Source of the DNA: Halosolutus amylolyticus
GTDB lineage: Archaea; Halobacteriota; Halobacteria; Halobacteriales; Natrialbaceae
Assembly (NCBI RefSeq): GCF_023566055.1
Contig: NZ_JALIQP010000001.1
Location: 62,001 to 126,000, forward strand
Direction of reading: 5' to 3'
Length of the DNA stretch: 64,000 bases
The position numbers and the translations under genes are program-made. The notes under the pieces were generated by a model. That model was not told the origin of the DNA. It searched no databases and saw nothing but the letters and a program-made list of their open reading frames with translations. Positions 1-64,000 of the stretch are shown piece by piece. Each line of letters begins with the position of its first letter. The stretch's first letter is position 1.

Positions 1-161
1 AGGCGTGCGTCGTCGCGCGGGAGTTCTGCCATTACCTCTTCTGGGGGCTGGACGGGTAAAGTACGACGGGTTGCGTACGACGCTGGTGAGAATCGCGGCG
101 GGCAAAATCGGTGCCGAAACGCGTACGAATCGGCCGTATCGGAGCAGTTCCGGCGCCGGAA

Positions 162-1769
162 TCAGCGGTCGCGTGCCGCGTCGACTTCGGCGTCGGTGCC
201 GACCTCGTCGGCGCCGACCCAGCGGTCCCAGAACGATTCGAACTCGGCGTCGTCCTCGGTGATGCGGTCCCACTCGGCGAGGCCGCGTTCTTCGCGGGTC
301 CCCGGGATCGTGTTGTCGAGGACGAGCGCCGCGAGACCGCCGACGGCCATCCCGGTCGAGCCGATGATGAAGATCGTGTCGACGACAGCCTGGCCCGCGG
401 CCTCGATCCAGCCGGCGAGCGCGGTTCCGGCGACCGCCTCGACGAGCGGCGCGATCGCCCCCTCGAGACCGACGGCGTCGCGGAACGCGAGCGTGCTCTC
501 GAAGTTGCCCATGTACGCCGGGATCGCCAGTCCGACGAAGAGGGCGAAGCCGATGATGAAGGTGTTCCGGGAGGAGTCGAGGTCGACGTGACGCAGGTTC
601 GAGATCCCGACGGCGACGATCTGGCCGAACATGGCGATGAAGAGGCCGCCGACGATCGGGTCCGGGATCGTCGCGATCAACTGGCCGAAGTAGCCGATGA
701 AGCCGACGAACAGCATGATGACGGCACCGAACTGGACGACGTAGCGCGAGGCGACGCCGGTCAGCCCGATCGCGCCGATGTTCTCGGAGTAGGAAGTCGA
801 GCCGGCGGTCCCCATCACGCCCGAGAAGACGTTCATCAGCCCCTCCATTCCGATGCCGTGGTTGATCCGCTTCTCGCTGGGCGCGCCCGATCCCGAGAGG
901 TTCGCCACGGCGTAGTAGTCACCGATGCTCTCGACGATCGAGGCCAGCACGCCGGCGAACATCCCGACGACGAAGGCGGTCGTCACCTGGGGCATCCCCC
1001 ACTGGAGCGGGTAGATCGGGAGCAGCGGCCGGGTGTCCGCGACCTGTCCGAAGTCGACGTGGCCCGGATGCGTTCCGCCGATCACGCCCATGGCGGAGAC
1101 CGCTGCGGCGGCGAGCCAGGCGATGACGAGCGCAAGCACGACCGGATAGAGGCGGAACGCCTTGTGCTTGACGTCGAGGTACTGCGAGAACAGGAGGATC
1201 AGGCCGAGCGTGAGGGCCAGCAGGGGCCAGCTCTGGTTCGGCGTCGTGATCTGGGGCGCGTTGAACAGCGCCAGCCCGATCAGCGCGATCGTCGGCGCGA
1301 TGACGACCGGCGAGAGGAACCGACGGAGCTTTCCGACCAGTCCGAAGTACCCCATCGCGACCTCGACGAGTGCAGCGACGATAATCGCCCCCTGTAGCTG
1401 TACCAGTGCGGCCTCCCAGCCTGGTTGGCCAGAAACGCCGCCGGCGGTGACGACGCCGACGATGGCCAGCGCCGGCGCGAGCATCGAGAACGGCGCGCCC
1501 TGGACGATCGGGTACCGGTTCCCGAACGTCGTCTGGGCGAGCGTGGCGATCCCGGAGACGACGAAGAACGTCCCGACGAACCGGGCGGTCACTCCCGGCG
1601 GCATCTCCATCGCCCTGGCCAGTATCAGCGGTACCGCGATGTTGGCACCGACCATCGTCAGGTAGTGCTGGACTCCGAGGACCATCGATTCCCCCACCGG
1701 TGGCCTGTCGTCGATCCCGTACTCGATGTCGTCACCGGCCGCGTCCGTGCCGGCTGCGTCCTCTGTCAT
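162..1769 (-). CDS. Uracil/xanthine permease, NCS2 family
   Basis: A 535-residue polytopic membrane protein, the normal size for nucleobase:cation symporter 2 proteins, which import uracil or xanthine with protons or sodium. The first membrane segment carries the QHYLTMVGANIAVP stretch (about residues 34-47). A second family signature, ESIGDYYAVANL, lies near residue 280, and STSYSENIGAIGLTG near residue 324. These are substrate- and ion-binding regions in NCS2 transporters. The N-terminus is a short acidic tail, as expected in haloarchaea. It stands alone, upstream genes on the same strand being a small zinc-ribbon protein and the chelatase gene. Substrate (uracil, xanthine or uric acid) cannot be decided from the sequence. 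Confidence 0.9.
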   Translation of the reverse strand: MTEDAAGTDAAGDDIEYGIDDRPPVGESMVLGVQHYLTMVGANIAVPLILARAMEMPPGVTARFVGTFFVVSGIATLAQTTFGNRYPIVQGAPFSMLAPALAIVGVVTAGGVSGQPGWEAALVQLQGAIIVAALVEVAMGYFGLVGKLRRFLSPVVIAPTIALIGLALFNAPQITTPNQSWPLLALTLGLILLFSQYLDVKHKAFRLYPVVLALVIAWLAAAAVSAMGVIGGTHPGHVDFGQVADTRPLLPIYPLQWGMPQVTTAFVVGMFAGVLASIVESIGDYYAVANLSGSGAPSEKRINHGIGMEGLMNVFSGVMGTAGSTSYSENIGAIGLTGVASRYVVQFGAVIMLFVGFIGYFGQLIATIPDPIVGGLFIAMFGQIVAVGISNLRHVDLDSSRNTFIIGFALFVGLAIPAYMGNFESTLAFRDAVGLEGAIAPLVEAVAGTALAGWIEAAGQAVVDTIFIIGSTGMAVGGLAALVLDNTIPGTREERGLAEWDRITEDDAEFESFWDRWVGADEVGTDAEVDAARDR

Positions 1770-1843
1770 GCTCGGTCGTCGGATAACGGCCCAGGCCGCT
1801 CATAGGGGTGTTGATCCACCGTCGACGGATCGCTCGCTGGGGA

Positions 1844-1854
1844 GTAAATTAAAC
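1844..1854 (-). promoter_or_regulatory. TATA-like element for the permease
   Basis: An AT-rich GTAAATTAAAC in a GC-rich gap reads GTTTAATTTAC on the minus strand. If it is the TATA box, the permease transcript has a leader of roughly 50 nt, unlike many leaderless genes in this window. Confidence 0.35.
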
Positions 1855-1928
1855 GTCGCGCACAGGAGAACCATTCGATTCGTCGGACGCGGTGACGGTC
1901 CGCGGCGGAACGGTCCCGTCGGTGTGGG

Positions 1929-2060
1929 TCACGAGACGACGTGCCAGACGTAGTCACAGCGATCGCACTCGAACGTCCGCTTCAGGCCGCTGTCGATCGT
2001 CTCCCGCGCGGTTTCGACGGCGGTGCTGTGCAAACAGTTCGGACAATCTACGGTACCCAC
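1929..2060 (-). CDS. Small zinc-ribbon protein, 43 residues
   Basis: A short gene starting at GTG encodes 43 residues with two Cys pairs, CPNC at residues 6-9 and CDRC at residues 32-35, spaced by 22 residues. This is a classic treble-clef/zinc-ribbon layout that would bind one zinc. The fold would use nearly the whole protein, which supports it being a real small protein rather than chance. Haloarchaea encode many such two-CxxC small proteins, most of unknown role. The reading frame upstream of the GTG runs into a stop without another usable start, so the start is fairly secure. It lies between the permease and the chelatase gene on the same strand, but its function cannot be inferred from them. 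Confidence 0.75.
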   Translation of the reverse strand: MGTVDCPNCLHSTAVETARETIDSGLKRTFECDRCDYVWHVVS

Positions 2061-2126
2061 GATACTGCGAACCTGCGGGTGAGGCCCTCATAATCGATCT
2101 TCCCACATAGGCAGGTTACCCGAATG

Positions 2127-4313
2127 TTACCGGGTCGAACGCGGCTCACGATCCGACGCCGCTCGATCGGCCGCGGCCCGAATCGTCTCCGGCGACAGCG
2201 CCGACAGCGAGACGAGTTCCCCGCCCGTCTCGCTCGCGACGAGTTCGGAGAGCCCGGCCCGCGAGTCGTCGCCCGCGTCGACGACGATCACGTGCGCGTC
2301 GTCCGTCGCGAGGGCGCGTGCCGCCCGGCGGGTCGCCTCGGTCGGACTCCCGTCGGCGACGTTCGCCCGGCCGTCAGTGACGAGGACGACGACCGTGGCG
2401 TCGGTGTCGGCGCGCTCGAGGACCCGCCGCGAGGTCTCGAGTCCCGCGGGAAGGGGCGTCCGATCGCCGGCGGGCAGGTCCTTGAGGTGGCGGGCGGCGA
2501 GCGTGACGCTGTCGGTCGGCGGCAACAGGACGTCGGCCCCGTCACCGGCGAAAGCGACGAACGCGACCCGATCGCGGTGTTCGTAGCTGTCCCGGAGCAG
2601 GTCGAGGACGACGCCCTTGGCGGTCCGCATCGCCGGCCGCATCGAGGCGCTCGCGTCGACGGCGAAGACGATCGTCACCGAGGTGTCGCCGGTTCGAACC
2701 GACTGGCGAAGATCTGCGTTCCCGACTCGTGTCTCGCCCCGGGTCGCGGCCGACCGGATCGACGCGGCGGCGTCGATCGATCCCTCGCCCGAAGCGGGTT
2801 CGGTGCGGACGCGCGCACCACGGTTGTCCGTGCTCGGCGCCGTACTCGCCCGGGATCCCGTCGCGGTCGCGCCCCCGGTGCCGTCGACGGTCGGCGTCTC
2901 GAGGTCCGGTGCCGCCGCCTCTCCGATTCCGGCCCGTTGCTGGCCGGGGACGAGCGGCTGGGCAGTTTCGTCGTCCCCGTCGTCGGGTGACTCGTCCGAC
3001 TCGGAGTCCTGATCGATCGAGTCGTCCGACCCCCCGTCGCCGGCCTCGGTTGGAGACTGGTTCGCGGAGGCCGGTTGCTCTTCGCGCTCCGGTCGCTGCT
3101 CGGGACCGTCGCCGTCACTCTCGTCGCCACCACCGCCGTCGCCCGCGTCGTCGCCGTCGACACCGTCGTCCGATCCCTCGCGACCGCCGCCCTCGTCTCC
3201 GTCCTCCGGTTCTGGCTCGCTCTCGTCGTCGTCCGCGTCACCGTCGTCCTCATCACCCTCACTGTCGCCGCCGTCTGGCGACTCCTCGTCGAACCGATCC
3301 TCGAGCAGGTCGTTGAGATCCGGTTCGTCCTCGAACGGCGTGCTCCGGAGCCGATGGGGGAGCGTGTACGTCGCGGCCTCGTGGACGTCCGACTCGATGA
3401 CCGTCTCACGCCCCTCGAGTGCGGCCAGCGTCGTGGCGGTCCGGGCCGTCGCGACGTCGCCGCGGTGGCCGTCGACGCCGGCCTCGAGGCAGAGTTCGGC
3501 GATCTCGGCCTTGAACTCGGCGGGGAGATCGACGTTCGCGAGGCGCTCGCGGGCTGCGGCGAGGTCCTCTCGAAGGGTTTCGACCTCGTCGGCGTACGCT
3601 GTTGCGGGGTCGGGGTCGCTCTCTGCCTCGAGCGCCCGATCGATGATCTCGACACGATCGTCGATCTCGCGACAGCCCTCGACGGCTGCCTGCAGGGCGA
3701 ACCGATCGCGAAGCTGGGGCCGGAGGTCGCCCTCCTCCGGGTTCATGGTGCCGATCAGGGTGAACGACGCGGGGTGGGAGACGCTGATGCCGTCGCGTTC
3801 GACGGTATTGGTGCCGGACGCGGCGGCGTCTAAGAGCACGTCGACGAGGTGGTCGTCCAGCAGGTTGACCTCGTCGAGGTACAGGATCCCGCGGTGGGCG
3901 CGGGCGAGCAGGCCGGGATCGAACTCCGCCTCCCCTGCGAGTGCGTCCGCGACGGAGAGGGTGCCGACGACCCGATCGCGGGTCGCCCCCAGCGGGAGCG
4001 TTACGAGCGGGACGGGCCGCGTCTCGACGGCCATCTCGTCGGCGTCGCGTTCGCGGCACTCGTCACACTGCAGGTTCGGCTCGTCCGGCGAACAGCCGTA
4101 CGGACAGTCGGCGACGACCCGCTGTTCGGGCAGGAGATCGACCAGCGCCCGCACGGCCGTCGACTTCGCGGTTCCTTTCTCGCCGACGATCAGGGCTCCG
4201 TCGAGGTCGGCGTTGATCGCGACGGCCAGCAACACCCGCTTCAGCTCCGCCTGTCCGACGATCGCCGGAAAGGGGAGTGACGATAGCTTTTTGCCCCCGG
4301 CGTTTGCAACCAT
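2127..4313 (-). CDS. Cobalt/magnesium chelatase subunit, ChlI-ChlD fusion (AAA+ and VWA)
   Basis: This 728-residue protein combines the two smaller subunits of class I metal chelatases. The N-terminal AAA+ domain has Walker A GEKGTAKS at residues 44-51 and Walker B GILYLDEVN at 142-150. Four cysteines (70, 74, 83, 86) sit in an insert and may bind zinc. An extremely acidic linker follows (about 345-460). A C-terminal von Willebrand A domain has the MIDAS motif DASAS at 553-557 and VTDGRAN at 645-651. Such proteins power metal insertion by the large subunit (ChlH or CobN). The gene diverges from cobN across a 34-bp gap, and no chlorophyll genes are present, so a cobaltochelatase role is inferred. 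The short gap holds overlapping promoters and a shared palindrome. Confidence 0.88.
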   Translation of the reverse strand: MVANAGGKKLSSLPFPAIVGQAELKRVLLAVAINADLDGALIVGEKGTAKSTAVRALVDLLPEQRVVADCPYGCSPDEPNLQCDECRERDADEMAVETRPVPLVTLPLGATRDRVVGTLSVADALAGEAEFDPGLLARAHRGILYLDEVNLLDDHLVDVLLDAAASGTNTVERDGISVSHPASFTLIGTMNPEEGDLRPQLRDRFALQAAVEGCREIDDRVEIIDRALEAESDPDPATAYADEVETLREDLAAARERLANVDLPAEFKAEIAELCLEAGVDGHRGDVATARTATTLAALEGRETVIESDVHEAATYTLPHRLRSTPFEDEPDLNDLLEDRFDEESPDGGDSEGDEDDGDADDDESEPEPEDGDEGGGREGSDDGVDGDDAGDGGGGDESDGDGPEQRPEREEQPASANQSPTEAGDGGSDDSIDQDSESDESPDDGDDETAQPLVPGQQRAGIGEAAAPDLETPTVDGTGGATATGSRASTAPSTDNRGARVRTEPASGEGSIDAAASIRSAATRGETRVGNADLRQSVRTGDTSVTIVFAVDASASMRPAMRTAKGVVLDLLRDSYEHRDRVAFVAFAGDGADVLLPPTDSVTLAARHLKDLPAGDRTPLPAGLETSRRVLERADTDATVVVLVTDGRANVADGSPTEATRRAARALATDDAHVIVVDAGDDSRAGLSELVASETGGELVSLSALSPETIRAAADRAASDREPRSTR

Positions 4314-4315
4314 AC

Positions 4316-4329
4316 TTGCGTTAATACAA
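4316..4329. promoter_or_regulatory. Putative cob operator, copy 1 (TTGCGTTAATACAA)
   Basis: This is a match to the palindrome TTGNNNTANNNCAA, which recurs in the other two cob promoter regions. It lies immediately upstream of the chelatase start (minus strand) and overlaps the likely TATA region of cobN (TTAATA, about 22-27 nt before its ATG). A bound protein could therefore block both divergent promoters. Confidence 0.6.
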
Positions 4330-4335
4330 TAGAGG

Positions 4336-4343
4336 TTTAAAAA
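4336..4343 (-). promoter_or_regulatory. TATA-like box of the chelatase gene
   Basis: On the minus strand this reads TTTTTAAA, centred about 27 nt upstream of the chelatase ATG, the expected spacing for a leaderless haloarchaeal transcript. The palindrome at 4316-4329 lies between this box and the start. Confidence 0.5.
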
Positions 4344-4347
4344 CTCG

Positions 4348-7300
4348 ATGACACGGATCGGGATCTACACCGCGACGGCAAACGAACTCGGCTCGATCGG
4401 GCGGGCGGCCGAGCGTCTCGAGGACGTCGACCTGGTCGTTCGCTCGGAGAGCGACCTCGACGACGAGGCCGCGATCGAGGAGTTCGTGGACGAATTGACC
4501 GACGCCACGGCAGTGATTTGCTGGCTGCACGGGGCCGAAGACAGCATGCCCGGCTACGACTACGCGACGGGCGCGCTCGTCGACGCGGGCGTCCCGCTGA
4601 TCGTCAAGTCGACGGGCGACGCCTTCGCCGTCGAGGACACGACGGTTTCCGCGGCCCACCGCGATCGAGTCTACGACTACCTCGAGAGAGGCGGGACGAT
4701 CAACGTCGCGAACCTGTGTCGGTTCCTCGTGGCCGAGTACGCGGGGCGGAACCTCGCATACGACGATCCCACGGACCTGCCGACGGAGGGGGTCTACCAC
4801 CCCGATCATCCGGGGATCGAGTACGAGGATCTGCTCGCGACCCACGACCCCGGGAAGCCGACCGTGGCGATCTGGTTCTACGAGTCCCACTGGACCCACG
4901 AGAACACCCGCTACGTCGATGCCCAGGTCCGGGCGCTGGAGGAACAGGGCGCGAACGCACTGCCGATCTTCTGTAATCCCGCAACCGATACCGACGAACA
5001 GGAAGACGCCGAGTGGGTCACCGACAACTGGCTCGTAGACGACGCGGGCGAGCCGATCGTCGACGCCGTCCTCTCCTCGTTCATGTTCTCGCTCTCGATG
5101 GACGAGCGCGGCCGGAGCGCAAGCGGGGAGGGCGACTCCGCGGAGGACGTCTTCCTCGATCGACTCGGCGTGCCGGTCCTCCAGACGGTGACGACGATGC
5201 GATCGCGATCGCGCTACGAAGCCAGCGACACGGGCGTGATGGGGTTCGAACTCGCCCTCTCGGTCGCCCTGCCGGAGTTCGACGGCAACGTGATCACCCA
5301 CCCGATCTCGGGGAAAGAACGCACCGACGACGAGGCCGGCATCGGCAGCGCGCCGAAACACCACTTCTCGATCGAGGATCGGATCGACCACGCGACCCGT
5401 CTCGCGGTCAACTGGGCGACACTGCGCCACACGCCCAACGAGGACAAGCGGGTCGCCGTCGTCCTGCACAACTACCCGCCGAGCGACGACGGGATCGGGA
5501 CCGCGTTCGGCCTCGACAGTCCGGAATCGACCGTAAATCTGCTCGCGGAACTCGAGGCCCGAAACTACGATCTCGGCGGTGCGATGCCGGACAGCGGCCA
5601 GTCCCTCGTCGAAACGCTCACCTCGCAACTGACCCTCGACGATCGCTGGGTCGCCCCCGAGGACGTCCGCGACCGATCGGTCGACGTCGTCTCGCCCGAC
5701 ACCTACGCGGCGTGGTTCGACGAAGCCGACGATCGATTCAAAGAGAACGTGATCGAGGAGTGGGGCGAGGTTCCGGATCGGCCCTTCGCGATCCCAGGCG
5801 TCGAGTTCGGCAACGTCCTCGTCACCGTCCAGCCCCCGCGCGGGTTCGGGATGGATCCCTCGAAAGTCTATCACGACTCCGATCTCCAGCCGCCACACGA
5901 CTACTACGCCTTCTACGGCTGGCTCCGAAACGAGTTCGAAGCCGACGCCGTCGTCCACCTGGGGACCCACGGGAGCCTCGAGTGGCTCCCCGGCAAGACC
6001 GTCGGGCTGAACGGCGCGAGCGCGCCCGACCAGCTGGTCGACGACCTCCCGAACGTCTACCCCTACATCGTCAACAACCCCGGCGAGGGAACCCAGGCCA
6101 AGCGCCGATCGTACGCCGCGATCGTGGACTACCTCACGCCCGTCATGCGATCGGCGGGCACGTACGACGAACTCGCGGACCTCGAGGACCTCGCGAACCA
6201 GTACCGGGAGGCCGGGATGGAGGACGCCCGCGCCGACGACGGTAAGCACCTCGAGACCCTGATTCGGGAGGCCGTCGAGGATCTCGACCTTGCGGTCGAA
6301 CTCGGGATCGCGGGCACGATCGACGAGAAAGCCGACGTCCGTGGGCCGGACGAAGCCGGCTCCACGCTGGCCGAAGGTGCAGTCGATGGGGACGAGGTCG
6401 GGATTGACGACCTCGTCGAGCGGATCCACGACTACCTCACCGACGTCAAGACGACCCAGATCCGGCTGGGACTGCATACGATGTCCGAGCCGCCTGCCGG
6501 CGATCGGCTCGTCGAGTACCTCGTCGCGCTCACCCGACTCGAGAACCCCGGCGCGCCGAGCCTGCGCGAGAGCGTGGCCGGCGCACTCGGCGTCGACTAC
6601 GAGCGGATGCTCGACGCGCCAGGTGAGTACGACGCGGCCCTGGGAATGACTTACGCCGAGGCCGCGGACGTGGTCCACGAGACCAGTATGGACCTCGTGG
6701 AGACGCTGGCCGAACACGGCTTCGACGTCCCCGAATCAGAACGTGAAGCGGGACCCGACGACGAGGTGAACATGAACCTGCTCGTCGTCGACCTCGAGAC
6801 GATCGGCGACGCCAGGGCCAGGTCGGGCGCTCACGACGATCTTCGGGAGGTCCTCGCGTACATCTGTGAGGAGGCCCAGCCCCGCGTCCAGGGAGCCGAA
6901 GAGGAGATCCCCAGAACCGCGGACGCCCTCTCGGGCGAGTACGTGCCGCCGGGCGGGTCCGGTGCACCGACCCGTGGCGGCGTCGACCTCCTGCCGACCG
7001 CGCGGAACTTCTACACGCTCGACCCGCGCAAGGTACCGGCGAAGGCCGCCTGGCAGGTCGGCAGCGAGGTCGCGGAGGGGGTACTCGATCGCCACCTGTC
7101 CGAGCACGACGAGTACCCCGAAGAGATCGGCGTCGTCGCGTGGGGGACCCCGACCGTCCGCACCCGCGGCGAGACGATCGCCCAGGTGCTCGCGACGATG
7201 GGCGTCGAACCGCAGTGGACCGACGCCGGGCGGATCGACGACGTCGAACCGATCCCGATCGAGGAACTCGGCCGACCACGAGTCGACGTGACGACCCGCG

Positions 7301-8244
7301 TCTCCGGGCTCTTTCGGGACGCGTTCCCGGCCGCGGCGGGCGTCATCCACGACGCGGTCGACACCGTGGTCGACCTCGACGAACCCCACGACGTGAACTA
7401 CGTCAAGAAGCACGTCGAGGAAGTAACGGAGGAACTGCAGGACGAGGCGGGACTCGACGAATTCGACGCCCGCGATGCCGCGAAACACCGCGTCTTCACG
7501 ACGAAACCCGGCGGGTACGGCGCCGGGACTAACAAGGCCGTCGACGAGGGGAACTGGGACGATCGCTCCGACCTCGCGTCGGTCTACGTCCAGTGGGGCG
7601 GCTACGCGATGGGCTCCAGAGGGCGAGTTTCGGAGGCCCACGACGCCTTCGAGCGCCGCCTCTCGAGCGTCGACGCGACGGTCAAGATCGAGGACACGAT
7701 GGAACAGGACGAGTTCGACTCCTCGGACTGGTACGCCTTCCACGGCGGGTTCATCTCCGCCGTCTCCGAAATCTCGGGCGCGGAACCCGCCTCCTACGTC
7801 GGCGACTCCTCGGACCCGGACAACGTCGACGTCTACACGAACGAGGAGAAGGTCCGCAAGGCGATGCGATCGCGCGTTCTCAACCCCGACTGGCTCGAGT
7901 CGATGGAAGAACACGGCTACAAGGGTGCCGGCGACCTGTCGACGACGGTCGACGTGACGCTCGGGTGGGACGCGACGACCGGCGTCGTGAGCGACACCCT
8001 CTGGGAGGAGGTCGCGGAGAAGTTCGCCTTCGACGAGGACCGCCAGGACTGGATGCGCGAGGTCAACCCGTGGGCGCTCGAGTCCATCACGGACACCCTG
8101 CTCGAGGCGATCGAGCGCGACCTGTGGGGGGCCGACGACGAGACCGTCGACCGGTTGCGGGACCTGAACCTCGAGGTCGAGGGCGATCTGGAGGCGCGGA
8201 CGACCAACGAGGCTGTCGGCGCGGAGGTGACGACCGATGACTGA
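4348..8244 (+). CDS. cobN: Cobaltochelatase large subunit CobN
   Basis: A 1298-residue protein of the CobN/ChlH/BchH family, the porphyrin- or corrin-binding subunit of ATP-dependent chelatases. Its length matches CobN. The conserved HLGTHGSLEWLPGKTVG region starts near residue 536, and long CobN-like blocks (for example the INNPGEGTQAKRR-type stretch and the C-terminal SRVLNPDWLESM block) are readable. It is expected to insert cobalt using the divergently encoded AAA+/VWA subunit; separate CobS and CobT genes are not seen. The start is supported by the TATA-like TTAATA 22-27 nt upstream and by the short divergent gap. Its end overlaps the cbiC start by 8 bases. An Mg-chelatase role is unlikely without other chlorophyll genes. 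Confidence 0.93.
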   Translation: MTRIGIYTATANELGSIGRAAERLEDVDLVVRSESDLDDEAAIEEFVDELTDATAVICWLHGAEDSMPGYDYATGALVDAGVPLIVKSTGDAFAVEDTTVSAAHRDRVYDYLERGGTINVANLCRFLVAEYAGRNLAYDDPTDLPTEGVYHPDHPGIEYEDLLATHDPGKPTVAIWFYESHWTHENTRYVDAQVRALEEQGANALPIFCNPATDTDEQEDAEWVTDNWLVDDAGEPIVDAVLSSFMFSLSMDERGRSASGEGDSAEDVFLDRLGVPVLQTVTTMRSRSRYEASDTGVMGFELALSVALPEFDGNVITHPISGKERTDDEAGIGSAPKHHFSIEDRIDHATRLAVNWATLRHTPNEDKRVAVVLHNYPPSDDGIGTAFGLDSPESTVNLLAELEARNYDLGGAMPDSGQSLVETLTSQLTLDDRWVAPEDVRDRSVDVVSPDTYAAWFDEADDRFKENVIEEWGEVPDRPFAIPGVEFGNVLVTVQPPRGFGMDPSKVYHDSDLQPPHDYYAFYGWLRNEFEADAVVHLGTHGSLEWLPGKTVGLNGASAPDQLVDDLPNVYPYIVNNPGEGTQAKRRSYAAIVDYLTPVMRSAGTYDELADLEDLANQYREAGMEDARADDGKHLETLIREAVEDLDLAVELGIAGTIDEKADVRGPDEAGSTLAEGAVDGDEVGIDDLVERIHDYLTDVKTTQIRLGLHTMSEPPAGDRLVEYLVALTRLENPGAPSLRESVAGALGVDYERMLDAPGEYDAALGMTYAEAADVVHETSMDLVETLAEHGFDVPESEREAGPDDEVNMNLLVVDLETIGDARARSGAHDDLREVLAYICEEAQPRVQGAEEEIPRTADALSGEYVPPGGSGAPTRGGVDLLPTARNFYTLDPRKVPAKAAWQVGSEVAEGVLDRHLSEHDEYPEEIGVVAWGTPTVRTRGETIAQVLATMGVEPQWTDAGRIDDVEPIPIEELGRPRVDVTTRVSGLFRDAFPAAAGVIHDAVDTVVDLDEPHDVNYVKKHVEEVTEELQDEAGLDEFDARDAAKHRVFTTKPGGYGAGTNKAVDEGNWDDRSDLASVYVQWGGYAMGSRGRVSEAHDAFERRLSSVDATVKIEDTMEQDEFDSSDWYAFHGGFISAVSEISGAEPASYVGDSSDPDNVDVYTNEEKVRKAMRSRVLNPDWLESMEEHGYKGAGDLSTTVDVTLGWDATTGVVSDTLWEEVAEKFAFDEDRQDWMREVNPWALESITDTLLEAIERDLWGADDETVDRLRDLNLEVEGDLEARTTNEAVGAEVTTDD

Positions 8245-9001
8245 CGGCGGCCAGGGGTTCGACAGCGAGTACGCCGACCTCGGCGCGACGACGCAGAACG
8301 CGATGGACATCGCCGAGACGAGCATGGACATCGTTAGGCAGTTCGTCCCCGACGAGACGCTCGCGGATCGGATCCGCCAGAAGTCGGTCCACTCGATGGG
8401 CGACATCGAGTTCCAGCACCTGCTCCGTTTTACGGGCGCGGACGACCGCGGCGACGACGATGACGCCCCCGTCCGTGCCGGCGCGCGGGCCGTCCTCGAC
8501 GAGGCGGCTGTCATCACCGACATCACGATGGTGAAAGCCGGCGTCACGGGACGAGGCCATACCTGCGACGTGTCGAAGGCGATCGGCCACGGAACGGAAC
8601 TCGCCGCGGAGACCGGAATGACCCGGACCGCCGCGGCGATGCTCGAACTCGATCGCGAGGACGCCTTCGAGGGAGCGATCGTGACGATCGGGAACGCGCC
8701 GACGGCGGCGCTGGCGCTGGCGGACTGCATCGAACAGGGCACGAGACCGGCGGTCGTCGTCGCGAACCCGGTCGGCTTCGTCAAGGCCGAGGAGAGCCGC
8801 GAGCGGATTCGCGAGGTCAGCGAGGCCTGCGGCGTACCGGCGATCACGCACGTCGGCCGCCGCGGCGGGAGCGGTCTCGCCGCCGCGTTGACGAACGAAC
8901 TGATCCACGTCGCGAAAGATCACCGTGCCGGCGAACTCGAGGCCGACCTCGTGTTCGACGTCGATGGCCACGCGCTCGAGGGCGGCGGGGCAGAGGAATG
9001 A
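8237..9001 (+). CDS. cbiC: Cobalt-precorrin-8 methylmutase CbiC
   Basis: 254 residues, matching CbiC/CobH, which moves the C11 methyl group to C12 of the corrin ring to give cobyrinate. The family signature around the catalytic histidine is readable as QKSVHSMGD, with His52. A glycine-rich IGNAPTAALAL stretch and NPVGFVKAEESR are typical of the family. The start overlaps the cobN stop and the end overlaps the cbiE start by four bases (ATGA), so these genes are very probably co-translated. The N-terminal extension of about 20 residues is acidic, as usual in haloarchaea. Confidence 0.93.
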   Translation: MTDGGQGFDSEYADLGATTQNAMDIAETSMDIVRQFVPDETLADRIRQKSVHSMGDIEFQHLLRFTGADDRGDDDDAPVRAGARAVLDEAAVITDITMVKAGVTGRGHTCDVSKAIGHGTELAAETGMTRTAAAMLELDREDAFEGAIVTIGNAPTAALALADCIEQGTRPAVVVANPVGFVKAEESRERIREVSEACGVPAITHVGRRGGSGLAAALTNELIHVAKDHRAGELEADLVFDVDGHALEGGGAEE

Positions 9002-9789
9002 GCGACGACTACGACCTCGACAGCGGGCCGGATCCGGCGACGTTCGCGGCCGTCGATCCGGAACCCGCGATCGACGCCGATGCCGACGATCCCGTCTTCG
9101 TCGTCGGCGTCGGTCCTGGGAATCCGGCGTTTCTCACCCCTCGCGGCGAGCGGGCGATCCGCGAGGCGGACGTCGTCGTCGGCTTCACCACCGTCGTCGA
9201 GTTCGTCGAAGACGAGACGGACGCCGATCTGCTCACCTGCGGGTACAAAGACGAGGCCGACGCACTCCAGGAGTTCGGCGACCGTGTCGCCGCTGGCGAG
9301 TCGGGGACCGCGGTCGCGATGGGCGATCCCAACCACTCGGGCTACCAGTTCGTCGGGAAGGTCCAGGACGCAGTCGAACGTGAGAATCCCGAGATTCCCG
9401 TTCGCGTCGTCCCCGGCATCTCCTCGCTCCAGGTGGCTGCCAGTCGCGCCCGGACGCCGATGGAGGACACCGAGTTCGTCACGCTCCACAAGAGCGGCGA
9501 TCTGGAGGCCGACATGGACAGGCTCGCGGGGGCGGTCGACGATCGCCACCTGCTCGTCCTCCCGCGGCCGTACGATCGGATGCCGGGCGACGTTGCGGCG
9601 TTCCTGCTCGACCACGGCGCGGACCCCGGTCTCGAGGCGCTGGTGCTCGAGAAGCTGACCCACGACGACGAGGAGATCCACCGGTTCACGCTGGCTGAAC
9701 TGGCCGCACACGCCGGCGGAGACGGGCCGGAGGAGACGCCGTTTTCCGATCTGGTCGTGCTCGCGGTTCGACAGCCGGTCGCACCGTAG
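8998..9789 (+). CDS. cbiE: Cobalt-precorrin-7 (C5)-methyltransferase CbiE
   Basis: A 263-residue tetrapyrrole methylase. The SAM-binding GVGPGNP motif is at residues 37-43, followed by MGDPNHSGY and VVPGISSLQ. The last motif, with Ser-Ser-Leu-Gln, fits CbiE better than the other methylases in this locus. CbiE methylates C5, working with CbiT, which methylates C15 and removes the acetate carboxyl; in many bacteria the two are fused as CobL. Here cbiT starts the other operon. An N-terminal acidic extension of about 30 residues precedes the methylase fold. It is the last gene of the cobN transcript. Confidence 0.88.
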   Translation: MSDDYDLDSGPDPATFAAVDPEPAIDADADDPVFVVGVGPGNPAFLTPRGERAIREADVVVGFTTVVEFVEDETDADLLTCGYKDEADALQEFGDRVAAGESGTAVAMGDPNHSGYQFVGKVQDAVERENPEIPVRVVPGISSLQVAASRARTPMEDTEFVTLHKSGDLEADMDRLAGAVDDRHLLVLPRPYDRMPGDVAAFLLDHGADPGLEALVLEKLTHDDEEIHRFTLAELAAHAGGDGPEETPFSDLVVLAVRQPVAP

Positions 9790-9845
9790 CGCGTCAACGA
9801 TCGGGGACCAGTCGCGATCGGTGTGACCGATCGGGACACAGACGT

Positions 9846-9864
9846 CCCCGAGACATCTCTGGGG
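9846..9864. terminator. Possible hairpin after cbiE
   Basis: CCCCGAGA faces TCTCTGGGG with a single bulge, in the gap between cbiE and a converging 56-residue gene. It could stop transcripts from either side, but it lacks a clear T-run. Confidence 0.25.
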
Positions 9865-9893
9865 CACTCGAGCGGCGTCGTGAAAAACTGTCG

Positions 9894-10064
9894 TCAGGAC
9901 TCGTCCTGGCTGTGTTCGCTGAGGACGGTCGCGATGGTCTGGGAGACCTCTTCGATCGCGACGGCGTTGGTCTTCCGGAGGTCGTCCCGATCCTGTGCCG
10001 CTCCGAGGTGCCGCAACGCTTCCCGGAGGTGGTACTCGGTATCGTGGTCGGTTTCCCCGGTCAT
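9894..10064 (-). CDS. Small helical acidic protein, 56 residues
   Basis: A 56-residue reading frame from ATG to TGA with haloarchaeal codon use and an acidic, helix-prone sequence (YHLREALRHLGAAQ near the start, then a second helix ending LSEHSQDES). It has no cysteines, no membrane segment and no motif I recognise. It converges on cbiE and diverges from cbiA, so it may share control with the cob promoter to its right, whose palindrome lies about 95 bp upstream. It could be a small regulator or an unrelated haloarchaeal orphan. Confidence 0.55.
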   Translation of the reverse strand: MTGETDHDTEYHLREALRHLGAAQDRDDLRKTNAVAIEEVSQTIATVLSEHSQDES

Positions 10065-10156
10065 GGCGGAGATGCACGTAACCGATTCGAACGGGTAAGC
10101 GTCTCGGTGGTGGTCGCGGCGTCGACGATCGGCGGCACCGATGGATTCAAGCCTAC

Positions 10157-10170
10157 TTGTCGTAACTCAA
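10157..10170. promoter_or_regulatory. Putative cob operator, copy 2 (TTGTCGTAACTCAA)
   Basis: A perfect match to TTGNNNTANNNCAA, extended here to the inverted repeat ACTTG/CAAGT. It sits 6-19 nt before the ATG of the micro-ORF that leads cbiA, a position where a bound protein would probably block transcription start. Confidence 0.6.
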
Positions 10171-10175
10171 GTACA

Positions 10176-10253
10176 ATGGTTGATTCCAGCAGGACCACCC
10201 TGTTCGAACGGATCGCAACGGGGCTCGAGCGGTTCCCGTGGAGGGATCGATGA
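10176..10253 (+). CDS. 25-residue leader micro-ORF before cbiA
   Basis: ATG to TGA, 25 codons, with an amphipathic, basic and aromatic peptide (MVDSSRTTLF at the start, RFPWRDR at the end). Its TGA overlaps the cbiA ATG as ATGA, a standard translational coupling arrangement. It fills the leader between the palindrome and cbiA, and the cbiA Shine-Dalgarno-like GGAGGG lies inside it. It may be a functional small protein, a leader peptide that sets cbiA translation, or chance. The exact stop-start overlap argues against chance. Confidence 0.5.
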   Translation: MVDSSRTTLFERIATGLERFPWRDR

Positions 10254-11557
10254 GGGGGTTCGTCCTCGGCGGCGTCAGCTCCGGCGTCGGCAAAACGGTC
10301 GCGACGCTCGCGGTTATCCAGGCTCTCGAGGACGCCGGCCACGACGTCCAGCCCGCCAAAGCGGGGCCGGACTTCATCGACCCCAGCCACCACGAGGCGA
10401 TCGCTGGACGGCCCTCTCGAACCCTCGACCTGTGGCTCGCGGGCGAGGACGGCCTGCGGCGTAACTACGCCCGCGGCGAGGGGAATATCTGTGTCGTCGA
10501 AGGCGTCATGGGCCTGTACGACGGCGACGGGTCGAGCACCGCGATGGTCGCCGAGGCGCTCGGCCTCCCCGTGGTGCTGATCGTCGACGCCGCGGCGGGG
10601 ATGGAGAGCGTCGCCGCGACGGCCCTCGGGTTCCGGGAGTACGCCGACCGGATCGGCCGCGAGGTCGACGTTGCGGGCGTCGTCGCCCAGCGCGCCCACG
10701 GCGGCCGCCACGAGGAGGGGATCCGCGAGGCGTTGCCGTCCGAAATCGAGTACTTCGGGCGGATTCCGCCGAACGACGACCTCGAGATTCCCGACCGCCA
10801 CCTCGGTCTCGAGATGGGCGACGAGGCGGCGCTGCCCCGGGAAGCGCTTCGGGAAGCTGCCGACTCGCTCGTAACCGAACGGCTCGTCGAGGCGGCGAGC
10901 GAGGCCGAACAGCCCGTGGCGTCGGCGGCCGAGCCCGATCCCGTCGACGCCACGGTCGCGGTCGCCAGCGACGCCGCCTTCTGCTTCCGGTATCCGGCGA
11001 CGATCGAGCGCTTCCGCGAGCGGGCCGAACTGATCACGTTCTCGCCGACCGCGGGCGATCCCGTGCCCGACTGCGACGGCGTCTACCTGCCCGGCGGGTA
11101 CCCCGAACTGCACGCCGAAGACCTCGAATCGGCGGGGACGCTCGCGGAACTCGGCGATCGGGCCAGCGAGGGACTCCCCGTCCTCGGCGAGTGCGGCGGC
11201 CTGATGGCCATGAGCCAGACGCTGACGACCGCGGCGGGCGATCGGCACGAGATGGCCGCCATTTTGCCGGCCGACGTGCGGATGCACGATCGGTACCGGG
11301 CGCTCGATCACGTCGAACTCGAGGCGACCCGCGGAACGCTGACCGCCCGCACCGGGGAGTCGATCCGTGGCCACGAATTCCACTACTCCAGCGCCGATGT
11401 CGACGGCGACGCCCGGTTCGCCTTCGAGACGGTCCGCGGCGACGGCATCGACGGCGATCACGACGGCCTGACCGAGTACGCGTCGCTCGGCACCTACGCC
11501 CACGTCCACCCGGAGAGCGGCGCGTTCGATCGCTTTCTGGAAACGATCGCACGCTAA
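10250..11557 (+). CDS. cbiA: Cobyrinate a,c-diamide synthase CbiA
   Basis: A 435-residue glutamine amidotransferase that amidates the a and c side chains of cobyrinate using ATP and glutamine. The N-terminal P-loop domain reads GGVSSGVGKTVATL (residues 7-20), and PAKAGPDFIDPSHH follows. The C-terminal class I amidotransferase domain has GECGGLM with nucleophile Cys315, and a late HEFHYS. I chose the ATG after GGAGGG (10240-10245) rather than the in-frame GTG 12 bases upstream, because it matches the family N-terminus and overlaps the micro-ORF stop. The gene has its own promoter region with the shared palindrome. Confidence 0.93.
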   Translation: MRGFVLGGVSSGVGKTVATLAVIQALEDAGHDVQPAKAGPDFIDPSHHEAIAGRPSRTLDLWLAGEDGLRRNYARGEGNICVVEGVMGLYDGDGSSTAMVAEALGLPVVLIVDAAAGMESVAATALGFREYADRIGREVDVAGVVAQRAHGGRHEEGIREALPSEIEYFGRIPPNDDLEIPDRHLGLEMGDEAALPREALREAADSLVTERLVEAASEAEQPVASAAEPDPVDATVAVASDAAFCFRYPATIERFRERAELITFSPTAGDPVPDCDGVYLPGGYPELHAEDLESAGTLAELGDRASEGLPVLGECGGLMAMSQTLTTAAGDRHEMAAILPADVRMHDRYRALDHVELEATRGTLTARTGESIRGHEFHYSSADVDGDARFAFETVRGDGIDGDHDGLTEYASLGTYAHVHPESGAFDRFLETIAR

Positions 11558-11615
11558 AGACGATCGTACCCTAAACGCGGTTTCCCGATCTATCGCCAGC
11601 GGTGCACAACAATAC

Positions 11616-11629
11616 TTGTTTTACTCCAA
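11616..11629. promoter_or_regulatory. Putative cob operator, copy 3 (TTGTTTTACTCCAA)
   Basis: A perfect match to TTGNNNTANNNCAA, extended to CTTG/CAAG, upstream of cbiT. It is the most distal of three copies in this promoter, about 75-90 nt before the ATG. Confidence 0.6.
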
Positions 11630-11649
11630 GCACAACTTGGCAATCGTAG

Positions 11650-11663
11650 TTGTTCTACACCAA
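11650..11663. promoter_or_regulatory. Putative cob operator, copy 4 (TTGTTCTACACCAA)
   Basis: A second perfect copy, 34 bp after copy 3 and with an extended GTTG/CAAC inverted repeat. It lies just upstream of the TATA-like TTTTA of cbiT. Confidence 0.6.
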
Positions 11664-11669
11664 CCAAAA

Positions 11670-11683
11670 TTGTTTTAGGCCAG
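11670..11683. promoter_or_regulatory. Degenerate cob operator overlapping the cbiT TATA region
   Basis: TTGTTTTAGGCCAG matches all but the last base of the palindrome and begins 20 bp after copy 4. Its TTTTA is about 26-30 nt before the cbiT ATG, so it may double as the TATA box of a leaderless transcript. Confidence 0.45.
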
Positions 11684-11702
11684 GGCTCTGTTCCACCGGG
11701 TG

Positions 11703-12356
11703 ATGCCACCCATCGCGCTTCCACACGACGCGAAGGCCGGGCCGACCAAGCCTGAGGTCCGCGCCGTCGTGCAGTCGAAACTCGCACTCGCGGCCGACGA
11801 TCACGTCGCGGAGGTCGGCTCCTGTACGGGAGCCATCACGATCGAATCCGCACGGCGAGCGGGGCGGGTAACCGCGCTCGAACGAAAGCCAGAGCGCCTC
11901 GAGACGACCGAGCGAAACCTCGCGGCGAACGCCGAGACGGTGCGGGCCGACGTCGAGTTACGGAACGCGGAAGCGCCCGCGGGCCTCCCCGACGACGCCG
12001 ACGCGCTCTTTCTCGGCGGAAGCCGCAACTTCGAGGCCGTGCTCGACCACGCGGTCGAGACGAACGTCGATCGGATCGTGATGAACGTCTCGCGGCTCGA
12101 GGTCGCGGGGAAGGCGACCGAGGCGTTCCGCGAGCGCGGCCTGCTCGAGGAGGTCGTCCAGTTCCAGGTGAGCCACGGCTACGAACTCGCCGGCGCGACG
12201 AGTTTCGACGCGGACAACCCGGTGTACATGCTGGTCGGGAGCGCGACGGCCGACGAAGGAGACGAGACCGCCGAGGACGGGGAACCGATCGCCGCCGACG
12301 GCGGTCGGGTCACGGCGTCCGGAACCGCGATCGATACCGGAGGGGCGGATCGATGA
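11703..12356 (+). CDS. cbiT: Cobalt-precorrin-6B C15-methyltransferase/decarboxylase CbiT
   Basis: A 217-residue class I SAM-dependent methyltransferase. The SAM-binding glycine loop reads EVGSCTGAITIESA (about residues 37-50) and is preceded by the KPEVRAVVQSKL block typical of CbiT. It methylates C15 and decarboxylates the C12 acetate side chain, acting with CbiE. The ATG is preferred to a GTG one codon earlier because it sits at leaderless distance from the TTTTA element. The C-terminal 35 residues are an acidic haloarchaeal tail. It is the first gene of a long operon and overlaps cbiL by four bases. Confidence 0.9.
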   Translation: MPPIALPHDAKAGPTKPEVRAVVQSKLALAADDHVAEVGSCTGAITIESARRAGRVTALERKPERLETTERNLAANAETVRADVELRNAEAPAGLPDDADALFLGGSRNFEAVLDHAVETNVDRIVMNVSRLEVAGKATEAFRERGLLEEVVQFQVSHGYELAGATSFDADNPVYMLVGSATADEGDETAEDGEPIAADGGRVTASGTAIDTGGADR

Positions 12357-13174
12357 CCCTCTACGGCGTCGGACTCGGACCGGGCGAGGCCGATCTCGTC
12401 ACCGTTCGCGGGAAACGGATCCTCGAGGGCGCGGACGTGGTCTACTCGCCGGGCCGCCTCTCGCGGACCGTGGCGCTCGAACACGTCGACGAGTCGGCGA
12501 TCGGCGACCTGGAGTTCCCGATGACGAAAGACGAGGAGACGCTTCGGTCAGCGTGGAAGGAGGCCGCCGCCGAGATCGCCCCGAACGCGCGCGAGGGCGA
12601 CGTCGCGTTCGTCACGCTCGGCGATCCGAACGTCTACTCGACGTTCGGCCACCTGCGCCGGACGATCGACGCCTTCCACGCCGACGTCGACTTGGAGATC
12701 GTCCCCGGAGTCAGCGCCGTCACCGCCTTCGCGACCGCGCTCGGCGTCGAGATCGAGGCCGGCGCGGGACTCTCCCTGCGCGAGGCCGCGAACGGTGCGA
12801 GTCCCACGGGCCCCGATCGGCTGATCCTGTTCAAAGTCACCGACGCGCCGGCGACCCACGAGGGACTCGTCGAGGCCGGCTACGAGGTGACCTACGGCCG
12901 CCGACTGTTCATGGAACAGGGCGAGACGATCGTCACGGACGACCCGGCGGCGATCGACGAGCGGGATTACTACACGCTCGCCTACGCCGAGAAGGCGGAT
13001 CTCGACGTGGAGCGGGCGACGGCCGCGTTCGAGACCGACGACGAATCGGGTTCGGAGGAGGGATCGACGGGCGGTGAGCCCGTTGCTGATGGCGGTCGCG
13101 AAGTGAGCGACGGACTCGCCGCGCGCGAGCGCGCAGAGGGCTGTGAAGGCGGCGACTGTGGGGGGCACCGATGA
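12353..13174 (+). CDS. cbiL: Cobalt-precorrin-2 C20-methyltransferase CbiL
   Basis: A 273-residue tetrapyrrole methylase that adds the C20 methyl to cobalt-precorrin-2, the first committed corrin methylation. The N-terminus YGVGLGPGEADLVT (residues 4-17) and the TLGDPNVYSTF and IVPGVSAV motifs follow the CbiL/CobI pattern. The C-terminal 45 residues are an acidic, glycine-rich tail with two cysteines in CEGGDCGG, absent from bacterial CbiL; whether they bind metal is unknown. It overlaps its neighbours cbiT and cbiF by four bases on each side. Confidence 0.9.
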   Translation: MTLYGVGLGPGEADLVTVRGKRILEGADVVYSPGRLSRTVALEHVDESAIGDLEFPMTKDEETLRSAWKEAAAEIAPNAREGDVAFVTLGDPNVYSTFGHLRRTIDAFHADVDLEIVPGVSAVTAFATALGVEIEAGAGLSLREAANGASPTGPDRLILFKVTDAPATHEGLVEAGYEVTYGRRLFMEQGETIVTDDPAAIDERDYYTLAYAEKADLDVERATAAFETDDESGSEEGSTGGEPVADGGREVSDGLAARERAEGCEGGDCGGHR

Positions 13175-14067
13175 CCGACGACAGGGGGACCGATCCGCAG
13201 GACGCGATCGACTCCCGGGGCGACCGCCGGCGCGAGGAACTCGACGATCGGATCTTCGAGCACAGCGCCGGCGACGACCAGGAGGGGATCCCCTTCGTCG
13301 GTGCCGGCCCCGGGAACCCCCGGCTGCTGACCGTCGCGGGAAGGGAACTCCTCGAGGAGGCCGACCTCGTCGTCCACGCGGGGTCGCTGGTGAACAGCGA
13401 ACTCCTGGACGAGTACTGCGACCACGCCGAACTCGTCAACTCGGTCGGCAAGGACCTCGAAGAACTGATCCCGCTGATGCGGGATGCCTACGAGGAGGAC
13501 CGGAACGTCGTGCGACTGCACAGCGGCGATCCGGCCATCTACGGGGCTGCACTCGAGCAGATGGACGCGCTGGAACACGAGGGCGTCCCGACCTACTTCG
13601 TCCCGGGGGTCACGTCCGCGTTCGCCGCGAGCGCGACGCTTCGGACCCAGTTGACGCTCAACGAGGTCTCGAACCACGTCGCCTTCACACGGCCCCAGGG
13701 CAAGACCCTGAGCCCGGAGGAAGACCACATCTCCGACTTTGTCGAGATGGGCGACGTGACGACCTGCATCTACCTCGGGACCCACGCGGTCCGCGACACG
13801 ATGGATCGACTGCTTGAGGACGGCCACGACCCCGAGACGCCGGTCGCGGTGATCTACCACGCGTCGTGGCCGGACGAGGACGTGATCGTCGGCTCGATCG
13901 GGGACATCGCGGACAGAGTCGAGGAAGCGGGTTACCGCGCCTCGGCGCTGGTCGTCATCGGCGACGCGGTCACGGGAGCGGGCTACGAACGCTCCTATCT
14001 CTACGGCGACTGGGCGAATCGGAGTTCGCCGGAGAACGCGAGCAAGAGTGAGGGAGGTGACGACTAG
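13171..14067 (+). CDS. cbiF: Cobalt-precorrin-4 C11-methyltransferase CbiF
   Basis: A 298-residue tetrapyrrole methylase. After a 40-residue acidic lead it has FVGAGPGNPRLLT (42-54), LHSGDPAIYGA, and VPGVTSAFAASATL, the last two being typical of CbiF/CobM. It methylates C11 of cobalt-precorrin-4. The gene overlaps the cbiL stop. Its last codons contain a strong GGAGGTGA (14053-14060) that is positioned to serve the micro-ORF starting two bases after its TAG stop. Confidence 0.92.
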   Translation: MTDDRGTDPQDAIDSRGDRRREELDDRIFEHSAGDDQEGIPFVGAGPGNPRLLTVAGRELLEEADLVVHAGSLVNSELLDEYCDHAELVNSVGKDLEELIPLMRDAYEEDRNVVRLHSGDPAIYGAALEQMDALEHEGVPTYFVPGVTSAFAASATLRTQLTLNEVSNHVAFTRPQGKTLSPEEDHISDFVEMGDVTTCIYLGTHAVRDTMDRLLEDGHDPETPVAVIYHASWPDEDVIVGSIGDIADRVEEAGYRASALVVIGDAVTGAGYERSYLYGDWANRSSPENASKSEGGDD

Positions 14068-14068
14068 C

Positions 14069-14188
14069 ATGCGCTGGCGTAGTCACCGCGAACACGGCGA
14101 GAGCCCCCACTTCGGTCGAGTCGGTGGACTGGACGGGGCTGTGGAACGTGGACGGGACAATTTCGATGCGATGGAGGTCGGACAATGA
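14069..14188 (+). CDS. 39-residue micro-ORF between cbiF and cbiG
   Basis: ATG to TGA, 39 codons, beginning two bases after the cbiF stop and ending with its TGA overlapping the cbiG ATG (ATGA). A near-perfect Shine-Dalgarno GGAGGTGA sits 8 nt before its ATG, and a second one (GGAGGT, 14173-14178) inside it serves cbiG. The peptide starts MRWRSHREHG and is basic in its first half, unusual against the acidic neighbours, with four histidines that could bind metal. It fills the gap exactly. It may be a genuine small cob protein or a coupling device. Confidence 0.55.
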   Translation: MRWRSHREHGESPHFGRVGGLDGAVERGRDNFDAMEVGQ

Positions 14189-15183
14189 GTTCAGAGACCG
14201 AGAACACGGATACGACGGGCGATACTGGATCGGATTCCGACGGTGGCCACTGTTCGACGCCGGATTCGGACGGCGAAGTCGCGGAGGAGATCGCGATCGT
14301 CTCCTTCGGCCGGAAGATGGACACCGCCGAGGAGATCAAGGAGGAACTCGCGGATCGCTACGAGGCGATCGAGATCCTCGAGTACCACGGCGAGGTCTTC
14401 GAGGACCACTGGGGCGAGTACGACTGCTTCGTCGGCCTGATGGCCTCGGGGATCGCGATGCGCAAGACGGCCCACCTGCTCGACGACAAGTGGGAGGACC
14501 CCGCGATCTGCGTCGTCGACGAGGAACTCACCTGGGCGATCCCGATCACGGGCGGCCACCACGGCGCGAACCAGGTCGCACAGGACCTGGCGACGATGGG
14601 TGCCGTCCCGGCGATGACCACCGCCTCGGAAGCCGCGGGCAAGCAGGGCGTCGAGTCCCGTGCGAAGGCGATGGACGCCCACGTCGTCAACGGCGACTCG
14701 ACGGTCAAGACGAACCTCGCCGTGCTGGACGACGACCTCGGTCCCGTGGCGCGACTCGACGGCCCGCGAGCCGTCCTCGTCGGCGACGACGTGACGGTCC
14801 TCAAGCGCAACGAGCAGGAGGGGTGCGTCCTCGGCACGGGGAGCGTCTCCGGTGCGAGCACGGACGCGTTCCTCGCCGCGTGGGACGAAGCGCTCGATCG
14901 AACCGAGTACGACCTCGAGGACGTCGAGTTCGTGGGGACCGCGACCCGGAAAGAAGACGAGGACGGACTGCTCGAGGCTGCCCGGGAACTCGATCTGGGC
15001 GTGGTCACCTTCGACAAGGAGACCCTGCTCGACCACGAGGGGCCGACCCCCTCCAGATCGAAGGAGTTGATCGGCTGGCCCGGCGTCTCCGAGGCCTCGG
15101 CGATCGCCGGCGGGGCCGAGCAGGAACTCGTCCTCGAGAAACTCAGCTACGAGAACGAGGTCACGGTGGCGATCGGCCGATGA
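14185..15183 (+). CDS. cbiG: Cobalt-precorrin-5A hydrolase CbiG
   Basis: 332 residues, with the CbiG pattern: an N-terminal half containing VGLMASGIAMRK and an ITGGHHGANQVA block, then a C-terminal CobE/CbiG domain with a GVSEASAIAGG stretch. CbiG opens the delta-lactone of cobalt-precorrin-5A and releases C20 as acetaldehyde, a step specific to the cobalt-early (anaerobic-type) pathway. A 30-residue acidic N-terminus with one cysteine precedes the domain. Its start has a good Shine-Dalgarno and overlaps the micro-ORF stop. Its end overlaps cbiH1 by four bases. Confidence 0.92.
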   Translation: MSSETENTDTTGDTGSDSDGGHCSTPDSDGEVAEEIAIVSFGRKMDTAEEIKEELADRYEAIEILEYHGEVFEDHWGEYDCFVGLMASGIAMRKTAHLLDDKWEDPAICVVDEELTWAIPITGGHHGANQVAQDLATMGAVPAMTTASEAAGKQGVESRAKAMDAHVVNGDSTVKTNLAVLDDDLGPVARLDGPRAVLVGDDVTVLKRNEQEGCVLGTGSVSGASTDAFLAAWDEALDRTEYDLEDVEFVGTATRKEDEDGLLEAARELDLGVVTFDKETLLDHEGPTPSRSKELIGWPGVSEASAIAGGAEQELVLEKLSYENEVTVAIGR

Positions 15184-16061
15184 GCGGGAGCGAGACCGAA
15201 CCCACGGACGCGACGGCCGGCGGCACCCCCGACGACCACGGCACCCTCTACGTCGTCGGCATCGGACCGGGTCTGCCGGACCACATGACCGTGAAGGCAA
15301 AGCGGGTCATCGAATCGGCGGACGTCGTCATCGCCTCGAGTCTCTACCAGGCGTTCCTGCGCGAGGACGGCACGCTCCCCCCGGAGGAGGCAGTCGACGA
15401 GGACGGGATCGCGACCCGAGGAGACGGGTTCGAACAGGAGATCGTCCGATCGACGATGGGGCGACAGATCGAACTCGCCCGCGCGGCGTTCGACTACGTC
15501 CGCGAGGGGAAAGACGTCGCGCACGTCTCCGGCGGTGACCCGTCGGTCTACGGCAAGTCCGATCTCGTCTTCACGATGGCCGAGGAGGAGGACGCGACGG
15601 ACGTGCCGATCGAGATCGTTCCCGGCCTGACCGCGGCGCTGGGCGGGGCGGCCAACGTCGGCGCACCGCTGTGCAACGACTTCTGTACCGTCTCGCTGTC
15701 GGACAAGTGGCGCGGCTGGGACGAGATCGAGGAGAAACTGCGCGCGGCGGCGATCTCGGACTTCGTGATCGTCCTGTACAACTGCTGGCGCAACTACGAA
15801 CGGGCCGTCGAGATCGTCCGCGAAGAACGCACCGACGACGCCTACGTGGCGATCGTCAACGACGCCGGCCGCGCGGACGCCGGCCGCAACGGCGAGAGCG
15901 AGTTCGTCACGACCCTCGGCGAGGCCGCCGACCACGATGACAGAGTGTCGGGAATGGGCACCTCGCTGATCATCGGCACCCACGAGACCGAAACCTGGCG
16001 CAACGACGATCGAACGTACCTGGTCACCCCGCGCGGCGGGCGTGACGTCGACGATTTCTGA
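15180..16061 (+). CDS. cbiH: Cobalt-precorrin-3 C17-methyltransferase paralogue CbiH1
   Basis: A 293-residue tetrapyrrole methylase of the CbiH/CobJ type, with VVGIGPGLPDHMTVKA near residue 24, VSGGDPSVYGKSDLV, IVPGLTAALGGAANVGAP and a SLSDKWRGWDEIE block. CbiH methylates C17 and drives ring contraction. Two adjacent CbiH-like genes are present; this one deviates more from the usual motif set (VSGGDPSVYGKSD), so one paralogue may have a changed role. I placed the start at the ATG overlapping the cbiG stop; an open frame extends far upstream but would run over cbiG. Confidence 0.85.
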   Translation: MSGSETEPTDATAGGTPDDHGTLYVVGIGPGLPDHMTVKAKRVIESADVVIASSLYQAFLREDGTLPPEEAVDEDGIATRGDGFEQEIVRSTMGRQIELARAAFDYVREGKDVAHVSGGDPSVYGKSDLVFTMAEEEDATDVPIEIVPGLTAALGGAANVGAPLCNDFCTVSLSDKWRGWDEIEEKLRAAAISDFVIVLYNCWRNYERAVEIVREERTDDAYVAIVNDAGRADAGRNGESEFVTTLGEAADHDDRVSGMGTSLIIGTHETETWRNDDRTYLVTPRGGRDVDDF

Positions 16062-16070
16062 CCAACAGCC

Positions 16071-17093
16071 ATGAGCACGGACACCGACGCAGACGCCGAC
16101 GACGAATCGACCTCGAAGTGTGGTGCGACGACCGAAACCGAGACCGACGCCTCGTCTTCGGAGTCGAAGTGCGGCGCCTCTTCGAGCACCGCGGACGACT
16201 CGAGTAGCAAATGCGGCGCTTCGAGTTCCTCGTCATCCTCGGGCAAGTGTGGCGCCTCGAGTTCGGACGACGAATCTCACGAACAGGAGGTCGGCGCGAC
16301 GATCGAGGACTTCGACGCGGACCCCGGCCAGTTGACGGCCGTCGGGCTCGGCCCCGGTCACCCGGAGGGGATGACCGAGCGCGCCAAGACCGCCCTGCTC
16401 GAGGCCGACCACATCGTCGGCTACACGACCTACATCGAACTCGTTCCGGACGAGATCACCGAGAGGGCCGACGAGATCTACGACACGCCGATGTGCGGCG
16501 AAGTCTCCCGGACCGAGGAGGCGATCGATCGCGCGCTCGCGGGCAACGACGTCGCCATCGTCGGCAGCGGCGATCCGAACGTCTACGCGCTCGCGGGGCT
16601 GGCACTCGAGATTCTCGAGTCCAAGGGTGCGACGGCGTCGATGGTCGAGTTCGACGTGGTGCCGGGCGTCCCGGCGGCCCAGTCCTGTGCGGCCCGGCTC
16701 GGCGCACCGCTGGTGAACGACACCGTCTCGGTCTCGCTGTCGGATCACCTCGTCCCGATGCCCGAGATCGAGTCGCGACTGCACGCGGTCGCGAGCGAGA
16801 ACTTCACGATCACGATCTACAACCCCTGGAGTCGCAAGCGTCGGGAGAACTTCGAGAAGGCCTGCGAGATCCTGCTGACGCATCGCGATCCCGACACGCC
16901 GGTCGGCATCGTTCACGGCGCCGGCCGCGAGGACGAGCAGGTGCTGATCACCGAACTCGGCGAACTCGAAGCCCTCGGCGAGCACGAGATCGTCGACATG
17001 ACGACGACGATCGTCGTCGGCACCGAGGACACCTACGTCTGGGACGATCGGATGGTCACACCGCGTGGCTACGAGACGAAGTACGACTACTGA
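16071..17093 (+). CDS. cbiH: CbiH2, C17-methyltransferase with Cys-repeat extension
   Basis: A 340-residue protein. Residues about 85-340 are a CbiH methylase (GLGPGHPEGMTERAK, GSGDPNVYALAG, VPGVPAAQSCAARLGAPL, SLSDHLVPMPEIE, ending VTPRGY). The first 80 residues are a Ser/Asp-rich extension holding four copies of the tetrapeptide KCGA, with cysteines 17, 34, 48 and 60. Some bacterial CbiH proteins carry an Fe-S cluster in an extra domain, so a metal or cluster-binding role is a reasonable inference, though spacing of the cysteines does not match a standard ferredoxin motif. A ferredoxin gene follows 28 bases downstream. Confidence 0.88.
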   Translation: MSTDTDADADDESTSKCGATTETETDASSSESKCGASSSTADDSSSKCGASSSSSSSGKCGASSSDDESHEQEVGATIEDFDADPGQLTAVGLGPGHPEGMTERAKTALLEADHIVGYTTYIELVPDEITERADEIYDTPMCGEVSRTEEAIDRALAGNDVAIVGSGDPNVYALAGLALEILESKGATASMVEFDVVPGVPAAQSCAARLGAPLVNDTVSVSLSDHLVPMPEIESRLHAVASENFTITIYNPWSRKRRENFEKACEILLTHRDPDTPVGIVHGAGREDEQVLITELGELEALGEHEIVDMTTTIVVGTEDTYVWDDRMVTPRGYETKYDY

Positions 17094-17121
17094 GACGACT
17101 GCCGACCACCGACACACTACT

Positions 17122-17388
17122 ATGCCACGATACGAAGTCACCATCGAGAAGGACGCCTGTGACGGCATCTTCGCCTGCCTGACCCGGGATCCGCGGTTCG
17201 TCGAAGGCGACGACGGCCTCGCGACGATCGACCCCGGCGCAGACCCGGTGTACGACTGCGAGGGCGCGGTCACGGACACCGCGGAGCGCGTCGTTGCGAC
17301 GTTCGACGACGATCGGATCGACGAGGCGAGACGGGCCGCGGCGGCGTGTCCGACAGACGCGATCGTCGTCGAGGAGGTGGCCGAATGA
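17122..17388 (+). CDS. Single-cluster ferredoxin
   Basis: An 88-residue small ferredoxin. Cys13 and Cys19 lie in CDGIFAC near the N-terminus and Cys76 in AAACPTDAI near the C-terminus, matching single-cluster ferredoxins with CX5C and CP motifs. The usual middle Cys is replaced, suggesting a [3Fe-4S] cluster or Asp ligation, and Cys46 is a possible further ligand. Its place after CbiH2 suggests it donates or accepts electrons in corrin ring contraction or the missing C6 reduction (inference). I chose the ATG after a 28-base gap because the sequence from there matches ferredoxin N-termini. It overlaps the next gene by four bases. Confidence 0.85.
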   Translation: MPRYEVTIEKDACDGIFACLTRDPRFVEGDDGLATIDPGADPVYDCEGAVTDTAERVVATFDDDRIDEARRAAAACPTDAIVVEEVAE

Positions 17389-18122
17389 GCGACGCGGAGT
17401 CGCCGATCGACGACGAGGTGACCGGAATCGAGATCCAGGTGCCGGCCGACCCCCTCGCGGGACATCCCGCGACGGCCTACTTCTGGGGCCACGTCGCCGG
17501 AAGCGGGACGGTCAGCGACGCGGGCATCGACGTCGTCACGAACGACGAGGCGTCCGCGCAGGTGCTCGCGGCGATCGCGGGCGGTGAACTCGAGCACCGG
17601 ACGATCAGTCGCGAGTACGCTCACGACGCGTCGATCACACGGACCGAGGACGAGTACACGCTCTCGATCGAGGCCGGGGACGCCGATGGCGAGGACGACG
17701 CGCACCTCCTCGGACGACGCGGGGCGATCGGCCTCCCCGTCGACGGCCGCGGTAACTACCGATTCGGCGCGTTCTCGGCGTACGATCGGGAACTGCTCCG
17801 GGGTCTGCTCGAGGGCTGTGGAACGATCTGTTTCAAGTCCTCGAGCGCCAGTGTGGGAATCTCGTTCGTCCACGACGATCGGGACCTGCTCGCGTTCGTG
17901 CAGGATTCGATCGCCGACTGTCCGGTCGACGCACCCCTGGGCGATCTCTCCGAGACGTCTTCGGGCGGCTACTGGTTCGGCGTCGACGACGACGCCGCGC
18001 CCGCGTTCGGCACCTGGCTCTACGAGGACTGCGAGGAGACCGGCCTGTTCGCCCCGAGTCGCCGACGCAAACTCGAACGGAGCCTCGAACAGGCCGCGGC
18101 GTACGACGATCCCCAGCAGTAA
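17385..18122 (+). CDS. LAGLIDADG-fold protein in the cobalamin operon
   Basis: A 245-residue protein with two helices that align to the LAGLIDADG motif: FWGHVAGSGTV at residues 33-43 and LRGLLEGCGTI at 138-148. The C-terminal WLYEDCEETG and SRRRKL stretch resembles the end of LAGLIDADG domains. In the first helix the acidic catalytic position is Ala; in the second it is Glu. The pseudo-symmetric two-repeat layout fits a single-chain LAGLIDADG protein, usually a homing endonuclease, but it is not within an intron or intein and is locked in the operon by a four-base overlap with the ferredoxin gene. A domesticated, possibly non-nuclease role in cobalamin synthesis is inferred. Confidence 0.6.
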   Translation: MSDAESPIDDEVTGIEIQVPADPLAGHPATAYFWGHVAGSGTVSDAGIDVVTNDEASAQVLAAIAGGELEHRTISREYAHDASITRTEDEYTLSIEAGDADGEDDAHLLGRRGAIGLPVDGRGNYRFGAFSAYDRELLRGLLEGCGTICFKSSSASVGISFVHDDRDLLAFVQDSIADCPVDAPLGDLSETSSGGYWFGVDDDAAPAFGTWLYEDCEETGLFAPSRRRKLERSLEQAAAYDDPQQ

Positions 18123-18141
18123 CCCACGCACACGAAATACG

Positions 18142-19368
18142 ATGAGCACACCTGACGACACCCCGTCCACGACGGCCTTCGACGACGAGGCGGTCCTCCT
18201 GGTGGGACACGGCTCCCGCCGGGAGAAGTCGAACGAGCAGGTCCGGGACCTGGCGGCCGACCTCGAGTCCCGACTGGGGATTCCGGTCGACGCGGCGTTC
18301 CTCGAACTCGCGGAGCCGGCGATCGACGAGGCGTTCGCCGAACTCGCGACGATCGTCTCGCGGGTTACGGTCGTCCACTGTTCGCTGTTCGCCGCGAGCC
18401 ACGTCAAGAACGACGTCCCGCTGGCGATCGAACAGGCCCGCGCGGCCCACGACGTCGAGATCGCCAACGGCTCCCACCTGGGGATTCACCCGGCGATCGT
18501 CGACCTGCTCGACGATCGGGCCGCCGCGGTCGAGCGCGAACTCGGCGTCGACCGGGGGACCGACGACGTCGCCGTCGTCCTCTGCGGGCGCGGGTCGAGC
18601 GATCCGGACGCCAACGGCGACGTCCACAAACTGGCCCGGTTGCTGTACGAGGGGCGGGCGTTCGATCGCGTGGAGGCCTCGTTCGTCGGCGTCACGGAGC
18701 CGACGCTGGAGGAGTCCCTTCACGGACTCTCGAAACACCGGCCGGACGCGGTCGTCGTCCTGCCGTACATGCTCGGGGACGGCGTCCTCACCCAGCGGGT
18801 TCGGGACTGGACCGCAGCGTTCGACGACGAGTATCCCTACGTCGATGCGCTGGCGGGCGACCCGCTCGGGACCGACTCGCGGCTGCTCGACGTCTTCGCC
18901 GATCGGTGGCAGGAGGCCCGGACGGGTAGCGTCGAGATGTCCTGTGATACCTGCAAGTACAAGGTCGACCTCGAGGGCTACGAGGAGGACGTCGGCGGCG
19001 CACGGGCGATGCTCCGCGCGCTCGCCCACCAGGGGGCCCACGCCGATCGGGACGACGTCGACGACGAGCCACACAGTCACGACGGGCCCGCGAAACACGT
19101 CGCGGTGTGTACGAACCGGACCTGTGCCGAGATGGGGTCCCCAGCGGTAATCGAACGGCTTCGCCAGGCGGCCCGCGACTCCGACCACTGCGACGCCCGG
19201 ATCACCCGATCGTCCTGTCTCGGCCGCTGCGGTGACGGCCCGATGGTCGCCGTCTATCCCGACGGGATCTGGTACGGCGACGTCGACCGCAACGACGCCG
19301 AGCGGATCGTCACCGACCACCTCGATCGCGATCGGATCGTCAGCGACCTCGTCGATCGGACGCTGTAG
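18142..19368 (+). CDS. cbiX: Sirohydrochlorin cobaltochelatase CbiX with 2Fe-2S domain
   Basis: A 408-residue protein. Two CbiX repeats occupy about residues 15-265, beginning VLLVGHGSRREKSNEQV, with the second repeat at VAVVLCGRGSSDPDANGD. This is the two-domain long form that inserts cobalt into sirohydrochlorin, the early step of the anaerobic-type pathway. A CDTCKYK motif (Cys268, Cys271) joins it to a C-terminal thioredoxin-like [2Fe-2S] ferredoxin domain with Cys323, Cys328, Cys359 and Cys363 (CX4C then CX3C). The domain may sense redox state or supply electrons. A His-rich patch (DDEPHSHDG) lies between. The start ATG is 19 bases after the previous stop. Confidence 0.9.
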   Translation: MSTPDDTPSTTAFDDEAVLLVGHGSRREKSNEQVRDLAADLESRLGIPVDAAFLELAEPAIDEAFAELATIVSRVTVVHCSLFAASHVKNDVPLAIEQARAAHDVEIANGSHLGIHPAIVDLLDDRAAAVERELGVDRGTDDVAVVLCGRGSSDPDANGDVHKLARLLYEGRAFDRVEASFVGVTEPTLEESLHGLSKHRPDAVVVLPYMLGDGVLTQRVRDWTAAFDDEYPYVDALAGDPLGTDSRLLDVFADRWQEARTGSVEMSCDTCKYKVDLEGYEEDVGGARAMLRALAHQGAHADRDDVDDEPHSHDGPAKHVAVCTNRTCAEMGSPAVIERLRQAARDSDHCDARITRSSCLGRCGDGPMVAVYPDGIWYGDVDRNDAERIVTDHLDRDRIVSDLVDRTL

Positions 19369-19423
19369 GAGTTGCATCGCTCGCCGAACACACGACTGCC
19401 GACACGACTCACCACGCACCACC

Positions 19424-19795
19424 ATGAGCTGTCACGAAATCGAAGCGCTACGACTCGGACTGATGACCGTCCTCGGCGTCGGGGACGAGAGCACCCGCGA
19501 CCACGCGGCGAAAGAACTCGATGGCCATCTGGAGGGACCGATCGAGGGACTCGCGAACGCCGAGAGCCTCGCCGAACTCCAGCGCCACCTCGACGCGGCG
19601 CTGGTCGACCTGGAGGAGGAGGTCGCGACGATGGATCGCGAGGATCCGGCCTACGACTACACCCGCGGCCGTCTGCTCGAGGTTCGTAACGCCGAGCGGG
19701 CGGTCCAGCGACTCACTGCGCAGGGAGAGAGCATCGTCGACGGCCTCGGCGAGGCGCACGACACCCTCCACGAAACGTTCCCCGTAGAGGAGTGA
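19424..19795 (+). CDS. DUF3209-like protein
   Basis: A 123-residue, acidic, mostly helical protein beginning MSCHEIEALRLGLM. I recall this as the DUF3209 family, found in haloarchaea beside cbiX; that is from memory, not a search. The Cys and His at positions 3 and 4 form a possible N-terminal metal site. The remainder looks like a helical bundle, with LAELQRHLDAALVDLEEEVA and a second helix pair. No enzyme motif is visible. Its conserved place within the cob operon suggests an accessory role, such as a partner of CbiX or a cobalt handler. Confidence 0.7.
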   Translation: MSCHEIEALRLGLMTVLGVGDESTRDHAAKELDGHLEGPIEGLANAESLAELQRHLDAALVDLEEEVATMDREDPAYDYTRGRLLEVRNAERAVQRLTAQGESIVDGLGEAHDTLHETFPVEE

Positions 19796-19797
19796 GA

Positions 19798-21111
19798 ATG
19801 GCGAGTTCCGAATCCGACACCGGCGCACGAGCCGATCGGAACGGCGAGTTCCGGCAACTCAGCCTCGGCGAGATCGAGGCCGCGCGGAGTCGCCACACGT
19901 GGACTCGATCGGCCGTCCACGTCACCGGCGACCTCGTCCTCGCGGGACGGTGGGACGGCACCGTTACCGCGTTCGACGCCGACTCGCTCGAGACGCGGTG
20001 GACGGCTTCCCACCCGGATCACGCGGTCGGGATCGCGACGCTCGAGGACGGAACCGGGACGGGAAGCGGCACCGACGCCGACGCGATCGTCGTCGCCGGT
20101 CGCGGCGAGACGGGGACGATTGCGGCCTACAACGCCGAAACCGGGGCTAAGCAGTGGCGCTACGACACCGCGGCCGACGTCGGCGACCCCGTCAGGGACT
20201 CCGTCTTCTACCTGCCGTACGTCGTCGCGATCGAGGCCGGCGACACGGACGCGGGCGACGAACGGCTCTACGCCGCGGCCCGCCGGTACGAACGGGACGG
20301 TGATGTTCGGCGCTGGTACAGCACCGTCCTCGCGTTCGACGCCGACGGCACCGTTCGCTGGCGGTACGAGACCGACGCCTCGCCGATCGCGATCGACCTC
20401 GCCCCCGACGGAGACCGACTGGCAGTCGGCTACAACCGCTGTCTGGGTGACCACGATCACGGCCTCGTCGTCCTCGACGCGGCGACCGGCGACCCGAAGT
20501 GGACGTGGGATCCCGGGACGCCGGGCGATCGGCGCGTCGGCGACGTCTCGTTCGACGGCGATCGACTCGCCGTCGCGAGCCACGGGGACAAGCGCGGCTA
20601 CCTGCTCGGGCCGGGCGGTGCCGAGCGCTGGTGGGTCGACCTCGCGGTCGAGACCGAGATCGACGGGGAGACGCTGTACGCCTACCCGAATCACGTCTCC
20701 GCGAGCGACGGTCGCGTCGCGTTCGTGACCGGCAACACCTACGCCGAAGAGAGCCGCGAGACCGAGAATCGGCACCCGAACGAACACCGCGTTACGGTCG
20801 TCGACGCCGCGGGCGATCCCGTGTGGGACGACGCGGTCCGTGGCTTCGTCCACGGACTCGCCGCTGCCGACGGGACGATCGTCGCGCCCTGCGCGCAGAA
20901 CTTCCGGGTCCGGGATCCCGGGACCCACGCCATCCGCTGGTTCGATCGCGAGACGGGCACCGGCGGCGTCGAGGGGTTCGACGGGATCGCGACCGCGGCC
21001 GCCGTCGCGGACGGGACGATCGCCGCCATCGAGGAACCCGTCGAGTACCACGACGAGAGTGAGACGCGCGGCGAGTACGCCGTTCACGTCGGATCGGTCG
21101 ACGGGTGCTGA
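19798..21111 (+). CDS. PQQ/WD40-like beta-propeller protein
   Basis: A 437-residue protein made of repeated beta-sheet blades, for example AGRWDGTVTAFDADSLETRW, YNAETGAKQWRYDT and LDAATGDPKWTWDPGT, the pattern of PQQ-like or BamB-type propellers. There is no signal peptide or lipobox, so it should be cytoplasmic. It begins two bases after the DUF3209 stop and is the last gene of the cob operon. Propellers are mostly protein-binding scaffolds, so it may assemble cob enzymes or chelatase subunits, but nothing in the sequence fixes its role. PQQ binding itself is not implied. Confidence 0.75.
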   Translation: MASSESDTGARADRNGEFRQLSLGEIEAARSRHTWTRSAVHVTGDLVLAGRWDGTVTAFDADSLETRWTASHPDHAVGIATLEDGTGTGSGTDADAIVVAGRGETGTIAAYNAETGAKQWRYDTAADVGDPVRDSVFYLPYVVAIEAGDTDAGDERLYAAARRYERDGDVRRWYSTVLAFDADGTVRWRYETDASPIAIDLAPDGDRLAVGYNRCLGDHDHGLVVLDAATGDPKWTWDPGTPGDRRVGDVSFDGDRLAVASHGDKRGYLLGPGGAERWWVDLAVETEIDGETLYAYPNHVSASDGRVAFVTGNTYAEESRETENRHPNEHRVTVVDAAGDPVWDDAVRGFVHGLAAADGTIVAPCAQNFRVRDPGTHAIRWFDRETGTGGVEGFDGIATAAAVADGTIAAIEEPVEYHDESETRGEYAVHVGSVDGC

Positions 21112-21240
21112 CTCGTTCGATCGACGCCGAGGTCCGGTCTCGAACGTCGATCCGTCGCTCTGTCGATCGTCGTCGGTACTGACAGTCGCACACGCAAGGG
21201 CAACCCCCACAACGCTGTCTCCCGTCTGTATTTTCGAATA

Positions 21241-22326
21241 ATGACAGCGGGACCAGAAACTGATACCAGCGACGAGTGTTCGGATCCCGTAGTGGTCGGA
21301 TCCACCTCGAGCCGTCCCGACGGGGTCGATCGACGGGCCCAGCCGTCCCGACGGGTGATGACCGACGGCGGGCAGGCACAGGCCGAACCCGAGGCGGACG
21401 ACGAGAGCGAGGCAGACACCGAAGAGGAAGCCGAGGACGATGGTGAAGCTGACGCCGGAGAAGAGACAGAAGGGGCCGAAGAGGAGGCTGAAGCGGAGCC
21501 AGCAGAGGTCGAAGAGGAGTCGGAAGGGGTCGAAGAGGAGCCAGCAGAGGCCGAGGAAGACGAAGCTGAAGAAGAAGACGAAGAGGGACTGGACGTAACC
21601 GGAGACCTCGTCGAAGACGATCGCGCGGAGGGGCACGCCGACGACGCCGAAACCGTGTACGAGGGTGACGACGCCTCCGGCGTCCTGCACCTCGATCTCG
21701 ACGGCCTGTTCCTGGACCTGCTCGGGCTCGAGGTCAACCTGAACCCGGTCACCCTCGACGTCTCGGCCCGGCCCGGGGGTGGCAATTTACTCGGGAACTT
21801 GCTGTCCGCGGTGACGGGCCTGCTGGACGGCCCGGGTGCGCTGCTGGACAAGGTGACGTCGCTGCTGGGGAAGCCACTGGAGTGGCTCGGTTCCCTGACG
21901 GACAAGCTGAAGTCGATACTCGGCAAGCCGAAGGAGTGGCTCGGCTCCCTGTCGGAGCGGGTAAAGAGCGGGCTCAGCGATCTGGTCCGTAAACCCGGAG
22001 CCTTCCTCAGGAGTCTCTTCGGTCGTGGTGAGGCGGAGGATATCGAAGAAGGAGCGGCAGAAGAACCGGTCGGCGAAGAGGAAGGGGAAGAAGCGGAGGC
22101 CGAACCCGGACGAATCGCCTCGGCGGTCCAGTGGGTCCGATCGACACTGTCGGGCGCGGCGGGCTGGCTGAAGGAGAAACTCGTCGGTCTCGTCCCGGGA
22201 CTCCCGGTAGAGGAGGTCATCGCGACGATCGTTCGGAGCGTGATCCAGCAACTCCTCGAGCAACTCGAACCGGAAGGTGAACGCGACGAAGCGGACGCAC
22301 AGGAGGGCGCACCAGCGGAAGCATAA
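21241..22326 (+). CDS. Acidic protein with GNLLGNLL amphipathic module
   Basis: A 361-residue protein of unknown function. Residues about 50-140 are a Glu/Ala-rich low-complexity stretch. From about 148 comes a block of alternating hydrophobic residues, LHLDLDGLFLDLLGLEVNLN, then GGGNLLGNLLSAVTGLLDG. I remember similar stretches in hypothetical proteins of many bacteria. Repeated amphipathic segments follow (KPLEWLGSLTDKLKS and KPKEWLGSLSERVKS), then a second Glu-rich linker and a C-terminal hydrophobic helix. No signal peptide is seen. The start is ambiguous: an in-frame ATG at 21358 is also possible. It leads a four-gene same-strand cluster with 2-53-base gaps. Confidence 0.6.
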   Translation: MTAGPETDTSDECSDPVVVGSTSSRPDGVDRRAQPSRRVMTDGGQAQAEPEADDESEADTEEEAEDDGEADAGEETEGAEEEAEAEPAEVEEESEGVEEEPAEAEEDEAEEEDEEGLDVTGDLVEDDRAEGHADDAETVYEGDDASGVLHLDLDGLFLDLLGLEVNLNPVTLDVSARPGGGNLLGNLLSAVTGLLDGPGALLDKVTSLLGKPLEWLGSLTDKLKSILGKPKEWLGSLSERVKSGLSDLVRKPGAFLRSLFGRGEAEDIEEGAAEEPVGEEEGEEAEAEPGRIASAVQWVRSTLSGAAGWLKEKLVGLVPGLPVEEVIATIVRSVIQQLLEQLEPEGERDEADAQEGAPAEA

Positions 22327-22328
22327 CA

Positions 22329-22811
22329 ATGAGTCAGGAAACCGAATCGATGACCCAGCGGATCGACTACGAATCGATCACCGAGAACATCAACCTCGAC
22401 GAGTTGATCGAGGGAACCCAGTGGGAGGACCAGATCGACGAGGACGAACCCCTCGGAGAGGCACTCGGTGCGATGATCGGCGCAGTTATCGGCCGAAAGC
22501 TCGGCGAGACCCTCGGTCGATCGATCGGACATCTCGTCGTCGAGGAACTCTTCGGGAAGAAAGACGAGGCGGAGGAAGAAGAAGCCGCCGAGGAAGCGGA
22601 GAAAGAAGAAGCAGTCGAGGAAGCGGAGGAAGAGGAAGCCGTCGAGGAAGCAGAAGAAGCGGCCGACGAAGAAGGGACCGAGGAGGCAGAGGACGAAGAG
22701 ACAGAAGGCGAGGGTGAAGAAGCGGAAGCCGAGGCGGACGAAGACACTGCCGACGAGAGTGAGGAAGCCGAGGCAGAAGACGACGGCGACGACAGTGACG
22801 AGGAGGGCTAA
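22329..22811 (+). CDS. Glycine-zipper acidic protein, 160 residues
   Basis: The first half contains LGEALGAMIGAVIGRKLGET followed by LGRSIGHLVVEELF, a helix with glycines every four residues (glycine zipper), which usually packs into membranes or oligomers. The second half is almost entirely Glu, Ala and Asp. It begins two bases after the preceding gene, so the two are probably co-translated. The zipper closely resembles that of the next gene, suggesting paralogy. Function is unknown. Confidence 0.6.
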   Translation: MSQETESMTQRIDYESITENINLDELIEGTQWEDQIDEDEPLGEALGAMIGAVIGRKLGETLGRSIGHLVVEELFGKKDEAEEEEAAEEAEKEEAVEEAEEEEAVEEAEEAADEEGTEEAEDEETEGEGEEAEAEADEDTADESEEAEAEDDGDDSDEEG

Positions 22812-22864
22812 ACCCGTGACGACGACTCGTTCCATCGACGATCGATCGACGCGAGGTGACGCGG

Positions 22865-23737
22865 ATGAGTGACGATTCCGGGCTGACGGAGGCCGTCACC
22901 ACCGAGGTCACGAATCAGGTCGGCGTTGCCGAACTGCTCGGCGACGGCGATATCGAGGACGAGATCGACGGCGACGAGATCGGGGCGGCAGTCGGCCGCC
23001 GGTTCGGCGAGCGGATCGGTCGGGAACTGGGCGGTTCGATCGGCCGCGAGGTCCACGAGGCGCTCGCGCAGGGTGTCGAGGAAGAGAAGGACCTCTCGGA
23101 GCTTCGATCCGACGTCACGTCGGGAGTCAAGGAGGGGTTCGGTGACGCCCTGGACGAACTCGGCGGGCGGGAGGCCCTCGAATCGCTGGCCGGGTCGGTC
23201 ACCGACGGGGGTCGACTGGGAGGGATACTCGATCGCGACGAGTCCGCAGGCGAGTCGGCGATCGAAGATGAGGAAGCGCCAGAGGAGGACGAAACGGCGG
23301 AGGAAGATGAGGAAGCGCCAGAGGAGGACGAAACGGCGGAGGAAGATGAGGAAGCGCCAGAGGAGGACGAAACGGCGGAAGAAGAGGATGAAGCGGCAGA
23401 GAAAGACGAATCGTCAGAGGAAGAGGAGGAAGCGCCAGAAGAAGAGGAGGCGGCTGAGAAGGCTGACGAGGACGAATCCGATTCCGAACCGTCGGCCGAA
23501 GACCTCGAGGATCTCAGGCGGGAGACGCTGGCGGACTTCCTCGGGGTGATGTCCTACCAGGACCTCCAGTCGATCGCCAAGGACGTCGACGTCAAGGCGA
23601 ACCTGAGTCGGGAGGAGATGACCGACGAGATCATCGAGACGGTGACGAGCGACGACGAGGCGTCGGCAGGTGAGGACGGCGAGTCGACGGGCGACGATGG
23701 GGAGTCTGCGGACGAAGCGACCCAGGAAGCGGAGTGA
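22865..23737 (+). CDS. Glycine-zipper acidic protein with repeats and a SAP-like end
   Basis: A 290-residue protein. Residues about 38-70 hold a zipper (GAAVGRRFGERIGRELGGSI) like that of the preceding gene. A long Glu-rich middle carries three tandem copies of a 13-residue unit, EDEEAPEEDETAE. The C-terminal part (about 215-260, ETLADFLGVMSYQDLQSIAK then SREEMTDEIIETV) resembles SAP or Rho-N-type helix-extended-loop-helix modules, which often bind nucleic acid. I chose the ATG; an in-frame GTG three codons upstream is possible. Role unknown. Confidence 0.6.
   Translation: MSDDSGLTEAVTTEVTNQVGVAELLGDGDIEDEIDGDEIGAAVGRRFGERIGRELGGSIGREVHEALAQGVEEEKDLSELRSDVTSGVKEGFGDALDELGGREALESLAGSVTDGGRLGGILDRDESAGESAIEDEEAPEEDETAEEDEEAPEEDETAEEDEEAPEEDETAEEEDEAAEKDESSEEEEEAPEEEEAAEKADEDESDSEPSAEDLEDLRRETLADFLGVMSYQDLQSIAKDVDVKANLSREEMTDEIIETVTSDDEASAGEDGESTGDDGESADEATQEAE
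23264..23380 (+). repeat. 39-bp tandem repeat, three copies
   Basis: Three near-identical in-frame 39-bp units encode EDEEAPEEDETAE inside the acidic linker of the glycine-zipper protein. The DNA identity between units implies recent duplication by slippage. Confidence 0.85.
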
Positions 23738-23784
23738 CCGCCACGATCGACGACGATCGAGGGACGACGGGAGCAAGCACACAC

Positions 23785-24624
23785 ATGAGCGAGAATCTAT
23801 CCGAACGAGTCGACGAACTGCTGACCGAGGCCGACGCCGCGAGCGGGGCAGCCCTCTCTCGCGGGGGCGAGGACTCGGGAGATCCATCGATCGGCGAGAC
23901 CGCCCGGGAAGCGAGCGAGATCGTCGACTCGGCCGATCCGCAGGACCTGCTCGCCGCAGTCGGCCTCGACACGCTTCCCGACGGCTCCGAACCGGACACG
24001 ATCCCCGACGCGATCGCGCGAGGTGACCCGGAGCGGGTGGCCGATCTCGAGCGGGTACTGCACCTCGCGAACCTGGCCGATCGAACCGGCGACGGCGAGC
24101 TCGACGACGCGGTCGGGAGCCTCAGGGAAGCGATCGAGTCAGGAGACGGGACGGGGGAGTCGTCAAAGAGCGAGGCCGGGGACGAGTCCAGCGACGAAGC
24201 CGAGGCGGAGGCGGAGTCCGAGGGCGAACCCGGGCCCGGAGACGAGGATACGGACGATCTCGAGGACCGGATCCGATCGACCCTGTCCGATCGGGTGGCC
24301 GACTTCGGCGACGACGTCTCGTCGCTCCAGGAGCAACTGGAAGCGGCGGTTGGCGAGGCGTCCAGTGACGAAACTGACGAGGCGGCGACAGCGGACGACG
24401 AGGTCGAGGAGACGACGGCCGAAGCGGAGGAACCCGCAGACGCCGAGTCCGCGGACGAAAACGGCCTTCTCGGGACCGACGAGGACGGCCTTCTCGGCGC
24501 GGACCAGGGCCTGCGGAGCGGGTCGAGCGAGTCCTCCAGACACTCCACGATGGCGCCGCCGCCGTCCGAGCGAGCGGACATGCGCGCCGTCAGGCGCCAC
24601 TCGACGATGCCGAAGAAGAACTGA
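23785..24624 (+). CDS. Acidic protein with basic RHSTM-repeat tail
   Basis: A 279-residue acidic protein with an N-terminal helical region (residues 1-125, DPQDLLAAVGLDTLPDGSEP) and a low-complexity Glu/Asp/Ala middle. Its last 30 residues differ sharply: they are basic and contain RHSTM twice (SSRHSTMAPPP and VRRHSTMPKKN at the very end). Such a tail could be a docking or phosphorylation signal; this is inference. The start may instead be a GTG at 23734 that overlaps the preceding stop, adding 17 residues. It closes the four-gene acidic cluster. Confidence 0.6.
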   Translation: MSENLSERVDELLTEADAASGAALSRGGEDSGDPSIGETAREASEIVDSADPQDLLAAVGLDTLPDGSEPDTIPDAIARGDPERVADLERVLHLANLADRTGDGELDDAVGSLREAIESGDGTGESSKSEAGDESSDEAEAEAESEGEPGPGDEDTDDLEDRIRSTLSDRVADFGDDVSSLQEQLEAAVGEASSDETDEAATADDEVEETTAEAEEPADAESADENGLLGTDEDGLLGADQGLRSGSSESSRHSTMAPPPSERADMRAVRRHSTMPKKN

Positions 24625-24663
24625 GGAGTCCGATCGCGACGGCAGGATAGCGCGCGCTGAAGC

Positions 24664-24670
24664 CTTATCC
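24664..24670 (+). promoter_or_regulatory. TATA-like CTTATCC before the DUF2299-like gene
   Basis: It is 23-29 nt before the ATG, the spacing of a leaderless transcript, and separates this gene from the acidic cluster. Confidence 0.4.
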
Positions 24671-24692
24671 TCCCATCAGTCGTGGCACCCCT

Positions 24693-25169
24693 ATGTCGAG
24701 ACACGTCAGCGAGAAACAGGTCCGCGACTGGCTGGACGACACGGCGATCAGGGACGTCACGCGCCACGCGGACGAGGACACCGAGTTCAACTTCCAGATC
24801 GAACTCTCGCGGCTGCCGGTACACGTTATCAAAGAGGAGCCGTTCGCCCCGATTCGGATCGTCGGTCGAAGCGGGTTCGACACCGATCGCGCGAAGGATC
24901 TGCTCCGGGACGATCGACGCCGGAGCGAATTGCTGGAGTACGTCGGGCCGATGCTCGCGTCGACGCCGGGGTTCTACACGTTCCTCGACCCCGAGGGCGC
25001 TGCCTGTCAGTTACGGGACGCGGAGACGGTACAGGTCGAGTACCGGATCTATCCCGACGGGGCGAGTCAGCAGCGGTTGATGGACGGCGTCATGTCGATC
25101 GCGACGAGCATGCGGTACGTCCAGAACGTCGTTGCGGCAGTGTCGGCGGGCGAGGAAACCGACGCCTAG
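24693..25169 (+). CDS. DUF2299-like archaeal protein
   Basis: A 158-residue soluble protein starting MSRHVSEKQVRDWLDD. The layout is a helix, then beta strands (FNFQIELSRLPVHVIKEEPF), a helix, a strand-turn (LRDAETVQVEYRIYPDG) and a long C-terminal helix. This matches my memory of the archaeal DUF2299 family, whose fold resembles type III secretion chaperones; no search was run. No catalytic motif is visible. It has its own TATA-like element and is followed by two stress-protein genes on the same strand. Confidence 0.65.
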   Translation: MSRHVSEKQVRDWLDDTAIRDVTRHADEDTEFNFQIELSRLPVHVIKEEPFAPIRIVGRSGFDTDRAKDLLRDDRRRSELLEYVGPMLASTPGFYTFLDPEGAACQLRDAETVQVEYRIYPDGASQQRLMDGVMSIATSMRYVQNVVAAVSAGEETDA

Positions 25170-25247
25170 GGGACTTCGACCGAGCGAACACCAGACTACT
25201 GGCTCGTTGCGGGTCGATCGGGAGCGTCGCCACGATCGGGTGAGGGA

Positions 25248-25253
25248 GTTTAG
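25248..25253 (+). promoter_or_regulatory. TATA-like GTTTAG before a stress protein
   Basis: It is 25-30 nt before the ATG of the universal stress protein that follows, consistent with a leaderless transcript. Confidence 0.4.
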
Positions 25254-25277
25254 TGCCGGGGCCCCCTCTCGTCGGGT

Positions 25278-25703
25278 ATGTACGACGGGATCCTCGTCGC
25301 CACGGACGGCAGCGACGCCGCGATGGACGCGACCGAGCACGCGATCGACCTCGCGAAGGAGTTCGATGCCTCGCTCTCCAGCATCGCCGTCGTCGAGACC
25401 CGGACGACCTACGACAACGCGATCGTCGACCCCGAGGAAGCAGAACGCGCGCTTCGCGAGCAGGCCGAGGAATCGATCGCGGCCGTCGAGGCCGCCGCCA
25501 GCGACGCGGGCATCGACGTCGAGACGACGATTCGATCGGGCGTTCCCCACGAGGAGGTCGTCGACTACGCGGCCGAACGCGGCGTCGACGTGGTCGTCGT
25601 CGGTGCGGAGGGACGATCGAACCTCAGGCGGGCACTGCTCGGGAGTACCGTCGACGGCGTCGTCAGGTTCGCCGATCGACCGGTGCTCGTCGTTGGAAAT
25701 TGA
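25278..25703 (+). CDS. Universal stress protein (UspA family)
   Basis: A 141-residue single-domain UspA protein. It begins MYDGILVATDGSDAA, and the C-terminal nucleotide-binding loop reads VVVGAEGRSNLRRALLGSTV followed by RFADRPVLVV. The G-x2-G-x9-G-S/T pattern is partly kept, so ATP or AMP binding is plausible. UspA proteins are dimeric, cytoplasmic and often tied to stress or the transporter next to them. A second, more divergent family member follows 78 bases later with its own promoter. Confidence 0.9.
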   Translation: MYDGILVATDGSDAAMDATEHAIDLAKEFDASLSSIAVVETRTTYDNAIVDPEEAERALREQAEESIAAVEAAASDAGIDVETTIRSGVPHEEVVDYAAERGVDVVVVGAEGRSNLRRALLGSTVDGVVRFADRPVLVVGN

Positions 25704-25717
25704 AAACTGATTTTACA

Positions 25718-25725
25718 TTTATAAA
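25718..25725 (+). promoter_or_regulatory. TATA-like TTTATAAA
   Basis: A strong AT-rich element 57-64 nt before the next ATG, implying a leader of about 30 nt for the divergent stress protein. Confidence 0.45.
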
Positions 25726-25781
25726 TTCGTTCGAGAGGGGGAGGGCGAACATTTACGACCGTTCTCGTTAGAGATAACGCC

Positions 25782-26282
25782 ATGACACTCCTCGTCCCCT
25801 TCGACGGCTCGGAACTGGCGACGAACGCGCTCGAGAAAGCGTCGACCTTCGGCGACCTGCTCGACGAAGACGTCGTCGTGCTGACGGTGATCCCCGACGA
25901 CGCGGACTACGCCGTGGAACGGGGCTGGATCACGCAGGGCGAACCGTTCGCGTCGGAGCGGATCGAGTCGGGACTTCGATCGCGGGCCGAGGAGGTCGCA
26001 CCGGAGGCGACGGTCCGGGTCGAGCGAGTCAGTTCCGACGAACCGACGGCGACGGCGACGACGAACGTCGTCCGTGAGATCCGACGCGTCGCCGCGGAGG
26101 TCGAGGCCTCCGTCGTGTTCATCGGCTCCGAAAACGCCGGGTCGGTGATCGCCCCGCAGTCGAGCGTCGGGAGCCCCGTCGCGAACGACCACCGGTACGA
26201 CGTCTACGTCGTTCGCCGCCCCTCCGACGAGATCGACCCCGACGAAATCTCGGACATCGACTCGACGAGGGACCAGTTCTAG
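25782..26282 (+). CDS. Divergent universal stress protein
   Basis: A 166-residue UspA-like protein. It begins MTLLVPFDGSELATNALEKA, with an ordinary UspA N-terminus, and ends in a variant loop (VVFIGSENAGSVIAPQSSVG) where the usual GRSG-type ATP loop is altered, so nucleotide binding may be lost. The C-terminal 25 residues are an acidic tail. Its promoter is separate from the preceding family member, and an acetyl-CoA synthetase gene follows. Confidence 0.82.
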   Translation: MTLLVPFDGSELATNALEKASTFGDLLDEDVVVLTVIPDDADYAVERGWITQGEPFASERIESGLRSRAEEVAPEATVRVERVSSDEPTATATTNVVREIRRVAAEVEASVVFIGSENAGSVIAPQSSVGSPVANDHRYDVYVVRRPSDEIDPDEISDIDSTRDQF

Positions 26283-26379
26283 CGGTCGACGAACGGGTTC
26301 GGTGAACGCGCCCGGTCGGTCGAGGCGTTCGACGGTCACGCCGCGGACCGGGTGCCGATTTCGCATCGCTGGAGGAACG

Positions 26380-26386
26380 TTTATTC
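26380..26386 (+). promoter_or_regulatory. TATA-like TTTATTC before the first acetyl-CoA synthetase
   Basis: It is 29-35 nt before the ATG at 26415 and supports that start over an in-frame ATG 63 bases upstream, which the transcript would not include. Confidence 0.45.
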
Positions 26387-26414
26387 GTCTGACCGTCCTC
26401 GATTCGCACGACAC

Positions 26415-28409
26415 ATGGACGATCGGAACGGGTGGGGACGGGAGCGACCCGCCCCCACCGGGTCGCCTCGAAATCCGTCCCCGTCGTTCGTCGATCAGGC
26501 GAACGTGACGGACGACCGGATCCACGAGGAGTTCGACGAACCGGCAGGCTGGGAGCGGGCTGCCGATCTACTTACCTGGGACGAGCCCTACGGCACCGTC
26601 CTCGAGGACGAGGACGCCCCGTTCTACCGCTGGTTCACCGGCGGCGAACTCAACGCGTCGTACAACTGTCTCGACCGGCACATCGAGGCCGGCCGGAAGA
26701 CCCACACCGCCATCAGGTGGGAGGGCAAGCGCGGCGAACGCGAGACCTACACCTACCAGGACCTGTTCGTCGAGGTCAACGAACTCGCGGCGGCACTGGG
26801 GGAACTCGGCGTCGGCGAGGACGACGTCGTGACGATCTACTTGCCGATGATCCCGGAACTCCCGATCGCGATGCTAGCCTGTGCCCGGATCGGGGCCCCT
26901 CACAGCGTCGTCTTCGCCGGGCTGTCGGCGGACGCGCTCGCCACCCGGATGGACGCCGCCGACAGCGAGTACCTGCTCACCTGCGACGGCTATTACCGCC
27001 GCGGCGACGCGTTCAACCAGAAGAGCAAGGTCGACAACGCCCGGATCGCGCTCGACCACGACGTCCAGACGGTCGTCGTCGATCGACTCGGCGACGACCT
27101 CCCCCACGTGCTCGGCGACGGCGAACGTGACTACCACGACCTCTGCGCGGAGTTCACCGGCGAGACCGTCGAACCGGTGTCCCGCGACGCCGAGGACATG
27201 CTGTTCCTGATGTACACCTCCGGGACGACCGGCGAGCCGAAAGGCGTCGTCCACAGTACGGGCGGCTACCTCGCCCACGTCGCCTGGACGAGCCACGCCG
27301 TCCTGGACGTCAAACCCGAAGACACCTACTGGTGTGCGGCCGACATCGGCTGGATCACGGGTCACTCCTACATCGTCTACGGACCGCTGGCACTCGGCAC
27401 GACGACCGTGATGTACGAGGGGACTCCCGACTACCCCGATCGGGACCGCCTCTGGGAGATCGTCGATCGGAACGCCGTCGACGTGTTCTACACCGCACCG
27501 ACGGCGATCCGGGCGTTCATGAAGTGGGGCGAGGAGTATCCCGCAGGGCACGACCTCTCCTCGCTGCGGCTTCTCGGCACCGTCGGGGAACCGATCAGTC
27601 CGCGGCCGTGGGAGTGGTACTACGAACACATCGGGGACGAGGAGTGCCCGATCGTCGATACGTGGTGGCAGACCGAGACGGGAGCGATCACGGTCTCGAC
27701 GCTCCCCGGCATCGACGAGATGAGACCCGGCGCTGCGGGGCCAGCCCTGCCGGGGATCGACGCCCGGGTCGTCGACGATTCAGGGACGGAGGTCGAACCG
27801 GGCGAACCCGGCTACCTCGTCCTCGCCAGGCCGTGGCCGGGGATGGCCCGGACGCTGTACGACGGCGACGATCGGTTCATCGAGGAGTACTGGACCCGGT
27901 TCTCGGACCCCGAGGCGGACCGGTGGTGGTACGAGAGCGGCGACGCGGCCCGGATCGACGAGGACGGCTACATCACCGTGCTGGGCCGGGTCGACGACGT
28001 GATCAACGTGTCGGGACGACGGCTGAGCACGATGGAGATCGAGTCCGCGATCGCCGGCGTCGACGGCGTGGCCGAGGCCGCCGTCGTCGGTCGCACGAGC
28101 GGGGCCGGCGACACCGAAATTTGCGCGTACGTGAGCACCGAGAGCGGCTACGACTCCGACCCGACGGTCCGCCGATCGATTTTTGATAACATCGAGTCCA
28201 CGATCGGAACGATCGCCCGGCCCGCGGCGGTAGTGTTCACCCCCGAACTCCCCAAGACGCGATCGGGGAAGATCATGCGCCGCCTGCTCGAGGACGTCGC
28301 GAACGGCGAGGAACTGGGCGACACGAGCGCGCTCCGGAATCCGGAGATCGTCGGCGAGATCCAGGCCGAGATCGGCAACGAGGGCGACGAGGACGTTCGC
28401 CCCCCGTAA
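26415..28409 (+). CDS. acs: Acetyl-CoA synthetase, first copy
   Basis: A 664-residue AMP-forming acyl-CoA synthetase. It has the P-loop-like YTSGTTGEPKGVVH, the WWQTETGAI block, and the C-terminal PKTRSGKIMRRLLED with catalytic Lys619, which is the residue acetylated in bacterial Acs. It makes acetyl-CoA from acetate, ATP and CoA. It is about 65-70% similar by eye to the second copy 2.7 kb away, which has a longer acidic N-terminus pattern and different C-terminal half. Its C-terminus is less conserved (AEAAVVGRTSGAGDTEICAY), so substrate preference may differ, for example propionate. Confidence 0.9.
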   Translation: MDDRNGWGRERPAPTGSPRNPSPSFVDQANVTDDRIHEEFDEPAGWERAADLLTWDEPYGTVLEDEDAPFYRWFTGGELNASYNCLDRHIEAGRKTHTAIRWEGKRGERETYTYQDLFVEVNELAAALGELGVGEDDVVTIYLPMIPELPIAMLACARIGAPHSVVFAGLSADALATRMDAADSEYLLTCDGYYRRGDAFNQKSKVDNARIALDHDVQTVVVDRLGDDLPHVLGDGERDYHDLCAEFTGETVEPVSRDAEDMLFLMYTSGTTGEPKGVVHSTGGYLAHVAWTSHAVLDVKPEDTYWCAADIGWITGHSYIVYGPLALGTTTVMYEGTPDYPDRDRLWEIVDRNAVDVFYTAPTAIRAFMKWGEEYPAGHDLSSLRLLGTVGEPISPRPWEWYYEHIGDEECPIVDTWWQTETGAITVSTLPGIDEMRPGAAGPALPGIDARVVDDSGTEVEPGEPGYLVLARPWPGMARTLYDGDDRFIEEYWTRFSDPEADRWWYESGDAARIDEDGYITVLGRVDDVINVSGRRLSTMEIESAIAGVDGVAEAAVVGRTSGAGDTEICAYVSTESGYDSDPTVRRSIFDNIESTIGTIARPAAVVFTPELPKTRSGKIMRRLLEDVANGEELGDTSALRNPEIVGEIQAEIGNEGDEDVRPP

Positions 28410-28541
28410 CGTTTCGCTATTTCTACGCTGACGAAACGACTTCCCCGCGATCGACTGCGTCGTATCCGGGAATATCCAGTGAACGGTGACGACAGGCGAT
28501 ACAGTTATGTTCGCGTCGCCAGAACGAGCGAACCAGACGCT

Positions 28542-30755
28542 ATGAGTCTCGAGGGGACTACGGGGGTCGTGCTCGGACGCCGGGAGTACGAGTCCCTCCT
28601 CGACGCCGCGGAGACCTACCGAGAGGCGCTGGTGATCCGGCTCTGTGGGGACGTCGGACTCCGGCCGGCCGAACTGACGCGGCTCACGATCGGCGACGTC
28701 GAGCAGGTGCGGATCGATCCGCCGCGGTACCTGGTACGGGTGCCGACCGGCGACGACGCCGGGGGTCGAACCGCGTACCTGCCGACCCGCGTCGAGCGCG
28801 AACTGAAGCGGTACGCCCGCAGTAACGACCTCTCGTCCGACGATCGGATCTTCACCGTGACGCCGCGACGCCTCCAGATGCTGGTGTCGGACGTCGCCGA
28901 TCGGGCGAGCGACCTGTTCGACGATCCCGGCCTCGCCGACGTCTCCACGAGCAACCTCCGGCAGTACTTCGCCCACACGGCGCTGGTCGACCACGACGTG
29001 AACCCCCGCGTCGTCAAGAGTGCGGGCGGCTGGCGCAGTTTCGAAGCCCTCGAGTCCTACCTGCCCGAGCCGACGGATACCGAGATCGTCGAGGCATTCG
29101 ACGCCGTCGAAGGGCCGTCGCGGCCTCGCTCCGGGGACCATCGGTCCGGTCCCGCGGTGAGCGACGACAGCGTCGTTCGGCTGTTACTGGCCGCCAGCGA
29201 CCGCTACGCTCTCGTGCGCCTCGACGCCGACGGCTACGTCGAGCGGTGGAACCGCAGCGCGGCCGCGATGTTCGGCTACCGGGCTGGCGAGATCGTCGGC
29301 ACCCACGTCTCGGCGTTCTACACCGACGACGCCGTCGAGGACGGGGTTCCGGAGCGGACGCTCTCGACGGCGCTCGACGAATCGGGCTACGAAACCGACG
29401 GCTGGCGCGTCCACAAGGACGGCTCGCAGTTCCGCGCGACCGAAACCGTCTCGCCGCTCCGGGACGACCAGGGTCACCACCGCGGGTTCGCCGTCTTCGT
29501 CCGCGACGCGACGGCCGTCCACGAGGAACTCGAGGGCGTGCGCGAGCGCCGGGACGAACTCGATCGGCTCTACGCGGTCTCCCAGCGACACCGGGCCGTG
29601 ACCGACGCGTTGCTCGAATCGACCGATCACGAGGAGGTCGAGACGGCCACGTGTGCCGCACTCACCGACGGACGGGCCTACGAGTTCGCCTGGATCGACC
29701 GGGCGACCATGTCGGATCGCCGCCGGAAGTGGCGCGCCTCCAGCGGGATCGACCCCGGCGCGGTCGAACGGGTCGTTCCGGACGAGTGGCGCGGGGACGG
29801 TTCGGGCACTGGGGTCGACCGATCGGACCCGGCGATCACCGGCGAGACCGAGGGCGGAGCGGTGACCGTCGCTGACGACGTCGGGGCGACGCTCGACGAC
29901 GACGCGTTCGCGGGGGCCGTCGCGAGAGTCCCCCTCGGCTACGGCGACACCGTCTACGGAACGCTCGCGGTCGCGACCGAGCGACCGGGGGCGTTCGAAG
30001 ACGACGAGCGGGCGTGGCTCGAGACGATCGGCCGACAGGTCGGCTACGCGATCGCCGCGATCCGCCGGCGGAACCTCCTGCTGTCCGATCGCGTGATCGA
30101 ACTCGAGATCGCCTGCCGCGACGATCGATCGTTCTTCGTCGACGCCTCGCGCAAACTCGGCTGTCGGTTCGAACTCGACTCGCTGGTCTCGATCGAGGAG
30201 TCGACGCAGCTCTACTACGTCTGGCTCGAGGGGGCGTCGCCGTCCGACGTCTTCGACCTCGCCGACGCTGCTCCCGGAATCGAGGACTGTCGGCTGATCG
30301 AGACCGACGAGGACGGCTGGCGCGTCGAGTTCGTCATCGAGAGTTCCTGTCCGATCGTCACGCTCACCGAGTACGGGGTGACCGTCCACGAGGCGGTCTT
30401 CGAGGGCGGGTCGGCGACGATTACCGGCGACTGCGCGGCCGACGCCGACGTCCGGACGATCCTCGACGGGCTTCGCTCCACGTTCCCGGACTCCGAACTG
30501 CTGGGGAAACGCGAGGCCGAGCGAACCGTCCAGACGGCCCGCGAGTTCCGGGAAGGACTCGAGGATCGCCTGACAGATCGCCAGGAGGCCGCGCTCCGGG
30601 CGGCCTATTTCGGCGGCTACTACGACTGGCCCCGGGAGAGCACGGCCGAGGAAGTCGCCGACGCGATGGGGGTTTCCTCCCCGACACTGCACAACCACCT
30701 GCGGAAGGGGCAACACGAGTTGCTCCGGACGTTCTTCGACGATCCGGACGAGTAG
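28542..30755 (+). CDS. Integrase-like/PAS/GAF/bacterio-opsin-activator regulator
   Basis: A 737-residue multidomain regulator. Residues about 10-180 look like a tyrosine-recombinase catalytic domain (GLRPAELTRL with Arg41, NLRQYF with Arg140, GGWRS with Trp164, ESYL with Tyr173), but the box II histidine before Arg140 is lost. A PAS domain follows (about 215-330), then GAF (about 345-480), a BAT-type region and a C-terminal HTH_10 with LTDRQEAALRAAYFGGYYDWPRE-type sequence (quoted only in part: LTDRQEAALRAAYFGGYY). HTH_10 proteins activate transcription in haloarchaea. Its place between two acs genes suggests control of acetate use. The start is the ATG; an in-frame GTG-type extension is possible. 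Confidence 0.82.
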   Translation: MSLEGTTGVVLGRREYESLLDAAETYREALVIRLCGDVGLRPAELTRLTIGDVEQVRIDPPRYLVRVPTGDDAGGRTAYLPTRVERELKRYARSNDLSSDDRIFTVTPRRLQMLVSDVADRASDLFDDPGLADVSTSNLRQYFAHTALVDHDVNPRVVKSAGGWRSFEALESYLPEPTDTEIVEAFDAVEGPSRPRSGDHRSGPAVSDDSVVRLLLAASDRYALVRLDADGYVERWNRSAAAMFGYRAGEIVGTHVSAFYTDDAVEDGVPERTLSTALDESGYETDGWRVHKDGSQFRATETVSPLRDDQGHHRGFAVFVRDATAVHEELEGVRERRDELDRLYAVSQRHRAVTDALLESTDHEEVETATCAALTDGRAYEFAWIDRATMSDRRRKWRASSGIDPGAVERVVPDEWRGDGSGTGVDRSDPAITGETEGGAVTVADDVGATLDDDAFAGAVARVPLGYGDTVYGTLAVATERPGAFEDDERAWLETIGRQVGYAIAAIRRRNLLLSDRVIELEIACRDDRSFFVDASRKLGCRFELDSLVSIEESTQLYYVWLEGASPSDVFDLADAAPGIEDCRLIETDEDGWRVEFVIESSCPIVTLTEYGVTVHEAVFEGGSATITGDCAADADVRTILDGLRSTFPDSELLGKREAERTVQTAREFREGLEDRLTDRQEAALRAAYFGGYYDWPRESTAEEVADAMGVSSPTLHNHLRKGQHELLRTFFDDPDE

Positions 30756-31066
30756 CGTCTATCGGGCGAACGGTCGTCGACGATCCGGACGGGGACTGTC
30801 CGGAGCGATCGTGATCGACCCGGTGCTAGGTCTCTAGATGTTCCGTCCGAACCGTTCGAGATCGCGGACGGTCCGCCACGCAGTCGACACGATCCGTCCA
30901 GTGATGGTCCGTCGCGCCGTCGATAACACGGAAAAACGGGCGTCGGAACCGGCTATCATGTCTTAAAACAGTCAATATATGCTAGATACTCCTCCGAGAA
31001 TCGAGTCGATTTTGTACAACTAGAGGCCGGCTTTACTAAGTGGGTACTCGATTGGTTGGCTGTACC
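30756..31066. other. Intergenic region upstream of the second acetyl-CoA synthetase
   Basis: This 311-base stretch holds no gene I can support. Its right third (about 30950-31020) is clearly AT-rich, with TCTTAAAACAG and CAATATATGCTAG, unlike the surrounding GC-rich DNA. It precedes the acs promoter and is a likely place for regulator binding, perhaps by the regulator encoded just upstream. Confidence 0.4.
31032..31039 (+). promoter_or_regulatory. TATA-like TTTACTAA before the second acetyl-CoA synthetase
   Basis: It lies 28-35 nt before the ATG, as expected for a leaderless or very short-leader transcript. Confidence 0.5.
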
Positions 31067-33043
<1,977 letters not shown>

Positions 33044-33056
33044 TCACCCCGACATA

Positions 33057-33063
33057 TTTATAA
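33057..33063 (+). promoter_or_regulatory. TATA-like TTTATAA of the symporter operon
   Basis: A clear TATA-like element 36-42 nt before the small-subunit ATG, giving a leader of about 10-15 nt. Confidence 0.5.
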
Positions 33064-33098
33064 GAGAGACACAGACAGTAAACATCACGGTTCAACAC

Positions 33099-33554
33099 AT
33101 GACAGACAATAACAGTCACAATACGAGCGACGAATCGAACGAACTCCAGACGGACGGAGGCGTCTCGGAAGTCGAGCGGGAGAAGCAAATCGACTATCTG
33201 GACGTCGAGATCAACCTGCTGAAACCGGCGACCCCGTTCATGCAGGACCACAATCGAATCATCTTACGGGGGTTCGCGATCTGGGCGGTGATCGTCTTCG
33301 GACCGATCACGTTGACGCGGCTCGCACCGGACGTGATGACGTCGACGATGCCGGTACTCGGCTTCCCGCTTCACTACTTCCTGATCGCGATCGGCGGACC
33401 GGGCGGCGCGCTCCTGCTGTCGGTCTGGTACGTCCGCAAGCGCGATCACATCGACGAAAAATACGATATCGAACAGTTCGCCGGAGCCGATCTGGAACGG
33501 ACTGACACCAGCGGTCAGGAGCCGACCGCGACCGACGGGGGTGCCGAGAAATGA
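33099..33554 (+). CDS. DUF4212 small subunit of a sodium/solute symporter
   Basis: A 151-residue protein with an acidic N-terminus of about 45 residues, then two membrane helices (about 58-78 and 88-110) separated by a short loop, and an acidic C-terminus. The YWRKN-like entry of bacterial members is replaced by NLLKPATPFMQDHN, but the two-helix layout and its place directly before an SSS-family gene match DUF4212. In bacteria such pairs form two-component acetate or organic-acid symporters. It overlaps the large subunit by four bases (ATGA), so the subunits are made together. Confidence 0.88.
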   Translation: MTDNNSHNTSDESNELQTDGGVSEVEREKQIDYLDVEINLLKPATPFMQDHNRIILRGFAIWAVIVFGPITLTRLAPDVMTSTMPVLGFPLHYFLIAIGGPGGALLLSVWYVRKRDHIDEKYDIEQFAGADLERTDTSGQEPTATDGGAEK

Positions 33555-35269
33555 GCGGGCTCGCCGCGGCTGACGCCCTCGCGATCGCGGGGGACGTGTT
33601 CGTGCCGCTCCAGGCGGACGAGGCGTTGCTTCCGGAGGGGCTGGATATCGGCTTCAAGCCGGTACCTGCGATCATCGTCATCGCGATGATGGGGCTGTTC
33701 CTGGCGGCCGGGGTCTTCTACAAGGTCGCCGACACGGCCGATATGTGGGTCGCCGGTCGCTCGATCGGCAACGTCGAAAACGGGATGGCGATCGGCGCCA
33801 ACTGGATGTCGGCCGCCTCCTACCTGGGGATGGCCGCACTCATCGCCTTATCAGGCGTCTACGGGCTGGCGTTCGTCGTCGGCTGGACGACCGGTTACTT
33901 CATCCTGCTCATCTTCCTGGCCGCGCAGATGCGCCGGTTCGGGAAGTACACCGCGCCCGACTTCGTCGGCGACCGGTTCAACTCGGACGCCGCGCGTGCG
34001 ATCGCCGCGATCACGACGTTCCTGATCGGGTTCGTCTACGCGCTCGGCCAGGCACGCGGGATGGGTCTGGTTGGCCTCTACATCCTCGGAGACCCCGGCC
34101 TTCCGGGTCTGAGCGGGTACCAGGGGATGATGGTCATCTTCATGGTCATCACGATCGCGTACCTCGCGCTGTCGGGGATGCTCGGCGCGACCAAGACGAT
34201 GGTCATCCAGTACGTCATCCTCATCAGCGCGTTCCTGATCGGGTTACTGGTGACTGGCTACGCCTCGGGCTACTCGACGATACTACCACAGCTCGAGTAC
34301 GGGATGCTGATCAACGAACTCAGCGCCGAGTTCTCCGATCCGTTCGCGGGCGGGAGCTACTACCTGTGGATCGCGACGGCGTTCAGCCTGATCTTCGGGA
34401 CCTGCGGCCTGCCCCACGTGCTGGTCCGGTTCTACACTGTCGAGAACGAGCGAATCGCCCGCTGGTCGTGCACCTGGGGGCTGTTCTTCATCTGTCTACT
34501 GTACCTGTCGGCACCCGCGTACGCGGCGTTCGGTACCGACCTCTACAGCGACGGGGTTCGCGCGGCGTACGGCGATCCCGGAATGAGCGCAGAAGCCGGT
34601 GACGTCATCGTCGTGCTGGCGACGCAACTGGCCGGGCTGCCGACCTGGCTCGTCGGCTTCGTCGCGGCGGGCGGCATCGCCGCGGCGGTCGCGACGGTCG
34701 CCGGTCTGTTCATCGCCGGCTCCTCGGCGATCTCGCACGACATCTACGCAAACATCATCAACCCCGACGCTACCCAGCGCCAGCAGGTCCTCGTCGGCCG
34801 TCTGAGCATCGTGGCCCTGGGCGTGCTGACGATCATCTTCGCGCTGGACCCCACGGCACCGATCGCCGCGCTGGTCTCGTTCGCGTTCTCGCTCGCGGCC
34901 ATCGTCCTGTTCCCGATGTTCTTCCTCGGGCTCTGGTGGGAGAACACGAACCGGCAGGGCGCGCTCGCGGGCATGACCACCGGACTGATCGTCTGGCTCA
35001 TCCCGATGTTCAACGAGGGCCACTTCGGTCCCGGCTTCGGAAACGAGTTCCTCGCGACGTGGATGCCCGCGATCGGCTCCGGCCTGGTCGGCGTGCCGAT
35101 CGTCTTCGCCGTCACCATCGCCGTCTCGCTGGTCACCGACGAACCGCCGCTCGAGACCAAGCAGATGGTCCGGCAGTGTCACAGCCCGGAACCGATGCCA
35201 AAAGACAAGACGGCGGCCGACGTCGTCGCCGAGAAGAACAGCGGTGGACCGAGCCCTGCGGACGACTGA
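33551..35269 (+). CDS. Sodium/solute symporter (SSS family), acetate permease-like
   Basis: A 572-residue membrane protein with about 13 helices. The block WVAGRSIGNVENGMAIGANW matches SSS transporters of the ActP/VC_2705 subgroup, and GIAAAVATVAGLFIAGSSAI is the sodium-binding helix region. It probably imports acetate or another short organic acid with sodium. Context supports acetate: two acs genes lie upstream and the DUF4212 partner overlaps it. A stress-protein gene follows after three bases. The C-terminal tail of about 40 residues is hydrophilic. Confidence 0.9.
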   Translation: MSGLAAADALAIAGDVFVPLQADEALLPEGLDIGFKPVPAIIVIAMMGLFLAAGVFYKVADTADMWVAGRSIGNVENGMAIGANWMSAASYLGMAALIALSGVYGLAFVVGWTTGYFILLIFLAAQMRRFGKYTAPDFVGDRFNSDAARAIAAITTFLIGFVYALGQARGMGLVGLYILGDPGLPGLSGYQGMMVIFMVITIAYLALSGMLGATKTMVIQYVILISAFLIGLLVTGYASGYSTILPQLEYGMLINELSAEFSDPFAGGSYYLWIATAFSLIFGTCGLPHVLVRFYTVENERIARWSCTWGLFFICLLYLSAPAYAAFGTDLYSDGVRAAYGDPGMSAEAGDVIVVLATQLAGLPTWLVGFVAAGGIAAAVATVAGLFIAGSSAISHDIYANIINPDATQRQQVLVGRLSIVALGVLTIIFALDPTAPIAALVSFAFSLAAIVLFPMFFLGLWWENTNRQGALAGMTTGLIVWLIPMFNEGHFGPGFGNEFLATWMPAIGSGLVGVPIVFAVTIAVSLVTDEPPLETKQMVRQCHSPEPMPKDKTAADVVAEKNSGGPSPADD

Positions 35270-35272
35270 TCC

Positions 35273-35740
35273 ATGTACGAACGCATACTCATCCCGACGG
35301 ACGGAAGTGACGTAGCGGAACTGGCGGTCGAGCACGCGCTCGACATCGCCGCGCAGTACGACGCCGAGGTGCACGCGCTGTACGTCGTCGACACCGACGC
35401 GGTCGCGTACAGCCTGGGCGCAGAACAGGTCGATCGGATCAGACAGGGTAACTTCCAGGGCATGACCGAACTCCGCGAGGACGCGGAAGCCGCAACCGGC
35501 TACGTCCGCGAGCAGGCGCACGAGCGCGGACTCACGGTCGTCGAACACACCTCCGGAGGACAGCCCCACGATTTGATCGCCGACTACGCCAGCGACAATG
35601 ACATCGATCTCGTCGTCATGGGAAGCCACGGTCGCTCCGGCGTGAGACGCGCGCTGCTCGGGAGCGTCACCGAACGGACGCTCCGATCGACGACGGTCCC
35701 CGTACTCGTCGTCGACGCGCGAGCGGACGAGGTCAAATAG
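35273..35740 (+). CDS. Universal stress protein linked to the symporter
   Basis: A 155-residue UspA protein beginning MYERILIPTDGSDVAELAVE. The ATP-binding loop VVMGSHGRSGVRRALLGSVT is the complete G-x2-G-x9-G-S/T type, so it should bind ATP, unlike the divergent member near 26 kb. It starts three bases after the symporter stop and is surely cotranscribed, which suggests it monitors or regulates the transporter. Confidence 0.93.
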   Translation: MYERILIPTDGSDVAELAVEHALDIAAQYDAEVHALYVVDTDAVAYSLGAEQVDRIRQGNFQGMTELREDAEAATGYVREQAHERGLTVVEHTSGGQPHDLIADYASDNDIDLVVMGSHGRSGVRRALLGSVTERTLRSTTVPVLVVDARADEVK

Positions 35741-36081
35741 CGGACTCGCGTTCATCGCACGAATAGCCGACGACCACTGTTTTTTCGCCGCCACGTCGAT
35801 CAGCGACGGTGGCGCCGATTCGGACACCGCCTCGTATCAGAATCGTCCCAATAGGTACAGGCTGTTCGAAGCGAATGCCACGGGGCTTGACGCGGTTCGG
35901 GTTGGGCATCGAAGCGGCGCTCGACGCCACCGATCGCCTCGAGAGCGACACCGACGCCGATCCCGGGTTGGATCGTCTGCTATCGGCCCTCCCGGACGGA
36001 CGGGTCGCGGTCGCGAGCGTCTTCGAACCGATCGACGAATTCTCCGACCGACCCGGGTCTGCGGTTCCTCGCGACGGCTCG
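35741..36081. other. Gap with no supported gene
   Basis: A 341-base stretch between a stress-protein gene and a convergent small membrane-protein gene. A plus-strand frame from GTG at 35809 has plausible composition in its first half (for example MPRGLTRFGLGIEAALDATD from an internal ATG) but its second half runs antisense to the membrane-protein gene and becomes compositionally odd. It may be a gene remnant. I see no clear RNA, repeat or terminator. Confidence 0.3.
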
Positions 36082-36300
36082 TTACTCCTGGTTCGCCCTC
36101 GCCAGCTTGAGACTCATGAAGAAGCCGTAGTACGCGACGATTCCAGCGAGCATGAACATGTAGTACGCCCACCTCGGCCCGTCGACCAGCGTGAAGAAGA
36201 CGTCGACCGCCGTTACCCAGAGGATCGCGAACATCAGGTCGGTGAGGATCCCCCACCGCTCCTCTCGGGCGGTTTCGAGCCACTCGGCGATGCCACTCAT
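36082..36300 (-). CDS. Small two-helix membrane protein
   Basis: A 72-residue protein beginning MSGIAEWLETAREERWGILT. It has two predicted membrane helices (about 18-36 and 43-62) joined by a short loop with DGPRW, and a brief charged C-terminus. I do not recognise the family. I chose the ATG at 36300 because the amphipathic lead and helices start there; an ATG 57 bases further upstream would add a charged stretch. It lies on the same strand as the cupin gene upstream, separated by 67 bases. Confidence 0.65.
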   Translation of the reverse strand: MSGIAEWLETAREERWGILTDLMFAILWVTAVDVFFTLVDGPRWAYYMFMLAGIVAYYGFFMSLKLARANQE

Positions 36301-36367
36301 CGATCGATCACCCGCTGAACCCCGGTTTCGCCCATCGACTACGAGTTTTTCCGGCACCTGAAAAAGC

Positions 36368-36892
36368 CTATCGGCGCTCTCGATCGAGGCTCCCCTCGGA
36401 CGAGTCCTCGTCCCAGTACTCGACGTCGTCGTCGATTCGATAGTACCCCTCGAGCGATCGTTCGTCCCGCCCGCCGGGCGGGGAGCCGACGTAGACGCCG
36501 AACTTCTCCATCTCCGGGTAGACGGTGATATCGGGTTCGATCATCGTCGAGATCATCAGGTACCGGAGCGGGTCGTCGCCGTCGTTGACGACCCGGTGGC
36601 CGCCGCTCTCGTCCGCCGGCAGGGTCACGTAGTCCCCCGCCCGAAGCGGCTCTTCGCCATCCGCGGCCCGGAGCCGTCCCTCGCCCGCCAGCACGTACAG
36701 CGCCTCCTCGTTGGCCGTGTGGTAGTGGTAGGGCCACGATCGACTCCCCGGCGGCAGTTCGTAGAGGCTACAGCCGAGGTCGTCGGCGTCGACCGCGTTC
36801 GCGAGTTCTTTGCGCCGAAAGGCGGTCTCGCCGTCCGTCTCGTCGCGATCGTACTCGTCCCAGTCGAGGGCGGATTCGTTGATCTTCTCCAT
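36368..36892 (-). CDS. Cupin-domain protein
   Basis: A 174-residue single-cupin protein. Cupin motif 1 includes PYHYHTANEEALYVLAGEGR, with the metal-binding HxH and Glu pattern, and motif 2 reads GDYVTLPADESGGHRVVNDG with the later histidine. The layout fits a metal-binding beta-barrel with a longer C-terminal tail (residues 115-174) containing SPPGGRDERSLEGYYR. Such proteins include sugar isomerases, oxygenases and binding proteins; the substrate cannot be told. I chose the ATG that starts MEKINES. It is divergent from the tRNA methyltransferase gene. Confidence 0.85.
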   Translation of the reverse strand: MEKINESALDWDEYDRDETDGETAFRRKELANAVDADDLGCSLYELPPGSRSWPYHYHTANEEALYVLAGEGRLRAADGEEPLRAGDYVTLPADESGGHRVVNDGDDPLRYLMISTMIEPDITVYPEMEKFGVYVGSPPGGRDERSLEGYYRIDDDVEYWDEDSSEGSLDRERR

Positions 36893-37007
36893 AGTACATA
36901 GCATGGGAGAGGGGCCCAATAACGGTCGGTGTCAGCCTGGCCACCGGTCCCCCGGAGTCGGGGTGCAAAACGAAATCCCCTAACCTCCCGCCCCAGTGGG
37001 TACCCTC

Positions 37008-37568
37008 ATGCAGGAGTTTCCCGAGGTCGCCGTCCTTCGACTCGGCCACCGCCCCGGCCGGGACGAGCGGATGACGACCCACGTCGGACTGACCGCGCGA
37101 GCGCTCGGGGCCGATCGAGCCGTCTTCCCCGACAACGCGGGCCAGTCCCACGAGACCGTCGCGGACATCACCGATCGGTTCGGCGGCCCGTTCGACGTCG
37201 AACTGACGGCGTCGCCGAAGGCGCTCATCCGAAACTGGGACGGCCGGATCGTCCACCTCACGATGTACGGCGAGCGCGTCCAGGACGTCGAGGGCGAGAT
37301 CCGATCGGCCCACCACGACGACGAGGACCCGCTCCTGGTCGTCGTCGGGGCGGAGAAGGTCTCCTTCGACGTCTACGAGGCGGCCGACTGGAACGTCGGC
37401 GTCACCAACCAGCCCCACTCCGAGGTGGCCGGCCTCGCGGTCTTCCTCGATCGACTCTTCGAGGGTCGGGAACTGGACCGCGAGTGGGTAGACGCCGATC
37501 GGCGCGTGATCCCGATGGAGACCGGCAAACGGGTCGAGTCGGCCGACGCGGACGACGACGGGGAGTAG
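37008..37568 (+). CDS. tRNA (cytidine-56-2'-O)-methyltransferase Trm56
   Basis: A 186-residue SPOUT methyltransferase of the archaeal Trm56 family, which adds a 2'-O-methyl to C56 in the T-loop of tRNA. The N-terminal VAVLRLGHRPGRDERMTTHV and the knot region LLVVVGAEKVSFDVYEAADW and VGVTNQPHSEVAGLA are the family hallmarks. The length matches the family, with an added acidic tail. I chose the ATG over an in-frame GTG 12 bases upstream. It is a single-gene unit followed by trkA. Confidence 0.92.
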   Translation: MQEFPEVAVLRLGHRPGRDERMTTHVGLTARALGADRAVFPDNAGQSHETVADITDRFGGPFDVELTASPKALIRNWDGRIVHLTMYGERVQDVEGEIRSAHHDDEDPLLVVVGAEKVSFDVYEAADWNVGVTNQPHSEVAGLAVFLDRLFEGRELDREWVDADRRVIPMETGKRVESADADDDGE

Positions 37569-37658
37569 CGCCCCCTCTTAAGCCATACAGTGATCGTGCG
37601 TAACGTATATCCTCCCGCTACGAAAACATCCACCAATAATGATTCGTGAGGGATCGCC

Positions 37659-38993
37659 GTGCGCGTGATCGTCGTCGGTGCCGGCGAGGTCGGGCGCACG
37701 ATCGCCGCCAACCTCGAGGACTCCCACGACGTCGTGATCGTCGATCAGGACGGCGACGTCGTCGACGAGCTGACCTACTCGCTCGACGTCCTGGCGGTCG
37801 AAGGGGACGGGACGGACATCGAGACGCTCGAGGAGGCGAACATCGAGTCTGCCGGGCTGGTCATCGCGTGCACGGACGACGACGAGACCAACCTCGTCGT
37901 CTGTGGGGCCGCAAAGACCAGGAGCGACGCGTTCACGATCGCCCGCGTCAAGCGCCGCACCCTGCTCGAGACCTGGCAGGGCTCCCAGGGCGCGTTCGGC
38001 GTGGACTTCATGGCCTGTACGGACCTGCTGACCGCCCAGGCGATCTTCCGGATTTCGGGCCTGGCCGCGGCCCAGGACGTCGAGATGTTCGCCGGCGGGC
38101 TCGTCCGGATGGCCGAGTTCGACATCGGATCGGGGAGCCCCGTCGCTGACAAGACCGTTCGCGAGGCCGACCAGTACGACTCGCTGACGTTCGCCGGCAT
38201 CTTCCGCGACGGGGAGATGATGGTCGCGACCGGCGAAACGATGATGCGCGCCGGCGACAGGGTGGTCGTGATCGGTAGTCCCGACTCCGTCAGTGGGTTC
38301 GCCACCGACATTGCCACGGCCGAGACGAACGGGTCCAAGGAAGTCGTCATCGTCGGGGCCAGCGAGATCGGCTTCCAGGTCGCCCGACTGTTCGACGAAC
38401 AGGGCAACCGACCGCGACTGATCGAACGGGATCCCGATCGCGCCCGGGAGGTCGCCGAGAAACTGCCGAACACGATGGTGATGGAAAGCGACGCGACGGA
38501 CGCGGAGTTTCTGGCCCGCGAGCACGTCGACGAGGCCGACATCGTCGTCGCCGCCCTCGACAGCGACGAGAAGAACCTGCTCGTCTCGCTTCTTGCCCGT
38601 CGTCTCGGCGTCGATCGGACCGTCGCCGTCATCGAACACCCCGAGTACGCGGACGTCTTCGAGACCGTCGGAATCGACGTGGCGGTCAACCCGCGCGAGG
38701 AGACCGCCGAGGAGATCGTCCGCTTTACCCGCGCCGACCACACCGAGAAGGTGGCCATGCTCGAACACGATCGCGCCGAGGTGATCGAGATCGAGGCGAA
38801 CATCAACAGCGTCCTGACGGGCCGACCGATCGCCGAGGCGACCGCCGACCTGCCCGACGGTGTCGTGATCGGGGCGATCTCCCGCGGCGGCGAACTGGTG
38901 ACGCCCCGCGGGACGACGGTCGTCGAATCGGGCGACCACGTCGTGCTCTTCGTCGACGCGAGAGTCCTCGACGACGTCATCGACCTCATCTAA
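37659..38993 (+). CDS. trkA: Trk potassium uptake regulator TrkA
   Basis: A 444-residue cytoplasmic NAD-binding regulator of potassium transport with two RCK units. The first begins MRVIVVGAGEVGRTIAANL and the second KEVVIVGASEIGFQVARL (about residue 228), each a Rossmann nucleotide-binding start, and each is followed by a TrkA-C domain. It starts at GTG; the sequence from there matches family N-termini, and a purine-rich GAGGGA lies about 9 nt before it. It gates TrkH, whose gene is 0.4 kb downstream, separated by a small antisense membrane-protein gene. Confidence 0.94.
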   Translation: MRVIVVGAGEVGRTIAANLEDSHDVVIVDQDGDVVDELTYSLDVLAVEGDGTDIETLEEANIESAGLVIACTDDDETNLVVCGAAKTRSDAFTIARVKRRTLLETWQGSQGAFGVDFMACTDLLTAQAIFRISGLAAAQDVEMFAGGLVRMAEFDIGSGSPVADKTVREADQYDSLTFAGIFRDGEMMVATGETMMRAGDRVVVIGSPDSVSGFATDIATAETNGSKEVVIVGASEIGFQVARLFDEQGNRPRLIERDPDRAREVAEKLPNTMVMESDATDAEFLAREHVDEADIVVAALDSDEKNLLVSLLARRLGVDRTVAVIEHPEYADVFETVGIDVAVNPREETAEEIVRFTRADHTEKVAMLEHDRAEVIEIEANINSVLTGRPIAEATADLPDGVVIGAISRGGELVTPRGTTVVESGDHVVLFVDARVLDDVIDLI

Positions 38994-39047
38994 CCCGGTT
39001 ATCGCGTCACCGCCGACTCGGTCGCCGTCGCATCGGCGGTGACGCGA

Positions 39048-39296
39048 TCAGCGCCGCCACTCCCTGTTCTGTCCCGTCTCCCGTTTGGCTCTCTCGACCG
39101 ATCGCTCGAGGATTCTGTCGACTGCCCACAGCACCCAGACGAGCACCAGGAGACCGAACGCGACCATCTCGATCCGGACGATCGTCCCGTGCCAGACGGT
39201 CAGGATGGCGGCCATCAGTCCGATCGAGATGACGACGACCCCGAACACGTCGAAAAACGTTCGTGGATCGCGAACACTGGGCAGACGGACGGGCAT
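39048..39296 (-). CDS. Small membrane protein between trkA and trkH
   Basis: An 82-residue protein with an N-terminal basic stretch (MPVRLPSVRDPRTFFD), two hydrophobic helices (about 16-36 and 43-60) and a charged C-terminus. I do not recognise it. Its opposite orientation inside the trk pair and its divergent promoter with trkH are noteworthy; a role in potassium transport is only positional inference. Confidence 0.6.
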   Translation of the reverse strand: MPVRLPSVRDPRTFFDVFGVVVISIGLMAAILTVWHGTIVRIEMVAFGLLVLVWVLWAVDRILERSVERAKRETGQNREWRR

Positions 39297-39321
39297 TCGA
39301 GGATTTCTACGAGACGAAGCC

Positions 39322-39327
39322 CTTTAG
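39322..39327 (+). promoter_or_regulatory. TATA-like CTTTAG upstream of trkH
   Basis: It sits 29-34 nt before the ATG of a 19-codon micro-ORF at 39356, not of trkH itself, implying the transcript starts near the micro-ORF. Confidence 0.4.
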
Positions 39328-39355
39328 TCGTCTCCCCGAGTCGTCTGTCGACAGG

Positions 39356-39415
39356 ATGACGGGCGTGCGATCGTCGGACGAGTTGACGAGTAGCCGGTCT
39401 GCGGGGTGGGACTGA
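39356..39415 (+). CDS. 19-residue micro-ORF before trkH
   Basis: ATG to TGA, 19 codons (MTGVRSSDELTS at the start), with a TATA-like element at leaderless distance. Its TGA overlaps the trkH ATG by one base (TGATG). It could be a leaderless-translated leader peptide that delivers ribosomes to trkH, which has no clear Shine-Dalgarno of its own. The peptide is short and polar; a function as protein is doubtful. Confidence 0.35.
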   Translation: MTGVRSSDELTSSRSAGWD

Positions 39416-40956
39416 TGGTACGGATCGACTGGCGGGCGAGCGTCGCACTCACAGGGACGATCCTGAAGTATCTCGCGCTGACGATGGTCGTCCCGCTAGT
39501 CGTCGCGCTCGTCTACGTGGAAGAGAGACAACTCCTCGTGTTCGGGCTGACGATCGCGTTCACGATCGCGCTCGGACTCGCCCTCGAACGACTCGATCCG
39601 GAGCCGGATCTCCAGCCGCGAGAGGCGATGCTGGTGGTGGCGATCTCCTGGCTCGCCGTCGCGATCGTCGGAGCGGTCCCGTACGTCCTGGCGGGATATG
39701 GAACCGCGTCGACCCTCTCACACCCGGTCAACGCCCTCTTCGAGTCGATGTCCGGGTTCACGACCACCGGGGCGACCGTCCTCGGCGAGATTTCGACCGA
39801 GCGCCACTCCCACGCGATCATGATGTGGCGCCAGCTCACCCAGTGGCTGGGCGGGATGGGGATCATCGTCCTGATGATCGCCATCCTCCCCGAACTGGCG
39901 GTCAACGGGGCGCAGTTGATTCGCGCCGAGGCACCCGGACCGGAACTCCAGAAACTCACGCCGAAGATCGCCGAAACCGCGCGGATCCTCTGGCTCGTTT
40001 ACTTCGGCTTTACCGTCCTGTTGATCAGTCTGCTGTACGGGCTCCACCTCCTCGGGCTCGCCCCGGAGATGACGTTCTACAACGCGGTCGCCCACGGCTT
40101 TACGACCCTGCCGACCGGCGGGTTCTCCCCGGAGGCCGACAGCATCGCCGCGTTCACGGCGATCGTCCAGTGGGTCATCATCCCGTTCATCGTCGTCGCG
40201 GGGACGAACTTCGCGCTGTTCTGGTACCTGCTCCGGGGCGAACCGCGGCGCTTCCTCCGGAACACGGAGTTTCGAACCTACGCCGGTGCGATCGCAGTCC
40301 TGACTGGGATCCTCGGCGCGCTCCTCTACAGTGGGGCGGCGCCGGCACTGGGGGCGCTCGGCGGGACCACCGAAGGAACGATCGAACCGGCACTCAGACA
40401 GGCCACGTTCCAGATCGTCTCGCTGCTGAACTCGACGGGATTCGCGACGAGCGACTTCGCGGAGTGGGAGACGCACGCCCAGGTTCTGCTCCTATTCACG
40501 ATGTTCATCGGGGGGAGCGCCGGGTCGACCGGCGGCGGCGTCAAGGTCATCCGCTGGTTGATCGTCCTGAAGGTCGCCCACCGGGAACTGTTCACCGCCG
40601 CCCACCCCGAGGCCGTCCGGCCGATCAGGCTCGGCGGCTACGTGGTCGACGAGGACGCCGTTCGAGGGGTCCTCGGATTCACGTTCATTTACTTCCTCAT
40701 CTTCGGACTCTCGACGGTCCTGATCGCGCTAGACGCCGCCCGCGTCGGTTACGAGTTGACCGCCCTGGAGGCGATCAGCGCGAGCATCGCGACGATCGGG
40801 AACATCGGACCGGGCTTTGGCTCGCTGGGTCCGTTCGGAAGTTACCTCGAGTTTCCGTACACGTCCAAACTCCTGATGATCTTTCTCATGTGGATCGGCC
40901 GCCTCGAGATCATCCCCGCGCTCGTCGTGTTCACCGGGGCGTTCTGGCGGCGGTAA
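39415..40956 (+). CDS. trkH: Trk potassium transporter membrane subunit TrkH
   Basis: A 513-residue membrane protein. The four selectivity-filter-like segments of the SKT superfamily are visible: SMSGFTTTGATVL, GFTTLPTGGFSPE, NSTGFATSDFAEW and SIATIGNIGPGFG, each with the key glycine. A MFIGGSAGSTGGGVKVIRWL block is typical of TrkH/KtrB. It moves potassium, gated by TrkA. I chose ATG 39415; a GTG three codons upstream is the only alternative. Potassium accumulation is central to the salt-in strategy of haloarchaea. Confidence 0.94.
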   Translation: MVRIDWRASVALTGTILKYLALTMVVPLVVALVYVEERQLLVFGLTIAFTIALGLALERLDPEPDLQPREAMLVVAISWLAVAIVGAVPYVLAGYGTASTLSHPVNALFESMSGFTTTGATVLGEISTERHSHAIMMWRQLTQWLGGMGIIVLMIAILPELAVNGAQLIRAEAPGPELQKLTPKIAETARILWLVYFGFTVLLISLLYGLHLLGLAPEMTFYNAVAHGFTTLPTGGFSPEADSIAAFTAIVQWVIIPFIVVAGTNFALFWYLLRGEPRRFLRNTEFRTYAGAIAVLTGILGALLYSGAAPALGALGGTTEGTIEPALRQATFQIVSLLNSTGFATSDFAEWETHAQVLLLFTMFIGGSAGSTGGGVKVIRWLIVLKVAHRELFTAAHPEAVRPIRLGGYVVDEDAVRGVLGFTFIYFLIFGLSTVLIALDAARVGYELTALEAISASIATIGNIGPGFGSLGPFGSYLEFPYTSKLLMIFLMWIGRLEIIPALVVFTGAFWRR

Positions 40957-41058
40957 TCGCGAGATCGTCTCGTCCAGCGTACCACGACGAACAGGGGCGA
41001 CACGCCGGATCGCCGGTCCGACGACGGCTTCGAAGCGATTCGTAGAATACGAGCAAGC

Positions 41059-41085
41059 ACGCCCTCTCCGACCCGTCGAGGGCGT
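41059..41085 (-). terminator. Hairpin after the APC permease gene
   Basis: ACGCCCTC pairs with GAGGGCGT (8 bp, 11-nt loop) three bases beyond the stop of the minus-strand permease gene. No long T-run follows, but the position suggests a role in termination or mRNA 3' stability. Confidence 0.45.
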
Positions 41086-41087
41086 TC

Positions 41088-43394
41088 CTACGCTTTCGTC
41101 CGGGGTTCGTTCTCCGGTTCGTTCCGTTCCGGGGTGCGATCGCGGGAGCCGAAAATCCGTTCCCTGAAGCCGCGCTTGTGTTGCGTCTCGGCGAGCAGGA
41201 CCGAGCACTCGACGTCGTCCAGCACGTCGAGGACGAGCGAGCCGCGGACCAGTCGCGAGAGCAGCCCCTTCTCGGTCGCGCCGATGATTAGCAGCGTCGC
41301 GTCCGTCGCCGCCTCCGCGATACGGGTCTCGACGTCGCCAGACTCGACGCGGAGGGTCGCGTCCGCCAGGCCGTGGTCGGCCGCCCACTCGTTCAGGAAC
41401 GCCTCTCCGGCGTCGGTGTCGTCCGCGACGTGAAGGAGAGTCACCTCGGCGTCGAACTCATCGCCGAGCGTCTCCGCGACTGCCGCCGAGAGCGCCGAGT
41501 CCGGACCGCCCGCGGTCGGGACGAGGATGCGCGACGGGTCGAAGCCGCGATCCTTGAAGACGAGGAAGTCGCAGGGCAGGTTGTGCGCGAGTTCGTCGAT
41601 CGCGGACTCCGCGCGACCGGACGAGTGGTGGTCTTCTCCCCACCCCATCACGGTCATGTCCGCGTCGAAGGTCGTCGCGGCGTCGAACACCTCCTCGAAC
41701 GTCCGGTGTGAGAGGATCACGTGCGTTTCCACGTCGACGTCGAGGGTCTCGGCGTCCGCTTTTGCGGTCTCGAGCAGTTCGTTGGCGGCGTCGTACGCGC
41801 CCCGATCGCGGGCCGCCGCCAGCGACGTCTGGTCGGGCACGTTCGCGATGTTGACCGCGACGACGGTGCCGTCACGCTCTTTCGCGATTGCCGACGCGAG
41901 CGTGATGAGGTGTTTCTCCGTGGCCGGGTTCGCCAGCGGCACCATCACGCGGTAGGTGCTCTTTTCGGGCTGGACGGACGTCGCCGCGGAGACGGCCGCG
42001 TCGGGCATCTCCTCGGAGCGATCGAGGATCCACGTCCCCAGCACGCCGCGCGTTTCCACCTTCTCGCGGGCGTACAAGAGGTACCAGAGCAGGGCGAATA
42101 CGACGAGTCCGGCCGAAAGGAGGATGATCCTCGGCTCGATGTACGCGATCAGCGCGAACGACGATACCGTCCCGATTATCGGGACGATCGGGTAGAGCGG
42201 GACCTCGAAGTCGGGGTCGTACCCCTCGACCTCCGACTCGCGCATCACGATCAGCGCGAGGTTGAGCAGTCCGTAAACGATGAGGTGGAGCACGGACCCC
42301 ATCGTCGAGAGCGACTCGACGCCCCCGGCGACGAGGAACACGAGGATGAGCGCGCCGGTGAGCGCGATCGACTTGTAGGGCGTCCCGAACCGCTTGTGGA
42401 TCTCGTTGAGTTTCGGGGTGACGATCTTCTCGCGCCCCATCGCGAAGTTGATCCGCGACGACGAGAGGATCGACGCGTTCGCCGAGGAGGCGGTCGCGAG
42501 CAGCCCGCCGATCAGCAGCATGCCGGCGCCGACGACGCCCAGCGAGTAGCCGAACACCTCGTAGTTGCCGAACAGCAGGCGGGCGGCGTCGACGACCGCG
42601 GTCTCGTTGTTGGCGACGAGGTCGTTCGGTACCGCCGCGAGCAATACGAGGAGAAACAGCGCGTACACGACCGTAACGATGACGACCGAGCCGAGGACCG
42701 CGAGCGGGAGGTTCCGCCCGGGGTTCTTGATCTCCTCGGCGACCGAGGTGATCTGGACGAACCCGAGATACGAGACGAAGATGATCCCCGTGACCGGGAG
42801 CACCTGGCTCGTCGTGCCCGGCGGCGCGAGCGGCCGTAGCGACTCCATGTCGGCGTTCAACAGCCCGACGACGGTGAAGACGGCGAGAATGCCCAGAAGC
42901 GACATGACGATGACGATCTGGAGCCCGCCCGTCTCCTTCGCGCCGAAGTAGTTGACCGCGATGAAAAGGAGGGCGCCCGCGAGTCCGATCACCTGCGCCG
43001 CCTCCAGCGTCAGCGGGCCGAGCCCAACCGATCCGAGCCCGACCAGCGCGTTGACGTACTCGCCGAAGCCGTACATGTAGAACGCGGAGGCGAACGCGAG
43101 CCCGAGCCAGTTCGCCCACCCCGCGACGGACCCGAACATGGGTCCGAGCGCGCGGTTCACGTAGAAGTACGCGCCGCCGGACTTGGGCATCGCCGTCCCG
43201 AGTTCGGAGGCGGACAGCGCGGTAAAGAGTGCGATGACCCCGCCGAGGACGAACGTCGCCGCGGCGAGCGGCCCGGCCCGTGCGACTGCCGTCCCCGGAA
43301 GGACGAAAATGCCGGCACCGATCATCGTCCCGATCCCGATCGTCAGCGCGGCGAGCGGGCCGAGGTCCTTCGCGAGTTCTTCTTCAGTACTCAT
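41088..43394 (-). CDS. APC-family amino acid permease fused to UspA domains
   Basis: A 768-residue fusion. Residues about 1-430 form a 12-helix APC-superfamily transporter, starting GPLAALTIGIGTMIGAGIFV, the typical substrate-binding GxGxI segment. Residues about 470-750 carry two UspA-like domains (YRVMVPLANPATEKH and RILVPTAGGPDSALSAAVAE), the second with IIGATEKGLLSRLVRGSLV. Such fusions are common in archaea and suggest cytoplasmic ATP-linked regulation of transport. The amino acid or amine carried is unknown. It starts at the ATG giving MSTEEELAKDLG; the upstream 285-base gap contains an AT-rich stretch near 43518-43575. Confidence 0.92.
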   Translation of the reverse strand: MSTEEELAKDLGPLAALTIGIGTMIGAGIFVLPGTAVARAGPLAAATFVLGGVIALFTALSASELGTAMPKSGGAYFYVNRALGPMFGSVAGWANWLGLAFASAFYMYGFGEYVNALVGLGSVGLGPLTLEAAQVIGLAGALLFIAVNYFGAKETGGLQIVIVMSLLGILAVFTVVGLLNADMESLRPLAPPGTTSQVLPVTGIIFVSYLGFVQITSVAEEIKNPGRNLPLAVLGSVVIVTVVYALFLLVLLAAVPNDLVANNETAVVDAARLLFGNYEVFGYSLGVVGAGMLLIGGLLATASSANASILSSSRINFAMGREKIVTPKLNEIHKRFGTPYKSIALTGALILVFLVAGGVESLSTMGSVLHLIVYGLLNLALIVMRESEVEGYDPDFEVPLYPIVPIIGTVSSFALIAYIEPRIILLSAGLVVFALLWYLLYAREKVETRGVLGTWILDRSEEMPDAAVSAATSVQPEKSTYRVMVPLANPATEKHLITLASAIAKERDGTVVAVNIANVPDQTSLAAARDRGAYDAANELLETAKADAETLDVDVETHVILSHRTFEEVFDAATTFDADMTVMGWGEDHHSSGRAESAIDELAHNLPCDFLVFKDRGFDPSRILVPTAGGPDSALSAAVAETLGDEFDAEVTLLHVADDTDAGEAFLNEWAADHGLADATLRVESGDVETRIAEAATDATLLIIGATEKGLLSRLVRGSLVLDVLDDVECSVLLAETQHKRGFRERIFGSRDRTPERNEPENEPRTKA

Positions 43395-43679
43395 TCCCGC
43401 TCACCACGCGAGAAATCGCCCGGCAGGCGCTCGTGCACTGTTCTGAACTGGCCGCCCTGACCCCGGTCGTCTTACGATCTCGTGGCGACGACTAGCGGTA
43501 TCCATCTTCGAAGTCAACATATCTATTCGATAGGCGAAGTGAATTTGAACCTTTTGCATTTGCTATTCCAGAGAATCGCCCGATTTTCGTCGGCACGAAT
43601 CGACGCGGGATCGGCGGCACATCGATCGGGGGTGAGAAACGAGACCCGATGCCCGATCGCGGGTCGCCTCTCGGCGGAC

Positions 43680-44123
43680 TCAGTCCTCGCCACCGTCGGT
43701 CTGGGGGAGCGCGACGACGGGCCGATCGGCCTGTGTGACGAGCTTCAGCGTGAGATCGCCGGAGAGGAACCGGGCGAGGCGGCCACCCTCGCGTGCCCGG
43801 TACGCGATCGCGCTCGCGTCGACCTCGTCTGCGGCCGCGAAGATCGACTTGGCGACGTTCCTGCCGTACGCGACGTGGTCGTCGGCGTCGGGGAACACCT
43901 CCCGGACGGCGGCGAAGGCGTCCGCGGCCAGTTCTTCGGACTGTTCGACCGGGGTCTTGTCCGGCACGCCCTCGCCCTTCTCGACGACGTGGAGTGCCGT
44001 GACGCGGTCCGGGTCGTACGGCTCGAGCGCGCGGGCCGTCACCCTGGCGTCGGCCTCGTGTGCGACGGGAACGAGAACGTGTGCGAGCAGATCGCGTGTT
44101 GGCGTCTCCGCTGGCTGGTCCAT
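43680..44123 (-). CDS. Universal stress protein
   Basis: A 147-residue UspA-type protein, MDQPAETPTRDLLAHVLVPV at the start, with a helix-strand pattern and a C-terminal strand RPVVALP. The usual GRSG loop is replaced by FLSGDLTLKLVT, so ATP binding is uncertain. I chose the ATG at 44123; an upstream in-frame ATG would add 40 residues of uncharacteristic sequence. It lies upstream of the APC permease gene on the same strand and may accompany it. Confidence 0.82.
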   Translation of the reverse strand: MDQPAETPTRDLLAHVLVPVAHEADARVTARALEPYDPDRVTALHVVEKGEGVPDKTPVEQSEELAADAFAAVREVFPDADDHVAYGRNVAKSIFAAADEVDASAIAYRAREGGRLARFLSGDLTLKLVTQADRPVVALPQTDGGED

Positions 44124-44245
44124 ACCGAATAGAGGCGAACGACTGTCAAAACGGTTTGGTGATTCGAGTCGTCGAGTGAGTCGAGGGCTGACTGGCCCCC
44201 GATCGAGCGAGCGCTCCGCCGTTGTGGGCGGGGCAGTTGACAAGA

Positions 44246-44251
44246 CTTAAT
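44246..44251 (+). promoter_or_regulatory. TATA-like CTTAAT before the TFE gene
   Basis: It is 26-31 nt before the ATG, so the TFE transcript is probably leaderless. Confidence 0.45.
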
Positions 44252-44276
44252 GGCTGGATGGCGTTATAGATAGCTA

Positions 44277-44801
44277 ATGGCTTTTGAGGACCTGCTCGAG
44301 GATCCGGTCATCCAGAAGTACTTGCACGAGCTCGTCGGTCCCAAGGGGATGCCCGTCGCGGCGGCACCGCCGGACGGGGAAGTGACCGACGAGGAACTCG
44401 CGGAGGAACTCGACCTCGAGTTGAACGACGTGCGCCGGGCGCTGTTTATCCTCTACGAGAACGACCTGGCGACGTACCGTCGGCTCCGGGACGAGGATTC
44501 GGGGTGGCTCACCTACCTCTGGACCTTCGAGTACGACAACATCCCGGAGAATCTCGAGGAGGAGATGTACCGGCTCCACGAGGCCCTGGAGGACCGCCGG
44601 GAGTACGAGCGCAACCACGAGTTCTACCTCTGTGAGATCTGCTCGATCCGGTTCGAGTTCGGCGAGGCGATGGACTTCGGCTTCGAGTGTCCGGAGTGTG
44701 GCTCGCCGGTCGAATCGATGGACAACGACCGACTCGTCAATGCGATGGACGATCGACTCGAGGCGCTCGAGGACGAACTCAACATCGACGCGGGAGCCTG
44801 A
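44277..44801 (+). CDS. tfe: Transcription factor E (TFE alpha)
   Basis: A 174-residue general transcription factor, the archaeal counterpart of TFIIE-alpha, which helps RNA polymerase melt promoters. Residues 1-100 form an extended winged helix (LEDPVIQKYLHELVG, then ELAEELDLELNDVRRALFIL). A C-terminal zinc ribbon has Cys119, Cys122, Cys138 and Cys141 (CEIC and CPEC). Its length is normal. It overlaps the DUF2110 gene by one base (TGATG), an arrangement conserved in haloarchaea as I recall. Confidence 0.95.
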   Translation: MAFEDLLEDPVIQKYLHELVGPKGMPVAAAPPDGEVTDEELAEELDLELNDVRRALFILYENDLATYRRLRDEDSGWLTYLWTFEYDNIPENLEEEMYRLHEALEDRREYERNHEFYLCEICSIRFEFGEAMDFGFECPECGSPVESMDNDRLVNAMDDRLEALEDELNIDAGA

Positions 44802-45487
44802 TGGTCGTACTCGCAACCAAACTGTACGTGGAGGGTGACGCCCGCGACCGGGCGCTGGATTCGCTCCGATCGCTCGTCGACAACGAGATCGGGGACCTCG
44901 ACGTCGACTTCGACATCGGCGTTCGCCACGACGACTTCCCGTCGGTGACGATCGAGGGCGACGACGCGGTCGTCGCACGAAACGTCCTGCGGGAGGAGTT
45001 CGGCGAGATCGTCCCCGATCTCGAGGCCGGCGAGACCTACGTCGGAACTCTCGAATCGTGGGACGACGACGGGTTCGTCCTCGACGCCGGACAGGGTGAG
45101 GGGGTCCGGATTCCGTCGGCCGAACTCGGGCTGGGCCCGGGATCCCCCGAACAGATCCGCGAGCGCTACGGCCTGGTCCAGCACCTGCCGTTGCGGTTCG
45201 TCTACGAGGCTCCGGACGCGGACGGGCGGAGCCGACTCGCCGACGACGAGGTCGATCGGCTCTACGAGTGGACCCGCGGGACCGGCCGGCTCAACGTCAA
45301 CAGCGCCACACGAGCGGAGGTACGGGCCACGCTCAACCGGGCCGGACACGCCCAGGACTACGTCACCGTCGAACGGCTCGGGCTGCTCGAACAGAGCGTG
45401 ATCTGCACCGAGGGCACCGATCCGCCGGGACTGCTGGCGAGCGTCGGCGAGTACCTCCCCGCGGAACTGCGCTGTGTCGTTCCCTAG
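44801..45487 (+). CDS. DUF2110 archaeal protein
   Basis: A 228-residue acidic soluble protein starting MVVLATKLYVEGDARDRALD. The N-terminal half is an alpha-beta fold and the second half contains a predicted small barrel (YVGTLESWDDDGFVLDAGQG) resembling RNA-binding S1-like elements. A helix-hairpin-like stretch LNVNSATRAEVRATLNRAGH follows. I recall this as DUF2110, found next to tfe in archaea, which suggests a role in transcription or RNA handling. It is translationally coupled to tfe. Confidence 0.85.
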   Translation: MVVLATKLYVEGDARDRALDSLRSLVDNEIGDLDVDFDIGVRHDDFPSVTIEGDDAVVARNVLREEFGEIVPDLEAGETYVGTLESWDDDGFVLDAGQGEGVRIPSAELGLGPGSPEQIRERYGLVQHLPLRFVYEAPDADGRSRLADDEVDRLYEWTRGTGRLNVNSATRAEVRATLNRAGHAQDYVTVERLGLLEQSVICTEGTDPPGLLASVGEYLPAELRCVVP

Positions 45488-45488
45488 T

Positions 45489-46265
45489 ATGAATCGACGG
45501 CTCGTTCTCGCGATCCTCGCGGTCGCGCTCCTCACGATGGGAGCCGGCTGTTCGGCGATCTTCGGCGGCATCTCCGACGAGGAACTCGATCGCGAACAGG
45601 AGTACGACGATCTCAGGGACAGCGACGCCGACGTGGCGATCGACATCGAGGGCGGGAGCCTGATCGGTGACGGCGAGTTCCGCGCGGTGTACGACCTCAA
45701 CGACACCGAGGAACTCTCGCTGTACCGATCGACGTTCTATCGCGACGAGGCGCTCGACATCCACAGCGTCCGGTACTGGTACCCCAACGGGACGGAACTG
45801 AACGGCTCGGAACTCGACGTCGACCAGGGCCGATCGAGCACGGACGTCGTCGTGCCGGACGGCAACGGCACCCTCGCGTTCTCGGGGTCGGCAGGCGGCA
45901 AGACCTTCCGTCTTCCGGCGTACGTGACGGGATCGTACGAGGTGACTCTCCCGGAAGACCACCGGACGTCGAACTTCCTGTTCGGCGACGTCAATCCGGG
46001 CGGCTTCGAGCGCGAGACGGTCGACGGCAACCGGGAGCGGCTGGTCTGGGACGAGGTCGACAGTACGATCTCACTCAGGTTCTATCACGCCAGGGACATT
46101 ACGCTGTTCGCCGGGCTCGTGGGGACGGTCGTCCTGCTCGGTGGCGTCGGGATCGGGTACTATTACCGGAAAGTCAAACGGCTTCGCGAACAGCGAGCGG
46201 AGATGGGGGTAGATGTCGACCTCGATGACGACGACGACGGCGGCCCACCGCCGGGCTTGCGGTAA
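45489..46265 (+). CDS. DUF5803-like lipoprotein with a C-terminal membrane anchor
   Basis: A 258-residue protein with an N-terminal signal sequence ending in a lipobox, LLTMGAGC (Cys21), for lipid modification outside the membrane. An extracellular beta-rich domain (about 45-205) has many NG and DG turns. A second membrane helix (TLFAGLVGTVVLLGGVGIGY, about 207-226) and a basic cytoplasmic end follow, then an acidic tail. I think it belongs to DUF5803, which accompanies DUF2110 in haloarchaea. It starts one base after the DUF2110 stop. I chose the ATG that gives the signal peptide, five codons after another in-frame ATG. Confidence 0.8.
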   Translation: MNRRLVLAILAVALLTMGAGCSAIFGGISDEELDREQEYDDLRDSDADVAIDIEGGSLIGDGEFRAVYDLNDTEELSLYRSTFYRDEALDIHSVRYWYPNGTELNGSELDVDQGRSSTDVVVPDGNGTLAFSGSAGGKTFRLPAYVTGSYEVTLPEDHRTSNFLFGDVNPGGFERETVDGNRERLVWDEVDSTISLRFYHARDITLFAGLVGTVVLLGGVGIGYYYRKVKRLREQRAEMGVDVDLDDDDDGGPPPGLR

Positions 46266-46404
46266 CGTCGCGACGCGGTCGTCTTCTGATTTGCTCCCTC
46301 TCGGCCCCGACACGTCCCTCTCTCGTGCGGAGTGCTGTCCGTCAGTTCCGGCGCACCCGCGACCGACCTGCGGTTCCGCCGGGAACTCGGTACAGCGGTC
46401 CGTA

Positions 46405-46881
46405 TCAGGCGTGAATCGTCCGCTCGTCGAGCCAGACGACCGCGCTGTCGTCGATTTCGATCCGTCCGCGCACGTACCGGGTCCCCGTGGCGATTCGCGT
46501 TGGCTCGAGGGCGGCCGTTCGCACCGTCTCCGTGGTGCCGACCTCGTCGACGAGCCAGCCGTAGTAGGTGTCCCCATCGTCCGGGGGAGTGAAAACGAGG
46601 AGTTTCGGCTCGTCGACCCGGTCTCCGGGCCGCATCGTCGACGTGAACACCCGGGGAAGATCGATGACCCGAACTCGTTCGCCGGCGACGGTGACGGTGC
46701 CGGCGTTCCACGGGTCAGCGGCGGACGTGAGCGTCTCCTCACCGTTGACGCCGAGAACGGACGCGACGGCGTCGGCCGCGACGCAGTAGCTCGTCGCGTC
46801 GAGTTCGAACGTCAGAACAGTAACGTCATCTGATACGTCTCCGTCATCGCCGCCGTCACGCGGATTCGAAACCGACGTCAT
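46405..46881 (-). CDS. cheW: CheW-like chemotaxis adaptor, first copy
   Basis: A 158-residue CheW domain protein: VTVLTFELDATSYCVAADAV at the start, then a glycine-containing GERVRVIDLPRVF and GWLVDEVGTTETV segments typical of CheW. CheW couples transducers to CheA. It is shorter and more divergent than the second copy and is transcribed away from the rest of the che genes, with a leaderless TATA-like element. It could link a distinct set of transducers. Confidence 0.87.
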   Translation of the reverse strand: MTSVSNPRDGGDDGDVSDDVTVLTFELDATSYCVAADAVASVLGVNGEETLTSAADPWNAGTVTVAGERVRVIDLPRVFTSTMRPGDRVDEPKLLVFTPPDDGDTYYGWLVDEVGTTETVRTAALEPTRIATGTRYVRGRIEIDDSAVVWLDERTIHA

Positions 46882-46904
46882 CCGATACGCTCGGTGCCCA
46901 CAGC

Positions 46905-46914
46905 AAAAAATAAG
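46905..46914 (-). promoter_or_regulatory. TATA-like element of the first cheW
   Basis: On the minus strand this reads CTTATTTTTT, centred about 28 nt before the ATG, consistent with a leaderless transcript. Confidence 0.5.
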
Positions 46915-47025
46915 TCTTGTGTGTTCGGCTACCGGTCCGGACGCGGGATCGCCGCCAGGTCGCCAGTCCCGGACGGATCGGTCGATCGGTTCCGTCAGCG
47001 TCCGTGACGGTGTCGGCAGTCAACG

Positions 47026-47032
47026 TTTTATT
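47026..47032 (+). promoter_or_regulatory. TATA-like TTTTATT of the second cheW
   Basis: It lies 28-34 nt before the ATG, at leaderless spacing, on the opposite strand to the other cheW promoter in the shared 178-bp gap. Confidence 0.5.
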
Positions 47033-47059
47033 GGTGGAATGTGATACACGAACAGGAAC

Positions 47060-47839
47060 ATGGCCCCGGATCTGCCCGAAAAGCTTCTCGGAATTACTAT
47101 CGACGACGCTGACGAGCAACGAGAGGAGTCGGACAGTTCGGCCGACGAGGAGGCACGACGCTGGTTCGTCTTCGTCGGCCTCGGTGAACACCGACTCGCA
47201 CTCCCGGTCGACGAGGTGAAGACGATCACGGAGGCCCCGACGGACCTGACGCGGGTCCCCCGATCGCCGGCGGCGATCGAGGGGGTGACGGATCTCCGGG
47301 GCGACATCACTGCGGTCGTCGATCCACGCGTCCACTTTCCCGTGACGGACGATGAGTCGGAGCGCAACCGGTTGCTGGTCTTCGATCGCCCGGCCGATCA
47401 GCAGTCGGCGGGGATCCGGATCGACGACGTGATTGGCGTCGAAGCCGTCCCGGAACGGGACGTCCTCGACGAGAACGCCATCGAGGAGCGTGACCTGTCG
47501 GGCGACGCGCTCGAGCACCCGCTCGTCGTCGCGATCGTCGAACAGGAGCGCGAACCGGACCGTACTGCGGGGAGCGTCGTCGCGACGGCCGACGGGGAGA
47601 GCGGCGTCGATACCGGGGCCTCGAGCGGACCGGGCGGTGTGGCCGCGCTGGCGCGGGGTCGATCGATCGGAAGCGGCCTCGACTCGATCGGTGAGACGTT
47701 CGATATCGACGCCGACGAGGAGGTCGACGACGCGGCGGAGTCGGAGGACGAGACCACGGAGATCGTCGTCGAGGCGACCGCAGTGATCGACGTCGACAAA
47801 CTGCTGTTAGCGTCGGGACACGGCGCAAACGGCCCGTAG
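47060..47839 (+). CDS. cheW: CheW chemotaxis adaptor with acidic extension
   Basis: A 259-residue protein. Residues about 33-155 form a CheW domain (RRWFVFVGLGEHRLALPVDE, GVTDLRGDITAVVDPRVHF, GIRIDDVIGVEAVPE). A variable Ser/Gly/Asp-rich insertion of about 70 residues comes before the final strand segment (TAVIDVDKLLLASG), which should close the CheW barrel, so the insertion loops out of the domain rather than extending it. CheW links transducers to CheA. It is 125 bases upstream of cheY. Confidence 0.9.
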   Translation: MAPDLPEKLLGITIDDADEQREESDSSADEEARRWFVFVGLGEHRLALPVDEVKTITEAPTDLTRVPRSPAAIEGVTDLRGDITAVVDPRVHFPVTDDESERNRLLVFDRPADQQSAGIRIDDVIGVEAVPERDVLDENAIEERDLSGDALEHPLVVAIVEQEREPDRTAGSVVATADGESGVDTGASSGPGGVAALARGRSIGSGLDSIGETFDIDADEEVDDAAESEDETTEIVVEATAVIDVDKLLLASGHGANGP

Positions 47840-47892
47840 ACACGATCTCAGATGTCGGGGTCTGAGGCGTCTCTCACAGCCGTATTCGGCGT

Positions 47893-47908
47893 TTATCATT
47901 ACTGATAA
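47893..47908. promoter_or_regulatory. Perfect inverted repeat TTATCATTACTGATAA upstream of cheY
   Basis: TTATCA and TGATAA are separated by four bases, in an AT-rich stretch about 60-70 nt before the cheY ATG. A similar TTATCATTGGTGA lies upstream of the transducer gene at 59189-59201. It may be an operator for the che genes, but only two copies are seen. Confidence 0.35.
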
Positions 47909-47964
47909 TCGAGAGACAGCATTTATGGTAGTTGTATTTCTATCAGCGGTTGGTGTACTACTGA

Positions 47965-48327
47965 ATGTCGACAGGGGTGCTCATCGTGGACGACTCTCAT
48001 TTTATGCGGAATTTGCTCCGACAGATCCTAGAACAGGATTACCGCATTCTCGGAGAGGCGTCCAACGGCGCTGAAGCAGTCAAACTGTACAAAGAATACG
48101 ATCCGGACATCGTAATGATGGACATCGTGATGCCGAAATGCAACGGCATCAAGGCCACCGCGGCGATCAAGAAACTCGACCCCAATGCGCGCGTCATCAT
48201 GTGTACGAGCGTCGGCCAGCGGGAGAAGATGAAACTCGCCGTGAAAGCTGGCGCGGACGGCTACGTCACGAAACCGTTCGAAGAACCCAGCGTCAGAAAG
48301 GCCCTCTCCGACGTCGTCGCTGCATGA
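47965..48327 (+). CDS. cheY: Chemotaxis response regulator CheY
   Basis: A 120-residue single-domain receiver. The acidic pair is Asp9/Asp10 in LIVDDSHFMR, the phosphorylation site is Asp53 in MMDIVMP, the switch region reads IMCTSVGQ, and the conserved Lys is in YVTKPFEEP. CheY carries phosphate from CheA to the archaellum motor, through CheF-type adaptors in archaea (not found in this window). It overlaps cheB by four bases and heads a tightly packed operon that runs to cheR. Confidence 0.95.
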   Translation: MSTGVLIVDDSHFMRNLLRQILEQDYRILGEASNGAEAVKLYKEYDPDIVMMDIVMPKCNGIKATAAIKKLDPNARVIMCTSVGQREKMKLAVKAGADGYVTKPFEEPSVRKALSDVVAA

Positions 48328-49547
48328 CGGGAGTACTCGTTGTCGACGACTCGCAGTTCATGCGGACAGTCATCGGCAACGCGCTCTCCGACGCTGGCTA
48401 CGACGTCGAAACGGCATCGAACGGCGCGGAAGCGATCGACGCCGTCGCGGAGTACGATCCCGACGTCGTGACGATGGACGTCGAGATGCCCGAACTGGGC
48501 GGGATCGAGGCCGTCGAGCGGATCATGGCGACGAATCCGACGCTGATTCTCATGCTCAGTGCGTACACGGAATCCGGCACGGAAGCCACGCTCGACGCGC
48601 TGGAACGCGGCGCCGTGGAGTTCCTCCACAAGCCGGACCCCAGCAATCCGGGATCGAAGAACATCGCACACCTCGCCGAGGAGGTCGTCGAGACGGTCGA
48701 CGAACTCGCCGACGCGGACGTCTCCTCGCTCGCGCTCGCCCGGGCTGCCGCGGCCGTCCACTCGACGAGCAGTGCGACGGATGCCGTGAGCAACCGGTCG
48801 GCCACGCCCGCGGCGGGCCCCGTCACCGAATCCGGGACGGCGACGGCCTCGCCGGGAGCCGGTCCGACACCGGCACCCGGAGCAGGTGCCGATCCGGACG
48901 CGGCAGGCGAGGACGAGGCGATCGAACCGGTCTCGATCGACGACGAACCCGACGCCGATCCGACGATCGTGATCGGTGCGTCGACCGGCGGGCCGAAGAT
49001 CGTCGAACGACTCTTCACGCGGCTCCCGGCGGCGCTGGGCGCGACGGTCCTCGTCGTCCAGCACATGCCCGTGGGCTTTACCGGCCGGTTCGCCGATCGA
49101 CTCGACTCGCTGAGCGAGTACGACGTCCGTGAAGCGTCGGACGGCGATCGGATCGGTCCCGGCGAGGCGGCGGTCGCACCCGGCGATCACCACCTCGAGG
49201 TGGCACGGGCTACCGACGGGAGCCTCGTCCTCCGACTGGACGACGGGCCGCGGATTCACGGCGTTCGGCCGGCGATCGACGTGACGATGGAGACCGCCGC
49301 CGAGGCTGTCGCCGACCCGCTCTGTGGCGTCGTGTTGACCGGCATGGGTCGTGACGGGGCCGGCGGTATCGAGGCGATTTCGGCCGCCGGCGGCCACACC
49401 ATCGCCCAGGACGAGGCGACGAGTCCGGTCTTTGGCATCCCCTGTCAGGCGATCGAAACGGGTTGTATCGACGAGGTTGCCCCCGCAAGCGAGATCGTCG
49501 ACGAGATCGTCGACGCGTTTGCAACGGACGGTGAGAACGATGACTGA
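48324..49547 (+). CDS. cheB: Chemotaxis methylesterase CheB
   Basis: A 407-residue protein with an N-terminal receiver (Asp52 in TMDVEMP) and a C-terminal methylesterase/deamidase domain. The catalytic serine is in VIGASTGGP (Ser220), the histidine in VQHMPVGFTGRF and the aspartate in GMGRDGAGG. Between them is a haloarchaeal linker of about 80 residues rich in Ala, Gly and Pro. CheB removes methyl groups from transducers for adaptation. I placed the start at the ATG overlapping the cheY stop. It overlaps cheA by eight bases. Confidence 0.94.
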   Translation: MTGVLVVDDSQFMRTVIGNALSDAGYDVETASNGAEAIDAVAEYDPDVVTMDVEMPELGGIEAVERIMATNPTLILMLSAYTESGTEATLDALERGAVEFLHKPDPSNPGSKNIAHLAEEVVETVDELADADVSSLALARAAAAVHSTSSATDAVSNRSATPAAGPVTESGTATASPGAGPTPAPGAGADPDAAGEDEAIEPVSIDDEPDADPTIVIGASTGGPKIVERLFTRLPAALGATVLVVQHMPVGFTGRFADRLDSLSEYDVREASDGDRIGPGEAAVAPGDHHLEVARATDGSLVLRLDDGPRIHGVRPAIDVTMETAAEAVADPLCGVVLTGMGRDGAGGIEAISAAGGHTIAQDEATSPVFGIPCQAIETGCIDEVAPASEIVDEIVDAFATDGENDD

Positions 49548-52500
49548 TTACGTGACCGATTTCGTTCAGGAGAGCGACGAACAAATCACGGAGTTGAACA
49601 ACGCCTTGCTCACGCTGGAGCGAGACCCCGACGACGACGAGGCGATGGAGAACATCTTCCGTATCGCCCACACGCTCAAGGGGAACTGCGGTGCGATGGG
49701 CCTCGAGTCGGCGAGCGATCTCGCCCACGCGATCGAAGATCTCCTCGACGCAGTCCGGGCCGGCGACCTCGACGTCACGTCGGAGTTGATGGACGTCGTC
49801 TTCGACGCCGTCGACGAACTCGAGACGATGATCGACGAGGTCGAGGCGACCGGCGAGATCGAGACCGATCCATCGGCGACGATCGAGGCCCTCCGGGGCC
49901 AACTCGGGGAGCCGTCCAGGCCACCGTCGATCGACCCGCCGAGCGAGAGCGAGATCGACGATGTCCTCTCGCGGTTCGAACCGCCGGCCGACGACGAACA
50001 CGACGCGTATCTCGCACGGCTCGCGATCACCCCGGACGACGAGATCAACAACGGCCCGCTGGTCGTCGAGGCGCTGATCGACGCGTTCGACCTGATCGGA
50101 ACCGTGCCCGGGCGAGAGCGGATCGACGCCGACGAGTACGGCGGGTGCTTCGACGCGGTCTTCGGCAGCGCCGTCGGCGAGACCGCGATCCGGTCCGGGC
50201 TGGAACCGGTCGACGAGGTCACCGACTTCGAGATCGTCGACGTGACCGATCGGTTCGACGCGATCGGCGCAGTCGGATCCGATGGTGCGACCGACGAAAC
50301 CGCGGACGGGACCGAACCCGTCGCCGACGAGGACCTCCCGGACGAACTCTCCAACGAGGAGGCCCAGGAGCTCGAGGTCGACGAACTGCTCGACGAGTTC
50401 GACGAGTTCGACGACCTGGACGAGAAAGTCGAGGAACTCGAGGACGATGACCTGGACGCGTTCGACGAGATGGGTGACGCGGGATCCTTCGACGACCTCC
50501 TCGACGAGGAGGACATCGAAGCGGAGCCCGCCACCCCGTCGGACGACGCCGGGATTCAGGACGCCGGATCGGCCGACGTCGCGGCCGGGGAAGCCGCGTC
50601 GACTGGCGACGCGCCGGCCGACGACGAGGAAGTCGACGACGCCGGTGCGGTCTTCGAGGAACTCAAAGACGAGGTCGAGATGGTCGGCTTCGACGAACTC
50701 CAGGACGAACTCGAGAAACTCGAGTTCGACGAGTTCGACGACGAAGACGAGGTCGACATGGACGAACTGCTCGGCGAGGACGTCGACCTCGACGACGACT
50801 CGTTCCTCGGAGACGAGCCCTCGGACGAGGCGATCGACGAGATGCTGGTCGACGACTCGCCAGCCGACGCGGACGACGTGCTGGTCGACGACTCGCCAGC
50901 CGACGCGGACGACGTGCTGGTCGACGACTCGCCAGCCGACGCGGACGACGTGCTGGTCGACGACTCGCCGGCCGACACCTCGGTCGATCCCGACGACGCG
51001 TTCGTCGAGGACGACTCGGCGAGCGACGCTCGCGCCGACGCGACGACCGACGAGGCGGCTTCGACCGAGTCTGGGGATAGTGCAACTGCGACGGCCGAAC
51101 CGGTCGGCGCGGTCGAGGAACCCGACGCGGACGAGGCAGTGCCGATCGACGCCGGGGAAGACGGTTCCGAGCCGATCGAGGGAACCGACGCCGGGGAAGA
51201 CGGTTCCGAGCCGGCCAGCGCCGACCAGGACGACGACCTCGCCGACGTCGTCACGGAGGAGACGATCGGCGCGAACTCCGTGACCGACGAGTCGGACGCC
51301 GACGCGTTCGGTGACGAGTCGGCGACGGCGGCGGACGACGCCGGCACGTCGCCGATCGAACCCGAGAGCGACGGTGCATCGGGTGACGCCGCGGACGACG
51401 CAGTCGAGGCGGAACCGGCAGACGAGGCGGAACCGGCAGACGAGGAAATCGACGACGTCCCTGCTGCCGACTCGGACGACGACGCCTTTGACGACACGGC
51501 GGCCGTCGCGGACGACGTCGCTGGTGCCGACTTCGACGACGACGCGGAACCCGACGACTCCGTCGGGACCGGGTTCGAGTCGGACGACCTCGCGGTCGAC
51601 GAGGCCGAATCATTCGCGGACGGGTTCGACGATCAGTTCGAAGACGAGGACACGTTCGACGCTGACGTGATCGAGGACGATGGGTTCGAGGACGACGCGT
51701 TCGACGACGATGATGGGTTCGAGGACGACGCGTTCGACGACGATCCGTTCGACGGTGTGCTCGACGACGATGGGTTCGAGGACGATGCGATCGCGGGTGG
51801 CGAGTTCGACACCCCGGACACAGAGTTCGACGCGTCGGACGACCCCGTCGACTCCTTCGGAGACGACGCGGTCGACACGACCGACGAGGACGACGTCGTC
51901 CGGGTGGTCGACGAACCGGAGTTCGAGATTCCGGACGTTACGATCCCGGAGCAATCCGATCGGCCGGACGCCGAGCAACAGACCGACGAAATCCAGTCGG
52001 TCCGCGTCGACGTCGAACAGATCGACTCGTTGCTGACCCTGGTCGAGGGACTGGTTACGAGTCGCGTTCGTCTCCGGCACGCGATCGAGACCGGGCAGGA
52101 CTTGCAGGCGATCGCGACCGAACTCGACGACCTGGAGGACCTGACGACGGACCTCCAGGAGACGGTGATGGACGTCCGTCTCGTGCCGCTCGAGACGGTC
52201 GCGAACCGCCTGCCACGCGTGGTGCGTGACATCGCGCGCGAACAGGACAAGGAGGTCGCGTTCGAGATGACCGGGGAGAGCGTCGAACTCGATCGGAGCA
52301 TCCTCGATCGGATCGGCGACCCGCTCATCCACCTGGTTCGCAACGCGGTCGACCACGGGATCGAGCCGCCCGAAGAACGGGCGGCCGCCGACAAGCCCCG
52401 GGAGGGGACCGTGGCCGTGACCGCCGATCGATCGCGCGACCGGGTCCGGATCACGGTCTCCGACGACGGGAGCGGCCTCGATCCGGATCGCCTGCGATCC

Positions 52501-53124
52501 GAGGCCGTGGATGCCGACATCCTCACCGAGGACGAGGTGGCCGACCTGCCGGACGACGAGGCGTACGACCTCATCTTCCACCCCGGTCTCTCGACGGCCG
52601 ACGAGGTGACCGACGTCAGCGGCCGCGGCGTCGGGATGGACGTCGTCAAACGGACGATCAAGGACCTGGACGGCTCCGTCGAGATCGACAGCGAGGCCGG
52701 TGCCGGAACGACGGTGACGATGACGTTGCCGGTGTCGGTCGCGATCGACGACATCCTGTTCGTCGAGTGTGGCGGCGAGGAGTTCGGCGTCCCGACCAAG
52801 GCGGTCGCCGACATCGAGGACGCGTCCGTGGTCGAGGCCCGGGACGGCGAGCCCGTTCTCTCCGACGAGGAGGGAGAGTGGTCGGTCGTCCAGCTCGACG
52901 AGGTGCTCGACACGCCACGAGCCGGCGCCAACGGTAACGGGATGATCGTTCGCATCCGCGACGAGGTCAGGCCGATCGCGCTTCGATGCGATCACGTGCA
53001 CGGCCAGCAGGAGGTCGTCGTCAAGCCCTTCGAAGGCTTCATGCGTGGCATCCCCGGACTCAGTGGGGCAACGGTTCGGGGTCGGGGAGAGGTAGTCAAC
53101 ATCCTGGACGTGACGACACTATGA
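49540..53124 (+). CDS. cheA: Chemotaxis histidine kinase CheA with a giant acidic linker
   Basis: A 1194-residue CheA, nearly twice the usual 600-700. Domains in order: P1 Hpt with phospho-acceptor His44 in RIAHTLKGNCG; a P2-like region (about 145-245); an acidic, repetitive linker of about 570 residues (249-815); P3 dimerization; P4 ATPase with HLVRNAVDHGIEPPEER near 930; and P5 CheW-like at the C-terminus. It phosphorylates CheY and CheB. The linker holds three perfect 36-bp repeats plus a partial one, and further shorter duplications. The start ATG overlaps the cheB stop. A micro-ORF follows with an ATGA overlap. Confidence 0.94.
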   Translation: MTDYVTDFVQESDEQITELNNALLTLERDPDDDEAMENIFRIAHTLKGNCGAMGLESASDLAHAIEDLLDAVRAGDLDVTSELMDVVFDAVDELETMIDEVEATGEIETDPSATIEALRGQLGEPSRPPSIDPPSESEIDDVLSRFEPPADDEHDAYLARLAITPDDEINNGPLVVEALIDAFDLIGTVPGRERIDADEYGGCFDAVFGSAVGETAIRSGLEPVDEVTDFEIVDVTDRFDAIGAVGSDGATDETADGTEPVADEDLPDELSNEEAQELEVDELLDEFDEFDDLDEKVEELEDDDLDAFDEMGDAGSFDDLLDEEDIEAEPATPSDDAGIQDAGSADVAAGEAASTGDAPADDEEVDDAGAVFEELKDEVEMVGFDELQDELEKLEFDEFDDEDEVDMDELLGEDVDLDDDSFLGDEPSDEAIDEMLVDDSPADADDVLVDDSPADADDVLVDDSPADADDVLVDDSPADTSVDPDDAFVEDDSASDARADATTDEAASTESGDSATATAEPVGAVEEPDADEAVPIDAGEDGSEPIEGTDAGEDGSEPASADQDDDLADVVTEETIGANSVTDESDADAFGDESATAADDAGTSPIEPESDGASGDAADDAVEAEPADEAEPADEEIDDVPAADSDDDAFDDTAAVADDVAGADFDDDAEPDDSVGTGFESDDLAVDEAESFADGFDDQFEDEDTFDADVIEDDGFEDDAFDDDDGFEDDAFDDDPFDGVLDDDGFEDDAIAGGEFDTPDTEFDASDDPVDSFGDDAVDTTDEDDVVRVVDEPEFEIPDVTIPEQSDRPDAEQQTDEIQSVRVDVEQIDSLLTLVEGLVTSRVRLRHAIETGQDLQAIATELDDLEDLTTDLQETVMDVRLVPLETVANRLPRVVRDIAREQDKEVAFEMTGESVELDRSILDRIGDPLIHLVRNAVDHGIEPPEERAAADKPREGTVAVTADRSRDRVRITVSDDGSGLDPDRLRSEAVDADILTEDEVADLPDDEAYDLIFHPGLSTADEVTDVSGRGVGMDVVKRTIKDLDGSVEIDSEAGAGTTVTMTLPVSVAIDDILFVECGGEEFGVPTKAVADIEDASVVEARDGEPVLSDEEGEWSVVQLDEVLDTPRAGANGNGMIVRIRDEVRPIALRCDHVHGQQEVVVKPFEGFMRGIPGLSGATVRGRGEVVNILDVTTL
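50845..50976 (+). repeat. 36-bp tandem repeat in the cheA linker
   Basis: Three perfect copies and a partial fourth of a 36-bp unit encode LVDDSPADADDV. The units are identical at the DNA level, so copy number probably varies between strains by slippage, and always in frame. Confidence 0.9.
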
Positions 53125-53156
53125 ACGAACACGAACACCTACAGAGGAACCTATGA
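53121..53156 (+). CDS. 11-residue micro-ORF between cheA and cheC
   Basis: The peptide is MNEHEHLQRNL. Its ATG overlaps the cheA stop (ATGA) and its TGA overlaps the cheC ATG (ATGA), so it exactly bridges the 28-base gap. A ribosome finishing cheA could re-start here and again at cheC. It is more likely a coupling device than a functional peptide; chance is possible at this length. Confidence 0.3.
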   Translation: MNEHEHLQRNL

Positions 53157-53758
53157 CGATGAAAGTCGACATTCGGAAGCTGAGTTTCATCAACGAAATG
53201 GCAAAGGTCGGCACGAACGGCGTCGCCGACAACATGAGCAAACTGACGGGCGAGGACGCCCAGATGGAGGTCACGAAGACGAACTTCATCGACGTCGACG
53301 ACATCGAGAGTCAACTCGAGCCCGGGAAACGGGTCGGCGTCCGCGTCCGGCTCCTCGATCCCCCGCACGGACACATCCTGATCCTGTTCCCGGAGGCGAG
53401 CGCGAAGAAGATCACGGCGATCATGCTTCGCGACGTCGTCGACGACATGTCCGACGTCTCCGGCAAGATGGCCAGAAGCGCCGTCGAGGAGATGGGGAAC
53501 ATGATGGCGAGTGGCTTCATCGACGGCTGGGCCGACGTGCTCGGGCGTGCGATCGATATCGCGGCGCCACAGCTGGTGTACGCGCCGGCAGGCGACATCG
53601 TCACCCGGACGGCAAGCCTCGGCGGCGACGACCTCGCGCTGTTCTTCGACTCCGATCTGACCGTGCCGAGCTACCAGATCGAGGCGGAGATCTACGCGTT
53701 CCCGGACCTCGCAGAGTTCGTCGAGATGGTCAACGGAATCGAAGTCCAGCCCGCATGA
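53153..53758 (+). CDS. cheC: CheC-type phosphatase, single domain
   Basis: A 201-residue CheC-family protein. CheC proteins dephosphorylate CheY-P and bind CheD. The family site E-x2-N is kept as VEEMGNMMASGFIDGWADVL (near residue 116). The N-terminal helix (SFINEMAKVGTNGVADNM) lacks the usual first E-x2-N arrangement, leaving one canonical site. It starts at the first of two ATGs three bases apart, the second, MKVDIRK, being equally possible. It overlaps the next CheC gene by four bases. Confidence 0.9.
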   Translation: MTMKVDIRKLSFINEMAKVGTNGVADNMSKLTGEDAQMEVTKTNFIDVDDIESQLEPGKRVGVRVRLLDPPHGHILILFPEASAKKITAIMLRDVVDDMSDVSGKMARSAVEEMGNMMASGFIDGWADVLGRAIDIAAPQLVYAPAGDIVTRTASLGGDDLALFFDSDLTVPSYQIEAEIYAFPDLAEFVEMVNGIEVQPA

Positions 53759-54990
53759 AACTCGACGTCAACGCGCTCGGAACGTTCTATCGCATGGCTC
53801 GCGAGGGCGCGGGCCTCGCTGCCGGCCGGCTGACACACATGACCGACGTCGAGACGCAGGTCGGGGTCACGAAACTCAACTTCATGCGTGGACGGGAGAT
53901 CCGCCGTGACTTCGACGACTCGAGCGAGAAGGTCGGCATTCGCGTCAAACTCACGGGGGCCATCGAGGGCTACTCGGTGGTGATCTTCGAACGCGAGAAC
54001 GCCCTCCGACTCGTCGAAACCCTCCTCTCGGAGGCCGACGGCGAGGAGTTCGACGAGATGACCCGGAGCGCCGCCACCGAGGTCGGCCACATCATGAACA
54101 GCGGGTTCATCGACGGCTGGGCCGACGTCCTGGAGGCCGTGATCGACGTCTCGACCCCCGAGTTCGTCGAGGGCCAGTCGGCGGACGCGTTCTTCGGCGA
54201 CATCGCGGAAGCACCCGACGACGACGACCTCGCCCTGCTCTTCCAGAGCCGGATCGAGACGGTCGGCACCGAGGTCGGGTTCAGCCACTATCTCTTCCCG
54301 AAGCGGGAGTCGATGTCCCAGCTCCTGGACCAGCTCCGGACGAGCGACGGGATCGAGTACGACAAACTCGACGGCTTCGATCGGATGGCCGAACGCGGTG
54401 CCGAGGAGGTGGCCAAGACGGCGACGACCCTGACCGGGATCGACACCAGCGTCGAGATCCGCCGGTTGAACTTCGTCTCGCTCGAGGCGATTCCCGAGCA
54501 GGTCGCAGACGAGACACTCGTCGGCGTCGCCTTCGAGTTCGACGGGATGCCGAGCGGCTATCTCCTCTTCCTGTTCGACGAGGAGTCGGCCCACGAAATC
54601 GTCGACGCGATGGTCCCGGCGGAGATCGAGGAGGACGGCTTCGGCGAGATGGGCACCAGCGCGATCACGGAACTGGGCAACATCATGGCCAGTGGCTTTC
54701 TCGACGGCTGGGCGAACGTGCTCGACACGACGATCGACCACTCGACGCCGGAGTTCATCCACGACATCGGCGCGGCGGCGGTCGATCCCGTCATCATCCA
54801 GCTCGGGGAGAACCAGGACTTCGCGTTCGTCTTCGACACCGTCGTCGTCGCGGACGGTCGTGAGTTCGACTGCGAGGTGTACGCCATCCCCGACGAAGAC
54901 GACCTCGAACGGGCACTGAACGATCTCGACGTCGATCGGATCGAGGAGGCACCGACAACTGCGGAGTTCCAGGAAGTCGATAACGCATGA
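53755..54990 (+). CDS. cheC: CheC-type protein with two tandem domains
   Basis: A 411-residue protein with two CheC domains in tandem. In the first, the site reads ATEVGHIMNSGFIDGWADVL: the usual Asn of E-x2-N is His. In the second, the site ITELGNIMASGFLDGWANVL is intact. The first domain may therefore be a binding rather than catalytic unit. The first domain's end and the second's start are joined by a short linker near 170-195. It probably removes phosphate from CheY and works with CheD. It overlaps cheD by four bases. Confidence 0.9.
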   Translation: MKLDVNALGTFYRMAREGAGLAAGRLTHMTDVETQVGVTKLNFMRGREIRRDFDDSSEKVGIRVKLTGAIEGYSVVIFERENALRLVETLLSEADGEEFDEMTRSAATEVGHIMNSGFIDGWADVLEAVIDVSTPEFVEGQSADAFFGDIAEAPDDDDLALLFQSRIETVGTEVGFSHYLFPKRESMSQLLDQLRTSDGIEYDKLDGFDRMAERGAEEVAKTATTLTGIDTSVEIRRLNFVSLEAIPEQVADETLVGVAFEFDGMPSGYLLFLFDEESAHEIVDAMVPAEIEEDGFGEMGTSAITELGNIMASGFLDGWANVLDTTIDHSTPEFIHDIGAAAVDPVIIQLGENQDFAFVFDTVVVADGREFDCEVYAIPDEDDLERALNDLDVDRIEEAPTTAEFQEVDNA

Positions 54991-55505
54991 AGACGTACGG
55001 CACAGAACCAGGCGAACCGACGCCGGTCCAGGTTGGCATCTCCGAACTGGCGGTCAGCGAGGGCGACGACACGCTCAAGTCCTACGGACTCGGGTCGTGT
55101 CTCGCGATCGCGCTGTACGACGAAGACTCCGCGATCGGCGGCCTCGCACACACCATGTTACCCGACGGCGACAAGGCCGAAAACAGCGACGTCAAACCCG
55201 GAAAGTACGCGGATACGGCGATCCGCGCGCTCCTGCGCCGGATGGTCGAGCAGGGGGCCAGCTACACGACCGTCGAAGCCAAGATCGCGGGCGGCAGCGA
55301 CATGTTCGAGTTCGAGAGCTTCGGTGACGGCGTCGGCCAGCGAAACATCGCCGCCGCGAAGGAGGAACTCGAGAAACTCGGGGTCCCGCTCGTCGCGGAG
55401 GACGTCGGCGGTGAACACGGCCGCACCGTCGAGTTCACGCCTGGATCGGGCACGCTCGTCGTGAAGACCTCCGCCGACGACGTGAACGGAGTGACGGAAC
55501 TGTGA
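54987..55505 (+). CDS. cheD: Chemotaxis receptor deamidase CheD
   Basis: A 172-residue CheD. The catalytic Cys38 lies in YGLGSCLAIALYD and His55 in GGLAHTMLPD; a conserved Gly-rich AKIAGGSDMF block follows. CheD deamidates glutamines in transducers and pairs with CheC. It overlaps the double-domain CheC gene and cheR by four bases each, so these three should be made in fixed ratio. Confidence 0.95.
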   Translation: MKTYGTEPGEPTPVQVGISELAVSEGDDTLKSYGLGSCLAIALYDEDSAIGGLAHTMLPDGDKAENSDVKPGKYADTAIRALLRRMVEQGASYTTVEAKIAGGSDMFEFESFGDGVGQRNIAAAKEELEKLGVPLVAEDVGGEHGRTVEFTPGSGTLVVKTSADDVNGVTEL

Positions 55506-56368
55506 GCGACGATCGCGACGCGAGCTTTACCGCCCTGCTCGAGTACGTGGAGGACGAACTGGCGTTCGCGACGAGCCACTACAACGATAGCTACCTGGAT
55601 CGACGCATCTCCTCCCGGATGCGTCGGACACAGACCGATACGTACGACGAGTACTTCGACCTGTTGTGCGAGGACGCCGACGAGCAGGAGGCGTTGCTCG
55701 ATTCGATGAGCATCAACGTCACCGGCTTCTTTCGCAACCCCGACGTCTGGGCCGGCATCCGCGAGGTGCTCCGATCGCTGTCGGCGGCCACCGACACCGT
55801 CCGCATCTGGAGTGCCGCCTGCGCGGACGGTCGGGAACCGTACTCGCTGTCGATGCTCGCCCACGCCGATCCCGGAATCGACGAGGCCGGTGTGACCATC
55901 CTCGGGACCGACATCAGTACGCCGGCACTCGAGACGGCCCGATCGGGCGTCTACGAAGAGTCCCGGACCGTCGACCTGGACGATCAACTCGACTTTCTCG
56001 ACGACTACCGCGAGTACGTCGACGTCGACGGCAGACGGTACGAAATCGGAACCGAGGTGAAGCAAAACGTCAGGCTCGAACGCCACGACCTGATCAACGA
56101 CGAGCCAAAGTCAGGGTTCGACCTCGTCGTCTGTCGGAACCTGTTCATATACATCGACAACGCGTACAAAGAGCCCATGCTCCGGACGATTTCGCGGTCC
56201 CTCCGTCCGGAAGGGTACCTCGTCATCGGCAAGGCGGAGACGATTCCACCGAACCTCAAGTCGGCCTTTTCCGTCCGCGACGCCCGGCTTCGCATCTACC
56301 AGCGCGAATCTGCCGACGCCGAGGGCGAAGCCAGCACGGGCCGTGTAGACACCAGTTCCGGCTTCTGA
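55502..56368 (+). CDS. cheR: Chemotaxis methyltransferase CheR
   Basis: A 288-residue SAM-dependent methyltransferase that methylates transducer glutamates. The N-terminal helical domain ends before INVTGFFRNPDVW, and the SAM-binding segment reads RIWSAACADGREPYSLSML; the DLVVCRNLFIYIDN block is also typical. It starts at GTG, with a GTGA overlap with the cheD stop. It is the last gene of the operon and converges on a transducer gene. A short acidic tail is present. Confidence 0.94.
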   Translation: MSDDRDASFTALLEYVEDELAFATSHYNDSYLDRRISSRMRRTQTDTYDEYFDLLCEDADEQEALLDSMSINVTGFFRNPDVWAGIREVLRSLSAATDTVRIWSAACADGREPYSLSMLAHADPGIDEAGVTILGTDISTPALETARSGVYEESRTVDLDDQLDFLDDYREYVDVDGRRYEIGTEVKQNVRLERHDLINDEPKSGFDLVVCRNLFIYIDNAYKEPMLRTISRSLRPEGYLVIGKAETIPPNLKSAFSVRDARLRIYQRESADAEGEASTGRVDTSSGF

Positions 56369-56450
56369 TACGCGTTCTTCCGCAACCCGCAACCCGATCG
56401 TCGATAGCGCCGCGCCAGTCCGTGTGCCTGCCACTCGAGACGTCGCCCCG

Positions 56451-56481
56451 CCGATCGACACTCTCTTCGCCGGTCGATCGG
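56451..56481. terminator. Hairpin between cheR and the transducer gene
   Basis: CCGATCGAC pairs with GTCGATCGG (9 bp perfect, 13-nt loop) midway between two convergent stops. A minus-strand T-run (TTTTTT, 56526-56531) lies nearer the transducer gene. Either or both could terminate the converging transcripts. Confidence 0.45.
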
Positions 56482-56571
56482 ACAGAACTGGACGCTCAGC
56501 CACGACTGACGTCGAATCGATCGAGCAAAAAATGCCGACGTGAGGCGGCTGGACGGTCCGTTGCCGGCCGA

Positions 56572-59142
56572 CTACTGGTCGCCCTCGGTGTTCCCGAAGG
56601 AGAAGACCTCGTCCGCATCGAGCGACTCGTCGGAGCGATCGTCGTCGGCTCCGGCGTCGGTCGAGTCGGCGTCCGTGGCGTCGTGGATCTCGACCGCGTC
56701 GTCGGCCGTAGAGTCGCCGCCACTGCCGAGCGGGAGTGCGTCCCCGGATTCCGATCCGATCGGCGTCGAGTCGTCCGCAGCGATCGCGTCTCCGTCCGGA
56801 GCGGCGGCCACGTCCGGGTCGGTGTCCGTGTCGAACCGGTCCAGCGCCTCCGAGAGGTGTGCGGCCTGGCTCGCGAGAGCGCTCGCACTCTCGGACACCT
56901 CGGTGAGTGCGGTCGTCTGCTCTTCGGCTGCGGCGGCCACGTTGTCGGTTTCGGTGGTCGTCTCCGCCGAGATCGTCGCGACCTCGTCGACCATGGCCAC
57001 GACTTCCTGGGTCGATGCGGCCTGTTCTTCCGTCGCGGCCGAGATCTCCTGTACGCCGTTGTTGGTCTCCTCGGCGTAGTCGGCGATCTCTTCGAGCGCG
57101 TCCGCGGCTTCCTCGACAGAGTCCGTGTGTTCGGCAACGTGTGAACTCGTCTGCTGGACTTCCTCTGCGGTCCGCTCGGTCTGTTCCTGGATGCGCTCGA
57201 GGCGAGCCTCGATGTTCTCTGCCGCCTCTTTGGTCTCCGTGGCGAGATCCTTGACCTCGTCGGCGACAACCGAGAAGCCCTCCCCGGAGTTCGACGAGCG
57301 CGAGGCTTCGATGTTGGCGTTCAGCGCCAGCATGTTCGTCTGCTCGGCCACTTCGGAGATGAACTCGATCAGTTCGTCGATCTGGGCCATCTCCGCCTCG
57401 AGCCGTTCGATCTCCTCGACGGCCTGCTCTGACTCGGCTTCGATCTCGTTCATTCCCTGGATCGCCTCCCGGGCGGCCTGCTGGCCACGGCGGCCGGTCG
57501 TCGCCGTCCGCTCGGCGATATCGGCGACCTGGTTCGAGGAGGCGGCGATCTGTTCGATCGTCGTCGAGAGCCCGTTCATCTCGTGGGTGACCGACTGGAG
57601 GGACTCGTTCTGCCGATCGGCGCCGTCGGCGATCTCCTGGACGGATTCGGTGACCTGTTCCGAGGCCGACCGGACCTCCTCGCTCGAGGCCGTCACCTGC
57701 TCGGAAGCCGTCGCGACGTCGTTGGCGAACGCCTTGAGTTCCCCCGTCGTTCGTTCGATCTCGGCGATCATCTCGTTGAACTCGCGGGCGATGTCCTCCA
57801 TCGCCTCGCTCTCGCTCTCTGGATCCAGCCGGGCGGTGAGGTCGCCGTCGGCACACTCGCGCATGACGTCGCTGTACGCGTCGGCTTTCGCCTCGAGGTG
57901 CTGGTTGATCCGTTCGGTCTCGGCGCGGGCCCGTTCGGCCTCCTCGCGGGCCTCGTGGGCCGTCTGGATCTTGTCCTGCAGCGAATCCCGCATGCTGGCG
58001 AAGCCGGCATAGAGCCGACCGATACTGTCGATGCGGTGTGTCCGGAAGTCGACGTCGAGGTCTCCCTCTTCCATCCGCTCGGCCTTCGAGGTCAGCCGAT
58101 CGATCGACCGGGACGTGTTCCGCCCCATCACGCCGCCGACCAGCATGACGAGGAGGATGCCGGCGATCGAGGCGTAGATGCCGTAGGTCGTCACGTCGTT
58201 GACGATCCCGTAGGCGTCGGCCTGGGAGGTGTGGATCACGACGTAAAAGTTGCTGTCCTCCGTGACCTGTGCGGTCGTCGCGAGGAACTCGTCCTCGTGG
58301 CGGTCCGACTCGATCGACTGGGTCAGCGGCTCCCCCGGCGGTCCCATCTCGTACAGCGTCGGCTCGAGCGTAACCTCGTCGAAGTCGATGGCGTCGTTCT
58401 CGTAGTTCTCGAAGAACGCCTCGCCGGAGGTGTCCATGACGACGACGTCTTCCTCTCGGGCCACCGGTTCGTCCTCGGCGGCGAGGTCCTCGTTGAGCAC
58501 GTCGCTCGCGTCCCCGGTGTAGACCGTGTACGTGGCACTCCCTTCGCCAGTGATCATCTCGTCGACGTAGTCGTAGACGTCGATCACGACGACGGCAACC
58601 TCTTCTCGATCCTCGCCGACGTACCCTGCGTAGAACAACACTGCCGTCTCGCCATCGTGAGCCGTCCCGATCAGTGGCTCGCTGTCGAGTCCGCCGCGTT
58701 CCTCCTCGACCGCCTCGACGTCGAGCGCGGCCCACGTCTCGTTCGCTTCGAAGATCGTCGCGCCGTCGAGTTCCTCGTTGGTACTGTGAGCGATGAGACC
58801 GGTCGTCGTATTGACGTGGTGAATGTCGTAGATGCCGTCCTCGGCCTCCTTCTCGGACTCGAGGTACGCTCCCACGTCGTCCGCGCTCGCGATTCCGCTG
58901 GCGACGTCGCTCGCGAGGAATTCGTTGCGCTCACTCCACTGTTCGATGTTCTTTGCTTCCTGTGCCGCGAGTCGTTCCTGATCGTCGTGGACCTGTCCCT
59001 GGACCTCTCCTGCGACCAGTTCCGTTCCCCCGTACCCGATCGCCCCCACGGATAGGCCCAGAAGAAGCAACACCAGCGCAAACTTGAGTGCGTAGCTTCT
59101 CCTGATGAAATCAGGTATGATACTTCGTACCGGGCCAGACAT
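56572..59142 (-). CDS. Methyl-accepting chemotaxis transducer
   Basis: An 856-residue transducer. It has a membrane helix near residues 18-40, an extracellular Cache-like sensor (about 45-315), a second helix (about 315-340, [19 protein letters not shown]), HAMP segments, and the long cytoplasmic coiled coil. The tip, [17 protein letters not shown], near 600-620, is the CheA/CheW contact. Candidate methylation sites flank it. The last 90 residues are an acidic tail. The ligand is unknown; being adjacent to the che operon suggests a primary transducer. The start is supported by a TATA-like element about 30 nt upstream. Confidence 0.93.
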
Positions 59143-59169
59143 ACGATACCGTAAACCTCTCGAAAAACA

Positions 59170-59176
59170 ATAAATC
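59170..59176 (-). promoter_or_regulatory. TATA-like element of the transducer gene
   Basis: On the minus strand this reads TTTATTG, 28-34 nt before the ATG, consistent with a leaderless transcript. TTATCATTGGTGA, resembling part of the inverted repeat upstream of cheY, lies about 13-25 nt further upstream. Confidence 0.45.
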
Positions 59177-59276
59177 CTCTGGCACGATTATCATTGGTGA
59201 GAACTATTCACGAATTTCAACGTGTATTGATAGATAACCGGACCTTACATGAAGGTGCCTCGAGTAGCTCCGTTGA

Positions 59277-60521
59277 ATGACGGATCTCGACCTCCGCTCG
59301 TTTGCGACCCGCTACCGGGCGCTGGTCGACAGCTCGCCGCCGACCTCCCGACGGGAGACGCGTGCCTGGCTCGTCGATCCCCTCCTCGAAACGCTCGGCT
59401 GGGACGTCCACGCCGACTCGTGTCTGGCCGGCCGAGTCGTGGACGGGACCCGCTTCGAATACGTCTGTACGATCGATGCGATTCCAGCCCTGTTCGTCGC
59501 CGTCGAACCCTTCGCCGAGTCGCTGGAACGGGACCGCGCATCGGCGATTTGCCAGACGATGGCCTGGACGGGCATCGATCGAACCATCTACACGAACGGA
59601 CGGCGGCTGGTACTGCTCGCTGGATCGAGCGACGTCGACCAGTTTAGCTGTCGACTCGCCGCGATCGATGACTACGAATCCTCGCTGACCCACTTCACGA
59701 TCGACCGACTCGGCCGCCGTCTGGAGCGTCACTCGCGCGACCACGTCGCCCGACGGCTGGCCCTCGACCGATCGTCACTGGTCGATTCGATCGTCGACGA
59801 CCTCGTGGCCGTCAGCGGGTCCACCTACGAGAACGAGTTCGAATCCGCGACCGATCGCTTCATAGAGCGGCTCGTGGCGTCGTTCGCGTCCGAGACCACC
59901 GCGCTTCCCGCAGCCGACGGCTCGGACATCGACGCGGGCGTCTCCATCCAGTTTACCGATCCCGTGGCCGGACGGGACGACCCGCCCCAGTCCGGTGACG
60001 TCCCCGCGGACGAGTCGACAGGGACGACCCAGGCGGACGCGGCGGCCGCCGACGATCGGGCCGGGAGCGACGACGCCGACGACCGTGCCGGCACCCGGGC
60101 GGGCGAGGCCGGTGGCGACACCGACGGCAGTACCGACGATGACAGCGATGGCGACGACAACGGCGGAACCGATGGCGACGACGAGTACGTCGTCCGCTTT
60201 TTCAACGATCGTGGCTCGATCGGCGCGATCGGCCACTCGACGCCGGAACGGGCGCTCGTCTACGCCGCCGAGTACTGTTTCGATCGCGGCCTCTCCGGGG
60301 TCGACCTCCCCTGGGGCCCGGACGAGGGCGAAACCGTTCTCAACGATCGGCCGGTTCACTCCGACGGCACGCCGATGACCGCCGCTGCGCAACTCTCGAA
60401 CGGGCTCTATCTCAACACGGGCGGGAGCGTCGACGACCGCGCCGCCCGCGTCTCGGCGCTGGCCTCCCGATCGGGGCTCCGGGCGATGCTGACGGGCGAC
60501 TGGGAGTACGACGAGGATTGA
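59277..60521 (+). CDS. Degenerate restriction-endonuclease-like protein
   Basis: A 414-residue protein. Residues about 25-130 resemble the N-terminal nuclease domain of type I restriction R subunits: ETRAWLVDPLLETLGWDVHA, then FEYVCTIDAIPALFVAVEPF and ICQTMAWTGIDRTIYTNGRR. The PD-(D/E)xK site appears damaged, since the expected E-x-K reads VEPF with no lysine. A Ser/Asp/Gly-rich acidic linker (about 225-305) and a new C-terminal domain (305-414, VVRFFNDRGSIGAIG and YLNTGGSV) follow. No restriction or modification genes are near. It may be a domesticated DNA- or nucleotide-binding protein. Place beside a transducer and a pilus operon gives no clear role. Confidence 0.6.
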   Translation: MTDLDLRSFATRYRALVDSSPPTSRRETRAWLVDPLLETLGWDVHADSCLAGRVVDGTRFEYVCTIDAIPALFVAVEPFAESLERDRASAICQTMAWTGIDRTIYTNGRRLVLLAGSSDVDQFSCRLAAIDDYESSLTHFTIDRLGRRLERHSRDHVARRLALDRSSLVDSIVDDLVAVSGSTYENEFESATDRFIERLVASFASETTALPAADGSDIDAGVSIQFTDPVAGRDDPPQSGDVPADESTGTTQADAAAADDRAGSDDADDRAGTRAGEAGGDTDGSTDDDSDGDDNGGTDGDDEYVVRFFNDRGSIGAIGHSTPERALVYAAEYCFDRGLSGVDLPWGPDEGETVLNDRPVHSDGTPMTAAAQLSNGLYLNTGGSVDDRAARVSALASRSGLRAMLTGDWEYDED

Positions 60522-60574
60522 GCGGTCGCGATTGCAGGAACACGTTCGAACGGAGGGTCGTCTCGGCGTCCAGA

Positions 60575-61324
60575 TCAGTAGTCAATCTCGGCCGTGACGA
60601 TCTGGATTTCGACGTTTTCTACGTCTTCACACTTGAATGTGCCATCCTCGGGATCAGAGCCTGGATTCCAGCCGGCGCGCTTGAGTGCATGATTCCACCC
60701 CGTCTGGTAGTGCGGACTGTCGACTGTGATCGTAACATCGTCGTCTGACGTAATGCGCTCCGGTGAACCGGTTTCTGCGATCGTCAGTCCGACACCGTCA
60801 GTACTCTGGAGCGATCGCTCGCCGTCGTGGTCGAGCGTGACGATCGAGATGACGACGACCTCGTCACCACAGCGTATCCGCGGTTGTTTTGCGACCATAC
60901 TCCCGTCACCACTGGCGCGAAACACGCCACCACCTTCGTAGGCGACGCTATCGGAGTCGGACTCGTACGTGAGCGAGCCCAGGTCGAACTCTCTGGTCGT
61001 GCCGTCGGTCTCGATGTCGATCGAGGTGTTCTCACCACCCGTACTGATCGTCCCGCCGCGGAGCGTCAGTTCGCCGTACCGTCGCTCGACGCCGTCGTAC
61101 CGCAGGACGTCGTTGAAGTTGTCCGCGAGGGAGATCATCCCGCGTTCCGCGTTGGTGATCTGTTCGTTCTCCTGATAGCTCTCCATCGCCTGGAAGCCGG
61201 TGGTGTACAATACGGCCACCGAACTGAGGACCATCGCGAACACCAGGATGAACGCGATCACCTCCGTGACGCCCCGCTCTCGCTTCGAGTCCGTTCGTCC
61301 GATCGGTGTGCCTGGTGCGTTCAT
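60575..61324 (-). CDS. Pilin-like protein, last gene of the pilus operon
   Basis: A 249-residue protein with a type IV pilin-like N-terminus: a basic lead ending RGVTEVIAFILVFAMVL, giving a class III signal site followed by a hydrophobic helix (about 20-45). The remaining 200 residues are a beta-rich extracellular domain with a two-cysteine pair (IRCGDE, FKCEDV). I believe it matches the haloarchaeal family catalogued as DUF7289, from memory only. It overlaps the preceding gene by four bases. Confidence 0.75.
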   Translation of the reverse strand: MNAPGTPIGRTDSKRERGVTEVIAFILVFAMVLSSVAVLYTTGFQAMESYQENEQITNAERGMISLADNFNDVLRYDGVERRYGELTLRGGTISTGGENTSIDIETDGTTREFDLGSLTYESDSDSVAYEGGGVFRASGDGSMVAKQPRIRCGDEVVVISIVTLDHDGERSLQSTDGVGLTIAETGSPERITSDDDVTITVDSPHYQTGWNHALKRAGWNPGSDPEDGTFKCEDVENVEIQIVTAEIDY

Positions 61325-61851
61325 GTGTTCCCACTCTCGATCGTGATTTTATCGTTAGATCCTCCGGACGGATCGGGTTCGTAACGAATCTCGATCAGTC
61401 CACCGGAGGCCGAACTCTCGTGATCGACGTCGACGTCGACCTTCAGTGGTACGTACACCTCTACGTCGGCGCTGGAGGCGGTCAGCCGCAGACAGTCCGT
61501 TTCGTCAGTAAGCAGGGGTGCCTCGCCACAGACGCCCGACCCCGCGGTGAGTAACTCGACCCTGTAGCTCGACCCCGCCACGGTACGCGGATGCTCCGTG
61601 GTGAGCGTGACGTTCTCGTCGCTCTCGTTCGCGATCGCGTCGACGTTCGCGATCTCGCCCGCCAGCCGTTCCCCGATCGCCTCGAGCGATCGATCGGCGC
61701 TGCGATCGGTCTCGGTGTCGAGCATCGCGGCCGAACTCGTCACCAGCAGGGCGATCAGGATCGTCGTGATCCCGATCGTCAGGACGTGCGTGACGGCGAT
61801 CGACATGCCGCGATCGGTGCCGGACTGGTCGGTGATCATGGGTTGGAACAT
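61321..61851 (-). CDS. Pilin-like protein with an early membrane helix
   Basis: A 176-residue protein. Its N-terminus, RGMSIAVTHVLTIGITTILIALLV, in shortened form RGMSIAVTHVLTIGITTILI, is a pilin-type hydrophobic helix after a basic site. The rest is a beta-rich extracellular domain with two cysteines (GVCGEAP and DCLRL) that could form a disulfide. Probably DUF7266 by recollection. Starts at 61851 or at an ATG 12 bases later are both possible. The operon position supports it as a minor pilin. Confidence 0.72.
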   Translation of the reverse strand: MFQPMITDQSGTDRGMSIAVTHVLTIGITTILIALLVTSSAAMLDTETDRSADRSLEAIGERLAGEIANVDAIANESDENVTLTTEHPRTVAGSSYRVELLTAGSGVCGEAPLLTDETDCLRLTASSADVEVYVPLKVDVDVDHESSASGGLIEIRYEPDPSGGSNDKITIESGNT

Positions 61852-61858
61852 TGGCGTA

Positions 61859-62344
61859 TTAGTCCGATTCCGGACAGTCGTCCGGTTCGATTGTCAGGGT
61901 TTTCGAGTAGCTGACGTCGTTCGAGGTGTGAGTGATGGTTGCGTTGACTGCGGTCACGTTTTCGCTAGCGGCGTCGTATTCGATCGAGACACTGTCCGGG
62001 TCGACAACCGTTACTGCAGGCTTCGAGTTAGCAGTCGAATCCCGGTACAGGTCGGCGAAGTCTTCAACGCTGTCGTTCACTGCTGTCCCCAGGTTACTTG
62101 TGTCATTGTGGTTGCTGTTTGCGTCCTCGATTAGACAGCCGAGCCCCTGTTGGACCTCCGCGTCGGTCGTCGCAGCATCGCTCGCAGTCTGACTCGTCGC
62201 ACTCGAGGACAGCGTCTCGGTGAAGAGGACGCCGTTGAACACGACGACGACGCCGAGAACGATGAACGCGAGCGTGATTGCGCCGATGAGGATGAGCTGT
62301 CCGCGGTCCTGAACGGTGTCGCTATCCCGACTGTTAGTTACCAT
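61859..62344 (-). CDS. Pilin-like protein, 161 residues
   Basis: N-terminus DRGQLILIGAITLAFIVLGV is a pilin-type signal and helix, with the RGQ entry site, followed by an extracellular domain of about 120 residues rich in Ser, Thr and Asn. Two cysteines (GLGCLIED and DDCPESD) may pair. It resembles the haloarchaeal family I know as DUF7261. It overlaps the upstream gene (its start lies inside that gene's end) by seven bases, so it is cotranslated. Confidence 0.75.
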   Translation of the reverse strand: MVTNSRDSDTVQDRGQLILIGAITLAFIVLGVVVVFNGVLFTETLSSSATSQTASDAATTDAEVQQGLGCLIEDANSNHNDTSNLGTAVNDSVEDFADLYRDSTANSKPAVTVVDPDSVSIEYDAASENVTAVNATITHTSNDVSYSKTLTIEPDDCPESD

Positions 62345-62970
62345 ATTATCACCCGTACCTCGACGAGATTGTAGATCCCACTGTCGCTGGTGTCTACCGG
62401 TGGGATCGGATACCCGTCGTCGTGAGCGTCTTCGAGGAACGATTCGTTACCTTCCATTACGGTCTGATTCTCGTACAGCGTCACGACGTGACTCGCCGTG
62501 AACGCGTCCGACGGCGGCGAGCCCTGGTAGACCAGGTGCGTACTGTCGAATCCGTCGCCGTCTTCGTTCTCGTAGACGAGTTCGACGTTGTAACTCCAGC
62601 CGTCGTTCGTGTACCGATCCTGCAGGATCGCCCCGAGTCGCGACTGGTTCGCGAACTCGTCGGGCCCGTAGGTCTGTTCGTCCTGCTCGGGACTGCTGGC
62701 CTCGGTCGCATTGTGGAACTGGCCATTATCGCCCTGGGACGAATTCCAGTTGCGGACCGTCTCCGAGAGATTCCCGTCCTGAGTGGCGACGGCGAGTGCG
62801 TCCTGTGACTCCTGCTGGAGCTGTGCCTGCACGGTCCGATCGGCCAGCCCACCGGTGGTCGGCGTGATGACGACCGCCTGCAGGGCAAAGAGGACCGCCA
62901 GCAGGAGGATCATCGCGCCGATGAACCCCTCGAGCGTGTACGCCTGGGCGCGGTCCGTCTGTCCTCTCAT
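62338..62970 (-). CDS. Pilin-like protein, 210 residues
   Basis: It begins MRGQTDRAQAYTLEGFIGAM and continues with a hydrophobic helix to about residue 33, again a type IV pilin-like N-terminus. Note the Glu near +5 after the putative cleavage site (TLEGF), as in classic type IV pilins. The extracellular domain contains NxS/T sequons, possible glycosylation sites. Probably DUF7288 by recollection. It lies four bases downstream of the next pilin-like gene. Confidence 0.75.
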   Translation of the reverse strand: MRGQTDRAQAYTLEGFIGAMILLLAVLFALQAVVITPTTGGLADRTVQAQLQQESQDALAVATQDGNLSETVRNWNSSQGDNGQFHNATEASSPEQDEQTYGPDEFANQSRLGAILQDRYTNDGWSYNVELVYENEDGDGFDSTHLVYQGSPPSDAFTASHVVTLYENQTVMEGNESFLEDAHDDGYPIPPVDTSDSGIYNLVEVRVIIW

Positions 62971-62974
62971 GCTA

Positions 62975-63508
62975 TCACCACACCCTCACGACGAGTCGGC
63001 AGGCCGGATCGCAGTCCAGACCGTCGTCGACCGTTACGATTCGGGCGGAACTGGCCGCACTCTGGTCGTCGTACGTGTGACCGCCACTCCACTCGTCGTC
63101 GACCGGTTCGTCACCGAGCGATTCGATCGTGATATTTACCCGATCGAAAACATCGTCGTCATCGCTCGCACGGAGTCCGAGCACCGCAGTCAGATTCTCG
63201 GGTACGTCTGCGAACCGCTCCTGGTACAGGCTTCCGTTGAGTTCGTTCGGTGTCGACGAATCGGTCGTATTCTCGACGATCCGATCGGCGATCCGATCGG
63301 CCTGGGCGGTCTCGGCCCCGCCGACCGACGAGTCGTACGGCGTCACCAGCGACGGCACGTAGGAGAAGACGAACGCGACCGCGAGGATGAAGACGCCGAT
63401 CCCGACGGCGAAGTCCTGCGTCGTCTGTCCGCGGTCCGACAGCGATATCGAGACCGTCCGCGGTCGACTGCGTCGCGTCCGGGATCCGGGGCTGTTTCTG
63501 CTGGTCAT
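62975..63508 (-). CDS. Pilin-like protein, 177 residues
   Basis: A basic N-terminal stretch (about 25 residues) leads to DRGQTTQDFAVGIGVFILAV, a pilin-type site and helix. The extracellular domain carries an NxT sequon and ends with two cysteines (LDCDPACRLVVRVW). Probably DUF7287 by recollection. It begins one base after the stop of the membrane-protein gene upstream, so the operon is tight. The start is the ATG giving MTSRNSPG; the basic lead is unusual but shared by many pilins. Confidence 0.75.
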   Translation of the reverse strand: MTSRNSPGSRTRRSRPRTVSISLSDRGQTTQDFAVGIGVFILAVAFVFSYVPSLVTPYDSSVGGAETAQADRIADRIVENTTDSSTPNELNGSLYQERFADVPENLTAVLGLRASDDDDVFDRVNITIESLGDEPVDDEWSGGHTYDDQSAASSARIVTVDDGLDCDPACRLVVRVW

Positions 63509-63509
63509 G

Positions 63510-64000
63510 TTAGGCCACGAGCGTCCAGCCGACGAGTGCGATCGTCGAGAGGATAATCACGTACTTGAGCCCGCTCAACAGGTCCGCGTCCCGGATGTAG
63601 CCGCTGATGAACCCGGAGATGATCGCCTGGAGCGTGACGGCGTGGAAGAACAACATCGACAGCATGTCGACGTCGATGTTCTCGCTGAGGTTGGCGTCCG
63701 CGAGTCCACCGCCGGCACCCCCTGCGTCGACGTCCGCACTGCCGCCTTCGAGCCCGGCCATCGTATCGATGAACTGCGTCTTGAGGATCGTGATGACCGC
63801 GAGCACCGTCATGAACGTCATGATGATGATCACGACCTGCATCCGCGTTCGGGACTTGCGTTCCCGCTCGATGTCGTCGTGGTTCTCGCTGGCGCGGGCG
63901 GCCGTCCGGAGCACGTCCGAGATCTGGTTGGACGCCTCCTGTGCCTCCGTGATCAGCCGCGTCGTTCTGGCCAGTCGCGGGATGTGGTACTTGTTGTTGA
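63510..64000 (-). CDS. Type II secretion/pilus membrane protein F (TadC/PilC-like), partial
   Basis: The 3' end of a gene cut by the window edge; the visible 163 residues hold a helical cytoplasmic segment (TRLITEAQEASNQISDVLRT), a membrane helix (VVIIIMTFMTVLAVITILKT), a variable Gly/Asp loop and two more hydrophobic helices ending SGLKYVIILSTIALVGWTLV. This matches the C-terminal end of archaeal PilC/TadC-type platform proteins that work with a PilB/TadA ATPase to build pili. The start and ATPase gene must lie beyond the window. Confidence 0.85.
   Translation of the reverse strand, partial: NNKYHIPRLARTTRLITEAQEASNQISDVLRTAARASENHDDIERERKSRTRMQVVIIIMTFMTVLAVITILKTQFIDTMAGLEGGSADVDAGGAGGGLADANLSENIDVDMLSMLFFHAVTLQAIISGFISGYIRDADLLSGLKYVIILSTIALVGWTLVA

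Follow-up and report, generated by a model that had tools for sequence, protein, structure and literature searches.

The open reading frame at 17385-18122 on the forward strand of the window (the whole stretch of 64,000 nucleotides that was analysed, from Halosolutus amylolyticus) in all likelihood encodes a nuclease-dead, domesticated LAGLIDADG protein, referred to here as LAG. In haloarchaea the gene is a fixed, dedicated member of the cobalt-early cobalamin operon and is not mobile. Its product is read tentatively, with a probability of roughly 0.4, as an accessory metal or redox factor of that end of the operon which encodes a ferredoxin and the cobaltochelatase CbiX.

Operon structure

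The LAG gene (245 amino acids; delimited by the ORF call and characterized by AlphaFold, Foldseek and LAGLIDADG_3 matches in relatives) started with an ATG at 17385 and stopped at 18122, and cbiX began at 18142. Immediately upstream was the gene for a single-cluster 4Fe-4S ferredoxin, hereafter Fd (17122-17388; Fer4_15, Pfam E 2.9e-14). The four-base overlap with the ferredoxin gene that had been described in a first, sequence-only reading of this DNA was confirmed, and consisted of ATGA in the window; an overlap of the ATGA or GTGA type, with an open upstream frame, was present at the LAG start in 63 of 75 relatives.

All genes of the operon lay on the forward strand, in the order cbiT-cbiL-cbiF-cbiG-cbiH1-cbiH2-Fd-LAG-cbiX-DUF3209-PQQ. 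CbiT, CbiL and CbiF were encoded between 11700 and 14067 (ORF list, synteny), followed by CbiG (14185-15183; PF11760 at G000:C1:76395-76631), a CbiH1-type tetrapyrrole methylase (15180-16061; ORF list, synteny) and a CbiH2-type tetrapyrrole methylase (16071-17093; TP_methylase match, synteny), the last being named by homology for C17 methylation and ring contraction (PMC8305020). Downstream of LAG, the CbiX cobaltochelatase (18142-19368; Pfam) was shown by analysis of its tail to combine an MSCDTC motif and a His-containing linker with a thioredoxin-like 2Fe-2S C-terminal domain. Two further genes, frequently found in the same operon, encoded a DUF3209 protein (19424-19795; PF11483, E 3.6e-50) and a PQQ-type beta-propeller protein (19798-21111; PF13360). 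This operon is the main haloarchaeal cobalt-early cobalamin cluster. Beyond it, the region 21241-24624 of the window held four very acidic, Glu-rich ORFs in a row, one with internal repeats (EEDEEAPEEDETAEED), which by eye were unrelated to the cobalamin operon.

Predicted fold

AlphaFold models were made for the window LAG (pLDDT 82) and for a Halorussus relative (pLDDT 92); both contained two alpha-beta-beta-alpha-beta-beta repeats that pack against each other by way of the motif helices. When these models were compared with the PDB by Foldseek, every match with E<=1e-3 was a LAGLIDADG protein (41/41 and 31/31, respectively). Strong matches included I-Tsp061I (1.8e-6), bI3 maturase, inteins, I-DmoI and WhiA (2.3e-5), the WhiA structures 3hyj and 8dy9 being among the best; I-SceI fell slightly over the E 1e-3 limit, with a TM of about 0.56. 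According to both models, therefore, LAG is a two-repeat, single-chain LAGLIDADG fold, and the original guess to this effect was right. The fold, together with one C-terminal helix, took up the whole protein, and no match to an HTH domain was found in it.

Sequence comparison gave a weaker signal: among relatives, LAGLIDADG_3 of Pfam gave weak matches in 22 of 37 (best 2e-4) and a PHROG endonuclease family matched 11 of 38 (best 1.2e-5). The window LAG itself had no Pfam or NCBIfam match in a single-protein search, and a PDB sequence search with this single protein returned nothing useful; a PDB profile match to an antigen receptor (E 0.27) was dismissed as chance. The two motif helices, originally described as pseudo-symmetric, both exist, but no internal sequence repeat was detected when profiles of the two halves of LAG were compared; the repeats show no detectable similarity at the profile level, and the pseudo-symmetry is structural only.

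Loss of the nuclease site

Motif helix 1 (YFWGHVAGSGTV; 17478-17513, forward strand) comprises residues 32-43 and has its acid position at residue 40, while motif helix 2 (LLRGLLEGCGTI; 17793-17828, forward strand) comprises residues 137-148 and has its acid position at residue 145. LAGLIDADG cleavage requires one acid from each motif, as in I-CreI and I-DmoI. Across 76 family members, position 40 was occupied by S (44), D (22), N (8) or G (2), and position 145 by C (74) or A (2), with D or E never present at the latter. The motif-2 acid was therefore absent from 76/76, leaving no member with both acids, and double-strand cutting is not expected. Judged from these residues, nuclease activity of LAG is very unlikely. 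The earlier statement that the catalytic acid of the first motif had been lost applies to the window, where residue 40 is S, but not to the 22 members that keep D; it is motif 2 that is the acid-less one.

Invariant residues in the 76 members were A31, Y32, W34, G35, H80, R139, G140, E143, G146 and C149, and further G158, S160, S193, W197, F198, D202, Y213, R226 and K229; residue 151 was K or R in every one. Of the invariant residues, E143 lies within motif helix 2 and C149 adjoins it. By I-CreI numbering, C149 and K151 would presumably face into the saddle, beside the former active site. From this pattern of conservation we infer a putative metal site in LAG. A ligand-free role, in which LAG would keep the early pathway enzymes together as a structural scaffold or chaperone, might explain a fixed neighbourhood and fast evolution; it is nevertheless improbable, given the invariant Cys, His, Glu and Asp residues by the former active site, which point to a ligand.

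Distribution and fixed position

CbiG was present in 153 of 294 genomes of the class and LAG in 148 of these 153; all 148 genomes with LAG, among the 294, were positive for CbiG. LAG was not found outside the class, a sample of 295 genomes from the phylum yielding matches only in the window's own order, and no close viral relative was found among viral contigs. Fd, LAG and CbiX followed one another in 58/58 loci fetched from named genomes, so that orthologues stand beside cbiX throughout this set, and LAG was placed mid-operon in every intact cluster. As the sequence-only reading had proposed, the gene sits in neither an intron nor an intein, and both its domestication and its constant place beside cbiX are supported. 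That LAG might instead be a still active or selfish homing endonuclease, sitting in the operon by chance, is suggested by the fold and by the weak family matches to LAGLIDADG endonucleases; with a motif-2 acid that is never present, one and the same place in all loci fetched, no surrounding intron or intein and no viral relative, this is highly improbable.

Rates of evolution were compared as mean identity to the window protein, using relatives from outside the window's own family. Values for LAG (52.7%), Fd (57%), DUF3209 (54%) and PQQ (49%) were similarly low, compared with 72-79% for the Cbi enzymes. Judged by sequence identity, LAG evolves at a rate more in keeping with an accessory or regulatory function than with catalysis of a corrin step.

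Clusters without LAG and displaced copies

Five CbiG-positive genomes were without LAG, even by profile search (G001, G007, G130, G271 and G052). The first four had a compact cluster, CbiT-L-F-G-H1-H2-X (loci L088-L091), beside which Fd, LAG, DUF3209 and PQQ were all missing; their CbiX ended, in place of the 2Fe-2S domain, in a tail rich in His (12 to 40 residues). The fifth, G052, retained Fd and had two tandem CbiX genes (L087:12706-13670), the His-tailed one being exactly in the LAG slot. Fd was present without an adjoining LAG in L087 and also in L121. The notion that LAG stands in for the His tail of CbiX was weakened by a LAG-positive genome (L054) in which a His-tailed CbiX occurs as well, showing that one does not preclude the other, and the grouping of His-tailed CbiX copies in a tree was weak.

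These exceptions bear on the proposal that LAG, alone or with Fd, fills the gap left by CbiD (C1 methylation) or CbiJ (precorrin-6A reduction). The haloarchaeal pathway is without a gene for EC 2.1.1.195 (CbiD) and EC 1.3.1.106 (CbiJ), and HVO_B0055 and B0056 of Haloferax volcanii have been proposed as candidates (PMC8305020); CbiD and CbiJ are noted as missing from Halonotius too (PMC6719526). Among the 294 class genomes, none had CbiD and none had a CbiJ match over the cut-off, which together with the co-occurrence of LAG and CbiG would suit such a role. However, the four compact-cluster genomes, without LAG or Fd, are also without CbiD and CbiJ, and their B12 synthesis is presumed; LAG cannot, therefore, be a universal stand-in for these enzymes. 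It is also absent from G052. Moreover, the fold matches of LAG in the PDB included no methyltransferase or reductase, membership of PF01888 or PF02571 (that is, homology to CbiD or CbiJ) was not found for LAG, and LAG is far less conserved than the corrin enzymes. It is improbable that LAG fills either gap. The original suggestion had been that LAG might act in corrin chemistry or control the operon; its first half, as direct catalysis, is disfavoured both by the LAG-less clusters that also lack CbiD and CbiJ and by the much faster evolution of LAG, while control of the operon is possible.

Genomes without LAG also differed in respiratory genes. Heme-copper oxidase was missing in G001, G007 and G130 and present in G271 and G052; that is, it was missing from 3/5 CbiG-positive genomes without LAG and from 0/99 tested genomes with LAG (Fisher p = 5e-5, with no phylogenetic correction). 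Since G271 and G052 have the oxidase, and since the compact operons may represent one or two events, the link with oxygen is weak once ancestry is considered. The Halodesulfurarchaeum formicicum HTSR1 group showed no growth with oxygen and was negative in the cytochrome oxidase test (PMC5437934).

One further genome, G021, had its operon scattered over three contigs, which carried CbiT...Fd-PQQ, CbiX-DUF3209 and LAG, respectively. In this genome LAG was isolated, with two cation-efflux transporters of the cation diffusion facilitator type and a rhodanese as its neighbours (region L092:8245-11254); the gene is therefore retained even without its operon, in a setting of metal and sulfur functions. 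A few kb from this domesticated copy, at L092:13162-15243, was an ORF that by eye resembled a dCTP deaminase with an intein bearing LAGLIDADG-like motifs.

A conserved element upstream of cbiT

A promoter- or operator-like element of 23 bp (CTACACCAACCAAAATTGTTTTA, also given as CTANNNCAANCAAAATTGTTTTA; 11655-11677, forward strand) was found about 25-30 bp ahead of the cbiT start, as a single copy in the window (chance 0.00). Imperfect TTGTTYTACNCCAA repeats were seen upstream of it. The element occurred once per genome in 7 of 8 genomes scanned and twice in G001; its conservation reached 90% over 32 Natrialbaceae-type loci, and it was kept across haloarchaeal families. Within three mismatches, it was present in 65 of 66 loci with LAG and in all five loci without LAG, while the odd form seen in G052 was common to a LAG-positive locus (L123). 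The element was therefore not counted as evidence for a LAG operator, and its presence in 5/5 loci without LAG means that it gives no support for LAG as its ligand. It is probably a leaderless promoter, and is perhaps served by a class-wide regulator of the cobalamin operon.

This result concerns the possibility that LAG is a WhiA-like, DNA-binding regulator of the operon, whose dead saddle would bind a long site in response to cobalt, a corrinoid or the redox state of Fd. WhiA, whose partner in action is the 4Fe-4S protein WhiB (PMC4850268), is among the best fold matches; folds of the LAGLIDADG kind bind DNA; LAG evolves fast; and the copy in G021 adjoins two cation-efflux genes, a usual place for metalloregulators. 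The near-unique element upstream of the operon would also be in keeping with a regulator, but it stands at a leaderless-promoter position and is kept where LAG is absent. Equally, LAG is without the HTH domain of WhiA, has no basic excess (its net charge per residue of -0.127 being similar to that of adjoining enzymes), and is encoded mid-operon in every intact cluster. Regulation by LAG is thus a realistic but doubtful explanation, and the chief competitor of the accessory reading given below.

Discussion

The B12 route of haloarchaea is the 'anaerobic', cobalt-early one, though most of these archaea respire oxygen. The preferred reading is that LAG would assist the Fd-CbiX end of the operon as a non-enzymatic or accessory factor, its saddle and former active site holding a metal or a cobalt-tetrapyrrole. 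Putative ligands would be the invariant C149, H80, E143, D202 and R139, the near-invariant C145, and the K or R at 151. Together with the 4Fe-4S Fd, LAG may support cobalt insertion or redox-sensitive early steps (CbiX, CbiL or CbiH2), and would do so in oxygen-exposed, oxygen-respiring cells, alongside an Fe-S-bearing CbiX. Fd and LAG might also act in ring contraction (CbiH60).

Several observations favour an accessory role: the fold; loss of the motif-2 acid, combined with the invariant Cys/His/Glu/Asp set; the fixed place and strict co-occurrence with CbiG; the metal and sulfur setting in G021; the His-tailed CbiX in the LAG slot of G052, and in compact operons without LAG and Fd; the oxidase contrast; and a rate of evolution like that of accessory genes, unlike the Cbi enzymes. 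Against it, no LAGLIDADG protein is known to us that serves in metabolism or as a metallochaperone. The coexistence of LAG with a His-tailed CbiX in L054, the oxidase of G271 and G052, and the Fd genes of L087 and L121 that have no LAG beside them also count against it. The most specific form of the proposal, in which the dead cleavage site now binds cobalt or a cobalt-tetrapyrrole and, with Fd, sustains the 'anaerobic' B12 pathway in oxygen-respiring archaea, is unlikely as a whole. If LAG acts on cobalt or corrins, metabolism would have recruited a selfish, DNA-cutting fold; if it is a regulator, it would be an archaeal counterpart of WhiA. LAG is missing from the compact operon type, which occurs mostly in genomes without heme-copper oxidase.

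Comparison with known systems

Four cluster genes of Haloferax volcanii are listed as 'function unassigned' (PMC8305020). Among them is HVO_B0055, which like LAG sits between Fd and cbiX1 of the main cluster for cobalamin. By position and locus-tag order (PMC8305020), rather than by alignment, LAG is almost certainly its orthologue. No fold or origin of HVO_B0055 was stated in the open-licence literature searched; both are now assigned for one of the four unassigned genes, with a class-wide link to the pathway.

The two-repeat alpha-beta-beta-alpha-beta-beta saddle and its motif helices are shared with I-DmoI, I-SceI, I-Tsp061I and inteins. Unlike these monomeric homing endonucleases and inteins, LAG is without the motif-2 catalytic acid, is immobile, and lies outside any intron or intein. 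Closer in kind is the N-terminal domain of WhiA (DUF199), a LAGLIDADG fold likewise kept as a host gene and a non-nuclease; WhiA pairs with the 4Fe-4S WhiB much as the LAG gene is paired with the 4Fe-4S Fd. WhiA differs in having a C-terminal HTH and in being a bacterial transcription factor, whereas LAG is a haloarchaeal protein that lacks an HTH and whose gene is tied into a biosynthetic operon. The yeast HO endonuclease is also a domesticated LAGLIDADG protein (PMC7282813), but still cuts DNA. Domesticated proteins of this fold are thus already represented by WhiA and HO; in the open-licence literature searched, none tied to a cofactor pathway was found.
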